In this document: in pieces, positions 1-64,000 of the stretch | Position numbering within the stretch: the first letter of the stretch is position 1 | Layout of the letters: each line of letters begins with the position of its first letter | Assembly: GCF_002563695.1 (NCBI RefSeq) | Contig: NZ_PDJI01000004.1 | Coordinates: 1,116,001 to 1,180,000 of the forward strand | Source of the DNA: Georgenia soli | GTDB taxonomy: Bacteria > Actinomycetota > Actinomycetes > Actinomycetales > Actinomycetaceae | Reading direction: 5' to 3' | DNA: 64,000 nucleotides | Notes under the pieces: generated by a model | What the model was told of the DNA's origin: nothing | The model's database searches: none | The model's input: only the letters and a program-made list of their open reading frames with translations | Program-made: the position numbers and the translations under genes

Positions 1-143
1 ACAAGGACGTTGCCGACCAGACTTCCCGGCGCACCGCGAGCCACCCTACGTGAGGCGCCCCCGCGACGAAAAGGCGCCCGGAGTGTGGCCACGGACACCC
101 GCCACGGTCGTCGTCACGGTCAACCGTCCGGTCACCGCGACGC

Positions 144-644
144 TCAGCAGGAGCAGCGGTCGGGGCTCCACACCCCTTCGAGCAGGCGCAGCGTCTCGTC
201 ACCGAACGGGTTGACGCCCGGCCCGACGGCGAGCGTGTGCCCCAGCAGCGCGTGGAGGCACTTGACGCGGGTCGGCATGCCGCCGGCCGACACGCCGGCG
301 ATCTCCTCGACCTCGCCCAGCTCCGCACGGCGGGCGAGGTAGTCCTCGTGCGCCCGCCGGTACCGGGCGGCGAGGTCCTCGTCCGTCCGCAGCCGCTCGT
401 TCATGCCCTCCATGACCTGCTGGGCCTCGAGGGTGCTGGCGGCCTTCACCGCGGGCGGGCAGGTGAGGTAGTACGACGTCGGGAACGGGGTGCCGTCGTC
501 GAGGCGCGGGGCCGTCCGGACCACGAGGGGGCGGCCGCAGACGCAGCGGGCTGCGATCTCCACCACGCCGCGCGGCACCCGTCCGAGCTGCTCGGCGAGG
601 ACCTCGAGGTCACGGTCGGTCACGGTGGTGCTCTGGTCGGTCAC
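144..644 (-). CDS. DUF501 domain-containing protein
   Basis: This 166-residue soluble protein belongs to the DUF501 family, whose biochemical role is unknown. Visible traits are paired cysteines near the N-terminus (RCVCGRP), the block FPTSYYLTCPPAV and a C-terminal segment with KCLHALLGH followed by GVWSPDRCSC, so metal binding by cysteines is possible. The GTG start lies 12 bases after the upstream FtsB-like gene and is preceded by an AGGA about ten bases away; the in-frame ATG just upstream runs into a stop. The order eno, ftsB, DUF501 is the usual actinobacterial one, and an exopolyphosphatase gene normally follows, presumably beyond the left edge. Bases 1-143 hold no gene that I can support. 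Confidence 0.88.
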   Translation of the reverse strand: MTDQSTTVTDRDLEVLAEQLGRVPRGVVEIAARCVCGRPLVVRTAPRLDDGTPFPTSYYLTCPPAVKAASTLEAQQVMEGMNERLRTDEDLAARYRRAHEDYLARRAELGEVEEIAGVSAGGMPTRVKCLHALLGHTLAVGPGVNPFGDETLRLLEGVWSPDRCSC

Positions 645-656
645 CGGCCCATTGTC

Positions 657-1403
657 CTACGGCGTCGGGTCCTCGGCGGGCGGGGTCAGGCCGGACGGGT
701 CCTCGTCGCCGACGACGGACTCACCAGCCACCTGCACGGACTCCCAGGTGCGCAGGTACCAGGGTGTCGCCGCGGCGCGCTCGGCGACCCGTTCGGCCGC
801 CTCGGCCTCCGCGGGGCTCTCACCGCCGGTCACGGTCTCCGGGTCGACGACGACGTAGGGCGTCTCCCCCGGCATGACGTAGCCCAGCCGGTCGCGGGCC
901 TGGGCCTGGACGTACTCGGGGTCCTGCCAGCGTGCGAGCTGGCGCTCGAGGTCGGCGTTGCGCTCCTCGGCGTCGGCGACGGCCGCGTTGAGCTCGCGCA
1001 GCTGCTCCTGCTGCGCGACGGCAAAGCGCAGCGTCGGCGCCAGCACGGCGAACGCCATGAGCACGACGAGGAAGAGCGCGAGGGCGCGCAAGCTCACGGT
1101 CGGGCGCGGCTCTCCGGCGGGGTCCTGCGACCCGAAGGTGACGAAGCGGCGCGGCGTCGCCTCCGCCGTGGGGCGGGGCGGGGTCCTGGCGGCCCTGGAC
1201 GTGGAGGCCCGCGAGGCGGGGCGGGAGGCGGCGGCGGAACGTGGCGCGGACGCGCGCGGGGCGGCGGGGCGGCCGGCGGACGTGCGCGCCCCCGGCCTGT
1301 CGCCGGACCTGCCCGGCGTGCGGGGCTGCGTGGGCCGTCCCGCCTGCGAGCGTGCACCGGCCGCGCGGGGTGCGGCGGGTCGGCGGCTGCTCATGGGCTC
1401 CAT
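657..1403 (-). CDS. ftsB: FtsB-like septum formation initiator (FtsB/DivIC family)
   Basis: A 248-residue bitopic membrane protein of the FtsB/DivIC family, which bridges early and late divisome proteins during septum synthesis. Residues 1-100 are a low-complexity Ala/Pro/Arg/Ser cytoplasmic tail typical of actinobacterial members. A single membrane helix spans about 105-125, an extracytoplasmic coiled coil about 128-158 (QQEQLRELNAAVADAEERN), and then comes the family block ARDRLGYVMPGETPYVVV. The C-terminal 50 residues are acidic. The start is ambiguous between two ATGs three codons apart; the second has the better-placed GGAG. It lies downstream of eno behind a strong hairpin, so it may have its own promoter or depend on read-through. 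Confidence 0.85.
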   Translation of the reverse strand: MEPMSSRRPAAPRAAGARSQAGRPTQPRTPGRSGDRPGARTSAGRPAAPRASAPRSAAASRPASRASTSRAARTPPRPTAEATPRRFVTFGSQDPAGEPRPTVSLRALALFLVVLMAFAVLAPTLRFAVAQQEQLRELNAAVADAEERNADLERQLARWQDPEYVQAQARDRLGYVMPGETPYVVVDPETVTGGESPAEAEAAERVAERAAATPWYLRTWESVQVAGESVVGDEDPSGLTPPAEDPTP

Positions 1404-1424
1404 CGTCTCGCACCGGTACGGCGA

Positions 1425-1486
1425 ACGCCGGGAGCCGCGGCGCGTGAGTCGTCAGGGTGACGAGCTCACGCGCGCGGCTCCCGGCG
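1425..1486 (-). terminator. Terminator-like hairpin downstream of enolase
   Basis: Left arm 1425-1448 and right arm 1465-1486 are inverted copies, pairing over about 22 bases with one bulged base and a 16-base loop. It sits just after the enolase stop and before the ftsB start, so it probably ends most eno transcripts. No T-tract follows, as is common in high-GC actinobacteria. Confidence 0.65.
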
Positions 1487-1500
1487 TCCGGGGCTGCTGC

Positions 1501-2833
<1,333 letters not shown>

Positions 2834-2972
2834 CCGTAGTACGGGGCAAACCCGACAGCGAGGGACCATCCGCCCGGAGAGGCGCCCGACGGGGTGTGAG
2901 CGTCGTCTCGCGGCCGTGCGTGGAGGGTCGCCACGGCGAGGGACGACGGCGGAGCGTGCGGGCCCGGCCGGC

Positions 2973-3530
2973 TCAGCCTGCCGGGGTGGGGGCCTGCTCG
3001 CTCTGCTGGATCCACTCCTTGGCGGTGGGCACGATGACGCCCGACTCGTTGGTCTGGCCGTAGCGCGGGTTCACCGTCAGGTCCGCCTCCTGCAGGGCGG
3101 TGCCGAGCTCGGTGAGGATGGACTGGGCGTCCGGGGAGGTGGAGATCTCGTTGTACTGCAGCAGGTAGCGGCCGAGGTCGAGGAACGACCTGGAGTCGAC
3201 GTCGGGGCGCTCCTGGGCGCCGGAGAGGGCGGCCTGCTCCAGGAAGAAGTTCCGGACCTCGGCGTCCGAGTAGGCGTAGCCCGCCTCGGAGGCGATCGGG
3301 TCGAGCAGCTCCGCCTGCACCAGGGTGTTGAGGACGACGACGGGGGTCGTCTCCTGCCCGGTGAGCGCGATGTACTCGACGGTCGCGTCGTCGACGTCGT
3401 TCTCGCTGATCGTCGTGCCGTTGACCGTGGCCGCGGTGCCGGGCTGGGCGGCGCAGCCGGCCAGGACGAGCCCGGCCGTGACGAGCGCGGCGGCGTTGCG
3501 GACCAGGTGCGTGGGGCGCGTGATGGCCAC
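2973..3530 (-). CDS. SurA N-terminal-like secreted lipoprotein
   Basis: A 185-residue exported lipoprotein. The N-terminus MAITRPTHLVRNAAALVTAG, followed by LVLAGC, is a lipoprotein signal peptide with lipobox LAGC. The mature part begins with TAATVNGTTISENDVDDAT, the opening of SurA/PpiC-type chaperone domains, but no rotamase (parvulin) domain follows, so it is probably a chaperone-like anchored protein and not an isomerase. The start is the GTG at 3530, which has a GGAGG five bases upstream; the longer frame to 3752 would bury the signal peptide. Related proteins sit near mazG, eno and mfd in other actinobacteria, which supports the assignment. Confidence 0.8.
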   Translation of the reverse strand: MAITRPTHLVRNAAALVTAGLVLAGCAAQPGTAATVNGTTISENDVDDATVEYIALTGQETTPVVVLNTLVQAELLDPIASEAGYAYSDAEVRNFFLEQAALSGAQERPDVDSRSFLDLGRYLLQYNEISTSPDAQSILTELGTALQEADLTVNPRYGQTNESGVIVPTAKEWIQQSEQAPTPAG

Positions 3531-3783
3531 CGTGAACCTCCGTGTCTCCCGGCGCTGGGCGCGGTCCGGGCTTCCATCTGCTGAACCGCCACCATCGTAG
3601 GGGCACCCGGCCGGGACCCCGTGCACGCGTCCGGAAAGCCCGGCTGCCCTGCCGACCAGGCGCTCCGACCACGCCCGCCCGGCCACGCCCTCGCGGAAGT
3701 GGCCCCGCGCAGCTGAAGTCGGCCTCGGACCACTTCGTCTGCGCAGAGCCACTGACGCGTCGCGGCGAGGCCGGACGCGAGCC

Positions 3784-4590
3784 TCAGGCCCGTGCGCGCA
3801 GGGCCTCCGCGAGCGCCTCCACGCTCAGGCCGACCCCGCGCAGCCCCAGCCGTCCGGCCAGCTCCACGACCGCCGGCTGTGCCAGCCGGGCCGCCGCCAT
3901 CGCGGCGGTGTCCTCGAAGATCTCCGCCGCGGCGCCGTCGCGGACCACGCGCCGCTGCGCCATGACCACCACGCGCGTGAAGTGGCGGGCGACGAACTCC
4001 ATGTCGTGGGTGATCGTCACGACCGCGCGCCCGCGCGCGGCCAGGTGCGCGCCGATCGCGGCGATGCGCTCGAGCCCCGCCCGGTCCTGCCCGGCCGTCG
4101 GCTCGTCCAGGACGACGGCGTCCGGGTCCACGGCGAGCACGGACGCGATGGTGACGAACTTGCGCACCGACAGGGGTAGGTCGTGCGGGTTCTCGTCGAG
4201 CAGGTCGACCAGCCCGGTCAGCTCCGCAGCCTCCGCGAGGCGGCGCTCCGACTCCGCAGCCTCCAGCCGCAGCCGGCGCAGCCCGTAGCCGATCTCCCGG
4301 CGCACGGAGTTGTTGAAGATCTGGTCGTCGGGGTTCTGGAAGACGTACCCGACCCGGCGGGCCACCTGCGCCGCCGTGCGCGTGCGGGTGTCGACGCCGT
4401 CCACCCGCACCGTGCCCGACGTCGGCCGCAGCAGCCCGTTCATCAGCTTCACGGTGGTGGTCTTGCCGGCGCCGTTCTGGCCGATCACGGCGACCGACTC
4501 CCCCGCGTCGACGGCGAGGGACACCCCCTCGACGGCCAGCGTGCCGCCGGGGTAGCTGAAGGAGACGTCGGAGAGCTCGACGAGCGCCAT
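3784..4590 (-). CDS. ECF transporter ATPase subunit (EcfA2-type)
   Basis: A 268-residue cytoplasmic ATP-binding subunit of an energy-coupling factor importer. It has Walker A (IGQNGAGKTT), the ECF Q-loop block GYVFQNPDDQIFNNSVRREI, Walker B (DAVVLDEPTAGQD) and the H-loop (ITHDMEFV). The ABC signature is unusual: the expected LSGGQ reads LPLSVRKFVTIASVL. Similar RK-type signatures recur in some ECF ATPases, so this may be a subfamily trait and not damage. The ATG overlaps the stop of the upstream ecfA1 by four bases (ATGA), so translation is coupled. It is the last gene of the S-T-A1-A2 operon. Confidence 0.9.
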   Translation of the reverse strand: MALVELSDVSFSYPGGTLAVEGVSLAVDAGESVAVIGQNGAGKTTTVKLMNGLLRPTSGTVRVDGVDTRTRTAAQVARRVGYVFQNPDDQIFNNSVRREIGYGLRRLRLEAAESERRLAEAAELTGLVDLLDENPHDLPLSVRKFVTIASVLAVDPDAVVLDEPTAGQDRAGLERIAAIGAHLAARGRAVVTITHDMEFVARHFTRVVVMAQRRVVRDGAAAEIFEDTAAMAAARLAQPAVVELAGRLGLRGVGLSVEALAEALRARA

Positions 4591-5522
4591 CAGGCCTCCC
4601 CCGCCCGGCGCGGCAGACCGCCGACGGTGCCGTCGTCCCGGTGGGCTCCGCCGTCGGCCGCACTGCCGGCCGTACCGCCGGCAGCACCACCGAGCGCGGC
4701 GGCGAGCGCCGCCACGGTGAGCGGGGCGCCGGGGACGTCGACGCCGCGGGTGCGCAACGCCGCCGCCAGCTCGACCGCCTCGGGCAGCAGCGCGCCGTGC
4801 GCGGCGGTGCGGGGGTCGGTGAAGACCTCGTGCGGGGTGCCGCCCAGCACCACCTCCCCCGCGTCGAGGACCACCACCTGGTCGGCGTGCTCGGCGACGA
4901 GGGACATCTTGTGCTCGACGAGGACCACCGTCCGCCCGGCCTCCTTCATCGCGGCGACGAGCTCGAAGACGTCCTCGGTGGAGCGCGGGTCGAGCTGGCT
5001 GGTGGGCTCGTCGATGACCAGCACCGGCTGGTCCATGACGAGGACGGACGCGAGCGCGACGCGCTGCTGCTGGCCGCCCGAGAGCTGGAACGGGTGACGG
5101 TCGCGCAGGTCGCCGATCCGGGCGCGCTCCAGCGCCTCCTCCACGCGCTCGCGGATCTGCAGGGCCGGGACGCCGAGGTTGCCGAGCCCGAACGCCAGCT
5201 CGTCGTAGACGGTGTCCGTGATGCCGCTCATCTGGGTGAACGGGTTCTGGAAGACGTAGCCGACGGTGCGCGCGAGCTCGTCCTCGTCCGCGGCCGGCAC
5301 GTCCTGGCCGGCCACGCGGACCGTCCCGGAGAGCTCACCCTTGTAGAAGTGCGGGACGAAACCGCGGATCGCGTTGCACAGAGTCGTCTTGCCGGCGCCG
5401 TTCGGCCCGATCACCGCGCACAGCGTGCCGGGCTCGACCGTGAGGGAGACCCCGCGCAGCGTCGCCTCGTCCGCGCCGGGGTAGGTGTACGTGAGGTCCG
5501 TGACCTCGACGGTGGCGCTCAC
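4590..5522 (-). CDS. ECF transporter ATPase subunit (EcfA1-type)
   Basis: A 310-residue ATPase subunit of the same importer. It shows Walker A (IGPNGAGKTTLCNAIRG), the Q-loop block VGYVFQNPFTQMSG, a canonical LSGGQQQR signature, Walker B (VLVIDEPTSQLDP) and the H-loop (LVEHKMSLV). It would pair with the neighbouring EcfA2 as a heterodimer holding one normal and one variant signature. The start is the GTG at 5522, which overlaps the stop of the T-component gene by four bases (GTGA). A longer open frame reaching 6749 is a shadow of the T and S genes. The last 40 residues are a Gly/Ala-rich tail. Confidence 0.92.
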   Translation of the reverse strand: MSATVEVTDLTYTYPGADEATLRGVSLTVEPGTLCAVIGPNGAGKTTLCNAIRGFVPHFYKGELSGTVRVAGQDVPAADEDELARTVGYVFQNPFTQMSGITDTVYDELAFGLGNLGVPALQIRERVEEALERARIGDLRDRHPFQLSGGQQQRVALASVLVMDQPVLVIDEPTSQLDPRSTEDVFELVAAMKEAGRTVVLVEHKMSLVAEHADQVVVLDAGEVVLGGTPHEVFTDPRTAAHGALLPEAVELAAALRTRGVDVPGAPLTVAALAAALGGAAGGTAGSAADGGAHRDDGTVGGLPRRAGEA

Positions 5523-6331
5523 AGCACCCACAGCACGATCCTTCCGACGACGGCGACCAGCAGCAGTCCCCACAGCACCGCCCGCAGGGTGCGGTCCCGG
5601 CGCGTGTCGACGACGGCGTAGAGCGAGGTGCGCGCCCCCGGGAGCGTGAAGCCCCGGGACTGCAGCGCCAGCGCCTTCTCCTCCACGGACAGGATGGAGC
5701 TGAGGATGAGGGGCACGAGCGTGGGCACGAAGGCGCGGGTGCGCACGAACCAGTTGGCGTCGGTCTCCACGCCGCGGGCGCGCTGGGCGTCCAGGATGGC
5801 GTCCATCTGCTTGCGCATCTCGGGGATGAGGTTGAGCGCCGCGACGACGACGTAGGTGGCCTTGGGCGGCACGCGCCGACGCTCGAGCTCGAGCATGACC
5901 CGGCGGCGGGTGCTGAGCTGGACGGCGAGCACGAGCGGGGTGCCCACCCCGAGGATGCGGGCGGCGAAGGTCACCCCGCGCTCCACGCCCTCGAGCGTGA
6001 CGTCGAGGATCCAGGCGCTGGCCAGCACGGTGGGCCCGCCGATGAACAGTCCCTGCAGCGCGACGATCACGGCGCTGAGCAGCAGCACCGTGGAGCCCCA
6101 GGCCCTGAGGAACTGGCCCAGCCGGCCGGCCGCACCGGCGATCACCAGCGACACGAGGACCACCGCGCCGACGGACCACCAGCCGAACAGCTGGGAGATC
6201 ACCGCGAGGACGAGCCCCAGCACCGCGACGCTGGTCGGGTTCAGGTCCCGGACCCGGTTGGCCTCGGTGACCAGCTCGACCCCCGGCGGAAGGGTGGCGG
6301 GTGCGGCCGGACTGTTCTCCGCCGTCGTCAC
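5519..6331 (-). CDS. ECF transporter transmembrane T component
   Basis: A 270-residue membrane protein of the EcfT (CbiQ) family, the scaffold that couples the ATPases to the substrate-binding S component. There are about five or six hydrophobic helices. The two coupling-helix signatures are recognisable: the region around QMDAILDAQRARGVETDA and the later block LALQSRGFTLPGART. The start is the GTG at 6331, overlapping the S-component stop by four bases. Gene order S, T, A1, A2 on one transcript indicates a dedicated (group I) ECF transporter, not a shared energising module. Confidence 0.9.
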   Translation of the reverse strand: MTTAENSPAAPATLPPGVELVTEANRVRDLNPTSVAVLGLVLAVISQLFGWWSVGAVVLVSLVIAGAAGRLGQFLRAWGSTVLLLSAVIVALQGLFIGGPTVLASAWILDVTLEGVERGVTFAARILGVGTPLVLAVQLSTRRRVMLELERRRVPPKATYVVVAALNLIPEMRKQMDAILDAQRARGVETDANWFVRTRAFVPTLVPLILSSILSVEEKALALQSRGFTLPGARTSLYAVVDTRRDRTLRAVLWGLLLVAVVGRIVLWVL

Positions 6332-6966
6332 GACACGGTGCTCGCGGCGCCCCGAGTCTTCTTCTTTCGCGCGTCGACGAAGATCTCGCCGTTCGGGAAG
6401 CGCAGAAGCGCCCGGTTGGAGAGCGAGCGCACGACCAGCGTCGCGATGCCCACGGACAGGAACTTGTCGACGAGCTCCGCCGGGGTGTGCGAGGCGACGA
6501 TCGCCCAGAAGAGCGGCAGGTCGGAGTAGTCGTTGATCGCTCCGGTGAGGATGGAGACGCCCGACGTGGTGAAGCCGCCGTACAGGTAGTAGCTGAGCAG
6601 CACCGAGACGGCCACGGAGATGATCGTGACGAGGAGCGCGCTGAGAGCGGCTCGACCCCAGGTGACGAACATGCCGCGGCGGGCGAGCCAGCCGACGAGG
6701 AAGCCCATCGCGGCGGCGAGGACGGACCACGGAGCCATGGTGGGGTCACCGACGGAGAGCAGCAGCACGCTGAGAGCGCCGGTCACCAGGCCGATCCACG
6801 GGCCGGCCAGCATCGCCACGAGGAACGTGCCGATCGAGTCGAGGAAGATCCACAGCTGCAGGGTCTTGGCGAGCTGACCGCCGACGACGTTGATCGCGAT
6901 GGCCACCGGGATCAGCAGGATGGCCATGAGCGTGAAGTCACGCCTGATCGATGCACCGAGACCCAT
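6328..6966 (-). CDS. ECF transporter substrate-binding S component
   Basis: A 212-residue integral membrane protein with six predicted helices, first gene of the ECF operon. The ATG at 6966 has GGAG eight bases upstream. The motif FLDSIGTFLVAMLAGPWIG resembles S components annotated simply as 'ECF transporter S component'. I cannot tell which vitamin, nucleoside or metal it binds. A short amphipathic C-terminal tail ends in KKKTRG. No riboswitch that I recognise precedes it; two small palindromes lie upstream at 6981-6995 and 7019-7032. Confidence 0.82.
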   Translation of the reverse strand: MGLGASIRRDFTLMAILLIPVAIAINVVGGQLAKTLQLWIFLDSIGTFLVAMLAGPWIGLVTGALSVLLLSVGDPTMAPWSVLAAAMGFLVGWLARRGMFVTWGRAALSALLVTIISVAVSVLLSYYLYGGFTTSGVSILTGAINDYSDLPLFWAIVASHTPAELVDKFLSVGIATLVVRSLSNRALLRFPNGEIFVDARKKKTRGAASTVS

Positions 6967-7245
6967 GTCCGAGCTCCTTCGTCCGGCCCGCGGACGAACC
7001 ACGGGCACCCCCGGTCTCGCACCTGAGGGTGCCACAGGGTCCCGCGCGACGGGCCGGCTTCGCAAGCAGGCGCGGCGGCCGTCACCGGATCGAGACCGGC
7101 GCAGACCCGCACGGTCCGCGACGCGGCCGGCACCGGCCCGTCAGAAGCCACCCCGATCGGCCCCGCGGACCCGCCGGGACCGGTCATGATGGCTGCCCAC
7201 CACGGCCGGGCGCGAGGGCCCGGGCCCGACGAGTGCGGAGGTGCC

Positions 7246-8448
7246 ATGGCAGGTGAGGTGCGTCGTCGCATGGTCGTCGTCCACCCCTCGCCGGACGTGT
7301 ACGGCTCCGACCGACAGCTCCTCGAGAGCGTCGCGGGACTGGTGGCGGACGGCTGGGAGGTCGAGGTGGTCCTCCCCGCCGAGGGCCCCCTGTCTCCCCT
7401 CCTCCTCGAGCGCGGGGCGATCGTGCGCGTCCACGCCTTTCCGGTGCTGCGCAGGGCCCTGCTGCGCCCCCGGGCGCTGGCGCAGCTCGTCCTCCGCTCC
7501 CCCGTGACCGTCTGGCGCCTGCGTGGCCGGCTCCGCGCCTCCGGTGCGGCCGCCGTCTACGTCAACACCCTCACGATCCCGCTGTGGCTCGTCGCCGCCA
7601 GGCTCGCCGGGGTCCCGACGCTCTGCCACAGCCACGAGGCGGAGCGGCTGGCGCGGCCGGTCCAGCTCGCGCTGACGGCGCCGCTGCTGCTCGCCGACCG
7701 CGTCATCGCCAACAGCGAATCCACGCGGGCGGTCCTCACGGGCACGGTCCCCCGCCTCACCGCACGCACGGTGGTGGTCCACAACGGCGTGCCGGACCCC
7801 GGTCCGCCCGCGCCGCTGCGACGGCGGCGTCCCGAGGACGATCTCAGGCTCGTGCTCGTCAGCCGGCTCTCGCCCCGCAAGGGCGTGCACGTGGCCCTGG
7901 AGGCGCTGACGCTCCTGCGCGGGCAGGGACGCCGGGCGACCCTCGAGATCTGCGGCAGCACGTTCCCGGGGTACGAGTGGTACGAGCGCGAGCTCCGCGC
8001 CCGGGCCGACCGGCCCGACCTGGCGGGCGCGGTGACGTTCCACGGCTACGTCGCTGAGACCCGTGAGGTGCTGGACGCCGCCGACGTCGTTCTCGTGCCC
8101 TCGTTCGGCGAGTCCTTCGGCAACGTGGCGGTGGAGGGCATGCTCGCCGGCCGCCCGGTGGTCGCCTCGGACGTGCAGGGGCTCGCCGAGGTCCTCGACG
8201 ACGGCCGCACGGGCCTGCTCGTGGAGCCGGGGTCGGCCGAGGCGCTGGCCGCCGCTGTCGCGTCCCTCGCGGACGACGCCGACCTCGCCGCCCGGCTCGC
8301 CGCGGCCGCGCGGCAGGAGGCCACGTCACGGTTCGCGACCGCCGAGTACCGGGCCCGGGTCTCCACGCTCGCCCGCCTGGTCGCCCGGACCGGGGGACGC
8401 GGTCAGCGGCGCCCCGGCAGGCGGAGGTGGCGGAACCGCGGCGAGTAG
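7246..8448 (+). CDS. Glycosyltransferase family 4 protein
   Basis: A 400-residue GT-B enzyme that probably adds a sugar to an extracellular polysaccharide or glycolipid at the inner face of the membrane. The N-terminal Rossmann domain starts VVVHPSPDVYGSDRQLLESV, with a Gly-Ser-Asp-rich loop common in actinobacterial GT4 enzymes. The C-terminal donor domain carries LVSRLSPRKGVHVALEAL and the retaining GT4 E-x7-E motif in PSFGESFGNVAVEGMLAG. The ATG at 7246 has GGAGG five bases upstream. It is transcribed away from the ECF operon and overlaps the 3' end of the convergent GINT1-like gene by 46 bases. Confidence 0.9.
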   Translation: MAGEVRRRMVVVHPSPDVYGSDRQLLESVAGLVADGWEVEVVLPAEGPLSPLLLERGAIVRVHAFPVLRRALLRPRALAQLVLRSPVTVWRLRGRLRASGAAAVYVNTLTIPLWLVAARLAGVPTLCHSHEAERLARPVQLALTAPLLLADRVIANSESTRAVLTGTVPRLTARTVVVHNGVPDPGPPAPLRRRRPEDDLRLVLVSRLSPRKGVHVALEALTLLRGQGRRATLEICGSTFPGYEWYERELRARADRPDLAGAVTFHGYVAETREVLDAADVVLVPSFGESFGNVAVEGMLAGRPVVASDVQGLAEVLDDGRTGLLVEPGSAEALAAAVASLADDADLAARLAAAARQEATSRFATAEYRARVSTLARLVARTGGRGQRRPGRRRWRNRGE

Positions 8449-9944
8449 CCGGAACCGTCGATCACCTCGAGCCAGCCGGCGCGGTTGAGGGTGTGCAGCC
8501 GGCGCCCCGGCCACTGCGGTCCCGGCCCGAGCCTGGCGACGACGCGCTGTTCGAACGCCTCGTCGTCGAGCCGGGTGATCTCCGCCAGCGCGAGGGCGGC
8601 ACCGTACCCGCCGCGCCCGTCCTGGACGGGCCGGACGAGCCGGCCGCCGCGGGACACCACCCTCCCCGCCGGGCGGGCGGAGGAGATGTCGACGAGCACC
8701 GGGTTGGCCGCGTGCGGCCGCCACGGCCCCTGGAGCCGGTCGGCGGACCACAGGTGCAGCGCGTCGGAGTAGGAGCCACCGTCCCTTACGGTCGCGCTGA
8801 GCCACCAGCGGCCGCGGTGCCGGAAGGCGGTCGCGTCGCTGACCTCGCCCCCCTCGAGCAGCACCTCCTCCAGGGACCAGCCCTCCGGGAAGCCGCCCGC
8901 CCGGTACAGCTCGACCGTCCCGGCGGCCGAGGTCTCCGGGATCATCCAGAACTCGCCGTGCTCGTGCAGGACGAACGGGTAGGACAGGTGCACCGCGTGC
9001 TCCAGCACGGGCCGCGGGACGCCGGCCGGGCCGTCGTCGGTGAACTCCACGACCGAGACCACCCCGCGCCCGAGCCCGTGGTCGAAGTCCTCGACGAACA
9101 GGTACGTCCGGCCGTCGACGGCGAGCGGGAAGGGGTCGGCGTAGAAGTGCTGCCCGTCGTCCGGCAGCTCGTGCCAGCCCCCGGGCGGGTGCGCGCCCAG
9201 GTCGAGGACGTCCGGACCGTCCACCCGGCGCCAGCCCACGCGCCAGTGCGGCGCACGGTAGAGCTGGCGGTAGACGCGGTGCACGGCGGCGCGCAGCACC
9301 GACCTGGCCGCGTGCGACGTCGCCCGTCCGGGGCGGAGCTCCGGCGACTCTCCGTCGGCGGGCAGGTCCGGCGCGGCGGGGCGCCCGGCGCCGGGCCGCG
9401 GACCGTCGAGGGCCGCGAGGACGAGCTGCGTGCAACGCGCCAGGAGATCCTCGAAGGCGGCGACCACCACGCCCGGCGTCTCGCTGCCGGGACGTCCCGC
9501 GGCGAGCGTGCGGCCCGCCGCGAGGTCGACCACCCGCACGACCGGGGGCCGGCCCGCCAGCAGCGCGGCCAGCGCGGCCTCCTCCCCGGCTCCGCCGTCG
9601 AACGTCAGGTGCCACGTGCGGACACCGTCGTCCCGAGCGTCCGGGCCGTCCCGCGCGTCGCCGTCCGCACCGCCGGCGAGGTCCAGCACGACGTCGGCAC
9701 GCGAGTCCCCGTCGAGGTAGGGACGCAGGGCGCCCCCGTCCACCGGTGCGGCGCGCCCGACCGGGAGCCCGTGCAGCCTCCGCTCGAGGAGGAGGAGCCG
9801 CTCGACCTCCGCCGACGGCGGCCCGGACGGACCGTCGCCCCACCGGACGGTGACCTCCAGGTCGGGTCGGCGCGCCAGCTCGGCGACCAGCTCGTGGTGC
9901 CAGCGGCGCAGCGCGCGCGGGTCGAGCCGGACCTGGAGTCGCAC
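8403..9944 (-). CDS. GINT1-like glucosamine transferase/beta-propeller family protein
   Basis: A 513-residue protein resembling bacterial members of the family named after plant glucosamine inositolphosphorylceramide transferase 1. Residues 1-190 form an alpha/beta domain with VVLDLAGG and RTWHLTFDGGAGEE, reminiscent of formyltransferase-like folds. From about residue 245 comes a five-bladed-propeller-like region with repeated DPF/DSF and W motifs: HFYADPFPLAVDGRTYLFVE, YPFVLHEHGEFWMIPET and DATAFRHRGRWWLSAT. Substrate is unknown; the context suggests polysaccharide or glycolipid modification. The start chosen is the GTG at 9944, with a purine-rich AGGTGA upstream; GTG at 9977 is an alternative. 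Confidence 0.75.
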   Translation of the reverse strand: MRLQVRLDPRALRRWHHELVAELARRPDLEVTVRWGDGPSGPPSAEVERLLLLERRLHGLPVGRAAPVDGGALRPYLDGDSRADVVLDLAGGADGDARDGPDARDDGVRTWHLTFDGGAGEEAALAALLAGRPPVVRVVDLAAGRTLAAGRPGSETPGVVVAAFEDLLARCTQLVLAALDGPRPGAGRPAAPDLPADGESPELRPGRATSHAARSVLRAAVHRVYRQLYRAPHWRVGWRRVDGPDVLDLGAHPPGGWHELPDDGQHFYADPFPLAVDGRTYLFVEDFDHGLGRGVVSVVEFTDDGPAGVPRPVLEHAVHLSYPFVLHEHGEFWMIPETSAAGTVELYRAGGFPEGWSLEEVLLEGGEVSDATAFRHRGRWWLSATVRDGGSYSDALHLWSADRLQGPWRPHAANPVLVDISSARPAGRVVSRGGRLVRPVQDGRGGYGAALALAEITRLDDEAFEQRVVARLGPGPQWPGRRLHTLNRAGWLEVIDGSGYSPRFRHLRLPGRR

Positions 9945-10095
9945 GCGCTCACCTCGGCTCTCGTACGCCGCCCGCACCTCTCGTGCGCGGACCGCGGGCG
10001 GGACCGGGCCGGGCGGGACCCGGCCGGCGGGACCGTCATGCTAGCCACGCCCGAGGCCGCGCCGAGGCTCTTTGACGCCGAGGGGCGCCCGGACG

Positions 10096-13000
10096 CTACG
10101 CCGTCGTCCCGACCTTCGCCGCAGCGGCGACGGACGCCTTGAGGACCGACTCGATGAGCTCGTCCACCCACTCCAGCAGGGCGGCGTCACGCAGCGGCCT
10201 CCCCCCGAGCTTCGCCGTCATCGGGAACGGCACGAGGATCGCGCGCACCGCCGGCTTGAGCACGGTGCCCGGGTAGAGCCGCTTGAGCCGCAGCTCGGCG
10301 GACTCCGGCAGCTCGACCGGGGCGAAGCGCAGGTACTTGCCCTGGGCGGTGATGTCGGCGAGCCCCACCGAGCGTGCCTTCTCGCGCAGCGCGGAGACGG
10401 CGAAGAGGCGCTCGACCGGCTCGGGCACAGGCCCGTACCGGTCCGTCAGCTCCTCGCGCACCGCCTGGATCGACGCCTCGTCCCCGGCCGCGGCGATCTT
10501 GGCGTAGGCCTCCAGGCGCAGGCGCTCGTGGGCGATGTAGTCGTGCGGGACGTGGGCGTCGATCGGCAGCTCGACCTTCACGTCGGCCTTCTCCGTCTCC
10601 TTCTCGCCGCGGAACTCCGCGACGGCGTCGGACACCATCCGCACGTACAGGTCGAACCCGACCCCGGCGATGTGCCCGGACTGCTCGCCGCCGAGCAGGT
10701 TCCCGGCGCCGCGGATCTCCAGGTCCTTCATGGCCACCTGGATGCCGGCGCCGAGGTCGGTGTGCGCGGCGATCGTGGCGAGCCGGTCGTGCGCGGTCTC
10801 GGTCAGCGGCTTCTCCGTGGGGTAGAAGAAGTACGCGTACGCCCGCTCGCGCCCGCGGCCCACACGCCCGCGCAGCTGGTGCAGCTGAGACAGGCCGAGC
10901 TGGTCGGCCCGCTCCACCACGAGGGTGTTCGCGTTGGAGATGTCCAGGCCGGTCTCGACGATCGTGGTGCAGACCAGGACGTCGAACTCCTTGTTCCAGA
11001 AGTCCTGGATGACCTTCTCCAGCTGGTGCTCGCCCATCTTGCCGTGGGCGACGGCGACGCGCGCCTCCGGCACCAGCTCGGCCAGGCGGGCGGCGGCCTT
11101 GTTGATGGAGGAGACGCGGTTGTGCACGTAGAAGACCTGGCCCTCGCGCAGCAGCTCGCGGCGGATCGCCGCCGCGACCTGCTTCTCCTCGTACGCGCCC
11201 ACGAAGGTCAGCACGGGGTGCCGCTCCTCGGGCGGGGTGGCGAGGGTGGACATCTCGCGGATGCCGGTGATCGCCATCTCGAGGGTCCGCGGGATCGGCG
11301 TGGCGGACATCGCGAGGACGTCGACGTTGGTGCGCAGCTGCTTGAGCGTCTCCTTGTGCTCGACGCCGAAGCGCTGCTCCTCGTCGACGATGACCAGGCC
11401 GAGGTCCTTGAACCGCACCTCGCCGGTCAGGAGGCGATGGGTGCCGATGACCACGTCGATCTTGCCGGAGCGCACCCCCTCCTTGACGTCGGCGGCCTCG
11501 GCGTCGGACTGGAAGCGCGAGAGCGCGCGGACCGTGACCGGGAAGCCGGCGTAGCGCTCGGAGAAGGTGTCCAGGTGCTGCTGGACCAGGAGCGTCGTCG
11601 GGACGAGGACGGCCACCTGCTTGCCGTCCTGGACCGCCTTGAACGCCGCGCGCACCGCGATCTCGGTCTTGCCGTAGCCGACGTCGCCGCTGATGAGGCG
11701 GTCCATCGGGTACGGCTTCTCCATGTCCGCCTTGACCTCCTCGATCGTGACCACCTGGTCGGGGGTCTCGATGTAGGGGAAGGCGTCCTCCAGCTCGCGC
11801 TGCCAGGGGGTGTCCTGGGCGAAGGCGTGGCCCTTGGTGGACATGCGGGCGGCGTACAGGCGGATGAGCTCGGCGGCGATCTTCTTGACCGCCTTCTTCG
11901 CCGAGGCCTTGGTCTTCGCCCAGTCCGAGCCGCCCATCTTGCTCAGCGTCGGGGCCTCGCCGCCGGTGTACTTCGTCACCTGGTCGAGGGAGTCGGTGGG
12001 CACGAAGAGCCGGTCGCCGGGCTGACCCCGCTTGGAGGAGGCGTACTCGATGACGAGGTACTCCCGCGTGGTCGCGTCCCGGCCCGAGCCGACCGTGCGC
12101 TGGACGAGCTCGACAAAGCGCCCGACACCGTGCTGCTCATGGACCACGTAGTCCCCGGCGCGCAGCGCGAGGGGGTCGACGACGTTGCGCCGCTTCGACG
12201 GCATGCGCCGCATGTCGCGGGTGGAGGTGCCCGCGCGGCCGGTGATGTCCGCCTCGGCGACCAGGGCGAACTTCAGCTCCGGGGCGACGAAGCTGCGCCC
12301 CGACGCGGCGGTGGTCACCAGGACCACGGCCGCGGGCGGCTCCTCGGGGACGTTCTCGACGAGCCGGGCGGGCACGTCACCAGCGGCGAGCTGCTCGCTC
12401 ATGCGCCGGGCGGGACCGGGGCCCTCGGTGGTGAGGACGAGGCGCCAGCCCTGGTGGACGAGGTCGGCGAGGTCCTTGAGCGCGCGCTCGACGTCGCCGT
12501 TGTAGCGCTCGACGTCGCGGGCCCCGACCGCGAGCGCGGACCCGGTGGTCGCCGGGGCCTCGTCCGCCCCGGCCAGCTCGGGGTCGGAGAGCTCGACGTC
12601 GGTGGGGAGGGCGGAGAAGGACCACCACCCGAGCCCGCGGGTCAGCGCGAGGGCGCGGGCCTCGGCGAGCTGGGCGAAGGAGGCGGCGCGCAGGTCGAGC
12701 GGGGTCTTCCCGCCCTGCGCGGCGGACGCCCACGCGGCGGCGAGGAACTCCTCGGTCGTGGCCACGAGGTCGTGGGCGCGGCGCCGCACCCGCTCGGGGT
12801 CGGACAGGACGACGAGCGAGGAGTCGGGGACGAGGTCGAGCACCGGCTGCATGCCGTCGACGAGCACCGGCGCGAGGGACTCCATGCCCTCGACGGCGAT
12901 GCCCTGGCTCATCCGCTCGAGCATGTCCGCGGCGCCGGGCAGGTCCTCCACCAGCCGGGCCGCACGCTCGCGCACCTTCTCGGTCAGGAGCAGCTCGCGG

Positions 13001-13707
13001 CACGGCGGGGCCCACAGGCCGTGCTCGGCGATCTCGAGGGAGCGCTGGTCGGCGACGGCGAACCAGCGGATCTCCTCGACCTCGTCGCCCCAGAACTCCA
13101 GGCGCATCGGGTGGGACTCGGTGGGCGGGAAGACGTCGAGGATGCCGCCGCGCACGGCGAACTCGCCGCGCCGCTCGACCATGTCCACGCGCGTGTACGC
13201 GGCGGCGGCGAGGTCGGCGGCCACCTGCTCGAGGTCGGCCTCCTGGCCGACGGCGAGGGAGACGGGCTCGAGCTCGCCGAGCCCCTGCACGACCGGCTGC
13301 AGGAGGGCGCGCACGGGCATGACGAGCACCTTGATCTCGCCGGACTGCCCGCCGTCGGCGGTGGGGTGCGCGAGCCGGCGCAGCACGGCGAGGCGCCGGG
13401 CGACGGTGTCGCTGCGGGGCGAGAGGCGCTCGTGCGGGAGGGTCTCCCAGGCGGGGAAGACGGCGACGTCGTCGTCGGGCAGGAAATGGCGCAGCGCGGC
13501 GGCGGCCTCGTCGGCCTCGCGGCCGGTCGCGGTGACCACCACGAGGGGGCGGCCGGTGGCGGTGAGCTCCGCGGCGAGGGGCGCACGCACACCGAGCGGG
13601 ACGTTGACGTGCAGCAGGGGCGGCAGGACCGGTTCGCGCGCCAGCCTGACGGCATCGGCGATCGCGGGGTCGCGGCGCAGCAGCGGGAGAAGTCCGGTGA
13701 GCTTCAT
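10096..13707 (-). CDS. mfd: Transcription-repair coupling factor
   Basis: Mfd releases RNA polymerase stalled at DNA damage and recruits the UvrABC excision machinery. The protein is 1203 residues, the usual length. Visible landmarks are the UvrB-like N-terminal region with FPAWETLPHERLSPRSD, the RNA-polymerase-interacting (CarD-like) domain around LRAGDYVVHEQHGVGRFVEL, Walker A (SGDVGYGKTEIAVRAAF), the DEEQRFGV box, helicase motif VI (LHQLRGRVGRGRERAYAYF) and the translocation-in-RecG-like segment GAGNLLGGEQSGHIAGVGF. The ATG is preceded by GAAGGA. The large plus-strand open frames across it are composition shadows. Confidence 0.98.
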   Translation of the reverse strand: MKLTGLLPLLRRDPAIADAVRLAREPVLPPLLHVNVPLGVRAPLAAELTATGRPLVVVTATGREADEAAAALRHFLPDDDVAVFPAWETLPHERLSPRSDTVARRLAVLRRLAHPTADGGQSGEIKVLVMPVRALLQPVVQGLGELEPVSLAVGQEADLEQVAADLAAAAYTRVDMVERRGEFAVRGGILDVFPPTESHPMRLEFWGDEVEEIRWFAVADQRSLEIAEHGLWAPPCRELLLTEKVRERAARLVEDLPGAADMLERMSQGIAVEGMESLAPVLVDGMQPVLDLVPDSSLVVLSDPERVRRRAHDLVATTEEFLAAAWASAAQGGKTPLDLRAASFAQLAEARALALTRGLGWWSFSALPTDVELSDPELAGADEAPATTGSALAVGARDVERYNGDVERALKDLADLVHQGWRLVLTTEGPGPARRMSEQLAAGDVPARLVENVPEEPPAAVVLVTTAASGRSFVAPELKFALVAEADITGRAGTSTRDMRRMPSKRRNVVDPLALRAGDYVVHEQHGVGRFVELVQRTVGSGRDATTREYLVIEYASSKRGQPGDRLFVPTDSLDQVTKYTGGEAPTLSKMGGSDWAKTKASAKKAVKKIAAELIRLYAARMSTKGHAFAQDTPWQRELEDAFPYIETPDQVVTIEEVKADMEKPYPMDRLISGDVGYGKTEIAVRAAFKAVQDGKQVAVLVPTTLLVQQHLDTFSERYAGFPVTVRALSRFQSDAEAADVKEGVRSGKIDVVIGTHRLLTGEVRFKDLGLVIVDEEQRFGVEHKETLKQLRTNVDVLAMSATPIPRTLEMAITGIREMSTLATPPEERHPVLTFVGAYEEKQVAAAIRRELLREGQVFYVHNRVSSINKAAARLAELVPEARVAVAHGKMGEHQLEKVIQDFWNKEFDVLVCTTIVETGLDISNANTLVVERADQLGLSQLHQLRGRVGRGRERAYAYFFYPTEKPLTETAHDRLATIAAHTDLGAGIQVAMKDLEIRGAGNLLGGEQSGHIAGVGFDLYVRMVSDAVAEFRGEKETEKADVKVELPIDAHVPHDYIAHERLRLEAYAKIAAAGDEASIQAVREELTDRYGPVPEPVERLFAVSALREKARSVGLADITAQGKYLRFAPVELPESAELRLKRLYPGTVLKPAVRAILVPFPMTAKLGGRPLRDAALLEWVDELIESVLKASVAAAAKVGTTA

Positions 13708-13913
13708 GGGTCCTTCGTGACGGACGACGGCGGAGGGCGCGCCGCGGCGTCGTCCCCGGACCGGCGGGTGCCGGAGGCGGCGTGGGCAGCACGCGAGCCC
13801 CGCGTCCGGGAGGAGACGGGGTCCGCGGGAAGTCTACGTCGCGGCGGGCGGGGCTGCTCAGGCGGGTCCCGGTCGGTCGGTGAGAGCTGGCGTCACCCTC
13901 GCGGGACCCGGCG

Positions 13914-14501
13914 TCAGCGGGTCTGCACGGCTGGGACCTGGCCCCACACCGCCCGCGCCCCGCTCTCCCCCACCCGGTACACCTGGAACAGCGCCGCCAG
14001 GGCGGCGAGGACGGCGAGGACGGCCAGCACGGTCACGAGCGCCCCTCCGCGGCGTGCCGGCTCGCCGGGCGCGGCGCCGGGGCGCGGGTGGGCGGCGGGG
14101 GCGCGCACGCCCCGTGCCGCGGCCCCGGGTCCGGGTGAGCTCCCCGGAAGGGGCGAGAGCCCCGGACGGGGTGAGGCCGCCGCGGCGCGGCGCTCGGCGA
14201 GGAGGAGCAGCCAGACGAGGAGCAGGAGGGGCAGGGCGAACCACAGCAGCTCGCCGCCGAGGGCCTGGTGGTCCCCGGCGGGCGGACCGACCCGGCGCAT
14301 CAGGGCCTCGCCGGTGCGCGTGGCCACGGGGACCAGCGCCGTCGCGAGGAGGGCGACGAGCCCGACGAGCTCCCCGTAGCGCCGGCGCCAGGCGGGGACG
14401 ACGGCGATCGCGATCGTGCCCAGGGCGGCGGCCGGCAGCAGGACGACCACCGCGTGGACCACGAGGGGGTGGAGGGGCAGACCGTCGATCAGGTCGAACA
14501 T
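13914..14501 (-). CDS. DUF2231 membrane protein
   Basis: A 195-residue membrane protein. The N-terminal block DGLPLHPLVVHAVVVLLPAA is the diagnostic motif of the DUF2231 family, whose members have about four membrane helices and conserved histidines that suggest metal or heme contact. Helices lie near 10-35, 40-60 and 85-102; a Pro/Ala/Gly-rich loop follows and a final helix covers about 150-172. Function is unknown. A GGAG lies about eight bases before the ATG. It sits between mfd and an ABC exporter, 206 bases upstream of mfd on the same strand. Confidence 0.8.
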   Translation of the reverse strand: MFDLIDGLPLHPLVVHAVVVLLPAAALGTIAIAVVPAWRRRYGELVGLVALLATALVPVATRTGEALMRRVGPPAGDHQALGGELLWFALPLLLLVWLLLLAERRAAAASPRPGLSPLPGSSPGPGAAARGVRAPAAHPRPGAAPGEPARRGGALVTVLAVLAVLAALAALFQVYRVGESGARAVWGQVPAVQTR

Positions 14502-14565
14502 CCCGGGCTCCTTCGTCGCGCCGTCGCAGGGAGGTACGGCGCCGACGGCCCCGGGGATTGCCCTG

Positions 14566-16575
14566 CTACGCGTCCTGGGTGGCGAACTGGGTCTCGTAGA
14601 GCTCGGCGTAGAGCCCGCCGAGGGCCAGCAGCTCGGCGTGGGTGCCCTGCTCCACCACCCGGCCGGCGTCCACGACGGCGATCGAGTCGGCCTTCCGCAC
14701 GGTGGAGAGGCGGTGCGCGATGACGATGGAGGTCCGGCCCTCCATCGCCGTGTCGAGGGCGAGCTGCACGGCGGCCTCGGACTCGGAGTCCAGGTGCGCC
14801 GTCGCCTCGTCGAGGACGACCACGCGCGGCGAGCGCAGCAGCAGCCGCGCGATCGCTACCCGCTGCTTCTCCCCGCCGGAGAGCCGGTGCCCGCGGTCTC
14901 CGACGACGGTGTCGAGCCCGTCGGGCAGCCGGCGCACCAGCGGCTCGACGTTCGCGGCACGCAGGGCTGCGAACAGCTCCTCGTCGCTCGCGTCCGGCCT
15001 CGCGTAGAGCAGGTTCGCGCGCACGGTGTCGTGGAAGAGGTGGGCGTCCTGGGTGACCACGCCCACGGCCGCGTGGAGGCTGGCCTGCCGGACCCGGCGC
15101 ACGTCGAGGCCGCCGACGCGGACGACGCCGGCGGTGGGGTCGTACAGCCGCGCCACCATCGTGGACAGCGTCGTCTTGCCGGCACCGGACGGGCCGACGA
15201 GGGCCAGCATCGAGCCGGGCTCCACGCGCAGCGAGATGCCCTTGAGGACCTCCTCGTCGGGACGGCGCAGCACCGGCCCCGCCCCGCCGTCCGGCTCCTC
15301 CGGACCGTCCTCGTGCCCGATCCTGCCGTTCCCACCCTCGGGACTGCGGGCCGCGCCGTCGTGCGGACCCCCCGTAGCTGTCCGGGTGCCCGCGGACGGC
15401 AGACCCTCCAGGGAGGCCAGCGACACCTGGCCCGCAGCCGGGTAGGAGAAGTGCACGTCGTCGAGCTCGACGGACAGAGGCCCCGGGGGCAGGTCGACGG
15501 CGTCGGGGGCGTCGGTGATGAGAGGCTCGAGGTCGAGCACCTCGAAGACGCGCTCGAAGCTGACGAGCGCGCTCATCACGTCCACCTGGACGTTGCTCAG
15601 GGCTGTGACAGGCCCGTAGAGACGCCCGAGCAGGCCGGCGAAGGCGACGAGCGTCCCGACGGTGACCACGCCGTCGATGGCGAGCAGGCCGCCGAAGCCG
15701 TAGACGAGCGCCGTGGCGAGGGAGGCCATGGCGCCGAGCGCCGCGAAGAAGACCCGGCTGCTCATCGCGGTGCGGATGCCGATCTCCCGGACCGCGGCGG
15801 CCCGCTCGGCGAACTCGGCCTCCTCGCGCTCGGGCGCCCCGAAGAGCTTGACCAGGAGGGCGCCACCGACGTTGAACCGCTCGGTCATCCGGTTGCCGAG
15901 CTCGGCGTTGAGCTCCATGCCGCGACGGTTGAGCCCTGCGAGGCGGCGCCCCACACGCCGTGCCGGGAGCAGCAGCAGCGGCACGACCGTCAGCGCGAGG
16001 AGGGTGATCTCCCAGGAGAGCGCGAGCATCGTCGCCAGGACCACGACGACCGAGATGACGTTCGAGACCACCCCGGACAGGGTCGACGTGAAGGCCCGCT
16101 GGGCGCCGATGACGTCGGAGTTCAGCCGGGTGACGAGGGAGCCGGTCTGGCTGCGGGTGAAGAAGGCGACGGACTGGCGCTGGACGTGGGCGAAGACGTC
16201 GGTGCGCAGGTCGTAGATCAGGCCTTCCCCGATGCGCGCGGAGAACCACCGCTGGACCAGCGTGAGCACGGCCTCCCCGACCGCGACCAGCGCCACCAGG
16301 GACGCCAGGACCACGACGAGGCGGCGGTCGCCGTGGGCAACGCCGTCGTCGATGATCCGCTGCAGCAGCAACGGGGTGGCCACCACGAGCAGCGCCGCGA
16401 CCACCACCAGGAGGAGGAACCACGCGATCTGCACCCGGTAGGGCCGGGCGTAGCCGAGCACGCGCCGGGTGGTCCCGGGTGTGAGGCGGTGGTCCTTGAC
16501 CGAGGAGTCCTGGCGCAGCGTGCGCCCGTAGCCCCCAGGGCCGCCCATCCCCCCGTGCATCCCACCCATCGACAT
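14566..16575 (-). CDS. ABC transporter, fused permease and ATPase (type I exporter)
   Basis: A 669-residue half-transporter of the MsbA/multidrug exporter type. After a Met/Gly-rich N-terminus (MSMGGMHGGMGG) there are six membrane helices with the intracellular-loop block RFFTRSQTGSLVTRLNSDV-like (seen as AFFTRSQTGSLVTRLNSDV). The ATPase domain has Walker A (LVGPSGAGKTTLST), Q-loop GVVTQDAHLF, signature LSGGEKQRVAIARLLLRS and Walker B VVVLDEATAHLDSE. An insertion of about 60 low-complexity residues lies between the A-loop (HFSYPAAGQ) and Walker A, which is unusual. The ATG at 16575 is my choice; an in-frame ATG at 16569 is an alternative, and neither has a strong ribosome binding site. Substrate is unknown. 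Confidence 0.87.
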   Translation of the reverse strand: MSMGGMHGGMGGPGGYGRTLRQDSSVKDHRLTPGTTRRVLGYARPYRVQIAWFLLLVVVAALLVVATPLLLQRIIDDGVAHGDRRLVVVLASLVALVAVGEAVLTLVQRWFSARIGEGLIYDLRTDVFAHVQRQSVAFFTRSQTGSLVTRLNSDVIGAQRAFTSTLSGVVSNVISVVVVLATMLALSWEITLLALTVVPLLLLPARRVGRRLAGLNRRGMELNAELGNRMTERFNVGGALLVKLFGAPEREEAEFAERAAAVREIGIRTAMSSRVFFAALGAMASLATALVYGFGGLLAIDGVVTVGTLVAFAGLLGRLYGPVTALSNVQVDVMSALVSFERVFEVLDLEPLITDAPDAVDLPPGPLSVELDDVHFSYPAAGQVSLASLEGLPSAGTRTATGGPHDGAARSPEGGNGRIGHEDGPEEPDGGAGPVLRRPDEEVLKGISLRVEPGSMLALVGPSGAGKTTLSTMVARLYDPTAGVVRVGGLDVRRVRQASLHAAVGVVTQDAHLFHDTVRANLLYARPDASDEELFAALRAANVEPLVRRLPDGLDTVVGDRGHRLSGGEKQRVAIARLLLRSPRVVVLDEATAHLDSESEAAVQLALDTAMEGRTSIVIAHRLSTVRKADSIAVVDAGRVVEQGTHAELLALGGLYAELYETQFATQDA

Positions 16576-16747
16576 GTCAGCGATCTTCGCACTTTCACGG
16601 CCCTGCCCGCGGTCCCGGCCGCTCGGCAGGGTGGGCCCGGGGCGCGACGTCCGCCTCCCTTTCACTCTCCAGACCACCTTCGCGAGGGAGACCGCCGCCC
16701 TACCGTGGGCCCAGCACCGGCAGACCTCCCCCATCCCGCGGAGAACG

Positions 16748-18226
16748 ATGTTGCGGACGCGGCTCCTGACGACGCGGGCCCTCGTGGCTCCGCTCGTCGC
16801 CTGCGCCCTCCTCGTCGCGGTGATCACACGCGGGAGCACGGGACGGCGGTCCGCCGGAGCGGCCGAGGCCTCAGGGATGCCGTCGTCGGCGCCGACGACG
16901 ACGACGGAGGCTGGTGCGTCGCGCCCGGCGACGGCGCAGGACCGGGTGAGGGCGGCGTCTGCCTCGACAGCACCGCGCCGCTCGGTGATCTCACGGCTGC
17001 CGGTCCGGGCGCTCGGCGCCCTTGCCGGGCAGGCCACCCTGGCTCTCGGCAGCCTGCTCCTGCAGGCGACCGCGAGCCGCGAGCTCGGCGCGGCGGGCTT
17101 CGGGACCTTCGCGCTGCTCTTCGGCGCGGTCGTCATGGCGACGGCGCTGACCACCGGACTGATCGGCGACTCCCTCACGGTGCTGGACAGGCACGACCCC
17201 GCCGTCCGGGCCGCCCTGTTCCGTCTCGCCTGGACGATCGTCGCTGCTCTGGCCCTCCTCGGTCTTGCGCTGGCCCTCGTGACGCTGCCGGCCGGCACCG
17301 CGGTGCTCTTCGCCCTGGCCCTGGCGGCGTTCGTCGCGGCGGACCTCGGGCGACGCCTGCTGATGGCGAACCTGCGGTTCTGGAGCCTCGTGCTCATCGA
17401 CTCGGCCGGGCTGCTCGCCATGCTCGGGCTCCTCGGCGCCGCCAGCCTGGCCGGTCCCCTGCGACTCGGACACTTCCTCGCCGCGCTGGCCGTCGGTCAG
17501 GTGATCGCCGGGCTGCTCGCGCTGGTGCGGCTCCCCGCCCGCGAGCGCGCACTCCCAGCCCCGGGCTGGGGCGACTGGCGGGCCGTGCTGGGCTACGGGT
17601 CGTGGCGCGCGACGCAGCAGTTCGTCCGGCCGGCGATGCTGAACGTCGCACGGTCGGTGGTGCTCGTCGCCGCCGGGGCCGCGGCCGTGGGCTCCCTGGA
17701 GGCGGCCCGGGTGTTCGTGGCGCCCGCGATGCTGCTGGTCCAGGGCTTCGGGTCCTACCTCTTCTCCTCCTACGCGGCCGACCGGGCCACCGGGGCGCGT
17801 GCGCTGCTCCGCCGTGCCGACCGGGCCGCCGCCGTCATGCTCGTCGGTTCCGTGCTCGTCGCGGGGGCGACGGCGCTGCTCCTGCCCCGCCTGGGAGGCC
17901 TGCTCACCGCGGACCGGTTCGAGCTGAGCATGGTGGCCGCCCTCGGCTGGGCCTGCTACGCCGCGTCGTGCGCGGCGATCCTGCCCTACGGCAGCCTCGC
18001 GGCCGTGCAGGGCAGGCAGCAGTGGGTGCTGCTGATCCGGGTGGCCGACTCGGCGCTGGCCCTGCTCCTGGTCGTCGTCGCCCTCATGGCCGCGGGCGTG
18101 GCGACGCACTGGATGCCCTGGCTGCTCTCGGTCGGGTCCTTCGTCGGCGGGGTGCTGTGCCGGCAGCTGCTGCTGCGCCCGCACGCCCGCCTCGCGGGTC
18201 CGCGCCGCGCGGGAGCGGCGCCATGA
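16748..18226 (+). CDS. Polysaccharide flippase (Wzx/MATE-like, MOP superfamily)
   Basis: A 492-residue polytopic protein of the oligosaccharidyl-lipid flippase type, which moves lipid-linked repeat units across the membrane. At least twelve hydrophobic helices follow the family-like start VRALGALAGQATLALGSLLL and then ELGAAGFGTFALL. The start is uncertain. ATG at 16748 has GGAG four bases upstream and strong third-position GC through the extension, which adds a hydrophobic segment (ALVAPLVACALLVAVI) and a Ser/Thr/Ala linker. GTG at 16946, with AGGA, would give a more conventional 426-residue protein. It overlaps the following polymerase gene by four bases, so the two are translationally coupled. 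Confidence 0.85.
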   Translation: MLRTRLLTTRALVAPLVACALLVAVITRGSTGRRSAGAAEASGMPSSAPTTTTEAGASRPATAQDRVRAASASTAPRRSVISRLPVRALGALAGQATLALGSLLLQATASRELGAAGFGTFALLFGAVVMATALTTGLIGDSLTVLDRHDPAVRAALFRLAWTIVAALALLGLALALVTLPAGTAVLFALALAAFVAADLGRRLLMANLRFWSLVLIDSAGLLAMLGLLGAASLAGPLRLGHFLAALAVGQVIAGLLALVRLPARERALPAPGWGDWRAVLGYGSWRATQQFVRPAMLNVARSVVLVAAGAAAVGSLEAARVFVAPAMLLVQGFGSYLFSSYAADRATGARALLRRADRAAAVMLVGSVLVAGATALLLPRLGGLLTADRFELSMVAALGWACYAASCAAILPYGSLAAVQGRQQWVLLIRVADSALALLLVVVALMAAGVATHWMPWLLSVGSFVGGVLCRQLLLRPHARLAGPRRAGAAP

Positions 18227-19578
18227 CGCAGGCGACCCGGTTGTCGCCGCCGATCCCTGCCCCCGGGCCGGAGACGCGCCGCGCGGGCGGGGTGCCCGGC
18301 GCACCCGGTCCGGCAGTGCTTGGCGCGGCCGAGCCCGGCCCGACGGTGCGGACCCTGACGCTCCGGCCGTTCCCGCTCTTCCTCACCTGCCTGCTGCTCG
18401 TCGTCTCGGCGGTGCCGTGGCGCAAGGGGTCCTTCTACTCCGGGGGTGTGGACGCCGTCGTCGTCGCCAAGGCGGCACTGACGGTGATCGCGGTCGTCAT
18501 CACGCTGCTGATGCGCCGCCCCCCGGGCGCCTGGAGCCGGATGCGTGCCGCACCGGTGCTCTGGCTCGGGACCTACCTGCTGATCTCCGTCGTCGGCGGG
18601 GTGCTCAACGCCGACGGCCTGCCGGCCGTCGTGCTGGCGGCGCGGCTGGCGCTCCTGGCGTTCGCCCTGGTGATGATCACCGTCAGCCACCCCTGGCACG
18701 CCGTCGTCAGCTCGCTGAGCAGCGCCATGCTGCTGCTGGCCGGCTTCGGGTCGCTGACGGGCCTGGGGTCCCTCGCGGAGACGGGACGCCTCTACGGGGG
18801 CATCCCGCCGCTGAACGCCAACGAGATCTGCCTGCTGGTCAGCGTGCCCGTGATCGTGCTGTTCTGGAAGTCGGTCCACGGCACCGCGTCGCGCCTGGAG
18901 TTCTTCGCGCTCGGGCCGCTGCTCGCCGTGATCTGGCTGACCGGTGCACGGACCGGCTTCACCGTGCTGGTTGTGGTGCTGGTGCTGCTCGTCCTCCTCG
19001 CCCCGCGGGTGCCTCCCCGGGTCGTCGCCGGGATCGCCGCGACGGTGCCGGTGGCGCTCGCCGTCACGTTTCTCACCCCGTACGTCGCCGCGTTCGCCGG
19101 GCGCGGCGATCTGGCGGGCGTCACCACGCTCAACTCGCGCACCGTGGCGTGGCGCGCCGCGTTCGACTACAACGACACCCTGTCCGAGATGCTGGTCGGC
19201 AGCGGCCTCGCCCTGAAGAAGATCCCGGTCACCGCCCTGTACCGCGACGAGCAGATGCTGGACAGCACGTGGGTGTCCGCGATGCTCCAGGTCGGCTACC
19301 TCGGCATGGTCGTCCTGCTGCTGTTCGTGCTCGCCACCATCGTGCGCGCCTTCCGGCTGTCGCAGCCGGAGCGCCTGCTGGTGGCCGCGCCGGCCCTGCT
19401 GGTGTCGATCGTGAGCGTTCTCGAGAGCGGCATGTTCGACACCGCCCCCGCCTTCATCGTCTTCTTCACCATGTCCATGCTCGCCCACCGGATCGTGGAC
19501 CGGCCTAGCGGGACTCGACGTGGGACCCGGACTGCGGCCGGCCCTGCGGCCGGACCCGCGCCCGGACCTGCGGGCTGA
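18223..19578 (+). CDS. Wzy-like polysaccharide polymerase / O-antigen ligase family protein
   Basis: A 451-residue membrane protein of the O-antigen polymerase/ligase superfamily, probably joining repeat units on the outer face of the membrane. There are about eleven helices. The large extracytoplasmic loop contains LTGARTGFTVLVVV upstream and LNSRTVAWRAAFDYND followed by EMLVGSGLALKKIP, matching the family pattern of a conserved Arg and a GxG before a Trp-Val segment (DSTWVSAMLQVGYLG). The ATG overlaps the flippase stop (ATGA) with GGGAG upstream. Its 3' end overlaps the convergent CpsD-like gene by 74 bases. The last 25 residues are Ala/Pro/Gly-rich. Confidence 0.85.
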   Translation: MTQATRLSPPIPAPGPETRRAGGVPGAPGPAVLGAAEPGPTVRTLTLRPFPLFLTCLLLVVSAVPWRKGSFYSGGVDAVVVAKAALTVIAVVITLLMRRPPGAWSRMRAAPVLWLGTYLLISVVGGVLNADGLPAVVLAARLALLAFALVMITVSHPWHAVVSSLSSAMLLLAGFGSLTGLGSLAETGRLYGGIPPLNANEICLLVSVPVIVLFWKSVHGTASRLEFFALGPLLAVIWLTGARTGFTVLVVVLVLLVLLAPRVPPRVVAGIAATVPVALAVTFLTPYVAAFAGRGDLAGVTTLNSRTVAWRAAFDYNDTLSEMLVGSGLALKKIPVTALYRDEQMLDSTWVSAMLQVGYLGMVVLLLFVLATIVRAFRLSQPERLLVAAPALLVSIVSVLESGMFDTAPAFIVFFTMSMLAHRIVDRPSGTRRGTRTAAGPAAGPAPGPAG

Positions 19579-21115
19579 GATGCGCCTGCGGCCGGACCGG
19601 TGACCCGGCGTCCGGCGCTCGTGACTCCGGTTCCCGCTCCGGCTCGGGCAGTCGCTTCGGCTCCAGAAGCTGCTCCGGCTCGGGCGGCTGCTCGGCGGGC
19701 TGTGACCTCCGGCCGGCCGATCGCCCGCCGGCCGCCCCGCACCCCGCCAGCTCGGCGCGTGGTCCCTCGCGGTCCACGGCGAGGTACGAGCGCCTGGCCC
19801 GGCGGGACATCCTCACGGCGAACAGCACCGTCCCGAGCAGAGGCACCCGGGCCTCGCGCACCTTCTCCAGGCACGCCGCGAGGTGGTCCCTCGTGGTGGT
19901 GCCGGAACGGACCACCAGCACCAGGCCGTCGAGGGCCCGCGCCAGCACGATCGCGTCCGTGGCCGCGATCATGGGGTCGGAGTCGTAGATGACGACGTCG
20001 AAGCGTGACCGGAGCTCGGCCACGAGGCCCGCCATCGCCTGCGAGCCGAGCAGCGCCACCGGGTCGGGGGGCAGGGACCCGGCGGGGAGGATGCTGAGCG
20101 TCCCGTCCTGCCAGGGCACGAGCGCCTGGTCGAGGTCGACGTCGCCGACCAGCACGTCCGTGAGGCCGACCGAGCCCTCGACCCCGAACAGGCGGGTGAC
20201 GGCCGGGCGTCGCAGGCCGGAGTCCACGAGGCACACCTCGGCGCCGGCCAGGGCCCAGCTGATCGCCAGGTTGCCGGCGACGGTCGTCCCGCCGTGCCCC
20301 GGCATCGGCGAGCTCACGACGAAGTGGCGGAGCTCGTGGTCGACGTCCGCCAGGTTCAGCGCGCTCCTGATGGTGCGGTACTGCTCCGCCGCCGCCGTCC
20401 GGTAGTCCAGCGCGACGAGGGGCGCGGCCCGCGCCTCTCGTGAGGCGACCGTGGGACCGAGCGGAGAGACGTCGGTGATCGCGCGGACGTCCTCAGCTGT
20501 CTTGAGCCGCCGGTCGAGCACGTGCCTCAGCAGCGCGAGCACGACGCCGAGCGCGGCGCCTGCGACGACGCCAAGGAGCAGATTGAGCATCCCGCGCGGC
20601 GAGGAGGGCTCGGCGGGCACCTCGGCCTCCTGGGTCAGGGTGACCTTGACCGCCGACGAGGCCAGACCGCGCGGGGTCTCGAGCTCCTCGATCATCACCC
20701 CCAGCTGCCGGGACATCTCGTCGGCGATGTCGGCGGCCTGCCGCGGGTCGTGGTCCTCGACGGACACCTGGAGCAGGACGCTGTCGGCCGGGCTGGTCAC
20801 CTCCACCATCTGCCGGAGTGCGCGCGGCGAGACGTCGAGGTCGAGCTCGTCGATGACGGCCTGCAGGACCTGCGGGCTCCGGCTCAGCGCCGAGTAGGAG
20901 GCCATGCGCTGCACCGTGAACTGCGATCCCTGGAAGATCTCGCCCGACCCCGTGGCCTCCGCGTCAGCGACCGTGACGAAGGAGGTGGCGGTAGCGGTGT
21001 ACTTCTTCTGCGAGACCAGGTTGAGCGCGAGCGCGACGAGCAGCCCGACGAGGATCATGGACACCCAGATCCGCCAGCGTCTCTGCAGAAGGACCACGTA
21101 CTCCGCGAAGGACAT
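19505..21115 (-). CDS. Wzz-CpsD type fusion with degenerate ATPase motifs
   Basis: A 536-residue chain-length regulator fused to a bacterial tyrosine-kinase-like domain. Membrane helices lie near 14-35 and about 170-190, flanking the extracytoplasmic Wzz region. The cytoplasmic domain aligns with BY-kinases but its active-site motifs are altered. Walker A reads SSPMPGHGGTT with Gly276 where the lysine belongs (codon 20288-20290). Walker A' reads CLVDSGLRRP, keeping only one aspartate. Walker B reads VVIYDSDPM instead of VIIDTPP. The tail is Pro/Glu/Arg-rich with no tyrosine cluster. This looks like a pseudokinase or a scaffold. No phosphatase gene is nearby. It is transcribed divergently from the acetyltransferase gene. 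Confidence 0.85.
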   Translation of the reverse strand: MSFAEYVVLLQRRWRIWVSMILVGLLVALALNLVSQKKYTATATSFVTVADAEATGSGEIFQGSQFTVQRMASYSALSRSPQVLQAVIDELDLDVSPRALRQMVEVTSPADSVLLQVSVEDHDPRQAADIADEMSRQLGVMIEELETPRGLASSAVKVTLTQEAEVPAEPSSPRGMLNLLLGVVAGAALGVVLALLRHVLDRRLKTAEDVRAITDVSPLGPTVASREARAAPLVALDYRTAAAEQYRTIRSALNLADVDHELRHFVVSSPMPGHGGTTVAGNLAISWALAGAEVCLVDSGLRRPAVTRLFGVEGSVGLTDVLVGDVDLDQALVPWQDGTLSILPAGSLPPDPVALLGSQAMAGLVAELRSRFDVVIYDSDPMIAATDAIVLARALDGLVLVVRSGTTTRDHLAACLEKVREARVPLLGTVLFAVRMSRRARRSYLAVDREGPRAELAGCGAAGGRSAGRRSQPAEQPPEPEQLLEPKRLPEPEREPESRAPDAGSPVRPQAHLSPQVRARVRPQGRPQSGSHVESR

Positions 21116-21266
21116 ACCGGTTCCCGCTCTCGTCGGTCGACTCTGACCACGTCGAGGCTAACGTGGGCAGCTGGGCCGCGGAGCGGGATTGCCGGGCACG
21201 GTTCCGGCCGGACTTCCCCGGCTCAACAGCCCACGGCCGCGGGCACCGCCGGGGCACCATCGACGG

Positions 21267-22388
21267 ATGGAGCCGTACACGGTGCGCCGGGAGGACGACT
21301 TCGACTTCACCTCCGACGAGTACGAGGACCTGTACAACCGTGCGGGCGCGACGCCGTTCCAGCACGGCCGGTGGCTCACCACCCTCTACGAGACCCTCGC
21401 TCCTCGGCGAGGCGCGCGGAAGCTGGTCGTCACCGTGCGCGACGACCGGGGCAGGCTCGTGCTGGCGCTCCCGATGGTGCGTCGTCGGGAGGGCCCCCTG
21501 CGGCTGCTTGAGCTCGCCGACCTCGGGGTGAACGACTACGCGGCACCGCTGCTCGACCCGCAGCATGCCGCGCTGCTCGCCGGGGACGGGCTGGCACGGC
21601 GGGTCCGCTCCGCCCTCGGCGGGTTCGACCTGCTGCGGATCGAGCGTGTCGTCGACTCCCCCGACCCGTTCCTCGCCGTGCTCGCCGGGGCGCGGGCGAA
21701 ACGGCACGCCTACAGCACGCACCTCATCGAGCTGGCCGGCACGGTCGAGGAGTGGCGCGCCGGCCTGCCCCCTCCGTTCGCCCGGCACCTGGAGCGCAAG
21801 TACAAGCGCCTGCGCCCCAAGGGCGAACGCCGGCTCCGCGTCGTCACCGACCCGGCCGAGGTGGGGCCGGCCATGGACCGGCTGCGCCGCTTCCGCGCCG
21901 CCCGGTTCGCGGAGCGGCGCGGCACCGACCTGGTCCAGGAGGAGGACTTCTACGCGTTCTACTGCGCGGCCGCACGGCACAGCGTGCGCGGCGGTCCCGG
22001 GCGTCTCGTCGTGCTGGAGGTCGGCGGCGAGGCGGTCGCGGTGGCGTTCGACCTGGTCGACGGCACGGGAGAGCTGTTCCTGCTCGTCGGCTACGACGTG
22101 GAGCGGCTGCGCAACTACTCGCTCGGGCTGCTGATCGTCGACGAGCTGGTGCGCGACGCGATCGGCCAGGGACGGCGGTACTTCGACCTCACCGTGGGCG
22201 ACGAGCCGTACAAGGCCGACTTCGGCGCGCGTCCCAGGCCCCTGTTCGAGATCCGGGTCGCCCGCACGCCGTTGGGCGTGGCGGGGATGCTCGCCCGCGA
22301 CGGTTACCTCCTGACGCGCCGCACGGCGAAGCGTGCGGTGCTGGCGTACGAGGAGCGCCGTCGGAGCCCGGGACCGGGTGAGGGCTGA
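21267..22388 (+). CDS. CelD/BcsL-like GNAT acetyltransferase
   Basis: A 373-residue protein with the FemAB/CelD-type acetyltransferase fold (Acetyltransf_6). Landmarks are ATPFQHGRWLTTLYE near the start, the basic block RHLERKYKRLRPKGERRL and the C-terminal GNAT core ending FDLTVGDEPYKADFGA, a hallmark of this family. Such enzymes acylate sugars of extracellular polysaccharides. The ATG at 21267 fits the conserved start but has no visible ribosome binding site. The gene lies between the Wzz-CpsD-like gene, on the other strand, and the beta-helix protein on the same strand. Confidence 0.85.
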   Translation: MEPYTVRREDDFDFTSDEYEDLYNRAGATPFQHGRWLTTLYETLAPRRGARKLVVTVRDDRGRLVLALPMVRRREGPLRLLELADLGVNDYAAPLLDPQHAALLAGDGLARRVRSALGGFDLLRIERVVDSPDPFLAVLAGARAKRHAYSTHLIELAGTVEEWRAGLPPPFARHLERKYKRLRPKGERRLRVVTDPAEVGPAMDRLRRFRAARFAERRGTDLVQEEDFYAFYCAAARHSVRGGPGRLVVLEVGGEAVAVAFDLVDGTGELFLLVGYDVERLRNYSLGLLIVDELVRDAIGQGRRYFDLTVGDEPYKADFGARPRPLFEIRVARTPLGVAGMLARDGYLLTRRTAKRAVLAYEERRRSPGPGEG

Positions 22389-22481
22389 GCCACGGCCGCC
22401 GCCAGGGATGCGTCCGCAGGGCATCCGCACGGTGCCGCCGTCTCCCCCGACCGCCTCGAGGGAGGCTGGCGGGATGGACGC

Positions 22482-24299
22482 GTGGGCCGCAACGCCTCGC
22501 AGGGTCCCGGCCACCGGCCGTGGATGCGCAGGTGGGCGGTGCCCGTCGTGCTCGCGCTGCTCCTCGGGTCCGTCGGTGTCGTCCTGGCGCTGACGAGCGC
22601 CGACCCTTCCACCACGCCCGCGGCGGACGGCGGCGTCCGGGTGCCCGGGGCGCCCCGAGAGGTCCGGACTCTCCACGTCTCCCCCGACGGCGACGACGAC
22701 GGGGCCGACGGGACCGCTGAGCGGCCGCTCCGTACCATCGGGGCCGCCGTTAGAGCCTCCGACGACGGCGACACGGTCGTGGTCCATGCCGGCACCTACC
22801 GGGAGTCGCTCAAGATCGAGGGCCGGCCCGGCCTGAGGCTGGTCGCGGCGCCGGGCGAGGAGGTGTGGCTGGACGGCTCCGTCGTCGTCACCGACTGGGT
22901 CCGGGACGGCGCCGGGTGGGTCTCGGGAGGCTGGACCGCCGAGTTCGACAGCAGCCCGACCTACAGCTGGGGGAAGCCGGACAACGACAGGCCGGGCTGG
23001 GGCTTCCTCGACCCGAAGCATCCGATGGCCGCGCACCCGGACCAGGTCTGGGTCGACGGCGAGCGCCAGGCCCAGGTGGGGTCGCGGGCCGAGGTGCGGC
23101 CCGGGACGTTCTACGTCGACACCGGCCGCGACGAGCTGGTCCTCGGCACCGACCCCGGCGGACGCACTGTCACGGCCAGCACCGAGGCCCGGGCTCTGCG
23201 TGTCCGCAGCGCAGGGATGCTGGTGCGCGGCATCGGCGTCCGGAACTACGCGCCGTCCGTCCCGCACATGGGCGCGGTCACCGTCGAGGCCCCGGACGTG
23301 ACGTTCGAGGACGTCACGGTGACGGGCAGCGCGACGACCGCCGTGCACGTGCTCAGCACCGGCGTGAAGCTGCAGGACATGGTCCTGGAGAACAGCGGGA
23401 TGATGGGCCTGAGCGCCACAGAGGCGGACGGCCTGGAGCTCGTGCGGGTCACCGCCCGCGGCAACAACGCGGAACGGTTCAACCACTCCCCCGCGGCGGG
23501 CGGCGCGAAGATCGGGCGCTCGGCGGGGGTCGTGGTCCGGGACAGCGTCTTCGAGGGCAACCTGGCGAACGGGTTGTGGTTCGACGAGTCCGTGCACGAC
23601 ATCCAGCTGCTGCGCACCCGGGTGCTCGACAACGTCGGCCACGGCGTCTCGGTCGAGCTCTCCGGCCGGGCGACCATCGCGGGCAACGTCATCGCGCGCA
23701 ACCAGCGGAACGGTCTGAAGCTCACCGACACGGAGGACGTGCAGGTGTGGAACAACACCTTCGCGGACAACAACAGGTCGATCAACGTCGTGCAGGACGA
23801 CCGGGACATCCGCGCGAGGGGAAGCTACAGCGACCCGGACTCGCCGCTGACCTGGCGGACCCAGACCGTGGCCATCCGCAACAACGTCATCGCCCACACG
23901 GGCACCGCCCCGCTGACGTCCCGCGAGAAGCAGCCGCGGACGTGCCTGCTGTGCGTCGAGGACTTCAGCGGCCGCTGGACCGCGGCCGAGATGGACGTGA
24001 CGGCTCTGGGCAACGTGTACCAGCGGCCGGACGCCGACTCACCCCGGTGGCTCGTCGTGTGGGCCCGCCGGGACAAGGACCCGTACGTCTTCCGGGACGT
24101 GCCACAGTTTCGCGAGACCGCACTGCAGGAGCAGACCGGCGTCGAGCTCACCGGCCCTTCCGTGCTGACGGAGGACCTCGGCCTCCGCCCGGGGCTGGAG
24201 CGGCTGTCCGGCACGGTCGCGCAGCCCCTCCCCGAGGACGTCGCCCAGCAGGTCGGCCAGCCGGCAGGCAGCCGGCACCTGGGCGCCTGGACCAGCTGA
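22482..24299 (+). CDS. Secreted right-handed parallel beta-helix protein
   Basis: A protein of about 605 residues. A signal anchor (RRWAVPVVLALLLGSVGVVLA) is followed by LHVSPDGDDDGADGTAERPLRTIGAAV, the standard opening of secreted pectate-lyase-like beta-helix proteins. Repeated coils follow with Asn/Gly turns, such as NGLWFDESVHDIQLLRTRVL, AGNVIARNQRNGLKL and WNNTFADNNRSINVV. It is probably a polysaccharide lyase, epimerase or binding protein acting on the exported polymer; no catalytic residues can be assigned. The GTG at 22482 keeps the full N-terminus; ATG at 22524 would start directly at the signal sequence. Neither has a convincing ribosome binding site. Confidence 0.8.
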   Translation: MGRNASQGPGHRPWMRRWAVPVVLALLLGSVGVVLALTSADPSTTPAADGGVRVPGAPREVRTLHVSPDGDDDGADGTAERPLRTIGAAVRASDDGDTVVVHAGTYRESLKIEGRPGLRLVAAPGEEVWLDGSVVVTDWVRDGAGWVSGGWTAEFDSSPTYSWGKPDNDRPGWGFLDPKHPMAAHPDQVWVDGERQAQVGSRAEVRPGTFYVDTGRDELVLGTDPGGRTVTASTEARALRVRSAGMLVRGIGVRNYAPSVPHMGAVTVEAPDVTFEDVTVTGSATTAVHVLSTGVKLQDMVLENSGMMGLSATEADGLELVRVTARGNNAERFNHSPAAGGAKIGRSAGVVVRDSVFEGNLANGLWFDESVHDIQLLRTRVLDNVGHGVSVELSGRATIAGNVIARNQRNGLKLTDTEDVQVWNNTFADNNRSINVVQDDRDIRARGSYSDPDSPLTWRTQTVAIRNNVIAHTGTAPLTSREKQPRTCLLCVEDFSGRWTAAEMDVTALGNVYQRPDADSPRWLVVWARRDKDPYVFRDVPQFRETALQEQTGVELTGPSVLTEDLGLRPGLERLSGTVAQPLPEDVAQQVGQPAGSRHLGAWTS

Positions 24300-24301
24300 T
24301 C

Positions 24302-24317
24302 GGCCGGCTCTCCGGCC
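24302..24317 (+). terminator. Short hairpin after the beta-helix gene
   Basis: Six-base arms GGCCGG and CCGGCC with a CTCT loop lie three bases after the stop codon at 24299. This is a weak candidate terminator. Confidence 0.35.
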
Positions 24318-24403
24318 CTCGCGGCAGGCCCGGCGGGCTCGGCGGAGTCGATGCGAGAGAATCAATTTCGGAGCGCGCCCCCACGGCGTCGGCATCGCCC
24401 TAG

Positions 24404-24430
24404 GCTTTTCGTTATCAATTCGTTATTGAA
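24404..24430 (+). promoter_or_regulatory. AT-rich control region upstream of the DUF1972 glycosyltransferase
   Basis: A rare AT-rich patch in this GC-rich window. It contains the direct repeat CGTTAT at 24410-24415 and 24421-24426, spaced 11 bases, and the inverted repeat TCAAT (24415-24419) / ATTGA (24425-24429) around a 5-base loop. It lies about 110 bases before the ATG at 24540, so a promoter and operator are likely. A second AT-rich tract starts near 24354. Confidence 0.45.
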
Positions 24431-24539
24431 CCGTCCGCTCAAGCAGTGTGAACGGTGCGGCGGGCCGGGTCTCCTGGCTCGGGGGGCCGCTCGTCGGGGG
24501 CCACTGTCTGTCTCGCCCCTCCCGAGATCGGAACCTCTC

Positions 24540-25778
24540 ATGACGAAGCAGTCTGCTGCGCTCCACGTCGCCCTCGTCGGAACCCGCGGGGTGCCCGCAC
24601 GGTACGGCGGGTTCGAGACCTGCGTGGAGGAGGTCGGCTCACGCCTCGCCTCCCGTGGCCACCGGGTCGTCGTCTACTGCCGGAGCACCGGCGACGAGAC
24701 GGTCCGCGAGCGCCACGACGGGATGGAGCTCGTCCACCTGCCGGCCCTGCACCGGCGCTCGCTGGAGACCGTCAGCCACACCGGCCTCTCCGTCGCGCAC
24801 CTGGCACGCCATCGCACCGACGTGGCCGTCGTCTTCAACGCCGCCAACGCGCCGTGGCTGCCCGCGATCAGAGCGAGCAACATCCCGGTGGCCACCCACG
24901 TCGACGGCCTCGAGTGGCTGCGGAGCAAGTGGGGGCCCTCCGGACGGCGCTACTACCGGGCGGCCGAGGCCCTCGCGGTCCGCTGGTCCGACGCGGTCAT
25001 CGCCGACGCGCCCGGCATCGCCGACTACTACCTCGCGGAGTTCGGCGCCCGGACCGAGCTGATCTCCTACGGGGCACCGATCATCCGACCGGGTCACGAC
25101 CGGCTGGAGGAGCTGGGACTCACGCTGCGCGGCTACCACCTCGTCGTCGCGCGGTTCGAGCCGGAGAACCACGTCCACACGATCCTGGAGGGCTACCGCC
25201 GCAGAGCCGCCCGGCTTCCCCTCGTCGTCGTCGGCTCCGCCCCGTACGCCGACCGGTACACGGCGCACCTGCACCGGCTCGGCGACGACCGCGTCAGGTT
25301 CCTCGGCGGGGTGTGGGACCACGACCTCCTCGACCAGCTGTACGCGGGCTGCTACTCCTACGCCCACGGCCACTCGGTCGGCGGCACGAACCCGTCCCTG
25401 CTGCGGGCGATCGGCGCCGGGGCACCGTGCCTGGCGTTCGACGTCTCCTTCAACCGGGACGTCCTCGGTGACACCGGCAGCTACTTCCGCAGCGGCGCCG
25501 ACGTCCGGGAGGCGCTCGAACGGGCGGAGCAGGACCCGGCCGGGCAGCGGGCCCGCGGGGAGGCCACCCGCGAGCGAGCGCGGACGTACAGCTGGGACGA
25601 CGTCGCCGACAGCTACGAGGAGCTGTGCCGGCGCCTCGTCGCCGGCCCGCTCTCCCCGCGGCCCTCCGGGCGTCGGCGGCCCGGGCTCGGGCGGCCCGCC
25701 GTCACGAGCTCAGGCCTGCCACGTCGCGATACCACTTCGGCAGCGCCAGGACGAGGTAGCCGGCCGTCCCGAGCATGA
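24540..25778 (+). CDS. Glycosyltransferase with DUF1972 N-terminal domain (GT4, rhamnosyltransferase-like)
   Basis: A 412-residue GT4 enzyme. The start ALVGTRGVPARYGGFETCVEEV is the DUF1972 signature found in putative rhamnosyltransferases of capsule and O-antigen clusters. Further family blocks are NAANAPWLPAIRASNIPVATHVDGLEW, here NAANAPWLP and THVDGLEWLRSKWG, the donor-site segment VVARFEPENHVHTILEG and YAHGHSVGGTNPSLLRAIGAG. The ATG at 24540 follows a weak GGAA; the upstream AT-rich region probably holds the promoter. Its 3' end overlaps the convergent CDP-alcohol transferase gene by 77 bases, and the last 40 residues are low-complexity Arg/Pro/Gly. Confidence 0.9.
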   Translation: MTKQSAALHVALVGTRGVPARYGGFETCVEEVGSRLASRGHRVVVYCRSTGDETVRERHDGMELVHLPALHRRSLETVSHTGLSVAHLARHRTDVAVVFNAANAPWLPAIRASNIPVATHVDGLEWLRSKWGPSGRRYYRAAEALAVRWSDAVIADAPGIADYYLAEFGARTELISYGAPIIRPGHDRLEELGLTLRGYHLVVARFEPENHVHTILEGYRRRAARLPLVVVGSAPYADRYTAHLHRLGDDRVRFLGGVWDHDLLDQLYAGCYSYAHGHSVGGTNPSLLRAIGAGAPCLAFDVSFNRDVLGDTGSYFRSGADVREALERAEQDPAGQRARGEATRERARTYSWDDVADSYEELCRRLVAGPLSPRPSGRRRPGLGRPAVTSSGLPRRDTTSAAPGRGSRPSRA

Positions 25779-26439
25779 GGACGCCGTAGGCGACGAGGAA
25801 GACCTCCGGCCAGGCGAGCGTGAGGAAGACGAGGCAGAGGACGCCGTAGTCCGTCGGCAGGGCCAGCAGGGACCGGACGACCGAGGGACGGGAGCGCTCC
25901 GACGACGCCAGCGCCGGTCCGCCCGGGCGCCGCAGGCGGTCGGTGAGGATGAACCCGAAGAACCACACCGCGTCGAACGCGCTGAAGCTCAGAGGGACGA
26001 GCAGGAGCAGATCCGTCGGCAGCTCGGCGAAGCGGTACAGGGAGACCAGCACCGACAGGTGGATCGTCGCCGTCTTGGCGCAGTCGACCACATGGTCGAG
26101 CCACTCCCCCGCCGGCGTCCCGCCGCCGAGCAGCCGGGCCAGCTGACCGTCCGCAGAGTCCAGGGCGTAGCCGAGGACCAGCAGGACGGCGACCGTCACC
26201 GACGTCGCGGGCGTGGGCCGCACCAGCACCACGAGGGCGATGCCGGTGAAGGTGAGCAGCGCGCTGACGCCGGTCACCTGGTTGGGGGTCATCCCCAGCC
26301 GGTGCGCCGCCGCGGCGAAGATCCGCCCCAGCGGCCTGTTGACCAGACGTGAGTAGAGCGGGGCGCCGCGGTTGGACTTCTGCGCCGCCCGCAGCGAGCG
26401 GACGGACTCGGTGAACGTCGTGGAGGTCCTCTGGGCCAT
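25702..26439 (-). CDS. CDP-alcohol phosphatidyltransferase family protein
   Basis: A 245-residue membrane enzyme with six helices that transfers a phospho-alcohol from a CDP-activated donor. The complete catalytic signature D-x2-DG-x2-AR-x8-G-x3-D-x3-D is present in DSADGQLARLLGGGTPAGEW followed by LDHVVD. The acceptor cannot be deduced; it could be a lipid or a polyprenyl-linked sugar. The ATG at 26439 has GAGGAG upstream, and the minus-strand TACCGT at 26490-26485 is a possible -10 box. With the TagD-like cytidylyltransferase 3 kb away it probably forms one pathway that makes and uses a CDP-alcohol. Confidence 0.9.
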   Translation of the reverse strand: MAQRTSTTFTESVRSLRAAQKSNRGAPLYSRLVNRPLGRIFAAAAHRLGMTPNQVTGVSALLTFTGIALVVLVRPTPATSVTVAVLLVLGYALDSADGQLARLLGGGTPAGEWLDHVVDCAKTATIHLSVLVSLYRFAELPTDLLLLVPLSFSAFDAVWFFGFILTDRLRRPGGPALASSERSRPSVVRSLLALPTDYGVLCLVFLTLAWPEVFLVAYGVLMLGTAGYLVLALPKWYRDVAGLSS

Positions 26440-26549
26440 GGTTGCTCCTCGTGCCGCCCGGCGCGCCGCACGCCGTGGCCCGTAACGGTAGGCGGGCACC
26501 CGCGCGGGCGGAGCGGATTGCCGGGCGACGCCGGACGTCGCGGCCCGAC

Positions 26550-26569
26550 GTGCGGAGATGTTGCGGTCC
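26550..26569. promoter_or_regulatory. 20-bp motif shared with the region upstream of the cytidylyltransferase gene
   Basis: This 20-base stretch, with core GTTGCGG, matches 30040-30059 at 17 of 20 positions. Both copies lie in intergenic promoter regions of this cluster: here between the CDP-alcohol transferase and the LuxR gene, there upstream of the TagD-like gene. It is a candidate regulator-binding site. Confidence 0.3.
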
Positions 26570-26623
26570 GGTGCGGGGTGCCGGCACGGGCCCCGAACCG
26601 GCATGCCGCGAGGGTGGTCTCAG

Positions 26624-26629
26624 TACGCT
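26624..26629 (+). promoter_or_regulatory. Leaderless -10 box (TACGCT) of the LuxR-family gene
   Basis: TACGCT ends seven bases before the GTG start at 26637 and there is no ribosome binding site, so transcription should begin at or next to the start codon. A CGGCATGCCG palindrome (26599-26608) occupies the -35 region and could be an operator. Confidence 0.5.
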
Positions 26630-26636
26630 GTCGAAG

Positions 26637-29477
26637 GTGCTCGACGACCGCGCCCGTGCCGCGCCGCGCGTCGTCGGACGGTCGGAGGAGCTCGACCGGA
26701 TCGACGACATGGTCGAACGTCTTGCCACCGGCCGGGGCGGCGTCGTCGTCCTGGCCGGCCCTCCCGGCATCGGCCTGACGACCCTGCTGCACGAGGCGAT
26801 CGCCCGGGTCGGCGAGGCGGTGGCGGACGTCCGCGCCGTGCACGTGCCCAGCGGGCTGCTCGACGGCGACGCCGCCGCACTGGCTGCCGTCGCCTCGGGA
26901 GGTGGCGCGGAGTCCGTCCGGCGTGCCGCCGGAGTGGCTGCCGCAGCCGCTGCGGCCGCCTCGACCGCCGAGGCACCCGGTGATGCCGGTCTGCCCTTCC
27001 TCGACGACCCCGACCTCCTCCGCGGCGCCGTCGAGGCGCTCGGCGCGCTCGGCGCCGAACGCCCCCTCCTGGTCACGGTCGACGACGTGCCGGTGGCGGA
27101 CCGCTCGGTCTTCGCCGCCCTCACCTCGCTGGCGGCCGGGATCGCGGCCGTGCCGGTCCTGGTGGTGGCCACCAGTCACGTGCTCCCGCGCAGCCGGTAC
27201 GAGGACAGCCCCGTGGGCCCGCTGTGGGTGCGCCGCCTCCCGCCCCTGACCACCGCCGACGCCGTCGCCCTCGTGCGGGAGGCCACGGGCGGCCGGGTCC
27301 CGTGGTCGGTGGCGGCGGCGCTCGGCCAGGGCACCGGGGGCGTCCCGGGCGACCTCCTCGAGGTGTGCGCCCGGCTGGCGCCCGACCAGCTGGCGGGTCT
27401 GGACCCGCTGCCCGACCCGCTCCCCGGCACGACCGTCACGACGGCGACCTACCGGCGCTGGTGGGAGTCGCTGGCACCGCGCGCGCGGACGGCGGTGCTG
27501 TGCACCGCCGTCGCGGTCACCGCTGGGCGTGGCGCGATCGAGCAGGCTGCCGGGGCGTCGATCGCCGACGTGGCGGGACCCGACGGCGCGCCCGCCCTGC
27601 GTGCGGAGCACGGCCGTGTCACCTCGAGGGACCCGCGCCTGCTGTCCGCCGCGTGCGCGCTGAGCCGCCCGGACGAGCTCGACGCTGCGCGGCGCACCCT
27701 CGCCGACCGTCTGCCCGTGGACTCGTTCGAACGCCATCGGGAGGTCCTCCGAGCCGGGAGGCCCGTGTCCGCGGACGAGCTGGCCGCGCTCGCCGCGGCC
27801 GCCCGCGCCCTCCTGGACCGCGGCAGCTTCGCGGCGGTGAGCTCGCTCGTCGAGGAGGTGGCCGGGGCGGTGGCCCCGGCCACGCCGCCGGTGGACCTGC
27901 TCCTGCTCGGTGGCGGGGCAGCCCTGTACCGCGGGCACGCGGGACGTGCCGTCAGCCTGCTCGGCAGCGCCGTCGGGGAGGCGCCCGGCCTGCCGGCCGA
28001 GCTGTTCCCCCAGCTCCTGATCGCTGCGAACCACCGGGACCGGACCGTCCCGCACCACCTCGTCGACTCGTGCCTGTCGCGGCTCGGGGCGGAGAGGTCC
28101 CGGGACGCCGTCTCGCTCGCCGCGCTGGCCGCCCGCCTGTGCGCCGAGCAGGGGGACCTGTCCGCCGCGCACCGGTACCTCCACCACGCGGAGGCGCAGC
28201 TCGCCGACGGGGCCGCCCCTGACGCCGAGCTCGCCGCCGAGCTGGGCCTCGCGCGCGCCATGGTGGAGGGGCGCCCGCCCGCCCCGGGCCGCCGCGACGC
28301 CCTGGCCGCGTTCGCCGTCGGGCGCTCCGCCCTGGACGTCACCGGGTGGCATCTCGAGCTGCAGGAGCTCGCGCAGCTGGTCCGCAGCCGCTCCTGGGAC
28401 CGGGCCCGCGCAGCGATGCCCGACCTGCGCGCGCGCCTGCAGCGGTTCCCGGCGCCGCTGCTCCGGGCGCAGCTGGCGACGCTGTCCGTGCGCTTCCACC
28501 TCGCGGTAGGCGAGTACCGCCGCGCGGACGAGGTCGCCGCCTCCGCCGTCGGGGAGGGGCTTCCGCTGCACGTGCCGGCGGCCGGGACCGCCCTGCTGGC
28601 ACAGGTCTCCTTCCTGCGGGGCCGCCGGAGCGAGGCGGAGAGCTGGCTGGAGGACTTCTCCGAGCTGCAGGGGCCCCAAGACGTGCCGCTCCGGACCGCG
28701 GCGCTCCACGAGACCCTCGGCCTGCGCGCGCACCTCGACGGGGACGTTGCCGGGGCGGTGGACCACTACTCGCGGGCGGTGGCCGCAGGTTTCGGCCTCG
28801 TCTCGCCGTCGACGGCTCTGGATCTGGTCCACCTCCGGTGGCTGGGCCAGTGGCCGGCGGCGGACCCCGACGAGGTCGAGTCCGGGTCCGGGTCCGGGTC
28901 CGGGTCCGGGTCCGGGTCCGGGTCCGGGGGCACCGTCGCCCTCTCCCTCGCCGTGGCCCTGGTGCGGGCCCCGGCCGAGGCGGTCGTGGAGACCGTCGCG
29001 ACGACGGTCCGCACGGCGCGCACCACGGTGCCCGCTGTTCACGAGGCGCAGCTCCTTGAGCTCTCCGCCGACCGCGTCGCCGCCCTGACGCCGGAGCAGT
29101 ACGCCCGCCAGGCCCGGTCGTCACCCGGTCTGCCCGCCGAGCGCGACACGTACCGTTCGCAGCTGCTGCGGCGGGCCGGCCAGCTGTACCGGGAGTGCGG
29201 GGCGGACGCCCGCGCGGCGGCACCGGACCGCCGGCTCGCCATGCTCCAGCGTCAGGCGGGATCGGCGACGGACCTGCGAAGGCTGACGCCGGACGAGCTG
29301 GCGGTCGCGCGCCTGGTGCACCGCGGTTCCTCCAACAAGGAGGTCGCCGGCGCCCTGTACATCTCCGTCCGGACGGTCGAGCTGCGGCTGACCCACGTCT
29401 ACCGCAAGCTTGGCCTGCGCTCGCGGCGGGAGCTGCGGGCGCTGGGGGCTCTTGCCGCGGAGGAGCCGGTGCCCTAG
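26637..29477 (+). CDS. Large LuxR-family regulator with degenerate P-loop ATPase domain
   Basis: A 946-residue protein built like LAL/MalT-type regulators. The N-terminal ATPase-like domain opens VVGRSEELDRIDDMVERL and has a P-loop AGPPGIGLTTLL, where Leu47 replaces the lysine. The Walker B segment PLLVTVDDVP is intact. A long helical, TPR-like middle region spans about 350-860. A DNA-binding LuxR helix-turn-helix lies near 875-935 (LTPDELAVARLVHRGSSNKE, then ISVRTVELRLTHVYRKLGL). Residues 749-764 are eight Ser-Gly pairs encoded by a hexanucleotide repeat. The GTG at 26637 looks leaderless. It is the only clear transcription factor in the window and may control the surrounding polysaccharide genes. 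Confidence 0.88.
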   Translation: MLDDRARAAPRVVGRSEELDRIDDMVERLATGRGGVVVLAGPPGIGLTTLLHEAIARVGEAVADVRAVHVPSGLLDGDAAALAAVASGGGAESVRRAAGVAAAAAAAASTAEAPGDAGLPFLDDPDLLRGAVEALGALGAERPLLVTVDDVPVADRSVFAALTSLAAGIAAVPVLVVATSHVLPRSRYEDSPVGPLWVRRLPPLTTADAVALVREATGGRVPWSVAAALGQGTGGVPGDLLEVCARLAPDQLAGLDPLPDPLPGTTVTTATYRRWWESLAPRARTAVLCTAVAVTAGRGAIEQAAGASIADVAGPDGAPALRAEHGRVTSRDPRLLSAACALSRPDELDAARRTLADRLPVDSFERHREVLRAGRPVSADELAALAAAARALLDRGSFAAVSSLVEEVAGAVAPATPPVDLLLLGGGAALYRGHAGRAVSLLGSAVGEAPGLPAELFPQLLIAANHRDRTVPHHLVDSCLSRLGAERSRDAVSLAALAARLCAEQGDLSAAHRYLHHAEAQLADGAAPDAELAAELGLARAMVEGRPPAPGRRDALAAFAVGRSALDVTGWHLELQELAQLVRSRSWDRARAAMPDLRARLQRFPAPLLRAQLATLSVRFHLAVGEYRRADEVAASAVGEGLPLHVPAAGTALLAQVSFLRGRRSEAESWLEDFSELQGPQDVPLRTAALHETLGLRAHLDGDVAGAVDHYSRAVAAGFGLVSPSTALDLVHLRWLGQWPAADPDEVESGSGSGSGSGSGSGSGGTVALSLAVALVRAPAEAVVETVATTVRTARTTVPAVHEAQLLELSADRVAALTPEQYARQARSSPGLPAERDTYRSQLLRRAGQLYRECGADARAAAPDRRLAMLQRQAGSATDLRRLTPDELAVARLVHRGSSNKEVAGALYISVRTVELRLTHVYRKLGLRSRRELRALGALAAEEPVP
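28881..28928 (+). repeat. Hexanucleotide tandem repeat (TCCGGG)8 inside the LuxR-family gene
   Basis: Eight perfect copies of TCCGGG encode eight Ser-Gly pairs between two helical parts of the regulator. Because the unit is six bases, gain or loss of copies keeps the frame and only changes linker length. Confidence 0.95.
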
Positions 29478-29483
29478 CTGCGC

Positions 29484-29930
29484 CTACCCGGTCGCGGCCG
29501 CCACCTCCGCCGCCAGGAAGGCGCGCAGCATCGTCGACGACGTGGTGGGGGTGTAGGGCAGGTACACGACCCTGGCCCCGACCTCCCGCATCTCGGCCTC
29601 CAGCCGTTCCCCCTTGGCGGTGCCCAGCCAGTCGGTGCCCTTGAAGAGCACGTCGAAGCGGACGGCGCGCCAGGCCACCCGCTTGTCCTGGTCCACGTCG
29701 GGCACGACGGCGTCGACGAACCGCAGGCTGGCCACGATCTCCATCCGCTCGGGATGGGGGACCACCGGGTCCCGGCCCTTCATCGCCGTCAGCGCCTCGT
29801 CGGTGGTCACGCCGACGACGAGCCTGCGGCACCGTGCCCGGGCGGCCCGCAGGATGTTGAGGTGCCCGATGTGGAACATGTCGAACCCACCGGGCACGTA
29901 GCCGACGTCGCCGAGGCTCTCTTCACCCAT
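29484..29930 (-). CDS. TagD-like cytidylyltransferase family protein
   Basis: A 148-residue nucleotidyltransferase of the glycerol-3-phosphate cytidylyltransferase type. It has the HxGH motif in GGFDMFHIGHLNILRAA and a later block LFKGTDWLGTAKGERLEAEM. The position where TagD has RTxGISTT reads YTPTTSSTMLR, so it diverges there. It probably activates an alcohol phosphate with CTP for the CDP-alcohol phosphatidyltransferase encoded at 25.7-26.4 kb. The ATG at 29930 has GAGGAG upstream; a longer frame exists but lacks such a site. It ends six bases from the stop of the convergent LuxR gene. Confidence 0.88.
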   Translation of the reverse strand: MGEESLGDVGYVPGGFDMFHIGHLNILRAARARCRRLVVGVTTDEALTAMKGRDPVVPHPERMEIVASLRFVDAVVPDVDQDKRVAWRAVRFDVLFKGTDWLGTAKGERLEAEMREVGARVVYLPYTPTTSSTMLRAFLAAEVAAATG

Positions 29931-30039
29931 CGACCGCTCCTCCTGGAGAACCGCCGGGCCGCTCACGGCCCCGCTCCTGCAGGACATCCTTCGCCGCCGG
30001 GCGGCCTCCCGCGGCGCGATGCGCTCGTGTGCGGAACCC

Positions 30040-30059
30040 GTGCGGGGACGTTGCGGACC
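30040..30059. promoter_or_regulatory. Second copy of the 20-bp intergenic motif
   Basis: Matches 26550-26569 at 17 of 20 bases and lies about 110 bases upstream of the TagD-like gene, between it and wecB. A candidate shared operator for the CDP-alcohol genes and the LuxR gene. Confidence 0.3.
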
Positions 30060-30096
30060 CGGCGCCGGGCCGGTCGTGCGTCGCGCCCCGCGCCGC

Positions 30097-31248
30097 TCAG
30101 AGAGCCGCCGGCACCGGGAGGAACTCGACCGGCCTCTCCGCCACGCCGAAGTAGTGGCCGACGGCGCCCGCCACCCGGCCGGCGGCCCGGCCGTCCCCGT
30201 AGGGGTTCACCGCCCGTGACATCTCCTCGTAGGCGACGCGGTCGGTCAGCAGGGTGGTCACGGCCTCGACGATGACGTCCTCGTCCGTGCCGACCAGCCG
30301 CACGGTGCCGGCCTCGACCGCCTCGGGCCGCTCCGTCGTCTCGCGCATCACGAGCACCGGCTTGCCGAGGCTGGGCGCCTCCTCCTGCACCCCGCCGGAG
30401 TCGGTGAGGACCACGGTGGACGCCTGCATCGCGTACGCGAAATCCGCGTAGTCCAGCGGCTCCGTGACGACGACGTTGGGCAGCCCGGCGAGCGGCGGCA
30501 GGAGCGTCTCGCGCACCACCGGGTTGAGATGGGCCGGCAGGAGGAAGGCGACGTCCGGGAAGCCCCGCGCCAGCCGCGCCAGGGCCGCCGCCGTCCTCGC
30601 CATCGGCGCCCCCCAGGACTCACGCCGGTGGCTGGTGACGAGCACCGTCCGCCGGCCGGCGAGCCCGGCCAGCGCCGGGTGCGACGTCGTGAGCTCCCGG
30701 GCGACCACGTCGAGCAGGGCGTCGATGACGGTGTTGCCGGTGACGAGCACCGCTGCCGGATCGACCCCCTCGGCCAGCAGGTTGTCCCGGCTGGTCGGCG
30801 TCGGCGCGAGGTGCACGGAGGTGATCTGGGTGGTCAGCCGCCGGTTGATCTCCTCCGGGAAGGGGTTGTAGCGGTCCCCGGTGCGCAGCCCGGCCTCCAC
30901 GTGGAAGACGGGGACATGCTGGTAGAACGCCGCCAGGGCCGCGACGAAGCTGGTGGTGGTGTCGCCCTGGACGACGACGGCGTCCGGCTCCTCCTGCTGC
31001 ATCACCGCCCCGAGCCCCTCGAGCGCGCGCACGGTGATGCCGCCGAGCGACTGCCTGTCCCTCAGGATCGCGAGGTCGTGGTCGGGGACGATCCCGAACA
31101 GCGCGTTCACCTGGTCCAGCATCTGCCGGTGCTGCCCGGTGACCGTCACGATCGGGGTGAGCTGCTCGGTGCGCCCCAGCGCCGTGACCACCGGCGCCAT
31201 CTTGATCGCTTCGGGTCGGGTTCCGTAGACGACCATCACTCTGAACAT
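30097..31248 (-). CDS. wecB: UDP-N-acetylglucosamine 2-epimerase (non-hydrolysing)
   Basis: Interconverts UDP-GlcNAc and UDP-ManNAc, the precursor for UDP-ManNAcA. The 383-residue protein has the usual length. Family blocks are VVYGTRPEAIKMAPVV at the start, VQGDTTTSFVAALAAFY, FHVEAGLRTGDRYNPFPEE, LVTSHRRESWG and the C-terminal substrate segment TDSGGVQEEAPSLGKPVLVM followed by RETTERPEAVEAGT. The ATG at 31248 begins the conserved sequence. It is divergent from the 31558 gene, which heads the unit containing wecG and wecC, so the ManNAcA pathway is split across one control region. Confidence 0.95.
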   Translation of the reverse strand: MFRVMVVYGTRPEAIKMAPVVTALGRTEQLTPIVTVTGQHRQMLDQVNALFGIVPDHDLAILRDRQSLGGITVRALEGLGAVMQQEEPDAVVVQGDTTTSFVAALAAFYQHVPVFHVEAGLRTGDRYNPFPEEINRRLTTQITSVHLAPTPTSRDNLLAEGVDPAAVLVTGNTVIDALLDVVARELTTSHPALAGLAGRRTVLVTSHRRESWGAPMARTAAALARLARGFPDVAFLLPAHLNPVVRETLLPPLAGLPNVVVTEPLDYADFAYAMQASTVVLTDSGGVQEEAPSLGKPVLVMRETTERPEAVEAGTVRLVGTDEDVIVEAVTTLLTDRVAYEEMSRAVNPYGDGRAAGRVAGAVGHYFGVAERPVEFLPVPAAL

Positions 31249-31557
31249 GGGCCTGCCCTTACGTTTCTCCGGCCCCCGGGTGGCTGCATCGTGGCACCGA
31301 TCCGGCCGACGCACGGCCGAACGGGGCGCCCTCCCCGGGCGGTCTACGGCCCGCCGTCCCCGGCCGCCCTCCGCGGCCGCCCTCCGCGGCCGCCCCATCA
31401 CCCCCGTCCCACCCTCCCCCGTCCCACCGGTTCATGCCGTGAAACGGACCCCGGCCGACCCCGGCTCAATAGTTTCGACGCACACCGGGCCTGGAAAGCG
31501 CAGCGCCGGGTCGCCCCGTGGACGCCCGCCGCCGAGCGGGAGATGGAGGGACACTCG
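31249..31557. promoter_or_regulatory. Divergent control region between wecB and the wecG-wecC operon
   Basis: A 309-base gene-free stretch. It holds C-rich short direct repeats (a 13-base CCGCCCTCCGCGG-type unit near 31364-31392 and a 14-base CCCCCGTCCCACCC-type unit near 31400-31427). A TAGTTT at 31470-31475 could be the -10 box for the rightward operon. A GGAGGG lies about ten bases before the ATG at 31558. Confidence 0.4.
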
Positions 31558-32736
31558 ATGACCGCCCCGCACCTGACCGTCACGACCCGTCGCGCACGAG
31601 CCAGCGTGGCCCAGCTGACGGAGCTCGCCGTGCGCGGCCTGCCCCGGATGTGGGACGAGGACGCGCAGAGCTTCGTGCAGACGATGCGGGGGCTGCCGTC
31701 CCCGGACGGCCCCGTGCTGCGCCAGGAGGGCACGAACCTGCGTTACTCGGCGATCGTCGCGCTGGGGACGTCGCGGCTGCGGCCGGCGGAGCAGCGGGAG
31801 GCGCTGGGCGGGCGCACCGCCCGCGACCTCACCTCCGTCGTCGCCGCGCAGGCGCTGGACCACCGCGACCCCGGCGCGGTCGCCCTCGCGGCCTGGGCGG
31901 TCGCCGAGGTCACCGGCACCCCGGACGAGGCGCTGCTCGACCGGCTGGCGGACCTCCTGGGCAGGGGGACGCCGGTCCCCACCGTCCAGGCGTCGTGGAT
32001 GCTCACGGCGGCCCTCGCCGCCCCGGGCGCCGCCGCGTCGGGGCGCATCGTCTCCGCCGTCCGCGCCCGGCTGCTCGCCGCGCAGGGCGACCAGGGGATC
32101 TTCCCGCACGTCCTGCCGGCCTCCGCGCAGGGGCGCTGGCGTGCGCACGTGGGCTGTTTCGCCGACCAGGTGTACCCGGTCCAGGCACTCGCCCGGCTCG
32201 CGACCGCTCGCGACGACGCCGAGGCGCTCGCGGCCGCCAACCGGTGCGCCCGCCGCATCTGCGAGCTCCAGGGACCGGCCGGCCAGTGGTGGTGGCACTA
32301 CGACGTCCGCGACGGCTCCGTGGTGGAGGGCTTCCCCGTCTACAGCGTCCACCAGCACGCGATGGGGCCCATGGCCCTCATCGAGCTGCGCGGCGCCGGC
32401 GGGGAGGACCACATGACCGAGGTGGCACTCGGTCTGTCCTGGCTGCGCACCCATCCCGAGGTCGTCGAGGACCTCGTCGCCGAGGACCTCGCCGTCGTGT
32501 GGCGCAAGGTCTACCGGCGCGAGCCCGCCAAGGCCGCCCGCCGCCTCTCGGCCGTGACGACGTCGCTGCGCACCGGCCTGCACCTCCCGGGGCTGGACCG
32601 GCTGCTGCCCCCGACCCGGGTGGACCACGAGTGCCGCCCGTACGAGCTCGGGTGGCTCCTCTACGCCTGGCCGGCCGACGACGTCGACCGGTCCGGCGCG
32701 GACGTCCGACCTGCCGTCACGGAGGACCGATCATGA
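31558..32736 (+). CDS. Unknown all-alpha protein coupled to WecG (possible alpha/alpha-toroid)
   Basis: A 392-residue soluble protein that I do not recognise. It appears almost wholly helical, with aromatic- and histidine-rich stretches such as GIFPHVLPASAQGRWRAHVG, CFADQVYPVQALARLA and GQWWWHYDVRDGSVVEGFP followed by VYSVHQHAMGPMALIEL. This pattern resembles alpha/alpha-barrel folds of terpenoid cyclases, glycoside hydrolases or uronate epimerases, but no catalytic motif can be named. The ATG at 31558 follows GGAGGG. Its stop overlaps the wecG start by four bases (ATGA), so it is co-translated with the ManNAcA transferase and probably acts in the same step. Confidence 0.85.
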   Translation: MTAPHLTVTTRRARASVAQLTELAVRGLPRMWDEDAQSFVQTMRGLPSPDGPVLRQEGTNLRYSAIVALGTSRLRPAEQREALGGRTARDLTSVVAAQALDHRDPGAVALAAWAVAEVTGTPDEALLDRLADLLGRGTPVPTVQASWMLTAALAAPGAAASGRIVSAVRARLLAAQGDQGIFPHVLPASAQGRWRAHVGCFADQVYPVQALARLATARDDAEALAAANRCARRICELQGPAGQWWWHYDVRDGSVVEGFPVYSVHQHAMGPMALIELRGAGGEDHMTEVALGLSWLRTHPEVVEDLVAEDLAVVWRKVYRREPAKAARRLSAVTTSLRTGLHLPGLDRLLPPTRVDHECRPYELGWLLYAWPADDVDRSGADVRPAVTEDRS

Positions 32737-33527
32737 CCGACCTCGTGCGGGCGACCTCCGCCTCCACCCGCCTCCTCTTCGGCCTGCCCCTGGACGCGGC
32801 CACCCGCGCCGACGTCGTCGCCGAGTGCTCCAACGCGCTCAGCGAGCGGCGCAGGCTGCTCATCGGCGTGCTGAACGCCGCGAAGGTGGTGAACCTGCGC
32901 CGCGACCCGCTGCTGCGCGACTCGCTGCTCGACTGCGACCTCCTCCTCGCCGACGGCCAGTCGGTGGTGTGGGCGAGCCACCTGCTCGGCTCTCCCCTGC
33001 CGGAGCGCGTGGCCGGCATCGACCTCTTCGTCGCCCTCCTCGAGCTGGCGGAGCAGCAGAGCTACAGCGTCTACCTCCTCGGCGCCCGGCGCGAGGTCCT
33101 CGACCGTCTGCTCGGCAACCTGGAGGAGCGGTACCCGAACCTGCGGATCGCCGGCGCCCGGGACGGCTACTTCTCCGACGACGAGGCCGCCGACGTCGCC
33201 AGGGAGATCCGCGACTCCGGTGCCGACATGCTCTTCCTCGGCATGGTTTCGCCGAAGAAGGAGATCTTCCTGGCCTCGCACGGCTCGACCCTCGGGGTCC
33301 CGGTGCTGCACGGCGTCGGCGGGTCGTTCGACGTCCTGGCCGGGATCACCCGTCGGGCGCCGGAGCGCTGGCAGCGGCTGGGCCTGGAGTGGGCGTACCG
33401 GCTCCTGCAGGAGCCGCGCCGGATGTGGCGCCGGTACCTGCGGACCAACACCGGGTTCCTGCTGCTCCTCCTGCGCGAGCTGATCCGTCCCGCGGCGCCG
33501 CTCCAGCGCGCCGTCCGTTCCTCCTGA
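32733..33527 (+). CDS. wecG: WecG/TagA/CpsF family glycosyltransferase
   Basis: A 264-residue GT26 enzyme. The family block GVLNAAKVVNLRRDPLLRDS and then DLLLADGQSVVWASHLLG includes the catalytic aspartate region. Later come SVYLLGARREVLDRL, LFLGMVSPKKEIFLASH, VPVLHGVGGSFDVLAGITRR and the C-terminal AYRLLQEPRRMWRRYL, which contacts the membrane. WecG itself transfers ManNAcA to lipid-linked GlcNAc and TagA transfers ManNAc; wecB and wecC next door favour ManNAcA as donor here. The ATG has GGAGGA upstream and overlaps the previous stop. Confidence 0.93.
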   Translation: MTDLVRATSASTRLLFGLPLDAATRADVVAECSNALSERRRLLIGVLNAAKVVNLRRDPLLRDSLLDCDLLLADGQSVVWASHLLGSPLPERVAGIDLFVALLELAEQQSYSVYLLGARREVLDRLLGNLEERYPNLRIAGARDGYFSDDEAADVAREIRDSGADMLFLGMVSPKKEIFLASHGSTLGVPVLHGVGGSFDVLAGITRRAPERWQRLGLEWAYRLLQEPRRMWRRYLRTNTGFLLLLLRELIRPAAPLQRAVRSS

Positions 33528-33539
33528 GACGAGCCTTCC

Positions 33540-34796
33540 ATGAACCACCGTTTCGACGGCCGCGTGGCCGTCCTGGGCCTGGGCTACATCGGACTGCCGA
33601 CCGCCGTCGTGCTGGCGACGCGCGGTGTCGACGTGGTCGGCGTGGACGTCAACCCGGCCACCGTCGAGGCCGTCGCGCAGGGCCGGCTGCCTTTCGTCGA
33701 GCCGGACCTGGCCACCGCCGTCAGCGGTGCCGTCGCCATGGGCAAGCTGACGGCCACGACGGAGACGCCCGAGGCCGACGCGTACGTCATCGCCGTCCCC
33801 ACGCCGTTCAACCCGGACCACACCGCCGACCTCAGCTTCGTCCGCATGGCGGTGGAGCAGATCGCGCCGAGGCTGCGAGGCGGGGAGGTCGTGGTGCTGG
33901 AGTCGACGTCGCCCCCCGGGACGACGGCGCGGGTGAGCGAGTGGCTCGCGGAGCTGCGCCCCGACCTCACGCTGCCGCACGAGATCCAGGGCGTGCCGGA
34001 CGTGCACGTGGCGCACGGCCCGGAGCGGGTGCTGCCCGGGCGGATCATGATCGAGATGGTCACCAACGACCGCGTCGTCGGCGGCATCACGCGCCGGTGC
34101 GCGGAGCGGGCGGCCGAGATCTACCGCGTGTTCTGCCAGGGCGAGCTGCTGCTCAGCGACGCGTCCAGCGCGGAGATGGCCAAGCTGGTCGAGAACGCCT
34201 ACCGGGACGTCAACATCGCCTTCGCGAACGAGCTGTCGGTGATCAGCGACGAGCTCCACCTGGACGTGTGGGAGGTGATCCGGCTGGCCAACCGCCACCC
34301 CCGGGTCAACATCCTCACCCCGGGGCCGGGCGTCGGCGGGCACTGCATCGCGGTCGACCCGTGGTTCATCGTCGGCTCGGCGCCGGGGACCTCCCGGCTC
34401 ATCCGGGCCGCCCGGGAGATCAACGACGGCAAGCCGCACCACGTCGCCCAGCAGGTGGTCAACACCGCGGCGCGCTTCCGCGACCCGACGATCGCGTGCC
34501 TGGGGATGGCGTACAAGGCGAACATCGACGACCTGCGCGAGAGCCCGGCCGTCGAGGTCATCGAGACCCTCTCCGACACGCTCCCCGAGGTCGAGATCGC
34601 CGTGGCGGAGCCCTACGTCAACTCGCTGCCGGAGAAGCTCGCCCAGCGCTCGAACGTCTCGCTGCAGCGCACCGCCAGCGCCGTGGAGAGGTCGGACATC
34701 GTCGTGGTGCTGGTGGACCACGACCAGTTCCGCAGCCTCAACCGGTCGCTGCTGGCCGGCAAGGTCGTCTACGACACGCGGGGCATCTGGCGCTGA
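33540..34796 (+). CDS. wecC: UDP-N-acetyl-D-mannosamine dehydrogenase
   Basis: Oxidises UDP-ManNAc to UDP-ManNAcA with two NAD+. The 418-residue protein has the NAD-binding start VAVLGLGYIGLPTAVVLATR, the linker region KLVENAYRDVNIAFANEL, the catalytic cysteine in GPGVGGHCIAVDPWF and the C-terminal UDP-binding block CLGMAYKANIDDLRESPAVE. It begins 12 bases after wecG and is the last gene of the three-gene unit, followed by a strong terminator. Other UDP-sugar 6-dehydrogenases share this fold; the wecB partner supports the ManNAc substrate. Confidence 0.94.
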   Translation: MNHRFDGRVAVLGLGYIGLPTAVVLATRGVDVVGVDVNPATVEAVAQGRLPFVEPDLATAVSGAVAMGKLTATTETPEADAYVIAVPTPFNPDHTADLSFVRMAVEQIAPRLRGGEVVVLESTSPPGTTARVSEWLAELRPDLTLPHEIQGVPDVHVAHGPERVLPGRIMIEMVTNDRVVGGITRRCAERAAEIYRVFCQGELLLSDASSAEMAKLVENAYRDVNIAFANELSVISDELHLDVWEVIRLANRHPRVNILTPGPGVGGHCIAVDPWFIVGSAPGTSRLIRAAREINDGKPHHVAQQVVNTAARFRDPTIACLGMAYKANIDDLRESPAVEVIETLSDTLPEVEIAVAEPYVNSLPEKLAQRSNVSLQRTASAVERSDIVVVLVDHDQFRSLNRSLLAGKVVYDTRGIWR

Positions 34797-34860
34797 GTCC
34801 TGTCAGCTGGCCGGGCTCCTGCGACGGCCGCACCGGAAAGGTAGCCCGCCCGCACAGCAA

Positions 34861-34889
34861 GGGAGCCGCACGCCGAGCGTGCGGCTCCC
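34861..34889. terminator. Bidirectional terminator between wecC and the LamG gene
   Basis: A perfect 12-base stem (34861-34872 with 34878-34889) and a CCGAG loop lie between two convergent genes. A T-rich tract follows on the plus strand (34903-34922), so it resembles a classical intrinsic terminator for wecC and probably also stops the LamG gene. Confidence 0.85.
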
Positions 34890-34920
34890 CTCTGCGTGCT
34901 GCGCTTTCTTCTGTCTCTTC

Positions 34921-37900
34921 TTACCTGCCTGCCAGGCCCGCGATCTCCTGGGCGCTCAGGGCGCGGTCGTACAGTCGGACCTCGTCGATCCCGCCGCGGA
35001 ACTTACGGTTCCCGCCCGGCTCCGCACCGATCCCCAGCCCCAGCGCGTTCGTCGCCACCGCCGCCGGACCCGCCACGGAACCCTGCAGCACCCCGTCGAC
35101 GTAGAACCGCATCGTCGTCCCGTCGTACGTCCCCGCCAGGTGCACCCACGACCCCAACGCGTGCGCCGACGACGCACTCACCCGGAACCTGTCCCCCGAC
35201 GTCACCTCGTTGACCCGGAAGAACGCCCGCCCCGTGCTCGACATCGACAGCTCGAACCCGTCCCGCGACCCCACCACGGCCTTCTTCACCACGTACTGCG
35301 TCGCCAGCACCTGCGGCCGCACCCACGCCGCCACCGTCATCGCCGCCGATACGTCCAACGAGTCCGCGTCCGGCACCTGCACGTACCCGCCCGAACCGTC
35401 CAGCACCAACGACGACCCCGACCGGCCCGGCCCCCACGCCACCGTCCCCTGCACCGTCCCGTCGTTCCCCAGACCCGACGAGTCCGCCACCACCGTCCCC
35501 GACCCCTCGTCCAGCAACCACTGCCCCCGCACCCCGGACGGCGCGGGCGCCGGGGCCGTGATCGTCACGGTCATGGTTCCGGGCTCGGACCACAGCTGGC
35601 CGTCCCGGACCCGGAACGTGAAGGAGTCCTGCCCGACCGCGCCGGCGGCCGGGACGTAGCGGAACGTTCCCCTGGCCGCGTCGGTCAGCGTCACCGTGCC
35701 GAGGTGCGGAGGTGTCACGATCTCGAACTGCAGCGGACCGCCGGAGCTCGAGCCGACCTTGAGCGTCCCGTCGACCGCCGTGCCGGCGGTGGTGCTCACG
35801 GAGCCGTCCACCACCACCGGTGCCGCGGGCTGCGGGTCCGGTGCGGGCGCAGACATGAGGGCGGTGATCTCCTGGGGGCTCAGGGCGCGGTCGTACAGTC
35901 GGACCTCGTCGATCCCGCCGCGGAACTTACGGTTCCCGCCCGGCTCCGCACCGATCCCCAGGCCCAGCGCGTTCGTGGCCACCGCCGCCGGACCCGCCAC
36001 CGACCCCTGCAGCACCCCGTCGACGTAGAACCGCATCGTCGTCCCGTCGTACGTCCCCGCCAGGTGCACCCACGACCCCAACGCGTGCGCCGACGACGCA
36101 CTCACCCGGAACCTGTCCCCCGACGTCACCTCGTTGACCCGGAAGAACGCCCGCCCCGTGCTCGACATCGACAGCTCGAACCCGTCCCGCGAGCCCACCA
36201 CGGCCTTCTTCACCACGTACTGCGTCGCCAGCACCTGCGGCCGCACCCACGCCGCCACCGTCATCGCCGCCGATACGTCCAACGAGTCCGCGTCCGGCAC
36301 CTGCACGTACCCGCCCGAACCGTCCAGCACCAACGACGACCCCGACCGGCCCGGCCCCCACGCCACCGTCCCCTGCACCGTCCCGTCGTTCCCCAGACCC
36401 GACGAGTCCGCCACCACCGTCCCCGACCCCTCGTCCAGCAACCACTGCCCCCGCACCTCACCGGGCGCCGGGGCGGGATCGGGCTGCGGGTCGGGCTCGG
36501 GCGCCGGCCCGGGGTCGCTGCCGAGCACGGTGGACCAGGCCTTCGTCACCGACGAGGCCATGATCATCAGCGACCCGCTGGCGTTCTCCTTGGTGCTGGT
36601 GACGTTGTTGAAGTTGCCGGCCATCACGGTGGTGGCCGAGGCGGGGAACGCCAGGTCCTTCGTCGAGGCCGACTTCATGAGGATGTTGTCGAAGTTGGTG
36701 CTCTGCGTGTAGATGACGCGGAGGGTCCCGGTCGACTCGTCGAGCTGGACGATGCCCCGGGTCCCGATGTCGTCGATCTCGCGGAGCCCGTCCCAGGTGC
36801 CGTTCGGCCGCCGCACGAGCAGGCCGATGACCGGCTCCCCCGGTGTCTCGTACGACGTTTTCACCGCCGCGTAGAGCGTCCCGTCGCTCGCGACGGCGAC
36901 GTTGAGGTGGTCGTCGGCCATGCCGCCACCGAGGTTGCGGGCGGACTGACCCGCGGGCACCTCGTCGCTCGTCCAGGTGGACGGTGCGGTGCCGTCGGCG
37001 TGCGTGCGGAAGCCGAACCGCCGGGTCGCCTGGTTCGACCACAGGACGCCGACCCGTCCGCCCGGCATCGCGGTGACGACCGCGATGTCGTCCTCGGTGA
37101 TGTCGGACGCCAGCACGACGCGGGAGGAGAAGGAGGTGTACGGCGCGTCCGCGTAGCGCACCTCCACGCTGGTCTGGCTGTCGGACGCCAGCCACATCCG
37201 CCCCGTCGAGTCGATGTCGATGGTCGCGGTCTCGCTGCCGGACAGCGCCACGGGCGTCGCGGTGGGCCGCTTGCTCCACGGTTTGTACGTCTTCGCGGCG
37301 GCGTCGTACTCCACCGAGACGAGGACGGGCGAGGGTCCGTGCAGCAGGATGTGGGTGACGTCGCCGACGCGCCTGGTGTCCGCGCGCAGGGTCGCGTCGG
37401 AGGTGAGGCGCAGGACGTTCGTCCACCCGCCGGCGTCGTGGCGCCAGAGCCAGGTGCCGGCCGGGGAGATGTCGGTCGAGGCGAGCACCGCCCACCACGT
37501 GCCGTCGTGGCGCCAGATCTTCGACTGCGGCTTCTCGCCGGTGTTCACCGAGATCGGGAAGCCGCCCTCGACGCCGAGCGCCGCTGCGGTCGGCCCGGCG
37601 AGGGCCGACGGCCCGAGGATGGTCGATGCGGGATCGCTGGGCTCCGCCGACGTTGCGGAGGGCCCGGCCGTGCGGGGCTGCGGGCCTGACGGGGTGGGCG
37701 CCTGCGCCGTCCAGCCGAGCGTGACGAGGCCGGCGTCCCCTCGCTTGGCCGCCACACGGATGAGGTACGCCTCGCCGGCCTTCGCCGGGAATGTGACCTC
37801 GGAGGTGACGACGCTGCCTGCGTCGTCGTCGGTGCGCAGCTGCGTCAGACCGTCGGTCCCGCCGCGCGCGCCCACCTTTCCGGTGAAGACGGTCAGCACG

Positions 37901-38427
37901 GTGTCGAGCTCGCTGCCGTGGGTGTGGAAGCGGTACGGGCCGGTGGACGGCGCCGTCCAGCGCCACCACAGCTCCGGGACGACGTCGTCCGGCGCCTCGG
38001 GACCGGTCGTCGGCGAGAAGTTGGGGGCCACCACGGTCCCGGACTCTCCCTCGAGCGCGACGGCGGCGCCGGTCCCCGAGCCGGCCACGGTCGGGGCACC
38101 GGCCGCCAGCACTGCCGGTCCGGCCGGTGCCGACGGCGTGGGGGCAGGACCTTCCGTCGACGGTGCCGCCGGCGCCGCCGCACCGGCCTGTGCCGACGGC
38201 GTGGTCGCGGCCGTCTGTGGGGCCCTCGCGGGCTCCGCCGGCGGAGGTGCCGTCGTGGGCTCCGCCGTCGACGAGGCCGTGGGCTCCGCCGTCGGGTCGG
38301 CGGTCCCGGCGCCGGCGGGCTGGGCCACGCCGAGCGCGAGGGCGAGCGCGGCGAGCGCCGCCAGAGCGGCCCGTCCGGCGACGTCGATGCTGGGTGGCCC
38401 GTGCCGCCGTCGTCCTCGTCGCACCAT
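34921..38427 (-). CDS. Large secreted protein with two near-identical LamG domains
   Basis: A 1168-residue exported protein. A signal peptide covers about 1-40 (ALAALAALALALGVAQPAGA) and is followed by a Thr/Pro/Ala-rich linker. Around 130-260 lies a CUB/PPC-like beta-sandwich (ELWWRWTAPSTGPYRFHTHG). Residues about 300-640 form a beta-propeller-like region with repeats such as SKIWRHDGTWWAVLASTD. LamG/concanavalin-like domains occupy 656-854 and 964-1162, separated by an Ig-like domain (860-960, FRYVPAAGAVGQDSFTFRVR). It probably binds carbohydrate at the cell surface. No sortase motif or anchor is seen. The ATG at 38427 has a GGAGGAG upstream. Confidence 0.88.
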   Translation of the reverse strand: MVRRGRRRHGPPSIDVAGRAALAALAALALALGVAQPAGAGTADPTAEPTASSTAEPTTAPPPAEPARAPQTAATTPSAQAGAAAPAAPSTEGPAPTPSAPAGPAVLAAGAPTVAGSGTGAAVALEGESGTVVAPNFSPTTGPEAPDDVVPELWWRWTAPSTGPYRFHTHGSELDTVLTVFTGKVGARGGTDGLTQLRTDDDAGSVVTSEVTFPAKAGEAYLIRVAAKRGDAGLVTLGWTAQAPTPSGPQPRTAGPSATSAEPSDPASTILGPSALAGPTAAALGVEGGFPISVNTGEKPQSKIWRHDGTWWAVLASTDISPAGTWLWRHDAGGWTNVLRLTSDATLRADTRRVGDVTHILLHGPSPVLVSVEYDAAAKTYKPWSKRPTATPVALSGSETATIDIDSTGRMWLASDSQTSVEVRYADAPYTSFSSRVVLASDITEDDIAVVTAMPGGRVGVLWSNQATRRFGFRTHADGTAPSTWTSDEVPAGQSARNLGGGMADDHLNVAVASDGTLYAAVKTSYETPGEPVIGLLVRRPNGTWDGLREIDDIGTRGIVQLDESTGTLRVIYTQSTNFDNILMKSASTKDLAFPASATTVMAGNFNNVTSTKENASGSLMIMASSVTKAWSTVLGSDPGPAPEPDPQPDPAPAPGEVRGQWLLDEGSGTVVADSSGLGNDGTVQGTVAWGPGRSGSSLVLDGSGGYVQVPDADSLDVSAAMTVAAWVRPQVLATQYVVKKAVVGSRDGFELSMSSTGRAFFRVNEVTSGDRFRVSASSAHALGSWVHLAGTYDGTTMRFYVDGVLQGSVAGPAAVATNALGLGIGAEPGGNRKFRGGIDEVRLYDRALSPQEITALMSAPAPDPQPAAPVVVDGSVSTTAGTAVDGTLKVGSSSGGPLQFEIVTPPHLGTVTLTDAARGTFRYVPAAGAVGQDSFTFRVRDGQLWSEPGTMTVTITAPAPAPSGVRGQWLLDEGSGTVVADSSGLGNDGTVQGTVAWGPGRSGSSLVLDGSGGYVQVPDADSLDVSAAMTVAAWVRPQVLATQYVVKKAVVGSRDGFELSMSSTGRAFFRVNEVTSGDRFRVSASSAHALGSWVHLAGTYDGTTMRFYVDGVLQGSVAGPAAVATNALGLGIGAEPGGNRKFRGGIDEVRLYDRALSAQEIAGLAGR
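34941..35534 (-). repeat. LamG-encoding repeat, copy 2 (C-terminal domain)
   Basis: This stretch is about 99% identical (about seven mismatches by my count) to 35865-36458, offset by exactly 924 bases. The encoded domain bodies are identical in amino acids. Confidence 0.95.
35865..36458 (-). repeat. LamG-encoding repeat, copy 1
   Basis: Partner of 34941-35534. A run of about 130 bases (36025-36153) and another of about 240 (from 36206) are identical between copies, including synonymous positions, which implies recent duplication or gene conversion. Confidence 0.95.
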
Positions 38428-38575
38428 GGACCGCTCCTCCCGCCGGGCCCCGACGCCGCCGGGGCGCACGCGGCCCACTGCCGCGCGAACGAGTGTCCGG
38501 CGGCGAGGTGGCCCCCGCGGGAGAGGTGGCGGGTGAAGCCGGGCCAGGGCCCGGGGTGAGTGAGGGGTGGCCCCC

Positions 38576-39166
38576 TCAGGCGGTGTGGAGGCGCTGCTGC
38601 GCCTTCTCCAGCCCGAGCTGGACGACCTCCTCGACCGCGTCCGCGGCCTCCTCGAGCGTCACGGCCAGGCCGGGACGCTCGACGGCGGAGAAGTCGCGCA
38701 GCACGTAGTCCGCGGGGTCCATGCGGCCGGGCGGGCGCCCGATGCCGACCCGCAGCCGCAGGTAGTTCTTGGTGCCGAGCGCGGAGGAGATGGACTTCAG
38801 GCCGTTGTGGCCGCCCTCGCCCCCGCCGAGCTTGAGCCGCAGCGTGTCCGCCGGCAGGTCGAGCTCGTCGTGGACGACGAGGAGGCGCTCGGGCGGCACG
38901 TCGTAGAACTTCGCCAGGGCTCCGACAGGTCCGCCGGAGACGTTCATGTACGAGGCGGGCTTGGCGAGGATGGCACGCGGGCCGGGTGCGCCGCCCGGCG
39001 CGATGCCGAGCCGGCCGTCAAGCACCTGGGCGCGGGCCTTGTGACTGGTGAAGGACCCGTTCATCCGGCCGGCGAGCACGTCGAGGACCATCTGGCCCAC
39101 GTTGTGGCGGTTGCCGGCGTACTGCTGACCGGGGTTGCCCAGCCCGACGACGAGCCACGGCCCCAT
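38576..39166 (-). CDS. pth: Peptidyl-tRNA hydrolase
   Basis: Recycles peptidyl-tRNA released by stalled ribosomes. The 196-residue protein opens [20 protein letters not shown] with the conserved Asn and catalytic His, followed by [28 protein letters not shown] and [20 protein letters not shown] with the catalytic Asp, then [13 protein letters not shown]. All active-site residues appear present. The start has a GAAGGAG upstream. It follows rplY on the same strand, the normal actinobacterial pairing, but a strong hairpin separates the two genes. The next gene downstream is the LamG protein, where mfd would be expected within a few kilobases. Confidence 0.97.
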
Positions 39167-39215
39167 GCTGCTCCTCCTTCGAGGGCCCCGCGGCAGCGCG
39201 ACGGCCCCACATGCA

Positions 39216-39246
39216 CGTCGCGCCCAGGCGTGGCCTGGGCGCGACG
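39216..39246 (-). terminator. Strong hairpin between rplY and pth
   Basis: A perfect 14-base stem (39216-39229 with 39233-39246) closed by a 3-base loop lies after the rplY stop and before the pth start. It probably ends or attenuates transcription so that pth is expressed at a lower level than the ribosomal gene. Confidence 0.75.
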
Positions 39247-39265
39247 GTGGTACGGACCGGGTGGA

Positions 39266-39886
39266 TCAGGCCTCGGACGGCTCGGCGCCCGCGGCGGCAC
39301 CGGCCTCCGCGGCGGCCTCGTCGGCCTCGAGGTCCTCGGCGCTCGCGCGCGGCACGGAGATGACCACGACGACGGACTCGGGGTCGTCCTCGATGGCGGC
39401 GTCCTCCGGGCGCGGGATGTCGGCGACGCGGACGATCGCGCCGTCCTCCAGGCCCTCGATCGGGACCGTGACGGCCTCCGGGATGCGGGTGGCCGGCACG
39501 GTGACCGTGAGGGTCATGAGCTCGACCTGGTGGATCGTGCCGGGGGCAGACTCGCCGTCGACGTGCACGGGGACCTCGACGGTGACCTTCTCGCCGGCGC
39601 GCACGATGACCAGGTCGAGGTGCTCGATGTGGCGCTTGACCGGGTCGCGCTGGATGTCCTTGACGAGCGCGGTCTGCTCCTTGCCGTCGATGTCGAGGGT
39701 CACCAGCGCGTTGGCGTGGTCCTTGACGGCGAGGAAGGTGTCGTGGGAGGGCAGCGCGAGGTGCTGCGGCTCGGCGCCGTGCCCGTACAGGACGGCGGGG
39801 ATGAGGCCGGCGCGGCGGGTGCGGCGGGCCGCGCCCTTGCCGAACTCGGTGCGGGGGGTTGCGGTCAGCTTGGCGGTGTCGGCCAC
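39266..39886 (-). CDS. rplY: 50S ribosomal protein L25/general stress protein Ctc
   Basis: A 206-residue TL5/Ctc-type L25 that binds 5S rRNA. The N-terminal domain has RTEFGKGAARRTRRAGLIPA and VLYGHGAEPQHLALPSHDTF; the second half is the beta-domain of the long form (HVDGESAPGTIHQVELMTLT). The C-terminal tail is Ala/Glu-rich. The start is the GTG at 39886, giving VADTAKL, with GGAG seven bases upstream; the longer frame to 40066 is not needed. In related genomes prs lies directly upstream; here about 22 kb of polysaccharide genes intervene. Confidence 0.96.
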   Translation of the reverse strand: MADTAKLTATPRTEFGKGAARRTRRAGLIPAVLYGHGAEPQHLALPSHDTFLAVKDHANALVTLDIDGKEQTALVKDIQRDPVKRHIEHLDLVIVRAGEKVTVEVPVHVDGESAPGTIHQVELMTLTVTVPATRIPEAVTVPIEGLEDGAIVRVADIPRPEDAAIEDDPESVVVVISVPRASAEDLEADEAAAEAGAAAGAEPSEA

Positions 39887-40152
39887 GGGGTTTCTCCTTG
39901 GACGGTGCTTCTCAGTGGGCGGTGGGGCCTCAGCGTGGGACACCGTACGGACGGCGCGACGAGGCGCCACCGCGTCGATCACGGATCCGGAGGCGTGCAC
40001 GTCACGTGCATCGCCCGGGTGGGCCGCAAGCCCGTCCGGCGTCCCTCGCCGAGGCAACCTGCCCATCCTAACGGGTCCGGAGCGCTGCCGTAACTCGCGG
40101 GGTCTCGTCCCGCCCGGACGACGGCGCCCCAGGGACCGCCGTCGTCACGTCG

Positions 40153-40200
40153 CCGGGGGACTTTCCCCCGGTTCCGCGCGGGAGCCGGCGCGGAACCGGG
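40153..40200 (-). terminator. Two consecutive hairpins downstream of the acyl carrier protein gene
   Basis: Stem 1 pairs 40167-40179 with 40188-40200 (13 bases, perfect). Stem 2 pairs 40153-40159 with 40165-40171 around ACTTT. They overlap slightly and begin about 20 bases after the ACP stop. The rest of the 335-base gap (39887-40221) holds the rplY promoter region, in which I see no clear box. Confidence 0.7.
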
Positions 40201-40221
40201 TGACGAGCGCCACGCGCCGGG

Positions 40222-40509
40222 TCAGGCACGCTGCTGCTCGACGAACGCGGCGAGGGTGCCGACGGTCTCGAAGATCTCGCCGCTGAAGTCTTCGTCGTCG
40301 AGCTCGAAGCCGAAGCGGTCCTCGAGGCTGGTCACGAGCGAGAGCACCGCCAGGGAGTCCAGCTCCGGCATGCTCCCGAAGAGCGGGGTGGTGGCGTCGA
40401 TGGAGGCCGCGCGGTCCTCGATGCCGAGGGTCTCGACGAGCACGGCGACGACGCCGTCGAGGGTGTCGTCGCTGACGGCGGTGGTGGCGCGCTGGTCGTC
40501 GGTGGTCAT
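40222..40509 (-). CDS. Acyl carrier protein (phosphopantetheine-binding)
   Basis: A 95-residue carrier protein. The phosphopantetheine attachment serine is Ser52 in MPELDSLAVLSLV, and DRFGFELDDEDFSGEIFETV is the typical acidic helix region. The ATG at 40509 follows a perfect GAAGGAG. It is the last gene of a four-gene unit with a GNAT protein, an AMP-forming acyl ligase and a PLP-dependent decarboxylase, and most likely carries the aminoacyl or acyl group those enzymes make. It is not a fatty-acid-synthesis ACP by context. Confidence 0.93.
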   Translation of the reverse strand: MTTDDQRATTAVSDDTLDGVVAVLVETLGIEDRAASIDATTPLFGSMPELDSLAVLSLVTSLEDRFGFELDDEDFSGEIFETVGTLAAFVEQQRA

Positions 40510-40529
40510 GGCGTTCTCCTTCTGCGGGG

Positions 40530-41771
40530 TCATACGAGCACCTCTGCCGGGTGGGGGTGGCCGAGGAAGGCGGTCGGGCTGGCGGTCAGGCCGTACGCGC
40601 CTGCCTGGAAGATCGCGACGAGGTCGCCGACCTCCGCGGGTGGCAGGAGCACCTTGTCCCCGAGCAGGTCCAGCGGCGTGCACAGGCAGCCGACCACGGT
40701 GACCTCCTCCCCCGGCGCCTCGTCCATGCGGTTGGCGACGGCGAGGGGGTAGTTGCGGCGGATCACCTGCCCGAAGTTCCCCGACGCGGCGAGCTGGTGG
40801 TGCAGGCCGCCGTCGACGACGAGGTAGGTCCGTCCACGCGAGACCTTCCGGTCCACGACGCGGGTGACGTACACCCCGGCCTCACCGACGAGGTAGCGGC
40901 CGAGCTCGAGAACGACGCGCGCGTCCGGCAGGTTCGGCTCCAGGCGCTCGGTCATCAGGTCGGCGAGGTTCGCCCCGACGGCGGGCAGGTCGAGCGGGGA
41001 GTCCTTGTCGAAGTACGGGATGCCGAACCCCCCGCCGAGGTTGACGTAGCGCACGGGCCAGGGTGTGCGCCCGGCCAGGGAGAGGACGAGGTCGACGGTG
41101 CGGCGCTGCGCCTCGGCGAGGATTTCGGCACTGAGGTTCTGGGAGCCGGCGAAGACGTGGAAGCCGAGCAGCTCGACGTCCGCGGCCGCGAGCTCGGCGA
41201 GGAGCGCGGGCACCTGCTCGACGTCGACGCCGAACTGCTGGGGCCCGCCGCCCATGCGCATGCCCGAGCCCTTGATCTGGAAGTCGGGGTTCACCCGGAT
41301 CGCCGCCCGTGGCCGGACGCCGAGCCGCTCCCCCGCCCGGACCACCCGGCGCGCCTCGGTGGCGGACTCCATCTCGAGGGTGACGCCCGCCGCGACGGCC
41401 TGGAGGATCTCCGCCTCCGTCTTGCCCGGGCCGGCGAAGCTCACGCGCGACGGCGGCATCGGTGTGTCCAGGGCGGTGCCCATCTCGAGCGCGGACGCGA
41501 CGTCGAGCGAGTCCACCAGCGTGGCCAGGTGCTGGACGACGGCGGGCATCGGGTTGGCCTTGACGGCGTAGCTGAGCTGGACCTGCTGCGGCAGGTTCTC
41601 GCGCAGCAGCTGGACCCGCCGGGTGATGAGGGCGCGGTCGTAGGCGAAGAACGGGGTGGCGCCGACCCGCTGGGCGAGCCGCTCGACGGGGACGCCGCCG
41701 ACGGTGAGCTGCCCGCCGGCGGTGCCGAACGCGGCGACGGTCTCGCGATAGGTGACGGTGGGGGCGCTCAT
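40530..41771 (-). CDS. PLP-dependent decarboxylase (DapDC/ODC fold, type III)
   Basis: A 413-residue alanine-racemase-fold decarboxylase of the LysA/ornithine decarboxylase class. The PLP lysine is Lys71 in YAVKANPMPAVV. Other landmarks are RVSFAGPGKTEAEI, the block FGVDVEQVPALLAEL, LGFHVFAGSQNL, YVNLGGGFGIPYF, LELGRYLVGEAGVYVTRVVD and the catalytic cysteine region VTVVGCLCTPLDLLGD. Decarboxylases of this type occur beside acyl-CoA ligase and ACP genes in exosortase A-associated polysaccharide clusters. Start and ligase stop overlap (ATGA). The substrate, probably an amino acid or its carrier-bound form, is unknown. Confidence 0.92.
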   Translation of the reverse strand: MSAPTVTYRETVAAFGTAGGQLTVGGVPVERLAQRVGATPFFAYDRALITRRVQLLRENLPQQVQLSYAVKANPMPAVVQHLATLVDSLDVASALEMGTALDTPMPPSRVSFAGPGKTEAEILQAVAAGVTLEMESATEARRVVRAGERLGVRPRAAIRVNPDFQIKGSGMRMGGGPQQFGVDVEQVPALLAELAAADVELLGFHVFAGSQNLSAEILAEAQRRTVDLVLSLAGRTPWPVRYVNLGGGFGIPYFDKDSPLDLPAVGANLADLMTERLEPNLPDARVVLELGRYLVGEAGVYVTRVVDRKVSRGRTYLVVDGGLHHQLAASGNFGQVIRRNYPLAVANRMDEAPGEEVTVVGCLCTPLDLLGDKVLLPPAEVGDLVAIFQAGAYGLTASPTAFLGHPHPAEVLV

Positions 41772-43348
41772 GCCAGCTCCTCGCGCAGCAGGTTGCGGTC
41801 GAACTTGCCGTTGGGCGACCGGGGGATCTCGGGCCGGACGAGCACCTGCGACGGGACCATGTACAGCGGCAGCCGCCGCCGCAGCACCTCGAGGAGCGAC
41901 GCCTCCGTGAGCCCGTTCGAGCCCGTGGGGGTGGCGACCAGGACGATCTTCTGGCCCAGCCGCGCGTCCTCGACCCCGAGGGCGACGGCGTCGCGGACCA
42001 TGCCGGTGGCGTAGGCGACCTCCTCCACCTCGGCGGGGCTGACCCGGTAGCCGCTCGTCTTGATCATCTCGTCGCGCCGCCCGACGAAGTAGAGGAAGCC
42101 CTCCTCGTCGGCCACGACCGTGTCCCCCGACCAGACGGCGACCTCGCGGGAGCCCGGCGGGCGCCCCGGGGCGGGCCGGAACCGCTCGGCGGTGCGCTCG
42201 GGGTCGCCCCAGTAGCCCTGGGCGACGAGCGCGCCGCGATGCACGAGCTCGCCCTCCTCCCCCGGCGCGCACCGGGTGCCGTCGGGCCGGACCACGAGGA
42301 TCTCCGCGTTGGGGATCGCCCGGCCGATGGAGTCGGGGCGACGGTCCACCTCGCCGGGGTCGAGGTAGGTGGACCGGAACGCCTCGGTGAGGCCGTACAT
42401 GAGGAACGGCCGGGCGCCCGGGAAGATGCTCCGGAGCCGGTCGAGGGTCACCCGCGGCATCCGGCCGCCCGTGTTGGCGAAGTACCGGAGGTGACGCGTG
42501 GCCTCCTCGGGCCAGTCGTGCTCGGCGAGCTGGATCCACAGCGGCGGCACGCACGTCAGGCCCGTGACGCGGTGGCGCGCGCACGCCCGGACGACGTCGC
42601 GGGGCAGCAGGTAGTTGACGAGCACGACGTGCGCCCCGACGGCGAAGGCCGTGGTGAGCTGGCTGAAGCCGGCGTCGAAGCTCAGCGGCAGGGCGGAGAG
42701 GATCACGTCGCCGGAGTCGTTGCCGAGATAGTGGCTGACGCTCTCGGCGCCGACGAGGAGGTTGCGGTGGCTCAGCACCACCCCCTTGGGCCGCCCGGTG
42801 CTGCCGGAGGTGTAGAGGATCGCGGCGACGTCGTGATCGATCGGCTGGGGCGCGGACGCGGGAGCCACCCGGCCGAGCAGGTCGCTCCACCGGTGGACCT
42901 CGTAGGCCGCCCCCGGCCCGCCGTCGTGCGAGACGTCGGCTCCCCCGTCGGCGCCCCCCACCAGGACGACGTGCTCCAGCGCCGCGCAGCCGGCGAGCTC
43001 GGCCTCGAGCTGCGCGAGGCGCTCGGGCGAGGTGACCAGCACGCGAACGTCGCAGTCGGCGAGGATGTAGGCCACCTGCGGCGCACGCAGGAGCGGGTTG
43101 ACCGGCACGAAGGCACCGCCGGCTGCCGAGGCGCCGAAGATCGCCGCGACCGTCTCGACGCGCTTGTCGAGGTAGACCGCGACGCGGTCCTCCCGCCCGA
43201 GCCCCAGGGCCAGGAGCCCGCCGGCGACCGCGCGCACCTGCTGCCACAGGTCGCCGTAGCTGACGGTGGTGTCCTTGAAGGACACCGCCGGGGCCTCCGC
43301 CCGGCGGCCGGCCTGCTCCCGGAGCAGGTCGTGCAGGCTCGTCCTCAT
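41768..43348 (-). CDS. AMP-forming acyl-CoA/acyl-ACP ligase
   Basis: A 526-residue adenylate-forming enzyme. The P-loop is AILYTSGSTGRPKGVVLSH. The A5 region reads LMYGLTEAFRSTYL, A7 WSGDTVVADEEGFLYFVGR, and A8 RRDEMIKTSGYRVSPAEVEE. The catalytic lysine is in SPNGKFDRNLL. It activates a carboxylate and passes it to the neighbouring carrier protein. It resembles ligases labelled exosortase A system-associated. The ATG at 43348 has GGGAG upstream. The gene lies 26 bases after the GNAT gene and overlaps the decarboxylase start, forming one unit. Confidence 0.92.
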   Translation of the reverse strand: MRTSLHDLLREQAGRRAEAPAVSFKDTTVSYGDLWQQVRAVAGGLLALGLGREDRVAVYLDKRVETVAAIFGASAAGGAFVPVNPLLRAPQVAYILADCDVRVLVTSPERLAQLEAELAGCAALEHVVLVGGADGGADVSHDGGPGAAYEVHRWSDLLGRVAPASAPQPIDHDVAAILYTSGSTGRPKGVVLSHRNLLVGAESVSHYLGNDSGDVILSALPLSFDAGFSQLTTAFAVGAHVVLVNYLLPRDVVRACARHRVTGLTCVPPLWIQLAEHDWPEEATRHLRYFANTGGRMPRVTLDRLRSIFPGARPFLMYGLTEAFRSTYLDPGEVDRRPDSIGRAIPNAEILVVRPDGTRCAPGEEGELVHRGALVAQGYWGDPERTAERFRPAPGRPPGSREVAVWSGDTVVADEEGFLYFVGRRDEMIKTSGYRVSPAEVEEVAYATGMVRDAVALGVEDARLGQKIVLVATPTGSNGLTEASLLEVLRRRLPLYMVPSQVLVRPEIPRSPNGKFDRNLLREELA

Positions 43349-43374
43349 CGTCACTCCCGTTCCTCCTGCGGTGC

Positions 43375-44241
43375 TCACCACGGCACGCAGGTGAGCTCGC
43401 TGTAGAGGTAGTCGATCTGGTCCGGGCGCAGCGTCGGGCTGCGGAACATCTTGGGCCGCGCCCTCCTCAGCGGGACCGAGGCGGCCGGCCGGTAGCCGAG
43501 GACCCGCCGCTCGGCGAGCGTCAGGGCGGCGCCCTGGGTGAGCAGGTGCGCGAAGACGTGCCGGTCGGCGTCTCGGAAGACCTCCCGGTCGCCGACGTGG
43601 AGGATCGAGGCGAACAGCGGCAGGTTCTTGCGCCGGTCCCGGCGGAAGATGACGTGGCAGGGCCGGCCGTCCCTGACGACGACGAGGTGGCGGGCCGCCG
43701 CGGCGCCGGCGTGGTCGCGGTAGATCTGCAGGGCCCGCCCGGTGAGCGTGGCCTCGATGTCCGCCCGCCGGGTCAGCAGCCGCACCGTGCGCGACGGCGG
43801 CCAGGGCAGGTTGGGGACGAGGTCGGTGGTGGTGTCCAGCGTCGTGAACTTCAGCCGGGTGTTGACCTCGACGACGTTTCCGCTCGGGGAGAGGTCCGTG
43901 AAGTGGTACCCCTGCTGGCGCAGCGCGGCCCGCAGCAGTCGCAGCCCGTGCACCCGGTGCTCGTCCGCGACGCACCACGCCGCGAGGTTGCAGAACCGTT
44001 CCGTCCGGCCCTCGATGAGCCGCTCCGAGTAGAAGGCGAGGTACGCCCCGACGATCTCGTCGCCCGCCCGCAGGAGGAACCCGTGGTTGGGCCGGTCCTT
44101 GACGGACCAGGGCGGCACGAGCGCATCGGCCCACGCGCGGGCGTCCAGCCGGGGGTTGAGGTGGGCGTGCAGGAACCGACCCACCGCGGCCACGTCCGCC
44201 GCCTGGATGGGGCCCAGCTCCACAGGTGGACCGACCGGCAT
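43375..44241 (-). CDS. GNAT-fold N-acyltransferase-like protein
   Basis: A 288-residue protein with an N-terminal GNAT-like half: ELGPIQAADVAAVGRFLHAH, GFLLRAGDEIVGAYLAFYSE and WCVADEHRVHGLRLLRAALR. The second half (RHLVVVRDGRPCHVIFRRDR) looks like a degenerate second GNAT copy. It may transfer the group loaded on the carrier protein of this operon to a sugar. It is the first gene of the unit. A TACCTT six bases before the ATG suggests leaderless transcription. FemAB-like proteins hold the same position in exosortase-type clusters, but this is not a clear FemAB. Confidence 0.75.
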   Translation of the reverse strand: MPVGPPVELGPIQAADVAAVGRFLHAHLNPRLDARAWADALVPPWSVKDRPNHGFLLRAGDEIVGAYLAFYSERLIEGRTERFCNLAAWCVADEHRVHGLRLLRAALRQQGYHFTDLSPSGNVVEVNTRLKFTTLDTTTDLVPNLPWPPSRTVRLLTRRADIEATLTGRALQIYRDHAGAAAARHLVVVRDGRPCHVIFRRDRRKNLPLFASILHVGDREVFRDADRHVFAHLLTQGAALTLAERRVLGYRPAASVPLRRARPKMFRSPTLRPDQIDYLYSELTCVPW

Positions 44242-44247
44242 GCGGCC

Positions 44248-44253
44248 AAGGTA
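44248..44253 (-). promoter_or_regulatory. Leaderless -10 box (TACCTT) of the GNAT-ligase operon
   Basis: On the minus strand TACCTT ends six bases before the ATG at 44241 and no ribosome binding site is present. Confidence 0.45.
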
Positions 44254-44360
44254 CGGCGCGCACCGGCCCGCCCGTGGGGAAACGGCGGCCCGTCGTCCGG
44301 CCGCCCGGCCCGACGACGACGGAGCTCGTCCGCCGCGCGCTGCGGCGTCCCGCGCTCACG

Positions 44361-45329
44361 TCAGAGCGGGTCGCCAGTGTCGTCCCAGACGTTGCCGCTG
44401 AGGAGGCTGATCCCCTCGTCGCCGTCGTCCGTGGTGATCGGCCCCCACGCGGCGTGGCCGCCGGGGGGCGCCCCGTAGAAGCGGTTGTCGACGATGCGGA
44501 TGTCGTCCAGCACGTTGGAGTCGACGGCCGTGGCGTAGAGGGTGTAGCTGCCGCCGCCGAGCCAGTTGCCACGGATCTCGACGTTCTCGATGTCGCTCCA
44601 GTGGGCGGTGATGTTGATGGCGCCGGTGTCCTCGAGCCAGTTCCCGTCCGGGTCGGTCAGAACGATGTTGTTGCCCCACAGGTTCGAGTCGCTGCCGTAG
44701 TAGATCTCGACGCCGTCGAAGTGGGGGTCGTCCGCCTCCGGCAGCCCCCGGAACCCCTCGATGAAGTTCGCCTGCACCACCGTCCCGCCGCCCATGGTGA
44801 TGGCGTTCTCGAAGCCGTGGATGTGGTTGCCGCAGACCACCGCGTCCTGCGCCGCGATCGCGACGTAGCCGCCGTCGTCGGTGCGGATCTCGTTGTGGAG
44901 GATCTTCGTCCCCGTCACGCCTTCCTCGTAGGTGATCCCGTACCAGTCGGTCACGGTGATCCGGCTGTTCTGGATGGTCACGTCGTCGGCCGCGACGACG
45001 ACCCCGCCGGTGATGTCCATGGCGTCGACCACCTCGCCGGGGATGTCGAGCACCAGGCTGCCCGACTTCCGCAGCCTCGTGCCCTCCGGGACCCCGGTGT
45101 TCTCCGCCGTCGGCCTGGCGTCGGGGAGGGCGGGGAACTCCTCGCAGAACCCGGACCCGGGGGTGTCGGCCGGGGGGCGGGGCATCGGGACGTTCACGAC
45201 GGGGGTGCAGGCGGCGAGCCCGGCGGCGAGGGCGGCGGCGCACACGGCGGGCACGGCGCGCCGCGTCCGGCGGCGGGCACGGCCCGCGCGGTCATGGCTG
45301 GCACGGGCACGGGTGACGAGCACTCCCAC
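44361..45329 (-). CDS. Parallel beta-helix lipoprotein
   Basis: A 322-residue secreted lipoprotein. After a basic N-terminus, VPAVCAAALAAGLAAC forms a lipoprotein signal with lipobox LAAC. The body is a right-handed beta-helix with short coils: DVTIQNSRITVTDWYGITYE, GTKILHNEIRTDDGGYVAIA, VVCGNHIHGFENAITMGGG and NVEIRGNWLGGGSYTLYA. It may bind or cleave the exported polymer at the cell surface. The start is the GTG at 45329, preceded by AAGGAG at six bases; the longer frame to 45611 lacks support. It faces away from the TupA-like gene. Confidence 0.82.
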   Translation of the reverse strand: MGVLVTRARASHDRAGRARRRTRRAVPAVCAAALAAGLAACTPVVNVPMPRPPADTPGSGFCEEFPALPDARPTAENTGVPEGTRLRKSGSLVLDIPGEVVDAMDITGGVVVAADDVTIQNSRITVTDWYGITYEEGVTGTKILHNEIRTDDGGYVAIAAQDAVVCGNHIHGFENAITMGGGTVVQANFIEGFRGLPEADDPHFDGVEIYYGSDSNLWGNNIVLTDPDGNWLEDTGAINITAHWSDIENVEIRGNWLGGGSYTLYATAVDSNVLDDIRIVDNRFYGAPPGGHAAWGPITTDDGDEGISLLSGNVWDDTGDPL

Positions 45330-45609
45330 CTGGCGCTCCTTCCTGCACGACGGCGGTGCCACCGCATCGCCGGCCGAGCGTTCCTTCGCGTTGTGCGTCC
45401 CGCGACGGTGAGGGCCGCCGGGCGGGCCACGGTGACGGGCCGGGCCGTGCGCCCCAGTCTGCCGTCGGGCGCGAGGTGCCCGTGGGCGAACGGCGGGGCG
45501 GGCCGCGACAACCGGGCGGCGGCGTCCCCAAAACGGCCTGGCACCGCGGTGAGCCTGCCTATCCTGCCTGCAACCCGGCCGTCGGAGGCCGGCCCACGAA
45601 GGAGCGGGC

Positions 45610-46665
45610 ATGGGTGCTCACGACGGCTCGGCCGGAAGCACAACGGACGTCGCCTCGCAGGCGGGCGGGGCCGCTCCGCCGCCGGAGACCTCCATGCCGG
45701 CCCCGCCGCCGCGGACCTCCATGGCCACCGAGCCGGGGTTCGCCGAGCGGGTCCGCATGCGGGCGGTCGGCATGTACCGGAACGCGACCACCGCGCGCCT
45801 CCGGCAGCCGTCGTTCACGTACAAGAGCCGGGAGGCCGCGCGGGTCCGGCGCCTCATGCGCGAGCTCGGCGTGAAGGACCCCGCGTTCGAGGTGGACGGC
45901 AAGGACGATCTGCACGCCTGGGCCCGAAGCTTCGGCGTGCGCACCCCGCGCCTGCTCGCCGTCCACGAGCACGTGCGGGAGATCGACTGGTCCGCGCTCC
46001 CCGACCGGTTCGTCCTCAAGCCGACCCGCGGCGCGTCCAGCGCCGGCGTCCTTCTGCTCACCCGCCGGGGAGGCGATTGGCTCGACCTCGTCACGGGGCG
46101 CGACCTGACCGAGCAGGGCGTCGTCACGGAGCTGGAGTCCCTCGCCGCACGCAAGGAGGTGTCCGCCGCGGTCCTCCTGGAGGAGCTGATCGAGGATCCC
46201 CGCTTCCCGGGCGCCCAGCCCCCGGACTACAAGGTCTCGACGTTCTTCGGGCGCATCGGCTTCATCGAGGCGAAGTCGCACGGGTACGCGGACGGCAGGC
46301 CGGTGGCCCGGTGGCGCGTGTTCGGCCCGGACTGGACCGACCTGGGGAACGGTTTCAACGACGAGCAGGACCACACCATCCCTCCGCCGCTCCACGCCGA
46401 GGAGCTCCTCGAGGTGGCCGCGCGCGTCAGCGCGGCCATCCCGCGCCCGTACCTGCGCGTGGACATGCTCGACAGCGCGGACGGCCCGGTGCTCGGGGAG
46501 ATCACGCCCGAGCCGGGCAACGATCCTGTCGCCCGCTCCGGGCTGGACCGTCCTCTCGGAGAGCTCTGGGAGGACGCCGAGGCCCGGCTGAAGGTCAGGG
46601 CCGCGCGCGCCGGGTTCCTCTCGCCGGCGCACGAGCCGCTGCCCGAGGGACTGGTGGGTCGCTGA
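45610..46665 (+). CDS. TupA-like ATP-grasp protein
   Basis: A 351-residue ATP-grasp enzyme of the TupA (teichuronopeptide biosynthesis) type, a family thought to ligate amino acids or peptides to a uronic acid polymer. Landmarks are SFTYKSREAARVRRLMRELG, WARSFGVRTPRLLAVHEH, the ATP-binding DRFVLKPTRGASSAGVLLL, VLLEELIEDP, YKVSTFFGRIGFIEAKSH and the metal-binding end YLRVDMLDSADGPVLGEITP. Residues 1-45 are Pro/Ala-rich. The ATG follows GAAGGAG. It is the enzyme most likely to amidate ManNAcA or another uronate of the local polysaccharide. Confidence 0.85.
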   Translation: MGAHDGSAGSTTDVASQAGGAAPPPETSMPAPPPRTSMATEPGFAERVRMRAVGMYRNATTARLRQPSFTYKSREAARVRRLMRELGVKDPAFEVDGKDDLHAWARSFGVRTPRLLAVHEHVREIDWSALPDRFVLKPTRGASSAGVLLLTRRGGDWLDLVTGRDLTEQGVVTELESLAARKEVSAAVLLEELIEDPRFPGAQPPDYKVSTFFGRIGFIEAKSHGYADGRPVARWRVFGPDWTDLGNGFNDEQDHTIPPPLHAEELLEVAARVSAAIPRPYLRVDMLDSADGPVLGEITPEPGNDPVARSGLDRPLGELWEDAEARLKVRAARAGFLSPAHEPLPEGLVGR

Positions 46666-46686
46666 GGGTCGGGCGGCGGCGCCGCC

Positions 46687-46789
46687 CGGTGGGCGGCCTT
46701 GCCCCGTGGGGGGCCTTGCCCGGTGGGCGGCCTTGCCCCGTGGGGGGCCTTGGCCCGTGGGCGGGCCTTGCCCCGTGGGCGGGCTACCG
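46687..46789. repeat. Minisatellite of about six 17-bp units
   Basis: Units begin at 46687, 46704, 46721 and 46738, followed by two slightly longer degenerate ones. The consensus is C-[CG]-GTGGG-[CG]-GGCCTTGCC, with units alternating GGGCGG and GGGGGG. The array fills the gap between two convergent genes. Confidence 0.9.
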
Positions 46790-46806
46790 CCCGATGGGCA
46801 GGCCCC

Positions 46807-47820
46807 TCACCGGCCGGTGGCGAACCGCCCGAGGTGGACCGCCGTCCGCAGTGCCCGTACGTAGCTGAAGGCGGCGGCGTAGCGCACCTTGTCGGCCGCC
46901 CGTGCAGGAGCCGGCCGCGACCCGTCCCACACCCGCAACCAGATCGTCACGCCGCCGCGGGCCTCGTTCACGGCGCGGCCGAGCGCGTGCCGGCGCCCCT
47001 GGTGGGCGTTGCGGTCCGCGATGCCGTTGGCCACCCGCAGCGTCTTGCGCCCCAGCTCCTGCCAGGTGCTGCGGGCCGGGTGGTTCACCACGGTGTCGTC
47101 GTCGTAGACCAGGCGGGCGCCGGAACGGCCCAGCCGGGTGCCGAAGTCGAGGTCGCCCCCGGACTGCAGGCTCGCGTCGAACGGGCCGACCCGGGCGAGG
47201 GTGGCGGCGTCGACGAAGAGGTTCGCCGTGGCCGCGAACGACCACTCCTCCACGTACTTGCGCTGCTGGAACTCGTTGTACGCCTCGAAGTGCTCGGGCC
47301 CGGACCGCGGCCGCGGTCCGTGGTCGAAGAAGATCCGGATGGCGCCGCCCACGGCGTCGGGCCGAGGGTCCGCCCGCAGCGCCGCGACACCCCGGCTGAG
47401 CCAGTCGGGCGCGGGCAGGCAGTCGCTGTCCGTGAAGGCGACGACGGAGCCGCGCACCAGCGGCAGCGCCGTGTTCCGTGCCGCGTACGACCCGCGGCGC
47501 TCCTCGTGGAGCAGCTGGAATCGTTCGTCGTCGGGCATGGCCGCGGACTGGTCCTGGTCGGAGTTGTTGTCCACGACGAGCACCTCGTACCGGTCGGCCG
47601 GGTAGTCCTGGGCCGCGAGCGCGTCCAGGCACAGCCGCAGCCGGTCGACGTCGTTGTACACGGGGATCACCACCGACACGAACGGCCGGTCGTGGCGGGG
47701 CTCGTGCTCCGTCCCGACGGCGGGCGCGGGGCTCTCCGTGCCGACCGCGGTCGCAGGGCTCTGCGTCCCGACGGCGGTCGCGGGGCTCTGCGTCCCGACC
47801 GCGCCTGCGTGCTCGTTCAT
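46807..47820 (-). CDS. Glycosyltransferase family 2 protein
   Basis: A 337-residue GT-A enzyme. The nucleotide-binding start is FVSVVIPVYNDVDRLRLCLD, the metal-binding DxD is in VVAFTDSDCLPAPDWL, and the acceptor region has QSGGDLDFGTRLGRSG. No membrane helix is obvious. Residues 8-34 are three imperfect copies of a nine-residue unit (VGTQSPATA) encoded by a 27-bp tandem repeat. The ATG overlaps the stop of the multidomain gene (ATGA), so the pair is co-translated. Donor and acceptor are unknown. Confidence 0.9.
   Translation of the reverse strand: MNEHAGAVGTQSPATAVGTQSPATAVGTESPAPAVGTEHEPRHDRPFVSVVIPVYNDVDRLRLCLDALAAQDYPADRYEVLVVDNNSDQDQSAAMPDDERFQLLHEERRGSYAARNTALPLVRGSVVAFTDSDCLPAPDWLSRGVAALRADPRPDAVGGAIRIFFDHGPRPRSGPEHFEAYNEFQQRKYVEEWSFAATANLFVDAATLARVGPFDASLQSGGDLDFGTRLGRSGARLVYDDDTVVNHPARSTWQELGRKTLRVANGIADRNAHQGRRHALGRAVNEARGGVTIWLRVWDGSRPAPARAADKVRYAAAFSYVRALRTAVHLGRFATGR
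47707..47810 (-). repeat. 27-bp tandem repeat in the 5' end of a glycosyltransferase gene
   Basis: Three full units (47707-47733, 47734-47760, 47761-47787) and a partial fourth encode the N-terminal VGTQSPATA repeats. Confidence 0.88.
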
Positions 47821-50252
47821 GCCTTGATCCCTTCGGTGCGGACCCCCGGACCTGCGATGTCGAGCTGCTGCTGCCTCGTCGTCCCCGCCCGCACCAGCAC
47901 GAGCGCGCGCCGGCGCGCCCACTGCCGCTGGTGGCGCCCGAGGAACCGACGGGTCCGGCGCGCCAGGCCGAGTCCCTCGTCGACGGCGGAGCGCGCGACC
48001 CGCCGCGGCGTGCCCGCGACCCAGCGCAGGCGGTACAGCGTCCGCCTGCCGTGCTGCAGCCACACCGGGTCCTCGAGCAGCGCGTCGAGGCTCAGCCCCA
48101 CGAAGGGGTACCACCGCGCGGCGTACGAGATCTCCCCGTAAGGCACGTCTCCGTCGAAGTCCTCGGGCACCCCGGCGAAGGCGTAGATGGACGGGAACTC
48201 GGGCGGCTCGCCGTCGTAGCGGTGGTAGAACTCCAGGTCCACCACCTTCAGGCCGTGCTCGGGGTCGAGGAGGAAGTTCTGGGGCTTGGCGTCGATGAGG
48301 TCGGCCCCGCGGGCGTGGACCTGACGCAGGACCTCGACCATCTGCCGGGCGTGCCGCAGCGGCACCAGGGAGCCGTCGGGACGGTCCGGGATCCGCAGGA
48401 CGTTGCGGTAGTACGGCAGGGAGAACCAGTTCTCGCCGGTGGCGAGCAGGCGGGGCACGGCGGGCACGTGGGCCCCGAGCTCGCGCAGGGCCCGGACCTC
48501 CCGCTCGAGGTGACGCACAGCGTGGGCGCCGAAGGTCTTGCGGACCTCCTGCCCCCCGCCGTTGTCGACCAGCTCCACCTTCGCCCGCCTGCCACGGCTG
48601 AGCACCGACACCACGGGCACCGTCGTCCGGTAGGCGTCCTTGCGCCCGCGCACGACGGCGGCCAGCTCCTCGAGCCGGTGCGGCAGCGCGGCCGCGAGGT
48701 ACTCCCAGGCCTCGTCCTCGTCGTCGGAGGAGTGCACCGGGTTGAACGCCTCCCGCTCGCCGACAGCCGCGAGGACATGGTCGCGCAGCACGTTCTTGGC
48801 CAGCAGGACGTCGGAGTTCGTCAGCCTCGGGTACCGGGCAGCCACCACCGGGTCGGGCGGGCGGGGCCCGTAGTGCAGGGCGACGACGGCGCGCACCGGC
48901 TCGCCGCCGCTGACCGCGAACGGGCCGCGCCCCCAGTTCCCGCCGCGCACCGCGCGGGTGCACCGGGCGCGGGCGGCGGGGTCGAGCGCGTCCGCGGCCA
49001 GCACCTCGAACTCCAGGCCGGCCAGCACCGAGAGCACGTCGGCCGTCCCCAGCACCGACTCGGCGCGCTCGCGCACGAAGAAGACGGCCAGCTCGGGGAG
49101 CTCTGCCTCCGCGGCGTTCTCGTGGCGGCCGTGATCGTGGCCGCCGGTCTCGTGGGCGCCGTGCTCGTGGCTGCCGATCTCCTCCCCGCCGCTCTCCGGC
49201 GAGGCGCTCCCGTGCCGGAGACGACGGCGCAGCCACGCGTTGTCCTCCGCCAGCCGGCGCAGGGTGTCGGGCGAGGGTTTCCAGCCCACGCGCTGCAGGT
49301 GGGCGTCGACCCCCTCGAGCGTGAGGTCGAGGTCCACGTGCTGCGCAGCGGCCACCCGGCCCAGCGCCGAGACGTAGTCGTGCTCCGGGTCCGCCGCGGT
49401 CGCGGTGAGCCTGGACGGCAGTCCCGAGCGCTCCCCCTTGTGGTACGCGGCGTGGTACGCGAGCGAGGCGAGGTGGTCCCCGGGGGCGGGCACCCGGTAG
49501 CCGCTGGCGTGGACGGTCGCCCGGTCGAGCAGGCCGCGGGCGAGGTCGGGCGGGTAGTAGGCGACGCCGCGGAAGTCCGAGCCCGGCAGGCCGGACTCGC
49601 TGTACAGGTCGACCGGGATGGTGCCCGGCTCGCGGGCGAGGACGGCGCGGAAGGTCTCGAGGTCGTCGTCGGCCACGAGCATGTCCAGGTCCTCACCGGG
49701 GGCGAGGTCGGGCAGGGCCTCGAACCAGCGCAGCACGGCGTAGTGCACGCCGGCGTCGTCCAGGAGCCGGGGCAGGCCCGCCACGCCGACGACCTCGGAG
49801 AGGTAGCACCGGGTCCGGGGCCGCGGCGGCGTCGTCAGCTCGACGACGTCGAAGTCGGCGCCACCGCAGCGGTGCCGGCCGAGGTCGGTGGCGTCACCGG
49901 TCAGCCGGGCGGCGAGCCGGGCGGCGCGCAGCTCCGCCCGCGCACCGGGGGTGACCTCGACCGCGACGTACCGGGCGGACAGGTCGCGCACCGCCCAGGC
50001 GAGCCGGACGTACGGCTCGCGCAGGACCAGCACGTCGGTGGAGCAGCGCTGCGCGACCTCGGGGCCCGCCAGCGGGTGCAGGCGGTCCTCCCGGCCCGGC
50101 GACCGCCGTCGGACGTCCTCGAGGGAGCCGGGCTCGACGAGGCCGAGGTAGCGGCGGAACCCGGCCGCGGCGAGCGCCTCGGCCAGGCGGGGCGAGGACG
50201 CGCCCAGCTCGAGGACGCGGGTGTCCTCGGAGAACAGCGCCGTCAGCTCCAT
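47817..50252 (-). CDS. 811-residue multidomain protein: Rossmann, nucleotidyltransferase-like, NDPK-like and kinase-like domains
   Basis: I do not know a described protein of this build. Residues 1-148 resemble a Rossmann methyltransferase (TRVLELGASSPRLAEALAAA). Residues 150-345 look like a nucleotidyltransferase-type domain with GEDLDMLVADDDL (Asp188, Asp190). A His-rich linker follows at 361-377. Residues 386-525 resemble nucleoside diphosphate kinase; the segment NPVHSSDDEDEA aligns with its NxxHGSDS active site (His507). Residues 550-760 resemble an aminoglycoside/Kdo-kinase-type fold: Lys572 in EVRKTF, HARGADLIDAKPQNFLLD (Asp654, Asn659) and VVDLEF (Asp672). It is probably a sugar- or polymer-modifying phosphotransferase. 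The ATG appears leaderless, and the stop overlaps the GT2 start. Confidence 0.7.
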   Translation of the reverse strand: MELTALFSEDTRVLELGASSPRLAEALAAAGFRRYLGLVEPGSLEDVRRRSPGREDRLHPLAGPEVAQRCSTDVLVLREPYVRLAWAVRDLSARYVAVEVTPGARAELRAARLAARLTGDATDLGRHRCGGADFDVVELTTPPRPRTRCYLSEVVGVAGLPRLLDDAGVHYAVLRWFEALPDLAPGEDLDMLVADDDLETFRAVLAREPGTIPVDLYSESGLPGSDFRGVAYYPPDLARGLLDRATVHASGYRVPAPGDHLASLAYHAAYHKGERSGLPSRLTATAADPEHDYVSALGRVAAAQHVDLDLTLEGVDAHLQRVGWKPSPDTLRRLAEDNAWLRRRLRHGSASPESGGEEIGSHEHGAHETGGHDHGRHENAAEAELPELAVFFVRERAESVLGTADVLSVLAGLEFEVLAADALDPAARARCTRAVRGGNWGRGPFAVSGGEPVRAVVALHYGPRPPDPVVAARYPRLTNSDVLLAKNVLRDHVLAAVGEREAFNPVHSSDDEDEAWEYLAAALPHRLEELAAVVRGRKDAYRTTVPVVSVLSRGRRAKVELVDNGGGQEVRKTFGAHAVRHLEREVRALRELGAHVPAVPRLLATGENWFSLPYYRNVLRIPDRPDGSLVPLRHARQMVEVLRQVHARGADLIDAKPQNFLLDPEHGLKVVDLEFYHRYDGEPPEFPSIYAFAGVPEDFDGDVPYGEISYAARWYPFVGLSLDALLEDPVWLQHGRRTLYRLRWVAGTPRRVARSAVDEGLGLARRTRRFLGRHQRQWARRRALVLVRAGTTRQQQLDIAGPGVRTEGIKA

Positions 50253-50259
50253 GCCCGGA

Positions 50260-50265
50260 ACTGTA
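50260..50265 (-). promoter_or_regulatory. Leaderless -10 box (TACAGT) of the multidomain gene
   Basis: On the minus strand TACAGT ends seven bases before the ATG at 50252 and there is no purine-rich ribosome binding site. Confidence 0.5.
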
Positions 50266-50469
50266 GGTGCGGGCGCCGGGACGAAACCGGGCTTTGCCCA
50301 CCTGATTTCGTCTCCGGTCGGCCGCTCGGTTCGCCCTCACCGGACGGACGTGCGGGCTACGCTCCGTGGGCAGCCGGACGCTCCGCACCGCCGCGGGGGC
50401 GTCCGTTCCCGCTCGTCAGCGCGTCCGCACAACGGGGCGCCGGCACCGCCGCAGGGCCTGGAGGAAGCC

Positions 50470-52284
50470 GTGGCCGAACCATCGTCGGACCCGAGGGACC
50501 AGGAGTCGGCGAGGCGCGCCAACCCGCTGGAGGTGGCCCGCAAGACGTGGGGGGCGTGGCTGCGGCTCTCCCCGTTCTTCCGCAGCTCCCGGCTCGCCAT
50601 CGTGGTGCTCGCCGGCCTCTCCCTCGTGGCCGGGCTGGTCGAGTCCGGCCTCATCGCGCTCATCGCCACCGTCGCCGCCTCGTTGGCCACCGGCTCGCGG
50701 GACGTCCAGGCGGACCTGGGCCCGATCGCCCTGGACGCGCCCCTGCCCACCGTGCTCACCGTCGGCGTGGCGATGGCCGTGGTACGGGGCTGCCTGTCCA
50801 TCCTGCTCGCCTACATCCCCGCCCGGGTGGGGGCGCAGGCGATGGCCGACCTGCGGCGCAAGCTGTTCGACGCGTTCGTCGGCGCGGCGTGGGAGATCAA
50901 GGCGTCGGAGCGGGACGGCCAGTTCCAGTCGCTCATGAACGCGCACATCTCGATCGTGAGCCAGGCGATCATCACGCTCGGCAACGGCGTCTCGATCTTC
51001 GTCACCTTCGTGACGCTGGTGGTCTCGGCCTTCCTGCTGAACCTGCCGGCAGCCGTCGCCCTGGCGGTGGCGTCGCTCCTGCTCTTCGCGGGGCTGCGGC
51101 CGCTGGCGCGGCGGCTGCGGGACCAGGCCCGGAAGCTGAGCGCGGAGAACATCGAGTACTCCAAGGGCGTCCAGGAGGTCGTCCTGATGGCGGAGGAGAC
51201 GCAGGTGTTCGGCGCCTCCCCCACGTACCGTGAGACCTTCTACCGGCTCGTGGACCGGGTGCGGGCGCCGCTGCTACGCAGCCGGTTCCTGGCGGAGGCC
51301 GTGCCGGCGCTCTTCCAGAGCGTCGCGCTGCTGCTCCTGGTGCTGGCCCTGATCGTCATCTCGCTGATGGACGTGGGCAACCTGGCCTCGCTCGGCGCCG
51401 TGGTGCTGATCCTCATCCGGGCGCTGTCCTTCGGGCAGCAGGTGCAGTCCGTGGCGACGAGCATGGACGAGAAGATCCCCTTCATGGAGCGGCTGGCGGA
51501 CGCGCTGGGCCAGTACTCCGGCCACCCGCAGCAGGACGGCGACCAGGACCTGCCTCCTGTGCGCCGGCTGAGCCTGGTCTCCGTCGACTTCGCCTACCCC
51601 ACCGGCCCGCAGGTGCTCCACGACGTCACCTTCACCGTGGAGCGCGGCGAGACGATCGGGATCGCCGGGCCCTCGGGCTCCGGGAAGTCCTCGGTGGTGC
51701 AGATCCTGCTGCGGCTGCGGGACCCCAGCGACGGCGCCCTGCTCGTCAACGACGTCGACGCCCGCAGCTTCCGGCGCGACCAGTGGCAGCGGCGCATCGC
51801 GTACGTGCCGCAGACCGCGCAACTGGTGTGGGGCACGGTCGCGGACAACATCCGGTTCTACCGCCCCGAGCTGACCGACGCCCAGATCGTCGACGCCGCC
51901 CGCAAGGCCAACCTCCACGACGAGGTGATGTCGTGGCCCGAGGGGTACGACACGGTCGTCGGTCAGCGCGCCGCCGCCGTCTCCGGCGGTCAGCGGCAGC
52001 GGATCTGCCTGGCGCGCGCGCTGGCCGGCGACCCCGAGGTCCTCATCCTTGACGAGGCGACGAGTGCGCTGGACGTCCGCTCCGAGAACCTCGTCCACCA
52101 GTCGCTCGAGGCGCTGAAGGGCCGGATCACCCTGTTCATGGTGAGCCACCGGATCTCCGCCCTCGCCACGTGCGACCGGGTCATGGTCATCGAGAACGGG
52201 CGGCTCCAGGCGTTCGCGCCGCCGGCGGACCTGGCCGCCACGAACACCTTCTACCGCGACATCACGCGGGTGCCGGGGGTGTAG
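50470..52284 (+). CDS. ABC transporter, fused permease and ATPase
   Basis: A 604-residue half-transporter of the type I exporter class, possibly a lipid-linked oligosaccharide flippase of the PglK/MsbA kind, given its setting. The membrane domain has five or six helices (LAIVVLAGLSLVAGLVESGL onward). The ATPase has the A-loop VDFAYPTGPQVL, Walker A GPSGSGKSSVVQI, Q-loop YVPQTAQLVWGTV, signature VSGGQRQRICLARAL, Walker B VLILDEATSALD and H-loop MVSHRIS. The start is the GTG at 50470 with GGAGG upstream. It diverges from the 811-residue protein gene. The 217-base gap between them holds both promoters. Confidence 0.9.
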   Translation: MAEPSSDPRDQESARRANPLEVARKTWGAWLRLSPFFRSSRLAIVVLAGLSLVAGLVESGLIALIATVAASLATGSRDVQADLGPIALDAPLPTVLTVGVAMAVVRGCLSILLAYIPARVGAQAMADLRRKLFDAFVGAAWEIKASERDGQFQSLMNAHISIVSQAIITLGNGVSIFVTFVTLVVSAFLLNLPAAVALAVASLLLFAGLRPLARRLRDQARKLSAENIEYSKGVQEVVLMAEETQVFGASPTYRETFYRLVDRVRAPLLRSRFLAEAVPALFQSVALLLLVLALIVISLMDVGNLASLGAVVLILIRALSFGQQVQSVATSMDEKIPFMERLADALGQYSGHPQQDGDQDLPPVRRLSLVSVDFAYPTGPQVLHDVTFTVERGETIGIAGPSGSGKSSVVQILLRLRDPSDGALLVNDVDARSFRRDQWQRRIAYVPQTAQLVWGTVADNIRFYRPELTDAQIVDAARKANLHDEVMSWPEGYDTVVGQRAAAVSGGQRQRICLARALAGDPEVLILDEATSALDVRSENLVHQSLEALKGRITLFMVSHRISALATCDRVMVIENGRLQAFAPPADLAATNTFYRDITRVPGV

Positions 52285-52369
52285 CCCGCGGTGCGGTGTT
52301 CGCCGAAGGCACCGCGCTGACCGGACCACCGCGTTCAACGAGCAGCGCGGCGTTCACCGCGGCTCGCCG

Positions 52370-53353
52370 TCACCGGGGCAGCCGCCCCCGCAGCGCGAGC
52401 GTCTCGGTCAGGGCGGCCGCCGCCCACAGGGCGCCGTCGGCCGGGCGCAGGGCGAGAGCACCGCGCAGGTACTCCCGCGCCTGGGCGTACTGCCCGAGCC
52501 GCCGGTAGGCGCCGGCGATGGTGCGGTAGTGCTCGGCCAGGACGGCGGGCCGGGCGCCCAGGAGGTCGCGGTTCTTGCCCACCACGCGGATCGTGGAGCG
52601 CAGACGCCGCTGGACGTCGTGGGTGAGGCTGTTATGGGAGAAGCGCTGGAGCACGAGCGGCTCGTCGACGAAGGCCCAGGGGCCCAGGCGCGCCAGCCGG
52701 ATGGCGAGGTCCCAGTCGACGAGGGACCGCAGCTCCTCGTCGAAGCCCCCGACACGCAGCAGCAGGTCGCGGCGGGCGATCATCGTCTGCGTGCTGATCA
52801 CGCTCGTGCGCAGCAGCGTCGGCAGGATCTCCCCGTCCAGGTGGCCCAGGCGCGACTCGGGGACGTACTGCACGCGCATGCGGGCGCCGTCCTCCGACTG
52901 CAGGCCGCCCAGGACGAGCATGCCGCAGTACGAGCCGACGTAGGCAGGTGAAGCGTGATGGCCGTCGTCCGCGGCCCCGCAGGGCGCGAGACGTGCCAGC
53001 TGCTTCTCGAGCTTGGTGGGGAGCCACTCGTCGTCGCTGTCCTGGAACGCGACCCACTCGCCGGTCGACTCCGCGATGCCTCGGTTGCGCGCGGCGCTCA
53101 CCCCCGCGTTCGTCGAGCTGGTCAGCACCCGCACGCGCGGGTCCTCGATCGACCGCACCCGGGCGACGGTGTCGTCTGTCGAGCCGTCGTCGACCACCAC
53201 GACCTCGAGGTCCGTGAACGTCTGCCGCAGCACGCTCGCGACCGCCTGCTCGATCGTGGCGGCCCGGTTGTAGCTCGCGATGACGACCGAGACCGCCGGC
53301 CTGGCCCCACCTCCGGCGGACGTCGCGCCGTCGGAACCTGCCGGTCGGGACAT
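52370..53353 (-). CDS. Glycosyltransferase family 2 protein
   Basis: A 327-residue GT2 enzyme. It starts [20 protein letters not shown] and has [18 protein letters not shown], the DxD region [20 protein letters not shown] and the acceptor-side block [20 protein letters not shown]. The C-terminal 70 residues form a TPR-like helical tail ([20 protein letters not shown]) often seen in actinobacterial members. The ATG follows GGAGG. It is transcribed leftward from a repeat-filled divergent control region. Confidence 0.92.
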
Positions 53354-53460
53354 CGGGGCCCTCCAGGTCGCAGCTCGTGGGACAGCGGCTCGGTCGGCGG
53401 TGGCCGAGCTCGGGCCTCATGATCCCGCGGGGGACCGTCCCGTCGACCGGTTTCGCCGAG

Positions 53461-53602
53461 GAGAACGCCGTGACTTCCCTCGCGAGGATGAGTACGCCCT
53501 CACTTCACTCGTGCCGACGAGAACGCCCTCACTTCGCTTGTGGGGACGAGAACGCCCTAAGTGCGCGATGACCGGCGCAAACGCGCACTTAGGGCGTTCT
53601 CG
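53461..53602. repeat. 29-bp tandem repeat array ending in a 21-bp perfect palindrome
   Basis: Related units start at 53461, 53490, 53519 and 53548, exactly 29 bases apart, each opening GAG-[AT]-ACGCC. The last unit (53547-53567) is followed after 14 bases by its perfect inverse (53582-53602), forming a 21-bp stem. The array fills most of the 313-base divergent gap between two GT2 genes, so it could affect both promoters. Confidence 0.92.
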
Positions 53603-53653
53603 CCGGGCCTGCTGTGCACACGCCAATCCGGCCACGCACCGGCGGTTCATCCG

Positions 53654-53659
53654 TACGCT
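53654..53659 (+). promoter_or_regulatory. Leaderless -10 box (TACGCT) of the GT2 gene at 53667
   Basis: TACGCT ends seven bases before the ATG at 53667 and no ribosome binding site is present. Hexamer and spacing are the same as at the LuxR gene (26624). Confidence 0.5.
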
Positions 53660-53666
53660 CGGCGAG

Positions 53667-54530
53667 ATGGACGAGGTGCGTGCCAGCGTCGTCATCCCCG
53701 CCCTGAACGCGGCGGCGACGATCGGGACCCAGCTGCGGGCCCTCAGCGCGCAGACGTACGACGCCCCCTGGGAGGTCGTCGTCGTCGACAACGGTTCGAC
53801 GGACACCACCGTCGAGGTCTGCGAGCAGTTCGCCGCCGAGATCCCCCGGCTCCGGGTGATCCGCTGCGAGCGCCCCGGGACCAGCGCCGCGCGGAACGCG
53901 GGCGCGGCCGCCGCGTCGTCGGACCTCCTGCTGTTCTGCGACGCCGACGACGAGGCGGGGCCGGGCTGGGTCGGCGCCATGTGCGCGGCGCTGGAGCGCG
54001 CCGACGCGGCGGGCGGAGCGATCGAGAGCGAGCGGCTCAACCCTGGCCGCGCGTCCTACCTGCCCCGCCACCCCGACCATCTCCCCGTCTCCGCCGGGTT
54101 CCTGCCACGTGCGATCAGCGCGAACCTCGGCGTGCGGAGGTCGGCGTTCGAGGACGTCGGCGGGTTCGACGAGACCTTCACCTACGCCTCCGACGACACC
54201 GACCTCTGCTGGCGGCTGCAGCTCGCCGGGCACTCCCTGACGTACGCGCCGGCGGCGGTGGTCCACTACCGGTACCGGGACACGAGGTCCGCCGTCGCCA
54301 GGAAGGCGTACCGGCTCGGCCGGGCGCGCGCCCGCCTGTTCCGCGAGTACCGCGAGCGCGGCATGCCGCGCCCGCGGACGGTCGGCGTCGGGCTGCGCTG
54401 GACGCGCCTCGCCGTCGCGCTCCCGCTGGTCCCCGTGCTGCCGAAGGTGCGCTGGTGGTGGCTGGAGAACGCGTCCGCGGCCGCCGGGCAGGTGGCCGGC
54501 AGCCTGCGGTACCGGGTCTGGTACCTGTGA
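53667..54530 (+). CDS. Glycosyltransferase family 2 protein
   Basis: A 287-residue GT2 enzyme. Key segments are ASVVIPALNAAATIGTQLRA, VVVVDNGSTDTTVEVCEQ, the DxD in LLLFCDADDEAGPGWVGAM and the acceptor-side block FEDVGGFDETFTYASDDTDLC followed by WRLQLAGHSL, shortened here for length to GGFDETF and DDTDLCWRLQ. The C-terminal part is amphipathic with a Trp-rich stretch (VRWWWLENAS). The ATG at 53667 starts the domain exactly and looks leaderless. A longer frame reaching back to 53280 crosses the repeat array and is not coding. Confidence 0.9.
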   Translation: MDEVRASVVIPALNAAATIGTQLRALSAQTYDAPWEVVVVDNGSTDTTVEVCEQFAAEIPRLRVIRCERPGTSAARNAGAAAASSDLLLFCDADDEAGPGWVGAMCAALERADAAGGAIESERLNPGRASYLPRHPDHLPVSAGFLPRAISANLGVRRSAFEDVGGFDETFTYASDDTDLCWRLQLAGHSLTYAPAAVVHYRYRDTRSAVARKAYRLGRARARLFREYRERGMPRPRTVGVGLRWTRLAVALPLVPVLPKVRWWWLENASAAAGQVAGSLRYRVWYL

Positions 54531-54589
54531 GCCTCGCTCGACGGGGACACGCGCCGACCCCCTGATCTGAGGTCTCAATCCGGACACAA

Positions 54590-54603
54590 CGCGGCATGCC
54601 GCG
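54590..54603. promoter_or_regulatory. 14-bp perfect palindrome upstream of the wzz-like operon
   Basis: CGCGGCATGCCGCG lies about 80 bases before the ATG at 54684. Candidate -10 boxes TACGGT (54607-54612) and GATAAA (54625-54630) follow. The LuxR promoter carries the closely related CGGCATGCCGCG at 26599-26610. Confidence 0.4.
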
Positions 54604-54683
54604 GAGTACGGTCGGCGAGCGAGTGATAAAGGCATCTGCTCGACCGTCCGCGCCACACATCTGCGCGCAGGAGAGAGAATCAC

Positions 54684-55838
54684 ATGGATCTGTTCAGCAT
54701 CCTCGGCGCCTCACTGCGACGCTGGTACGTCACGGTCCTCGTCGTCGCGGTCACGGGTCTGCTGGCGTTCCAGTCGTACAAGGCCGTCGAGCCCGTGTAC
54801 ACGGGGATGGTCTCGCTGGTGGTCCTGCCCAGCCTCGAGCAGACCCTCGCGGCCTCCGCGGACCCCGAGGACGAGCTCGCCCAGGACAAGAACCCCTACG
54901 CCGGGCAGGGCGGGTCACAGTTCGCGGTCGCGGTCCTCAAGCGCAACATCAACAGCACGGCCTTCCGGGAGCGGCTGGACCTGGAGAAGAACGAGACGAT
55001 CCTGGCCGAGACGGCGAACTCCCAGCCGATCCTGGAGATCACGGCCTCCGCCAACACGCCGGCGGACGTCCGCAGACTGCTCGATCTCGTCACGGCCGAG
55101 GCCTCCGTGGTTCTCAACGAGTTCCAGGAGACCGCCGGCGCCCCCGTGGAGACGCGCTACCGGACGGCGCCCGCCGTGCCGCCGGGCACCGTCGAGGACG
55201 TCACGCCCAGCCGCCTGCGTGTCGCCGGCGCGATCGCCGTGATGGGCTGCGCCGTGGCCGCCGGGCTGGCGACCACGCTCGACCTGCTGCTCGCCCGGCG
55301 GAAGGCGCGCCGCCAGGGGGCCGCGGCGCCCGCAGCGCCTGACGACGCCGGCGGCTCCGCCGTCGTCGCGGAGGCCGCCGCACCGGCACCGGCCGCCACC
55401 CGGGCTGCGCGACGCGCCGCTCCGGCCGGTGCCGCGCCGACGAGCCCGCCCGACGGCGCCGCAGCGGTCACGCGCACCACGCGGAGCGCCCCGGCCAACG
55501 GCACCACCCGGCCCATCGTCGTCGCCGGCCGCGCGGCACGGCGAGGTCAGGGCGACAGCGGCACGGCCGCGGTCCGGGACGAGCCGGTGCGCGTGCGCTC
55601 CGGCGCCGACCCCTCCGCCGTCGCCCGGCCGACGGCCGCCACGCCCGCGACGCCCGGCACCCCACTGACGCCCGCGACACCGGGCGAGCCGGCCGCGCAC
55701 GCGTCGGGCAACGGGCGCACCGACAGGCAGGGACGGGCCGTGCCCGTGGCCGGTGACCGACGCTGGGCGTCCGGCGCCGCACCGACCAACGGAGCACGCG
55801 GCGTCCCCGAGGAAGCGGCCCTCGTCCCGGAGCCCTGA
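54684..55838 (+). CDS. Wzz-like chain-length determinant protein
   Basis: A 384-residue membrane protein of the Wzz/capsular chain-length regulator type. Helix 1 covers about 14-33 (YVTVLVVAVTGLLAFQSY), the extracytoplasmic part about 35-170 (EPVYTGMVSLVVLP, then ADVRRLLDLVTAEASVVLNE), and helix 2 about 180-200 (RVAGAIAVMGCAVAAGLATT). The remaining 180 residues are a cytoplasmic low-complexity Ala/Pro/Thr/Arg tail without kinase motifs. The ATG follows CAGGAGAG. It heads a tight operon with the polymerase, a glycosyltransferase and a deacetylase; its stop overlaps the next start by one base. Confidence 0.85.
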   Translation: MDLFSILGASLRRWYVTVLVVAVTGLLAFQSYKAVEPVYTGMVSLVVLPSLEQTLAASADPEDELAQDKNPYAGQGGSQFAVAVLKRNINSTAFRERLDLEKNETILAETANSQPILEITASANTPADVRRLLDLVTAEASVVLNEFQETAGAPVETRYRTAPAVPPGTVEDVTPSRLRVAGAIAVMGCAVAAGLATTLDLLLARRKARRQGAAAPAAPDDAGGSAVVAEAAAPAPAATRAARRAAPAGAAPTSPPDGAAAVTRTTRSAPANGTTRPIVVAGRAARRGQGDSGTAAVRDEPVRVRSGADPSAVARPTAATPATPGTPLTPATPGEPAAHASGNGRTDRQGRAVPVAGDRRWASGAAPTNGARGVPEEAALVPEP

Positions 55839-57274
55839 TGGGCGCCCTGGCACCGACGCTCCCGGGACGGCGTCCGCCCGGCCCGTGGGCCGCGGTCCTG
55901 GCGCTGCCGCTGGTCGCTTTCGTCATCCCGTCGAGCCTCGTGATCGCCGGCCCGCTGCACTCGAACGGCTGGCCCGGGCGGCTCCTGGTCTTCTGGATCG
56001 CGGGGGCGTTCGCGCTGGGCTGGATCGTCCGGCAGCGACCGCGGCGTACGTCGCCGGCCGAGGTCGGCTGCTGGCTGCTGCTGCTCGGGCTGACGTTCTC
56101 CCTCGCCGCGGCAGGTCTGCGCACGCTGAGCGACGTCGAGGCGGCCGGGGTCCTGCGTTACGCGCTCGTGCTCTTCCCCCTCGTGGTGCTGGCGATCGGC
56201 GTCGCCTCCAGCGCCTCGCCGCGGCTGTGCGACGCGCTGCTGCTGGGCATCTTCGTGGGCGCGGTCTTCAGCTCGTTCATCGCGGTCGCCCAGTTCGTCG
56301 TGCCGTTCAGCTGGGAGGAGCTGCTGCAGCTCCCGGGTCTGGACGCGCGCGGCAACCACGACGAGCTGACGCGCGGTGACTTCTTCCGGGTCCAGGGCAC
56401 CACCGTGCACCCGATCGAGTTCGGCGTGATCGCCGGGGCCGCGGTGCCGCTCGGCCTCCACCTCGCCCGGTACGTTCCCTCCAGGCTGGGCCGCCAGCTC
56501 GCCACCCTCAGCACCCTCGGGGTGATCGGGTCCATCCCCCTGTCGATCTCACGTTCCGGCGTCCTCGTGCTGATGCTCGCGGTGGCGGCCTACGCGGTCG
56601 TGCTCAGCCCGCGGCAGCGGGCCACCGCCCTCGTCCTCGGCATGGCGGGGCTGCTGCTGTTCCGTGCCGCGATCCCGGGGCTCCTGGGCACGGTGCTCGG
56701 CGCCTTCACGGACGCGGAGACCGACACGAGCATCAGCTCGCGGACCGACGGCATCGCCGCGGTGACGGGCATGATCGAGAAACAGCCGATCCTCGGCTAC
56801 GGGCTCGGCACGTTCCGCCCCGAGGAGTACATCTTTCTCGACAACCAGTACCTCATGTCGTTGGTCGAGGGCGGGCTGGTGCTGGTGGCCGGCATCCTCG
56901 CGTGGGTCTTCCTCGCCCTCGCCAGCGCCCGTGGCGCCGCCCGGCGTGGCGACGCGGTGGCGGCCTCACGCGCCCAGGCGGTCTTCGCCGGGATCCTGGC
57001 GATCGCTGCCTCCGGCGCCTTCTTCGACCTGTTCAGCTTCGCCCAGGTCACCGTGATGCTCTTCCTCCTTGTCGGGGTGGCGGGTGCGCTCTGGCACGAC
57101 GGCGTCGCGACCGGCAGGCCCCTGCCCTCGCCGATCGCCCGCTTCCGTGCCGGGGCGGCGGGCCTCGGGAAGCCGGTGGTCGCGGCCGGCGTCGCGACGC
57201 CCGCGGCCGTCACGCCCGGCGCCGCGGGAGCGGCCGGCGAGGTCAGTGCGCTCGGCGCAGGAAGGACGACGTGA
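55838..57274 (+). CDS. Wzy-like polymerase / O-antigen ligase family protein
   Basis: A 478-residue polytopic protein of the O-antigen ligase/polymerase family, the second in the window. About ten to twelve helices are seen. The extracytoplasmic loop region shows TVHPIEFGVIAGAAVPLGLH, then SIPLSISRSGVLVLMLAVAA and SRTDGIAAVTGMIEKQPILG followed by YGLGTF, matching the family pattern SRSG ... R ... GxG. Start and upstream stop share one base (TGATG). The C-terminus is Ala/Gly-rich. It probably polymerises units made by the adjoining glycosyltransferases. Confidence 0.88.
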   Translation: MGALAPTLPGRRPPGPWAAVLALPLVAFVIPSSLVIAGPLHSNGWPGRLLVFWIAGAFALGWIVRQRPRRTSPAEVGCWLLLLGLTFSLAAAGLRTLSDVEAAGVLRYALVLFPLVVLAIGVASSASPRLCDALLLGIFVGAVFSSFIAVAQFVVPFSWEELLQLPGLDARGNHDELTRGDFFRVQGTTVHPIEFGVIAGAAVPLGLHLARYVPSRLGRQLATLSTLGVIGSIPLSISRSGVLVLMLAVAAYAVVLSPRQRATALVLGMAGLLLFRAAIPGLLGTVLGAFTDAETDTSISSRTDGIAAVTGMIEKQPILGYGLGTFRPEEYIFLDNQYLMSLVEGGLVLVAGILAWVFLALASARGAARRGDAVAASRAQAVFAGILAIAASGAFFDLFSFAQVTVMLFLLVGVAGALWHDGVATGRPLPSPIARFRAGAAGLGKPVVAAGVATPAAVTPGAAGAAGEVSALGAGRTT

Positions 57275-58227
57275 CGATGTCGGCACCTCCCCCACCGATG
57301 TCCTCAGCTCCCCGACCGACCGCGAGCGTGGTCATCGCGGCGCACGACGAGGAGCACGTCATCGGACGGTGCCTGCGCGCGCTGCTCACGGGCGCGACGC
57401 CCGGAGAGCTCGAGATCACGGTGGTCGCCAACGGCTGCACCGACCGCACCGCTCAGGTGGCCGCCGGTCATCCCGGCGTGCGGGTGGTGGAGATCCGGGA
57501 GGCGAACAAGTCCAGGGCGCTCAACGTCGGCGACCGGGCTACCACCGCCTTCCCGCGCGTGTATCTGGACGCCGATCTCGAGGCGAGCCCCGACATGGTC
57601 CGTGAGCTCTGCCGGGCGCTGCGGCAGGCGCCGAGTGACGAGACCCGAACACCGGAGCAGGTGACGGACGACGGCGCCCTGCCGCTCGCCGTCGCCCCTC
57701 GCCGCGCCGTGGACACCCGGGGGCGCCCGTGGCCGGTCCGCGCCTACTACGCCGTGAACACTCGGCTGCCCACGTTCGAGGGCAGTCTCTTCGGCCGCGG
57801 CATGTTCGCCCTGTCCGAGCAGGGGCGCGCCCGGTTCGGGGAATTCCCGGACCTCGTCTCCGACGACATGTTCGTCGACGCCCAGTTCGCCCGGCACGAG
57901 AAGCGGCAGGTCGACTCCGTGGTCATGGTCGTCCCGGCGCCGCTGCGCACCCGCGACCTCACGCGCCGGCTCGTGCGGGTCTGGTCCGGCGCCCGGCAGC
58001 TGCGCGACGCCGCCGGCACCGGCGAGGTGACCGGCGAGGTGCGGGGCTCGGACCGGTGGGCCTGGCTGCGCGACGTCGTCGTCCCCGAGCCCCGGCTCGT
58101 GCCGGCGGGCATCGTCTACGTGCTGCTGACCCTCGGTGCCGGGGCGCTCGCGCGCGTGCGCGCGGGTCAGGTGTGGGAGCGCGACGAGTCCACCCGCGCG
58201 GCCGGTGCTGCGGCGGGCAGCCGGTGA
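57271..58227 (+). CDS. Glycosyltransferase family 2 protein
   Basis: A 318-residue GT2 enzyme. Landmarks are ASVVIAAHDEEHVIGRCLRA, ITVVANGCTDRTAQVAAG, VVEIREANKSRALNVGDRA and the DxD in VYLDADLEASPDMV. A C-terminal helix (GIVYVLLTLGAGALARV) may tether it to the membrane. The start is the GTG at 57271, which overlaps the polymerase stop (GTGA) with AAGGA upstream; the ATG at 57277 is equally possible. It overlaps the deacetylase start by four bases. Confidence 0.9.
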   Translation: MTMSAPPPPMSSAPRPTASVVIAAHDEEHVIGRCLRALLTGATPGELEITVVANGCTDRTAQVAAGHPGVRVVEIREANKSRALNVGDRATTAFPRVYLDADLEASPDMVRELCRALRQAPSDETRTPEQVTDDGALPLAVAPRRAVDTRGRPWPVRAYYAVNTRLPTFEGSLFGRGMFALSEQGRARFGEFPDLVSDDMFVDAQFARHEKRQVDSVVMVVPAPLRTRDLTRRLVRVWSGARQLRDAAGTGEVTGEVRGSDRWAWLRDVVVPEPRLVPAGIVYVLLTLGAGALARVRAGQVWERDESTRAAGAAAGSR

Positions 58228-58910
58228 GCGCGAGGGCGCCCGTGGCCGACGGGACGGTGCTGAACGTCTGCTTCCACGGGATCGGCACGCCGCGTCGCGA
58301 GCTCGAGGACGGGGAGGCGCGGTACTGGGTCACGACCCAGCGGTACCTGCGCATCCTCGACGAGCTCGCGACCTGGCCCGAGGTCCGCCTCAGCTTCGAC
58401 GACGGCAACGCCTCCGACGTCGACCACGGCCTGGAGCCGCTGGTGGAGCGCGGCCTGACCGCGACGTTCTTCCTGGTCGCCGCCCGCCTCGGCACCCCGG
58501 GCAGCCTGACCGACGACGACGTCCGCGCGCTGCTCGCGCGCGGCATGCGGATCGGCACGCACGGCATGGACCACCGCAGCTGGCGCGGGATGGACGACGG
58601 CGCACGCCGGCGCGAGCTCGTCGACGCGCGCGAGCACCTCGCGCGCCTGTCCGGCACCGCCGTGGACGAGGCGGCGCTGCCGCGCGGGGAGTACGACCGC
58701 AGGGTGCTGGCGAGCCTGCGGTCGCTCGGGTACGCCGCCGTGCACACGAGCGACCGTCGCCCGGCGCGGCGCGGCGCGTGGCTGCAGCCGCGCTTCAGCG
58801 TCCGGGCGACCGACACGCCGGCCTCGCTGCGCGCGGAGGTGCTGGCCGCCCCGTCGCTGGGGCGCCGTTTGGAGCGGTCCGTCAAGGGAGCTGTCAAGCG
58901 TCTGCGGTGA
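58224..58910 (+). CDS. Polysaccharide deacetylase (NodB-like)
   Basis: A 228-residue carbohydrate esterase 4-type domain that would remove N-acetyl groups from the growing or finished polysaccharide. NodB motif 1 reads RLSFDDGNASD with the catalytic Asp pair, motif 2 IGTHGMDHRSW with the metal His pair, and motif 3 the ALPRGEYDRRVL region, where the usual PYG is PRG. There is no signal peptide, so it may act in the cytoplasm on lipid-linked or nucleotide sugars. The GTG start overlaps the glycosyltransferase stop (GTGA). It is the last gene of the wzz-wzy operon. Confidence 0.87.
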   Translation: MSARAPVADGTVLNVCFHGIGTPRRELEDGEARYWVTTQRYLRILDELATWPEVRLSFDDGNASDVDHGLEPLVERGLTATFFLVAARLGTPGSLTDDDVRALLARGMRIGTHGMDHRSWRGMDDGARRRELVDAREHLARLSGTAVDEAALPRGEYDRRVLASLRSLGYAAVHTSDRRPARRGAWLQPRFSVRATDTPASLRAEVLAAPSLGRRLERSVKGAVKRLR

Positions 58911-58950
58911 GCGGCCGGGGCACGTGCTGCCTCGTGGGCGTGCCCCGCAC

Positions 58951-59054
58951 TGCCGTCCCCGGGGCTACCGTCCCCCGGGCTGCCGTCCCCGGGCTACCGT
59001 CCCCCGGGCTGCCGTCCGCGGGGCTGCCGTCCCCCGGGCTGCCGTCCACCGGCC
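58951..59054. repeat. Minisatellite of seven 15-bp units
   Basis: Units start at 58951, 58966, 58981, 58995, 59010, 59025 and 59040, with consensus T-[GA]-CCGTCCCCCGGGC and one base missing in the third. TG- and TA-initiated units alternate in the first four. The array lies between the convergent deacetylase and GT2 genes. A minus-strand 60-codon frame across it (rich in Gly-Ser-Pro) is an effect of the repeat. Confidence 0.92.
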
Positions 59055-59076
59055 CGCCGCCCTCGGGCGGCGGCAC

Positions 59077-60186
59077 TCAGGTCAGCAGGTGCGGACCGGG
59101 CCGGCCCCCGAGCCAGCGGGGGCTGACCATCGCGCGCACCGCGGCGCGGCTGTTCTGCCGGCCGAGCGCGGCACGGCTGGCCTCCCGAAGGAGGACGACG
59201 AGCCAGAACGGCACGGCGCGCGCGAGTCCGTGGCGACGCCGGAAGAGGCGGACCTTGTTGGTCACCAGGAGGGCCCAGAGGCCCGGCGAGCTGCCGGAGC
59301 CGCCCTCGAGGTGGACAGCGCCGGCACTCGGCACGTACCGCGTGACCAGGCCGGCGTCCCGGGCGCGCAGGCCGAAGTCCACCTCCTCGGAGTACAGAAA
59401 GTACGACTCGTCCCACGGTCCGCACCGCCGCCAGCACGCGGCACTGATGAGCTGTGTGGAGCCCTCGGCCCAGTCGGTGGTCTGCTCCGAGCCGTACCGG
59501 CGGCCGTCAGTGACCATCTCTCCGAGCGCGTCGTTGCGTCCCGCGCGCCCGGTTCCGAGCACGGCGTCGCCGAGGGCACGCAGCAGCGTGGGCTCTCGGC
59601 GCATCGAGGCGATCAGCTCGCCGTGGGCGTCGACGAGCCGGGGCACCGCGATGCCGGTGCCGGGCTCCCGGAGCGCCTGCAGCAGGGTCGGCACGCACCC
59701 CGGCCCCAGGCGCACGTCGGAGTTGAGCACGAGGATCGCGGTGTGCGGCCCCGCCGCCGCCACGGCCGCGTTGACCCCCGCGGCATAGCCCGCGTTGCGC
59801 CCCATCTGGACGATCCGCGCTTCGGGCGCCAGCTCCCGGACGACGGCGACACTGCCGTCCGAGGACGCGTTGTCCGCGACCACGAGCTCCCAGGGCACGT
59901 CACCCATGCCCTCGGGCAGGGACTCGAGGAGGCCTGGCAGCAACGGCTCGCTGTTGTAGGTCACGACGGCGACCACCACGCGCTCCGTCGCGGCCTGCGA
60001 GTACCCGACCGACTCATGCTCGACGCCCTCCGCCACGGCCTGCGAGTACCCGACCGGCTCGTGCTCGACGCGCTCCGCCACGGCGTCCTGAAGCGCGCTC
60101 GCGGTGTCCACGCCGACGCCGTCCGGCGGTGCGGGCCCTACCTCTGCCCGTCCCGCCGACGCCTGGTCCACTCCTGCGCGGTCCAC
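59077..60186 (-). CDS. Glycosyltransferase family 2 protein (rhamnosyltransferase-like)
   Basis: A 369-residue GT2 enzyme resembling WbbL/GlfT-type rhamnosyl- or galactofuranosyltransferases. Landmarks are VVVAVVTYNSEPLLPGLLES, LVVADNASSDGSVAVVRE, NAGYAAGVNAAVAAAG, the DxD equivalent in ILVLNSDVRLGPG and FLYSEEVDFGLRARDAG. The first 70 residues are unrelated low-complexity sequence with two copies of a 15-residue unit. The GTG at 60186 is chosen because a TACCGT lies six bases upstream, suggesting leaderless transcription; the frame extends further but without support. Confidence 0.88.
   Translation of the reverse strand: MDRAGVDQASAGRAEVGPAPPDGVGVDTASALQDAVAERVEHEPVGYSQAVAEGVEHESVGYSQAATERVVVAVVTYNSEPLLPGLLESLPEGMGDVPWELVVADNASSDGSVAVVRELAPEARIVQMGRNAGYAAGVNAAVAAAGPHTAILVLNSDVRLGPGCVPTLLQALREPGTGIAVPRLVDAHGELIASMRREPTLLRALGDAVLGTGRAGRNDALGEMVTDGRRYGSEQTTDWAEGSTQLISAACWRRCGPWDESYFLYSEEVDFGLRARDAGLVTRYVPSAGAVHLEGGSGSSPGLWALLVTNKVRLFRRRHGLARAVPFWLVVLLREASRAALGRQNSRAAVRAMVSPRWLGGRPGPHLLT
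59981..60085 (-). repeat. 45-bp tandem repeat in the 5' end of a glycosyltransferase gene
   Basis: Two full units (59981-60025 and 60026-60070) and a 15-base remnant encode the repeated VAE-x-VEHE-x-VGYSQA segment before the catalytic domain. Confidence 0.88.
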
Positions 60187-60192
60187 CCCCGC

Positions 60193-60198
60193 ACGGTA
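60193..60198 (-). promoter_or_regulatory. Leaderless -10 box (TACCGT) of the terminal GT2 gene
   Basis: On the minus strand TACCGT ends six bases before the GTG at 60186, with no ribosome binding site. Confidence 0.4.
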
Positions 60199-60379
60199 TC
60201 CATCCGCGCCCCCGCGACGGGGTGCTTCGGCGGCAATATCGCGGCGCCACGACCCAGCCCCGCCACCTGTCGCCTGACGCCAGGGCCCCGGCGCCGCTAC
60301 CTGCCGACCGACGCCACGGCCCCTCAGCGGGCACACTGGTGCGCTAGCAGGCATCGAGCACCCGAAGGAGAGCGGCCGC

Positions 60380-61099
60380 ATGACGAGCACACCAACCCGC
60401 ACCGTGCCCACACCGGTCAACGTGACCACCGCCGACGGCGAGATGCCCGCCCACCTCTGGCTGCCGCCGTCGGGAAGCGGTCCGGGTCTGGTGCTGCTGC
60501 AGGAGATCTTCGGGGTCTCGGAGTACATCCGGGCGCGTGGCGCGGACCTGGCGGCGCTGGGGTACGTGGTGCTCGCGCCCGAGACGTACTGGCGGCTCGG
60601 GCGCACGACGGTGGACGAGTCGCGCGAGGACTTCCTGGACCAGGCGATGGAACTGGTCGGCCAGGTGGACTGGGACGCCGCGGTCGCGGACGCCGTGGAC
60701 GCCGTCGCGGCGCTGCGCGGACGGCCCGAGGTGAGTGGCGGCGTCGGGGTCATGGGGTTCTGCTTCGGCGGCGGGCTGGCGTTCAACGTCGCCGCGGTCA
60801 CGGACGTCGACGTGCTCGTGTCCTACTGCGGGTCGGCGCTGCCGAACCTGCTCGGCCTCGCCGAGCAGGTCACCGCGCCGAGCCTGCACCACTTCGGGAG
60901 CGCCGACGCGTACATCCCGCCGGAGACCGTGGAGGCCATCCGTGCAGCGGTCGACGGCCCGGAGGTGGAGTTCCACCTGCACGACGGCGCCGGCCATGCG
61001 TTCGACAACCCGCACCCGCTGTTCCACCACGCGGCGGCCTCGGCGACCGCGTGGGCGCAGACGGTGGACTTCCTGCGGCGCACCTTCCCCGCCGGGTAG
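60380..61099 (+). CDS. Dienelactone hydrolase family protein
   Basis: A 239-residue alpha/beta hydrolase. The nucleophile is the cysteine in VMGFCFGGGLAFN, as in classical dienelactone hydrolases. The acid and histidine lie in HFGSADAYIPPETV and GAGHAFDNPHPLFH. The N-terminal LVLLQEIFGVSEYIRARGAD carries the conserved glutamate. The substrate is unknown. The ATG follows GAAGGAG. It is monocistronic, just outside the polysaccharide block, and its 3' end abuts a palindromic repeat. Confidence 0.92.
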   Translation: MTSTPTRTVPTPVNVTTADGEMPAHLWLPPSGSGPGLVLLQEIFGVSEYIRARGADLAALGYVVLAPETYWRLGRTTVDESREDFLDQAMELVGQVDWDAAVADAVDAVAALRGRPEVSGGVGVMGFCFGGGLAFNVAAVTDVDVLVSYCGSALPNLLGLAEQVTAPSLHHFGSADAYIPPETVEAIRAAVDGPEVEFHLHDGAGHAFDNPHPLFHHAAASATAWAQTVDFLRRTFPAG

Positions 61100-61116
61100 G
61101 CGGTCTGTCCGCACCG

Positions 61117-61180
61117 TTTCGGTGCATGTTGCTTCGTTACGCGCATGTTGCAGCGTGCACGCAAAGAAGGAACGTGCACC
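61117..61180. repeat. Imperfect palindromic repeat 3' of the AbiEi-like gene
   Basis: Arms 61121-61138 and 61163-61180 pair at 15 of 18 positions. The left arm and its TTTC lead-in match the perfect repeat at 62299-62321 with a few changes. It lies between two convergent genes and may also act as a terminator. Confidence 0.75.
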
Positions 61181-61204
61181 GCATTGGGGCATGATCTCGA
61201 CCAG

Positions 61205-62131
61205 CTACCTCTCGCTGTGCAGCCCGGCACGCGCCATCGTCCCGGCGAAGAGCTCCCGGTTCCACACCTCTGCCCAGCCCCAGCGCACCACTGCGGACAC
61301 GAGGCGCCGCAGTCGGTCCTCCCGCAACTTCTCCCGGTACACGATCTCCGAAGTGTCGAGCCGCGGGTCGGCGTCGCCCGGGACGTACTTGCCCCGTCCG
61401 TCGAACTCCCCGACGAGGCGAAACCGCTCCCACCAGAAGTCGACCCTGGCGACGAAGCCGGCGGCGTCTCGGAACTCCACCTGCAGGTCGGGAACCGGGA
61501 GCCGTAGCTCGTGCATGCGCACCCTGCTCAGCGACTCGCCGACCGACTGGGCGCGACCGTCCGCGAACCTCAGCACTCGCTCGGCTCTGCGGTGCCCGTG
61601 CATTCTCCGGACGTCGAGCAGAGATACCTCGAGCTCTTCTCTCGTGGCCAGCCCGTTCGCCAGCACGTGATCGGCCGCCACGACGCCGTTGAGGAAGCTG
61701 GAGGTGCGCGCGAGGTCAATGACGGTGCGGGCGACGCTGGTGGTGTGCAGCCCGTCGACCGTCACGACCTCCGGCATCCGGGGCACACCGTGGCGGATGA
61801 CCGTGGTGCTCGAGCGACCGCCCGTCGTCCGCTCCCGCACCGCGTGCACAACCGTGGGCCATGAGCCGATCCGTGGAAATCCGTGCAGGACGGCGGCGGA
61901 CTCGTGCGACAGCACGACCGGCGTCCGGGTCGCCGCGACCGTCGCGTGGACCAGGTACCGGTACCGGGACTCAGGGCGCGCGCTGTTCCAGGCGGTGGCG
62001 GGCACGTACGCGCCCCGGCGAACACGGGTGAGGTCGTTGTCCCGGACCGCTCGCCGGATCTCCCCCGGCCCGAGCCCTTGAGCGGTCAGGTCGGCGCTGA
62101 GGACAAGTCCGGAGGAGTGAGTCGGTTCCAT
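61205..62131 (-). CDS. AbiEi-antitoxin-like / DUF559-type protein
   Basis: A 308-residue protein of a family common and scattered in actinobacteria. The N-terminal half resembles the AbiEi antitoxin (LTAQGLGPGEIRRAVRDNDL, then TRVRRGAYVP and VVLSHESAAVLHGFP). The C-terminal part resembles a Vsr/DUF559-type nuclease fold (VARVDFWWERFRLVGEFDGR, then KYVPG and YREKLREDRLR). No toxin partner is adjacent. The ATG at 62131 is chosen; GTG at 62140 is possible and neither has a ribosome binding site. Related palindromic repeats lie on both sides of the gene, which suggests insertion as a unit between prs and its former neighbour. Confidence 0.8.
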   Translation of the reverse strand: MEPTHSSGLVLSADLTAQGLGPGEIRRAVRDNDLTRVRRGAYVPATAWNSARPESRYRYLVHATVAATRTPVVLSHESAAVLHGFPRIGSWPTVVHAVRERTTGGRSSTTVIRHGVPRMPEVVTVDGLHTTSVARTVIDLARTSSFLNGVVAADHVLANGLATREELEVSLLDVRRMHGHRRAERVLRFADGRAQSVGESLSRVRMHELRLPVPDLQVEFRDAAGFVARVDFWWERFRLVGEFDGRGKYVPGDADPRLDTSEIVYREKLREDRLRRLVSAVVRWGWAEVWNRELFAGTMARAGLHSER

Positions 62132-62302
62132 GCCCCGCACGGTGCCGTGCGCACGGTCCGATGCGGGTGGTCTCTGTGGACAACGATGGATCCCACCGGC
62201 GTGTGGACAACGGTGGGTACGGACATGTCGGAGAACCGTCGGTCCCGCGGGCGCGCATGGACCTAGGCACGTGGAGCCGCGGACACCTCAGCCTCCGGTT
62301 TC

Positions 62303-62362
62303 GGTGCACGTTCCTTCGTTCAGTGCCCGTTGAAACAGGCACCGAACGAAGGAACGTGCACC
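62303..62362. repeat. 19-bp perfect palindromic repeat between prs and the AbiEi-like gene
   Basis: Arms 62303-62321 and 62344-62362 are perfect inverted copies of a GGTGCACGTTCCTTCGTTC unit. The 22-base loop holds a nested GTGCC/GGCAC stem. A further partial copy (AACGTGCACGC) starts at 62372. The site follows the prs stop and probably also acts as its terminator. The remaining part of the 62132-62441 gap shows no gene. Confidence 0.92.
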
Positions 62363-62441
62363 AAGGACAGCAACGTGCACGCAGAGGTCGGACCCGGCCT
62401 GGACGTCTGCGGGGCGGGCCGGGTGCCGGCGGGACGGGGGC

Positions 62442-63422
62442 CTACGCCACGCCGTCGAAGAGCGAGGTCACCGAGCCGTCGTCGAACACCTCGCGGATGG
62501 CACGCGCCAGCAGCGGGGCGATGGGGAGGATCGTCAGCTGCGGGAACTGCTTGTCGCTCGGGATCGGCAGGGTGTCCGTGACGATGACCTCACGGGCCCC
62601 GCACTCGGACAGCCGCTGGGCGGCCGGGTCGGAGAGCACCCCGTGCGTGGCGGCCACGATCACGTCGGACGCGCCGGCCGCGAGGACCACCTTGACCGCC
62701 TCGGCGATGGTGCCGCCGGTGTCGATGAGGTCGTCGACGAGGACGGCGGTGCGGCCCTCGACGTCACCGACCACCCGGTTGGCGACGGCCTGGTTCGGCT
62801 TGGTGATGTCCCGGGTCTTGTGCACGAACGCCAGCGGCACGCCGCCGAACTTCGCCGCCCACTGCTCCGCGACGCGGATGCGGCCGGCGTCCGGGGAGAC
62901 CACGGCGGTGTTGTTCAGGTCCACGCGGCTGCGCACGTAGTCGGTGAGGATGGGCTGGGCCCACAGGTGGTCGACCGGCCCGTCGAAGAAGCCCTGGGTC
63001 TGCGCGGCGTGCAGGTCGACGCTCATGAGGCGGTCCGCGCCGGCTGTCTTGAACAGGTCCGCGATGAGGCGTGCGGAGATGGGCTCGCGGCCGCGGTGCT
63101 TCTTGTCCTGGCGCGCGTAGGGGTAGAAGGGCGCCACCACGGTGATGCGCTTGGCCGACGCCCGCTTGAGCGCGTCCACCATGAGCAGCTGCTCCATCAC
63201 CCACTGGTTGATCGGCGTGGTGTGGGACTGCAGGACGAACACGTCGGTGCCGCGGACGGACTCGGCGAACCGCACGTAGATCTCACCGTTGGCGAAGTCG
63301 TAGGCCGTGGTCGGCAGGAGCTCGATGTCGAGCTCGCGTGCGACCTCCTTGGCCAGCGCCGGATGCGCGCGTCCGCTGGCCAGCACGAGCCGCTTCTCGC
63401 CGTGGGCGGTGATCCCCGTCAT
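62442..63422 (-). CDS. prs: Ribose-phosphate diphosphokinase (PRPP synthetase)
   Basis: Makes PRPP from ribose 5-phosphate and ATP for nucleotide, His and Trp synthesis. The 326-residue protein carries [40 protein letters not shown] with [20 protein letters not shown], the metal-binding [19 protein letters not shown] and the PRPP loop [18 protein letters not shown]. Its ATG overlaps the glmU stop by four bases (ATGA), the usual actinobacterial glmU-prs pair. The next gene downstream would normally be rplY; here it is more than 22 kb away. Confidence 0.98.
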
Positions 63423-64000
63423 CGCTGGGTGTCCCCTTCGTCGGTGTTGCCGGGTGCCTGCTGGTCCCGGGGAGTGGTGGCGCCGCCGTCGGCGGATCGC
63501 TCGCGCTCGGCGCGCGCCTGCGGGGAGAGCCCGGCCCCGCCGTCGGAGAGAGCCTTCTCGGCGGCCGCCGCGGCGGGCGTGCCGGGACGACGGCGGAGCA
63601 CCCAGCCCTCGATGATGCGCTGGGAGGCGCCGGTGACGGACAGGGCGCCCGGGGGGACGTCCTCGCGGATCGTGGTGCCGGCACCGGTGTAGGCGCCGTC
63701 GCCGACGGTGACGGGCGCGACGAACATGTTGTCCGAGCCGGTGCGGGCGTGGGAGCCGATGACGGTGCGGTGCTTGTGCACGCCGTCGTAGTTGACGAAC
63801 ACGGAGGAGGCGCCGATGTTCGACTCCTCGCCGATCTCGGCGTCGCCGACGTAGGTCAGGTGCGGCACCTTCGAGCCGGCGCCGATCTGGGCGTTCTTCG
63901 TCTCGACGAACGTGCCGATCTTGCCCCTGGGCCCGAGATGGGTGCCGGGGCGGAGGAAGGCGAACGGGCCCACGGTGGCGCCGTCCTCGAGCACCGCGTC
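63419..64000 (-). CDS. glmU: Bifunctional GlmU, C-terminal part (gene continues beyond the window)
   Basis: The last 193 residues of N-acetylglucosamine-1-phosphate uridyltransferase/glucosamine-1-phosphate acetyltransferase, which makes UDP-GlcNAc. The visible part is the left-handed beta-helix acetyltransferase domain: [60 protein letters not shown] and [21 protein letters not shown] non-conserved Ala/Arg/Gly-rich tail of about 50 residues follows. The uridyltransferase domain lies outside the right edge. UDP-GlcNAc from GlmU is the substrate of WecB, linking it to the polysaccharide genes. Confidence 0.97.

What the first reader, a model, noticed from the sequence alone, without database searches (positions are those of the whole stretch)
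47817..50252. Four-domain 811-residue protein possibly joining methyltransferase, nucleotidyltransferase, NDPK and kinase folds
I know no described protein with this domain order. The NDPK-like region keeps the NxxH-S-S-D site (His507). The C-terminal domain keeps Lys572, Asp654, Asn659 and Asp672 of kinase-like phosphotransferases. The nucleotidyltransferase-like region keeps GEDLDMLV. A His-rich linker joins the halves. It is co-translated with a GT2 and sits between a TupA-like ATP-grasp and an ABC exporter, so it may phosphorylate or nucleotidylate a polysaccharide intermediate.
Basis: inference. Interest (0 to 1): 0.76.

Follow-up and report, generated by a model that had tools for sequence, protein, structure and literature searches.

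The report
Four-part enzyme beside sugar-polymer exporter
A bacterial gene in a surface-sugar cluster encodes a member of an apparently undescribed enzyme family that joins a worn-out methyltransferase, a nucleotidyltransferase, an altered NDP kinase and a protein-kinase-like domain, and may put a phosphate-based group on a sugar chain before export.

The parts
47817..50252 (-). 811-aa four-domain protein (P0002)
   Evidence: 72 homologues, 320 proteins (120 listed)
49818..50252 (-). residues 1-145, class I methyltransferase-like fold with eroded SAM motif
   Evidence: hhalign to Methyltransf_23 P 1.3e-7; strand-helix order ending in a two-strand hairpin; motif counts
49218..49817 (-). residues 146-345, nucleotidyltransferase (NTP_transf_5-like); D188, D190, D215, H267, H271
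   Evidence: hhalign to NTP_transf_5 P 2.5e-7 over 150 columns; counts
49101..49217 (-). residues 346-384, low-confidence His-rich linker, not conserved
   Evidence: pLDDT under 50 at 351-379
48618..49100 (-). residues 385-545, NDPK-like domain, N504-x-x-H507-S-S-D510
48933..48947 (-). RGGNW loop (436-440) where NDPKs have the base-clamp helix
   Evidence: R436, G437, G438, W440 in 251 of 251, N439 in 250 of 251; no helix between 439 and 451 in the models
48048..48617 (-). residues 546-735, protein-kinase-like domain; K572, E585, D654, N659, D672
47856..48065 (-). residues 730-799, long basic C-terminal helix (18 Arg/Lys, 3 acidic in 70)
46807..47820 (-). GT2 glycosyltransferase, ATGA overlap
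45694..46665 (+). TupA-like ATP-grasp
50470..52284 (+). ABCB-type ABC exporter, divergent neighbour
54684..55838 (+). membrane protein, Wzz-like by eye only (no Pfam hit), conserved in several of the clusters
55838..57274 (+). Wzy_C polymerase/ligase

Best explanation
A glycan-modifying phospho-enzyme that works at the inner face of the membrane next to a flippase. Shown: the four folds, the conserved active-site residues, the cluster setting. Inferred: the kinase domain (optional in the family) puts a phosphate on a sugar of the lipid-linked oligosaccharide; the nucleotidyltransferase then transfers a nucleotidyl (or, as reported for the lasso-peptide enzyme PsmN, a sugar) group to that phosphate; the NDPK-like domain carries a phosphate on His507 and either adds it to the same substrate or recharges the nucleotide. 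The methyltransferase-like domain is a leftover binding or scaffold domain. The basic C-terminal helix would hold the protein at the membrane.
For: Folds: kinase, NDPK, nucleotidyltransferase and methyltransferase-like. In one search the three intended hhalign pairs gave P 2.5e-7, 5.9e-6 and 1.3e-7; the other 12 of 15 pairs gave 0.024 to 0.59. Catalytic residues kept. Setting: an exporter or flippase gene adjoins in 8 of 9 loci: divergent ABC exporter in the window, L012, L014, L015, L017, L018; Wzx-type flippase in L019, L026. In L025 Wzm/Wzt lie 4.6 kb away and are not counted as adjoining; L013 begins at a contig end and is left out of the 9. A GT2-type gene is adjacent in the window, L012, L014 (Pfam) and in L013, L015, L017, L018, L025 (by BLAST to window GT2 genes, with positions). 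Precedent for kinase and nucleotidyltransferase acting in turn: pseudomycoidin PsmK/PsmN (passages of reviews); for phosphate at a glycan end: WbdD (passages).
Against: No substrate, product or activity is known. 107 of 251 members lack the kinase segment (some are cut by contig ends), so it cannot be needed for a common reaction unless another gene supplies it. Planctomycete neighbourhoods could not be fetched. The nucleotidyltransferase part has LRW where NTP_transf_5 has KG (alignment) and gave only P 0.024 against a set of 8 mostly sub-cut-off PF14907 hits and 0.11 against LicD. The own genome lacks the MTase-APH companion found with some relatives.
Confidence: 0.4

Rival explanations
1. 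Donor maker: kinase makes X-phosphate from a free sugar or alditol, the nucleotidyltransferase makes NDP-X, and the NDPK-like domain refills the NTP. The product feeds the neighbouring GT2.
For: Same chemistry order; a cytidylyltransferase-like and a CDP-alcohol transferase gene lie 18 and 21 kb away in the window; nucleotidyltransferase profile match.
Against: The region already has its own cytidylyltransferase-like gene; 107 of 251 members lack the kinase segment; the NDPK-like site lacks the base-clamp helix on the models (clamp described).
Confidence: 0.17
2. NTP recycling: the NDPK-like domain is a real NDP kinase that regenerates UTP/CTP for local glycosyltransferases, and the other domains localise it.
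For: Catalytic His site intact.
Against: The Lys12 position is Arg in 251 of 251 and the Glu129 position Tyr in 247 of 251; clamp helix absent on the models; the genome has a canonical NDPK.
Confidence: 0.13
3. Chain terminator of the WbdD kind: caps the finished polymer and sets its length.
For: Methyltransferase-like plus kinase plus long C-terminal helix, in an export cluster.
Against: SAM motif eroded; the window's exporter is ABCB type with a Wzy_C gene, not Wzm/Wzt; the WbdD passages describe no nucleotidyltransferase or NDPK domain.
Confidence: 0.14
4. Regulator: a phospho-His/kinase switch that controls the flippase or glycosyltransferases rather than modifying glycan.
For: Protein-kinase fold, divergent ABC exporter neighbour.
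Against: Conserved nucleotidyltransferase Asp set suggests catalysis; kinase often absent.
Confidence: 0.1

Closest known systems
WbdD (E. coli O9a) and K. pneumoniae O7 ORF6 terminators
   Same: Methyltransferase fold and kinase fold in one protein, long C-terminal helical part, polysaccharide export cluster (passages read)
   Different: Here the SAM motif is eroded, two further domains lie between, and the cluster has a Wzy_C gene and a flippase-type exporter
NDP kinase (PF00334, NME)
   Same: Fold, N-x-x-H-S-S-D site, Arg at the Arg105 position (alignment)
   Different: No base-clamp helix on the models, invariant RGGNW loop, Lys12 to Arg, Glu129 to Tyr, fused to a nucleotidyltransferase
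NTP_transf_5 (PF14907)
   Same: Profile match over 150 columns, D-x-D
   Different: LRW in place of the family's KG motif; the query is below the Pfam cut-off
PsmK/PsmN of pseudomycoidin
   Same: Kinase, then a nucleotidyltransferase-type enzyme working on the phosphate (passages of two reviews)
   Different: Separate proteins, peptide substrate; the PsmN sequence was not compared here

Membership tests
NDP kinase (PF00334) | NDPK fold | tested here: met
NDP kinase (PF00334) | catalytic His in N-x-x-H-G/S-S-D | tested here: met
   His507 in 249 of 251, both misses out of frame; aligned to the NDPK His
NDP kinase (PF00334) | Lys12 and Glu129 | tested here: not met
   Arg394 in 251 of 251; Tyr518 in 247 of 251; roles from passages; the Glu129 match is by spacing from the His
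NDP kinase (PF00334) | helix 60-70 carrying Phe60 of the base clamp | tested here: not met
   No helix between 439 and 451 in two models; on predicted structure only
NDP kinase (PF00334) | Pfam gathering score | tested here: not met
   1 of 30 members scanned matches at E up to 1, E 0.25
NTP_transf_5 (PF14907) | profile similarity | tested here: met
   hhalign P 2.5e-7, 150 columns, against 24 sequences; LicD P 0.11; an earlier, smaller set gave P 0.0036
NTP_transf_5 (PF14907) | Pfam gathering score | tested here: not met
   P0002 13.6 bits vs cut-off 31.2; 14 of 30 members match at E up to 1, best 0.0036, their bit scores not shown
NTP_transf_5 (PF14907) | fold by structure comparison | tested here: inconclusive
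   NDPK rows filled the PDB lists; BFVD gave a LicD protein at E 0.048, prob 0.60
class I SAM methyltransferase | profile similarity | tested here: met
   P 1.3e-7, prob 94, 75 columns
class I SAM methyltransferase | Gly-rich SAM motif and acidic residue after strand 2 | tested here: not met
   In 64 Micrococcales-rich members D/E15 (60) and G17 (57) are kept, but positions 19 and 21 are mostly T/R/P/S and A/P, and position 40 varies
protein-kinase-like fold | fold and Lys/Glu/Asp/Asn/Asp set | tested here: met
WbdD-type terminator | working methyltransferase | tested here: not met
   SAM motif eroded; activity itself not testable
WbdD-type terminator | coiled-coil ruler | tested here: inconclusive
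   one predicted helix 730-799, pLDDT 65-85 over much of it and lower at the end; oligomer not modelled
WbdD-type terminator | caps the non-reducing end | not testable with these tools
   needs biochemistry

The most novel reading that the evidence does not exclude
A new enzyme family whose core is a nucleotidyltransferase locked to an NDPK-derived phospho-histidine domain that has given up the nucleotide base clamp for an RGGNW loop and now moves phosphate onto a lipid-linked glycan or its phosphate; kinase and pseudo-methyltransferase parts are add-ons.
Probability: 0.3. Interest if true: 0.8.

Novelty: new variant of a known kind. Interest (0 to 1): 0.6.

Why it matters
It would be an NDPK fold taken out of nucleotide metabolism and built into glycan assembly, and a route to phosphate-bearing surface polymers in Actinobacteria and Planctomycetes. 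The conserved residues make each domain testable by single mutations.

Tried and rejected
Whole-model fold search: the kinase filled the list, so other domains were untested there. A single-domain structure search of the nucleotidyltransferase or methyltransferase part was not possible (two structure jobs, used on 1-811 and 146-545). Profiles of the nucleotidyltransferase and methyltransferase parts found nothing convincing in the PDB by sequence: 4 unrelated hits, best E 0.35, and 2 designed TIM barrels, best E 0.0017, taken as chance. The NDPK profile found 23 PDB hits at E up to 10: 12 named NDPKs and TXNDC6 (best, E 0.033; that it has NDPK domains is recalled), the other 10 unrelated. A first hhalign with 13 against 5 sequences gave only P 0.0036 for the nucleotidyltransferase; the larger sets gave 2.5e-7. 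LicD membership was considered and not supported (P 0.11). The idea that the protein derives from the co-clustered MTase-APH protein was tested: no BLASTP similarity. The NDPK-like domain was sought apart from the nucleotidyltransferase (141 hits, 120 listed): among the 251 listed proteins only P0223 (longest contig 1760 bases) and P0236 (named partial, 43% of the nucleotidyltransferase segment) lack most of it; hits not listed were not seen.

Rows dropped before counts or profiles: A3 used 14, A4 13 and A5 10 of the 16 members chosen (out-of-frame, short or poorly aligning segments left out); A6 left out P0069-P0071; of 28 NDPK loci 5 without HGSD in frame were dropped; of PF14907 loci, 28 were given and 4 dropped as flank-cut, while L032, L134 and L142-L146 were not given; L084 and L095 were not given to the methyltransferase set.

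Full report
Observation. The ORF at 47817-50252 lies on the minus strand and reads 811 aa without a stop. Neither Pfam nor NCBIfam names it: Pfam gives only sub-threshold Pkinase and NTP_transf_5 hits, NCBIfam weak hits to the kinase part of LanL/LanKC synthetases. The window genome is of the same genus as G001, whose contig of 236714 bases has the length of the Georgenia sp. EYE_87 contig found, so the organism is probably a Georgenia (inference).

Family. A database search found 73 proteins including the query, those with names called hypothetical, phosphotransferase or protein kinase domain-containing, from Georgenia, Cellulomonas, Pengzhenrongella, Oerskovia, Cellulosimicrobium, Actinotalea and one Longimicrobiales MAG. 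A search from a divergent member found 320 proteins (120 listed), four of them named, from Pirellula, Pirellulales, Lacipirellulaceae and Thermoguttaceae. In whole genomes the protein is sporadic: 6 of 99 relatives, 5 of 396 genomes of the order, 1 of 24 in the family of G212. These counts include the own genome or G212 itself, and G074 is in both of the first two. A genome-contig scan gave 3 loci, among them Janibacter limosus.

Architecture. Among the 251 listed proteins, scored by coverage of four segments, 134 have all four, 92 lack only the kinase, 8 lack only the methyltransferase-like part, 15 have the nucleotidyltransferase and NDPK-like parts only, 2 have NDPK plus kinase only. Some short forms are cut by contig ends. 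Of 48 kinase-less forms of 513-544 aa, 47 end in AA after the NDPK-like domain, which suggests a natural end (inference). So the nucleotidyltransferase-NDPK pair is the core.

Active sites. Fifteen core residues (D188, D190, D215, H267, H271, R394, R436, G437, G438, W440, K486, R490, N504, H507, D510) are all present in 235 of 238 members with a near-full core; the exceptions are P0028, P0070 and P0240. In NDPKs, helices 44-52 and 60-70 form the nucleotide cleft, Phe60 and Val112 clamp the base, Lys12 and Asn115 hold the ribose, Glu129 holds the catalytic His (passages). Here the models show the first helix (425-438) and then the loop RGGNWGRGP leading into the strand at 452, with no second helix. 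Lys12 is replaced by Arg394, and the position 11 after the His, Glu129, by Tyr518. This argues for a changed substrate (inference). The nucleotidyltransferase keeps its three presumed metal Asp (roles recalled from the superfamily). The methyltransferase-like domain keeps the topology and, in Micrococcales, the first acidic and Gly positions, but not the rest of the Gly-rich loop or the acidic residue after strand 2; Gly17 is kept in 65 of 118 of the mostly planctomycete members. SAM use is unlikely (inference).

Neighbourhood. Window: ATGA-coupled GT2, TupA-like ATP-grasp, divergent ABC exporter, Wzy_C gene, further GT2s and a deacetylase; further away a UDP-GlcNAc 2-epimerase, a WecG/TagA glycosyltransferase, a UDP-sugar dehydrogenase, a cytidylyltransferase-like and a CDP-alcohol transferase gene. 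No PF02397 initiating transferase lies in the window; the nearest in the genome is about 167 kb from its edge. A 59-67% similar ABC exporter stands divergently next to the homologue in L012, L014, L015, L017, L018. In L019 and L026 the homologue is followed by a Wzx-type flippase. In L025 it is next to GT2-type genes with Wzm/Wzt 4.6 kb off. So different export machines, one kind of place. Five of these loci are one genus, so they are not independent.

Companion. In L014, L018 and L025 the cluster holds a second protein with kinase-like (APH or TCAD9-type) and, by Pfam in two of the three, methyltransferase domains, 44-50% identical in the pairs compared, and not similar to the finding. 6 of 99 relatives match it at E up to 0.001; 3 are full-length strong matches (G001, G007, G008), all of which carry the finding's homologue, and 3 are weak matches to its methyltransferase part only. 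It is absent from the own genome, G002 and G074, which also carry the homologue, and in G008 it lies on another contig. The three are one genus, so this is weak evidence of linkage.

Mechanism and limits. The best reading and rivals are given above; what is shown is fold, conservation and context, all else is inference. The precedent of PsmK/PsmN is from reviews, read as passages; the original paper was not held. WbdD and O7 papers were read as passages.

Literature. No described protein with this domain set appeared in what I saw of the held library: 20 of 85 papers listed; none; 1 listed, not read; none; none; none. These were listings only and do not prove that none is in print.

Noticed in passing
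L014:16210-18054, L018:12025-13911, L025:7059-8579: Second, unrelated protein with methyltransferase and APH-type kinase regions in clusters of three relatives; SAM motif looks intact by eye in L014 and L025. Strong matches in 3 of 99 relatives, all with the finding's homologue.
   Followed up: partly
window 40222-43348: Run of genes for a PP-binding carrier protein, a PLP decarboxylase of the ornithine/DAP type and an AMP-binding ligase, beside a protein without Pfam hit; looks like activation and loading of an amino acid or acyl group.
   Followed up: no
window 8403-9944: Protein with a Pfam match to GINT1_N, glucosamine inositolphosphorylceramide transferase N-terminal region (E 1.7e-30), odd in a bacterial polysaccharide region.
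   Followed up: no
window 46807-47820: The N-terminus of the GT2 carries near-copies of AVGTxSPAx before the catalytic domain.
   Followed up: no
P0158: 1107-aa homologue with a long extra region after the kinase; by eye it could be a second gene read through.
   Followed up: no
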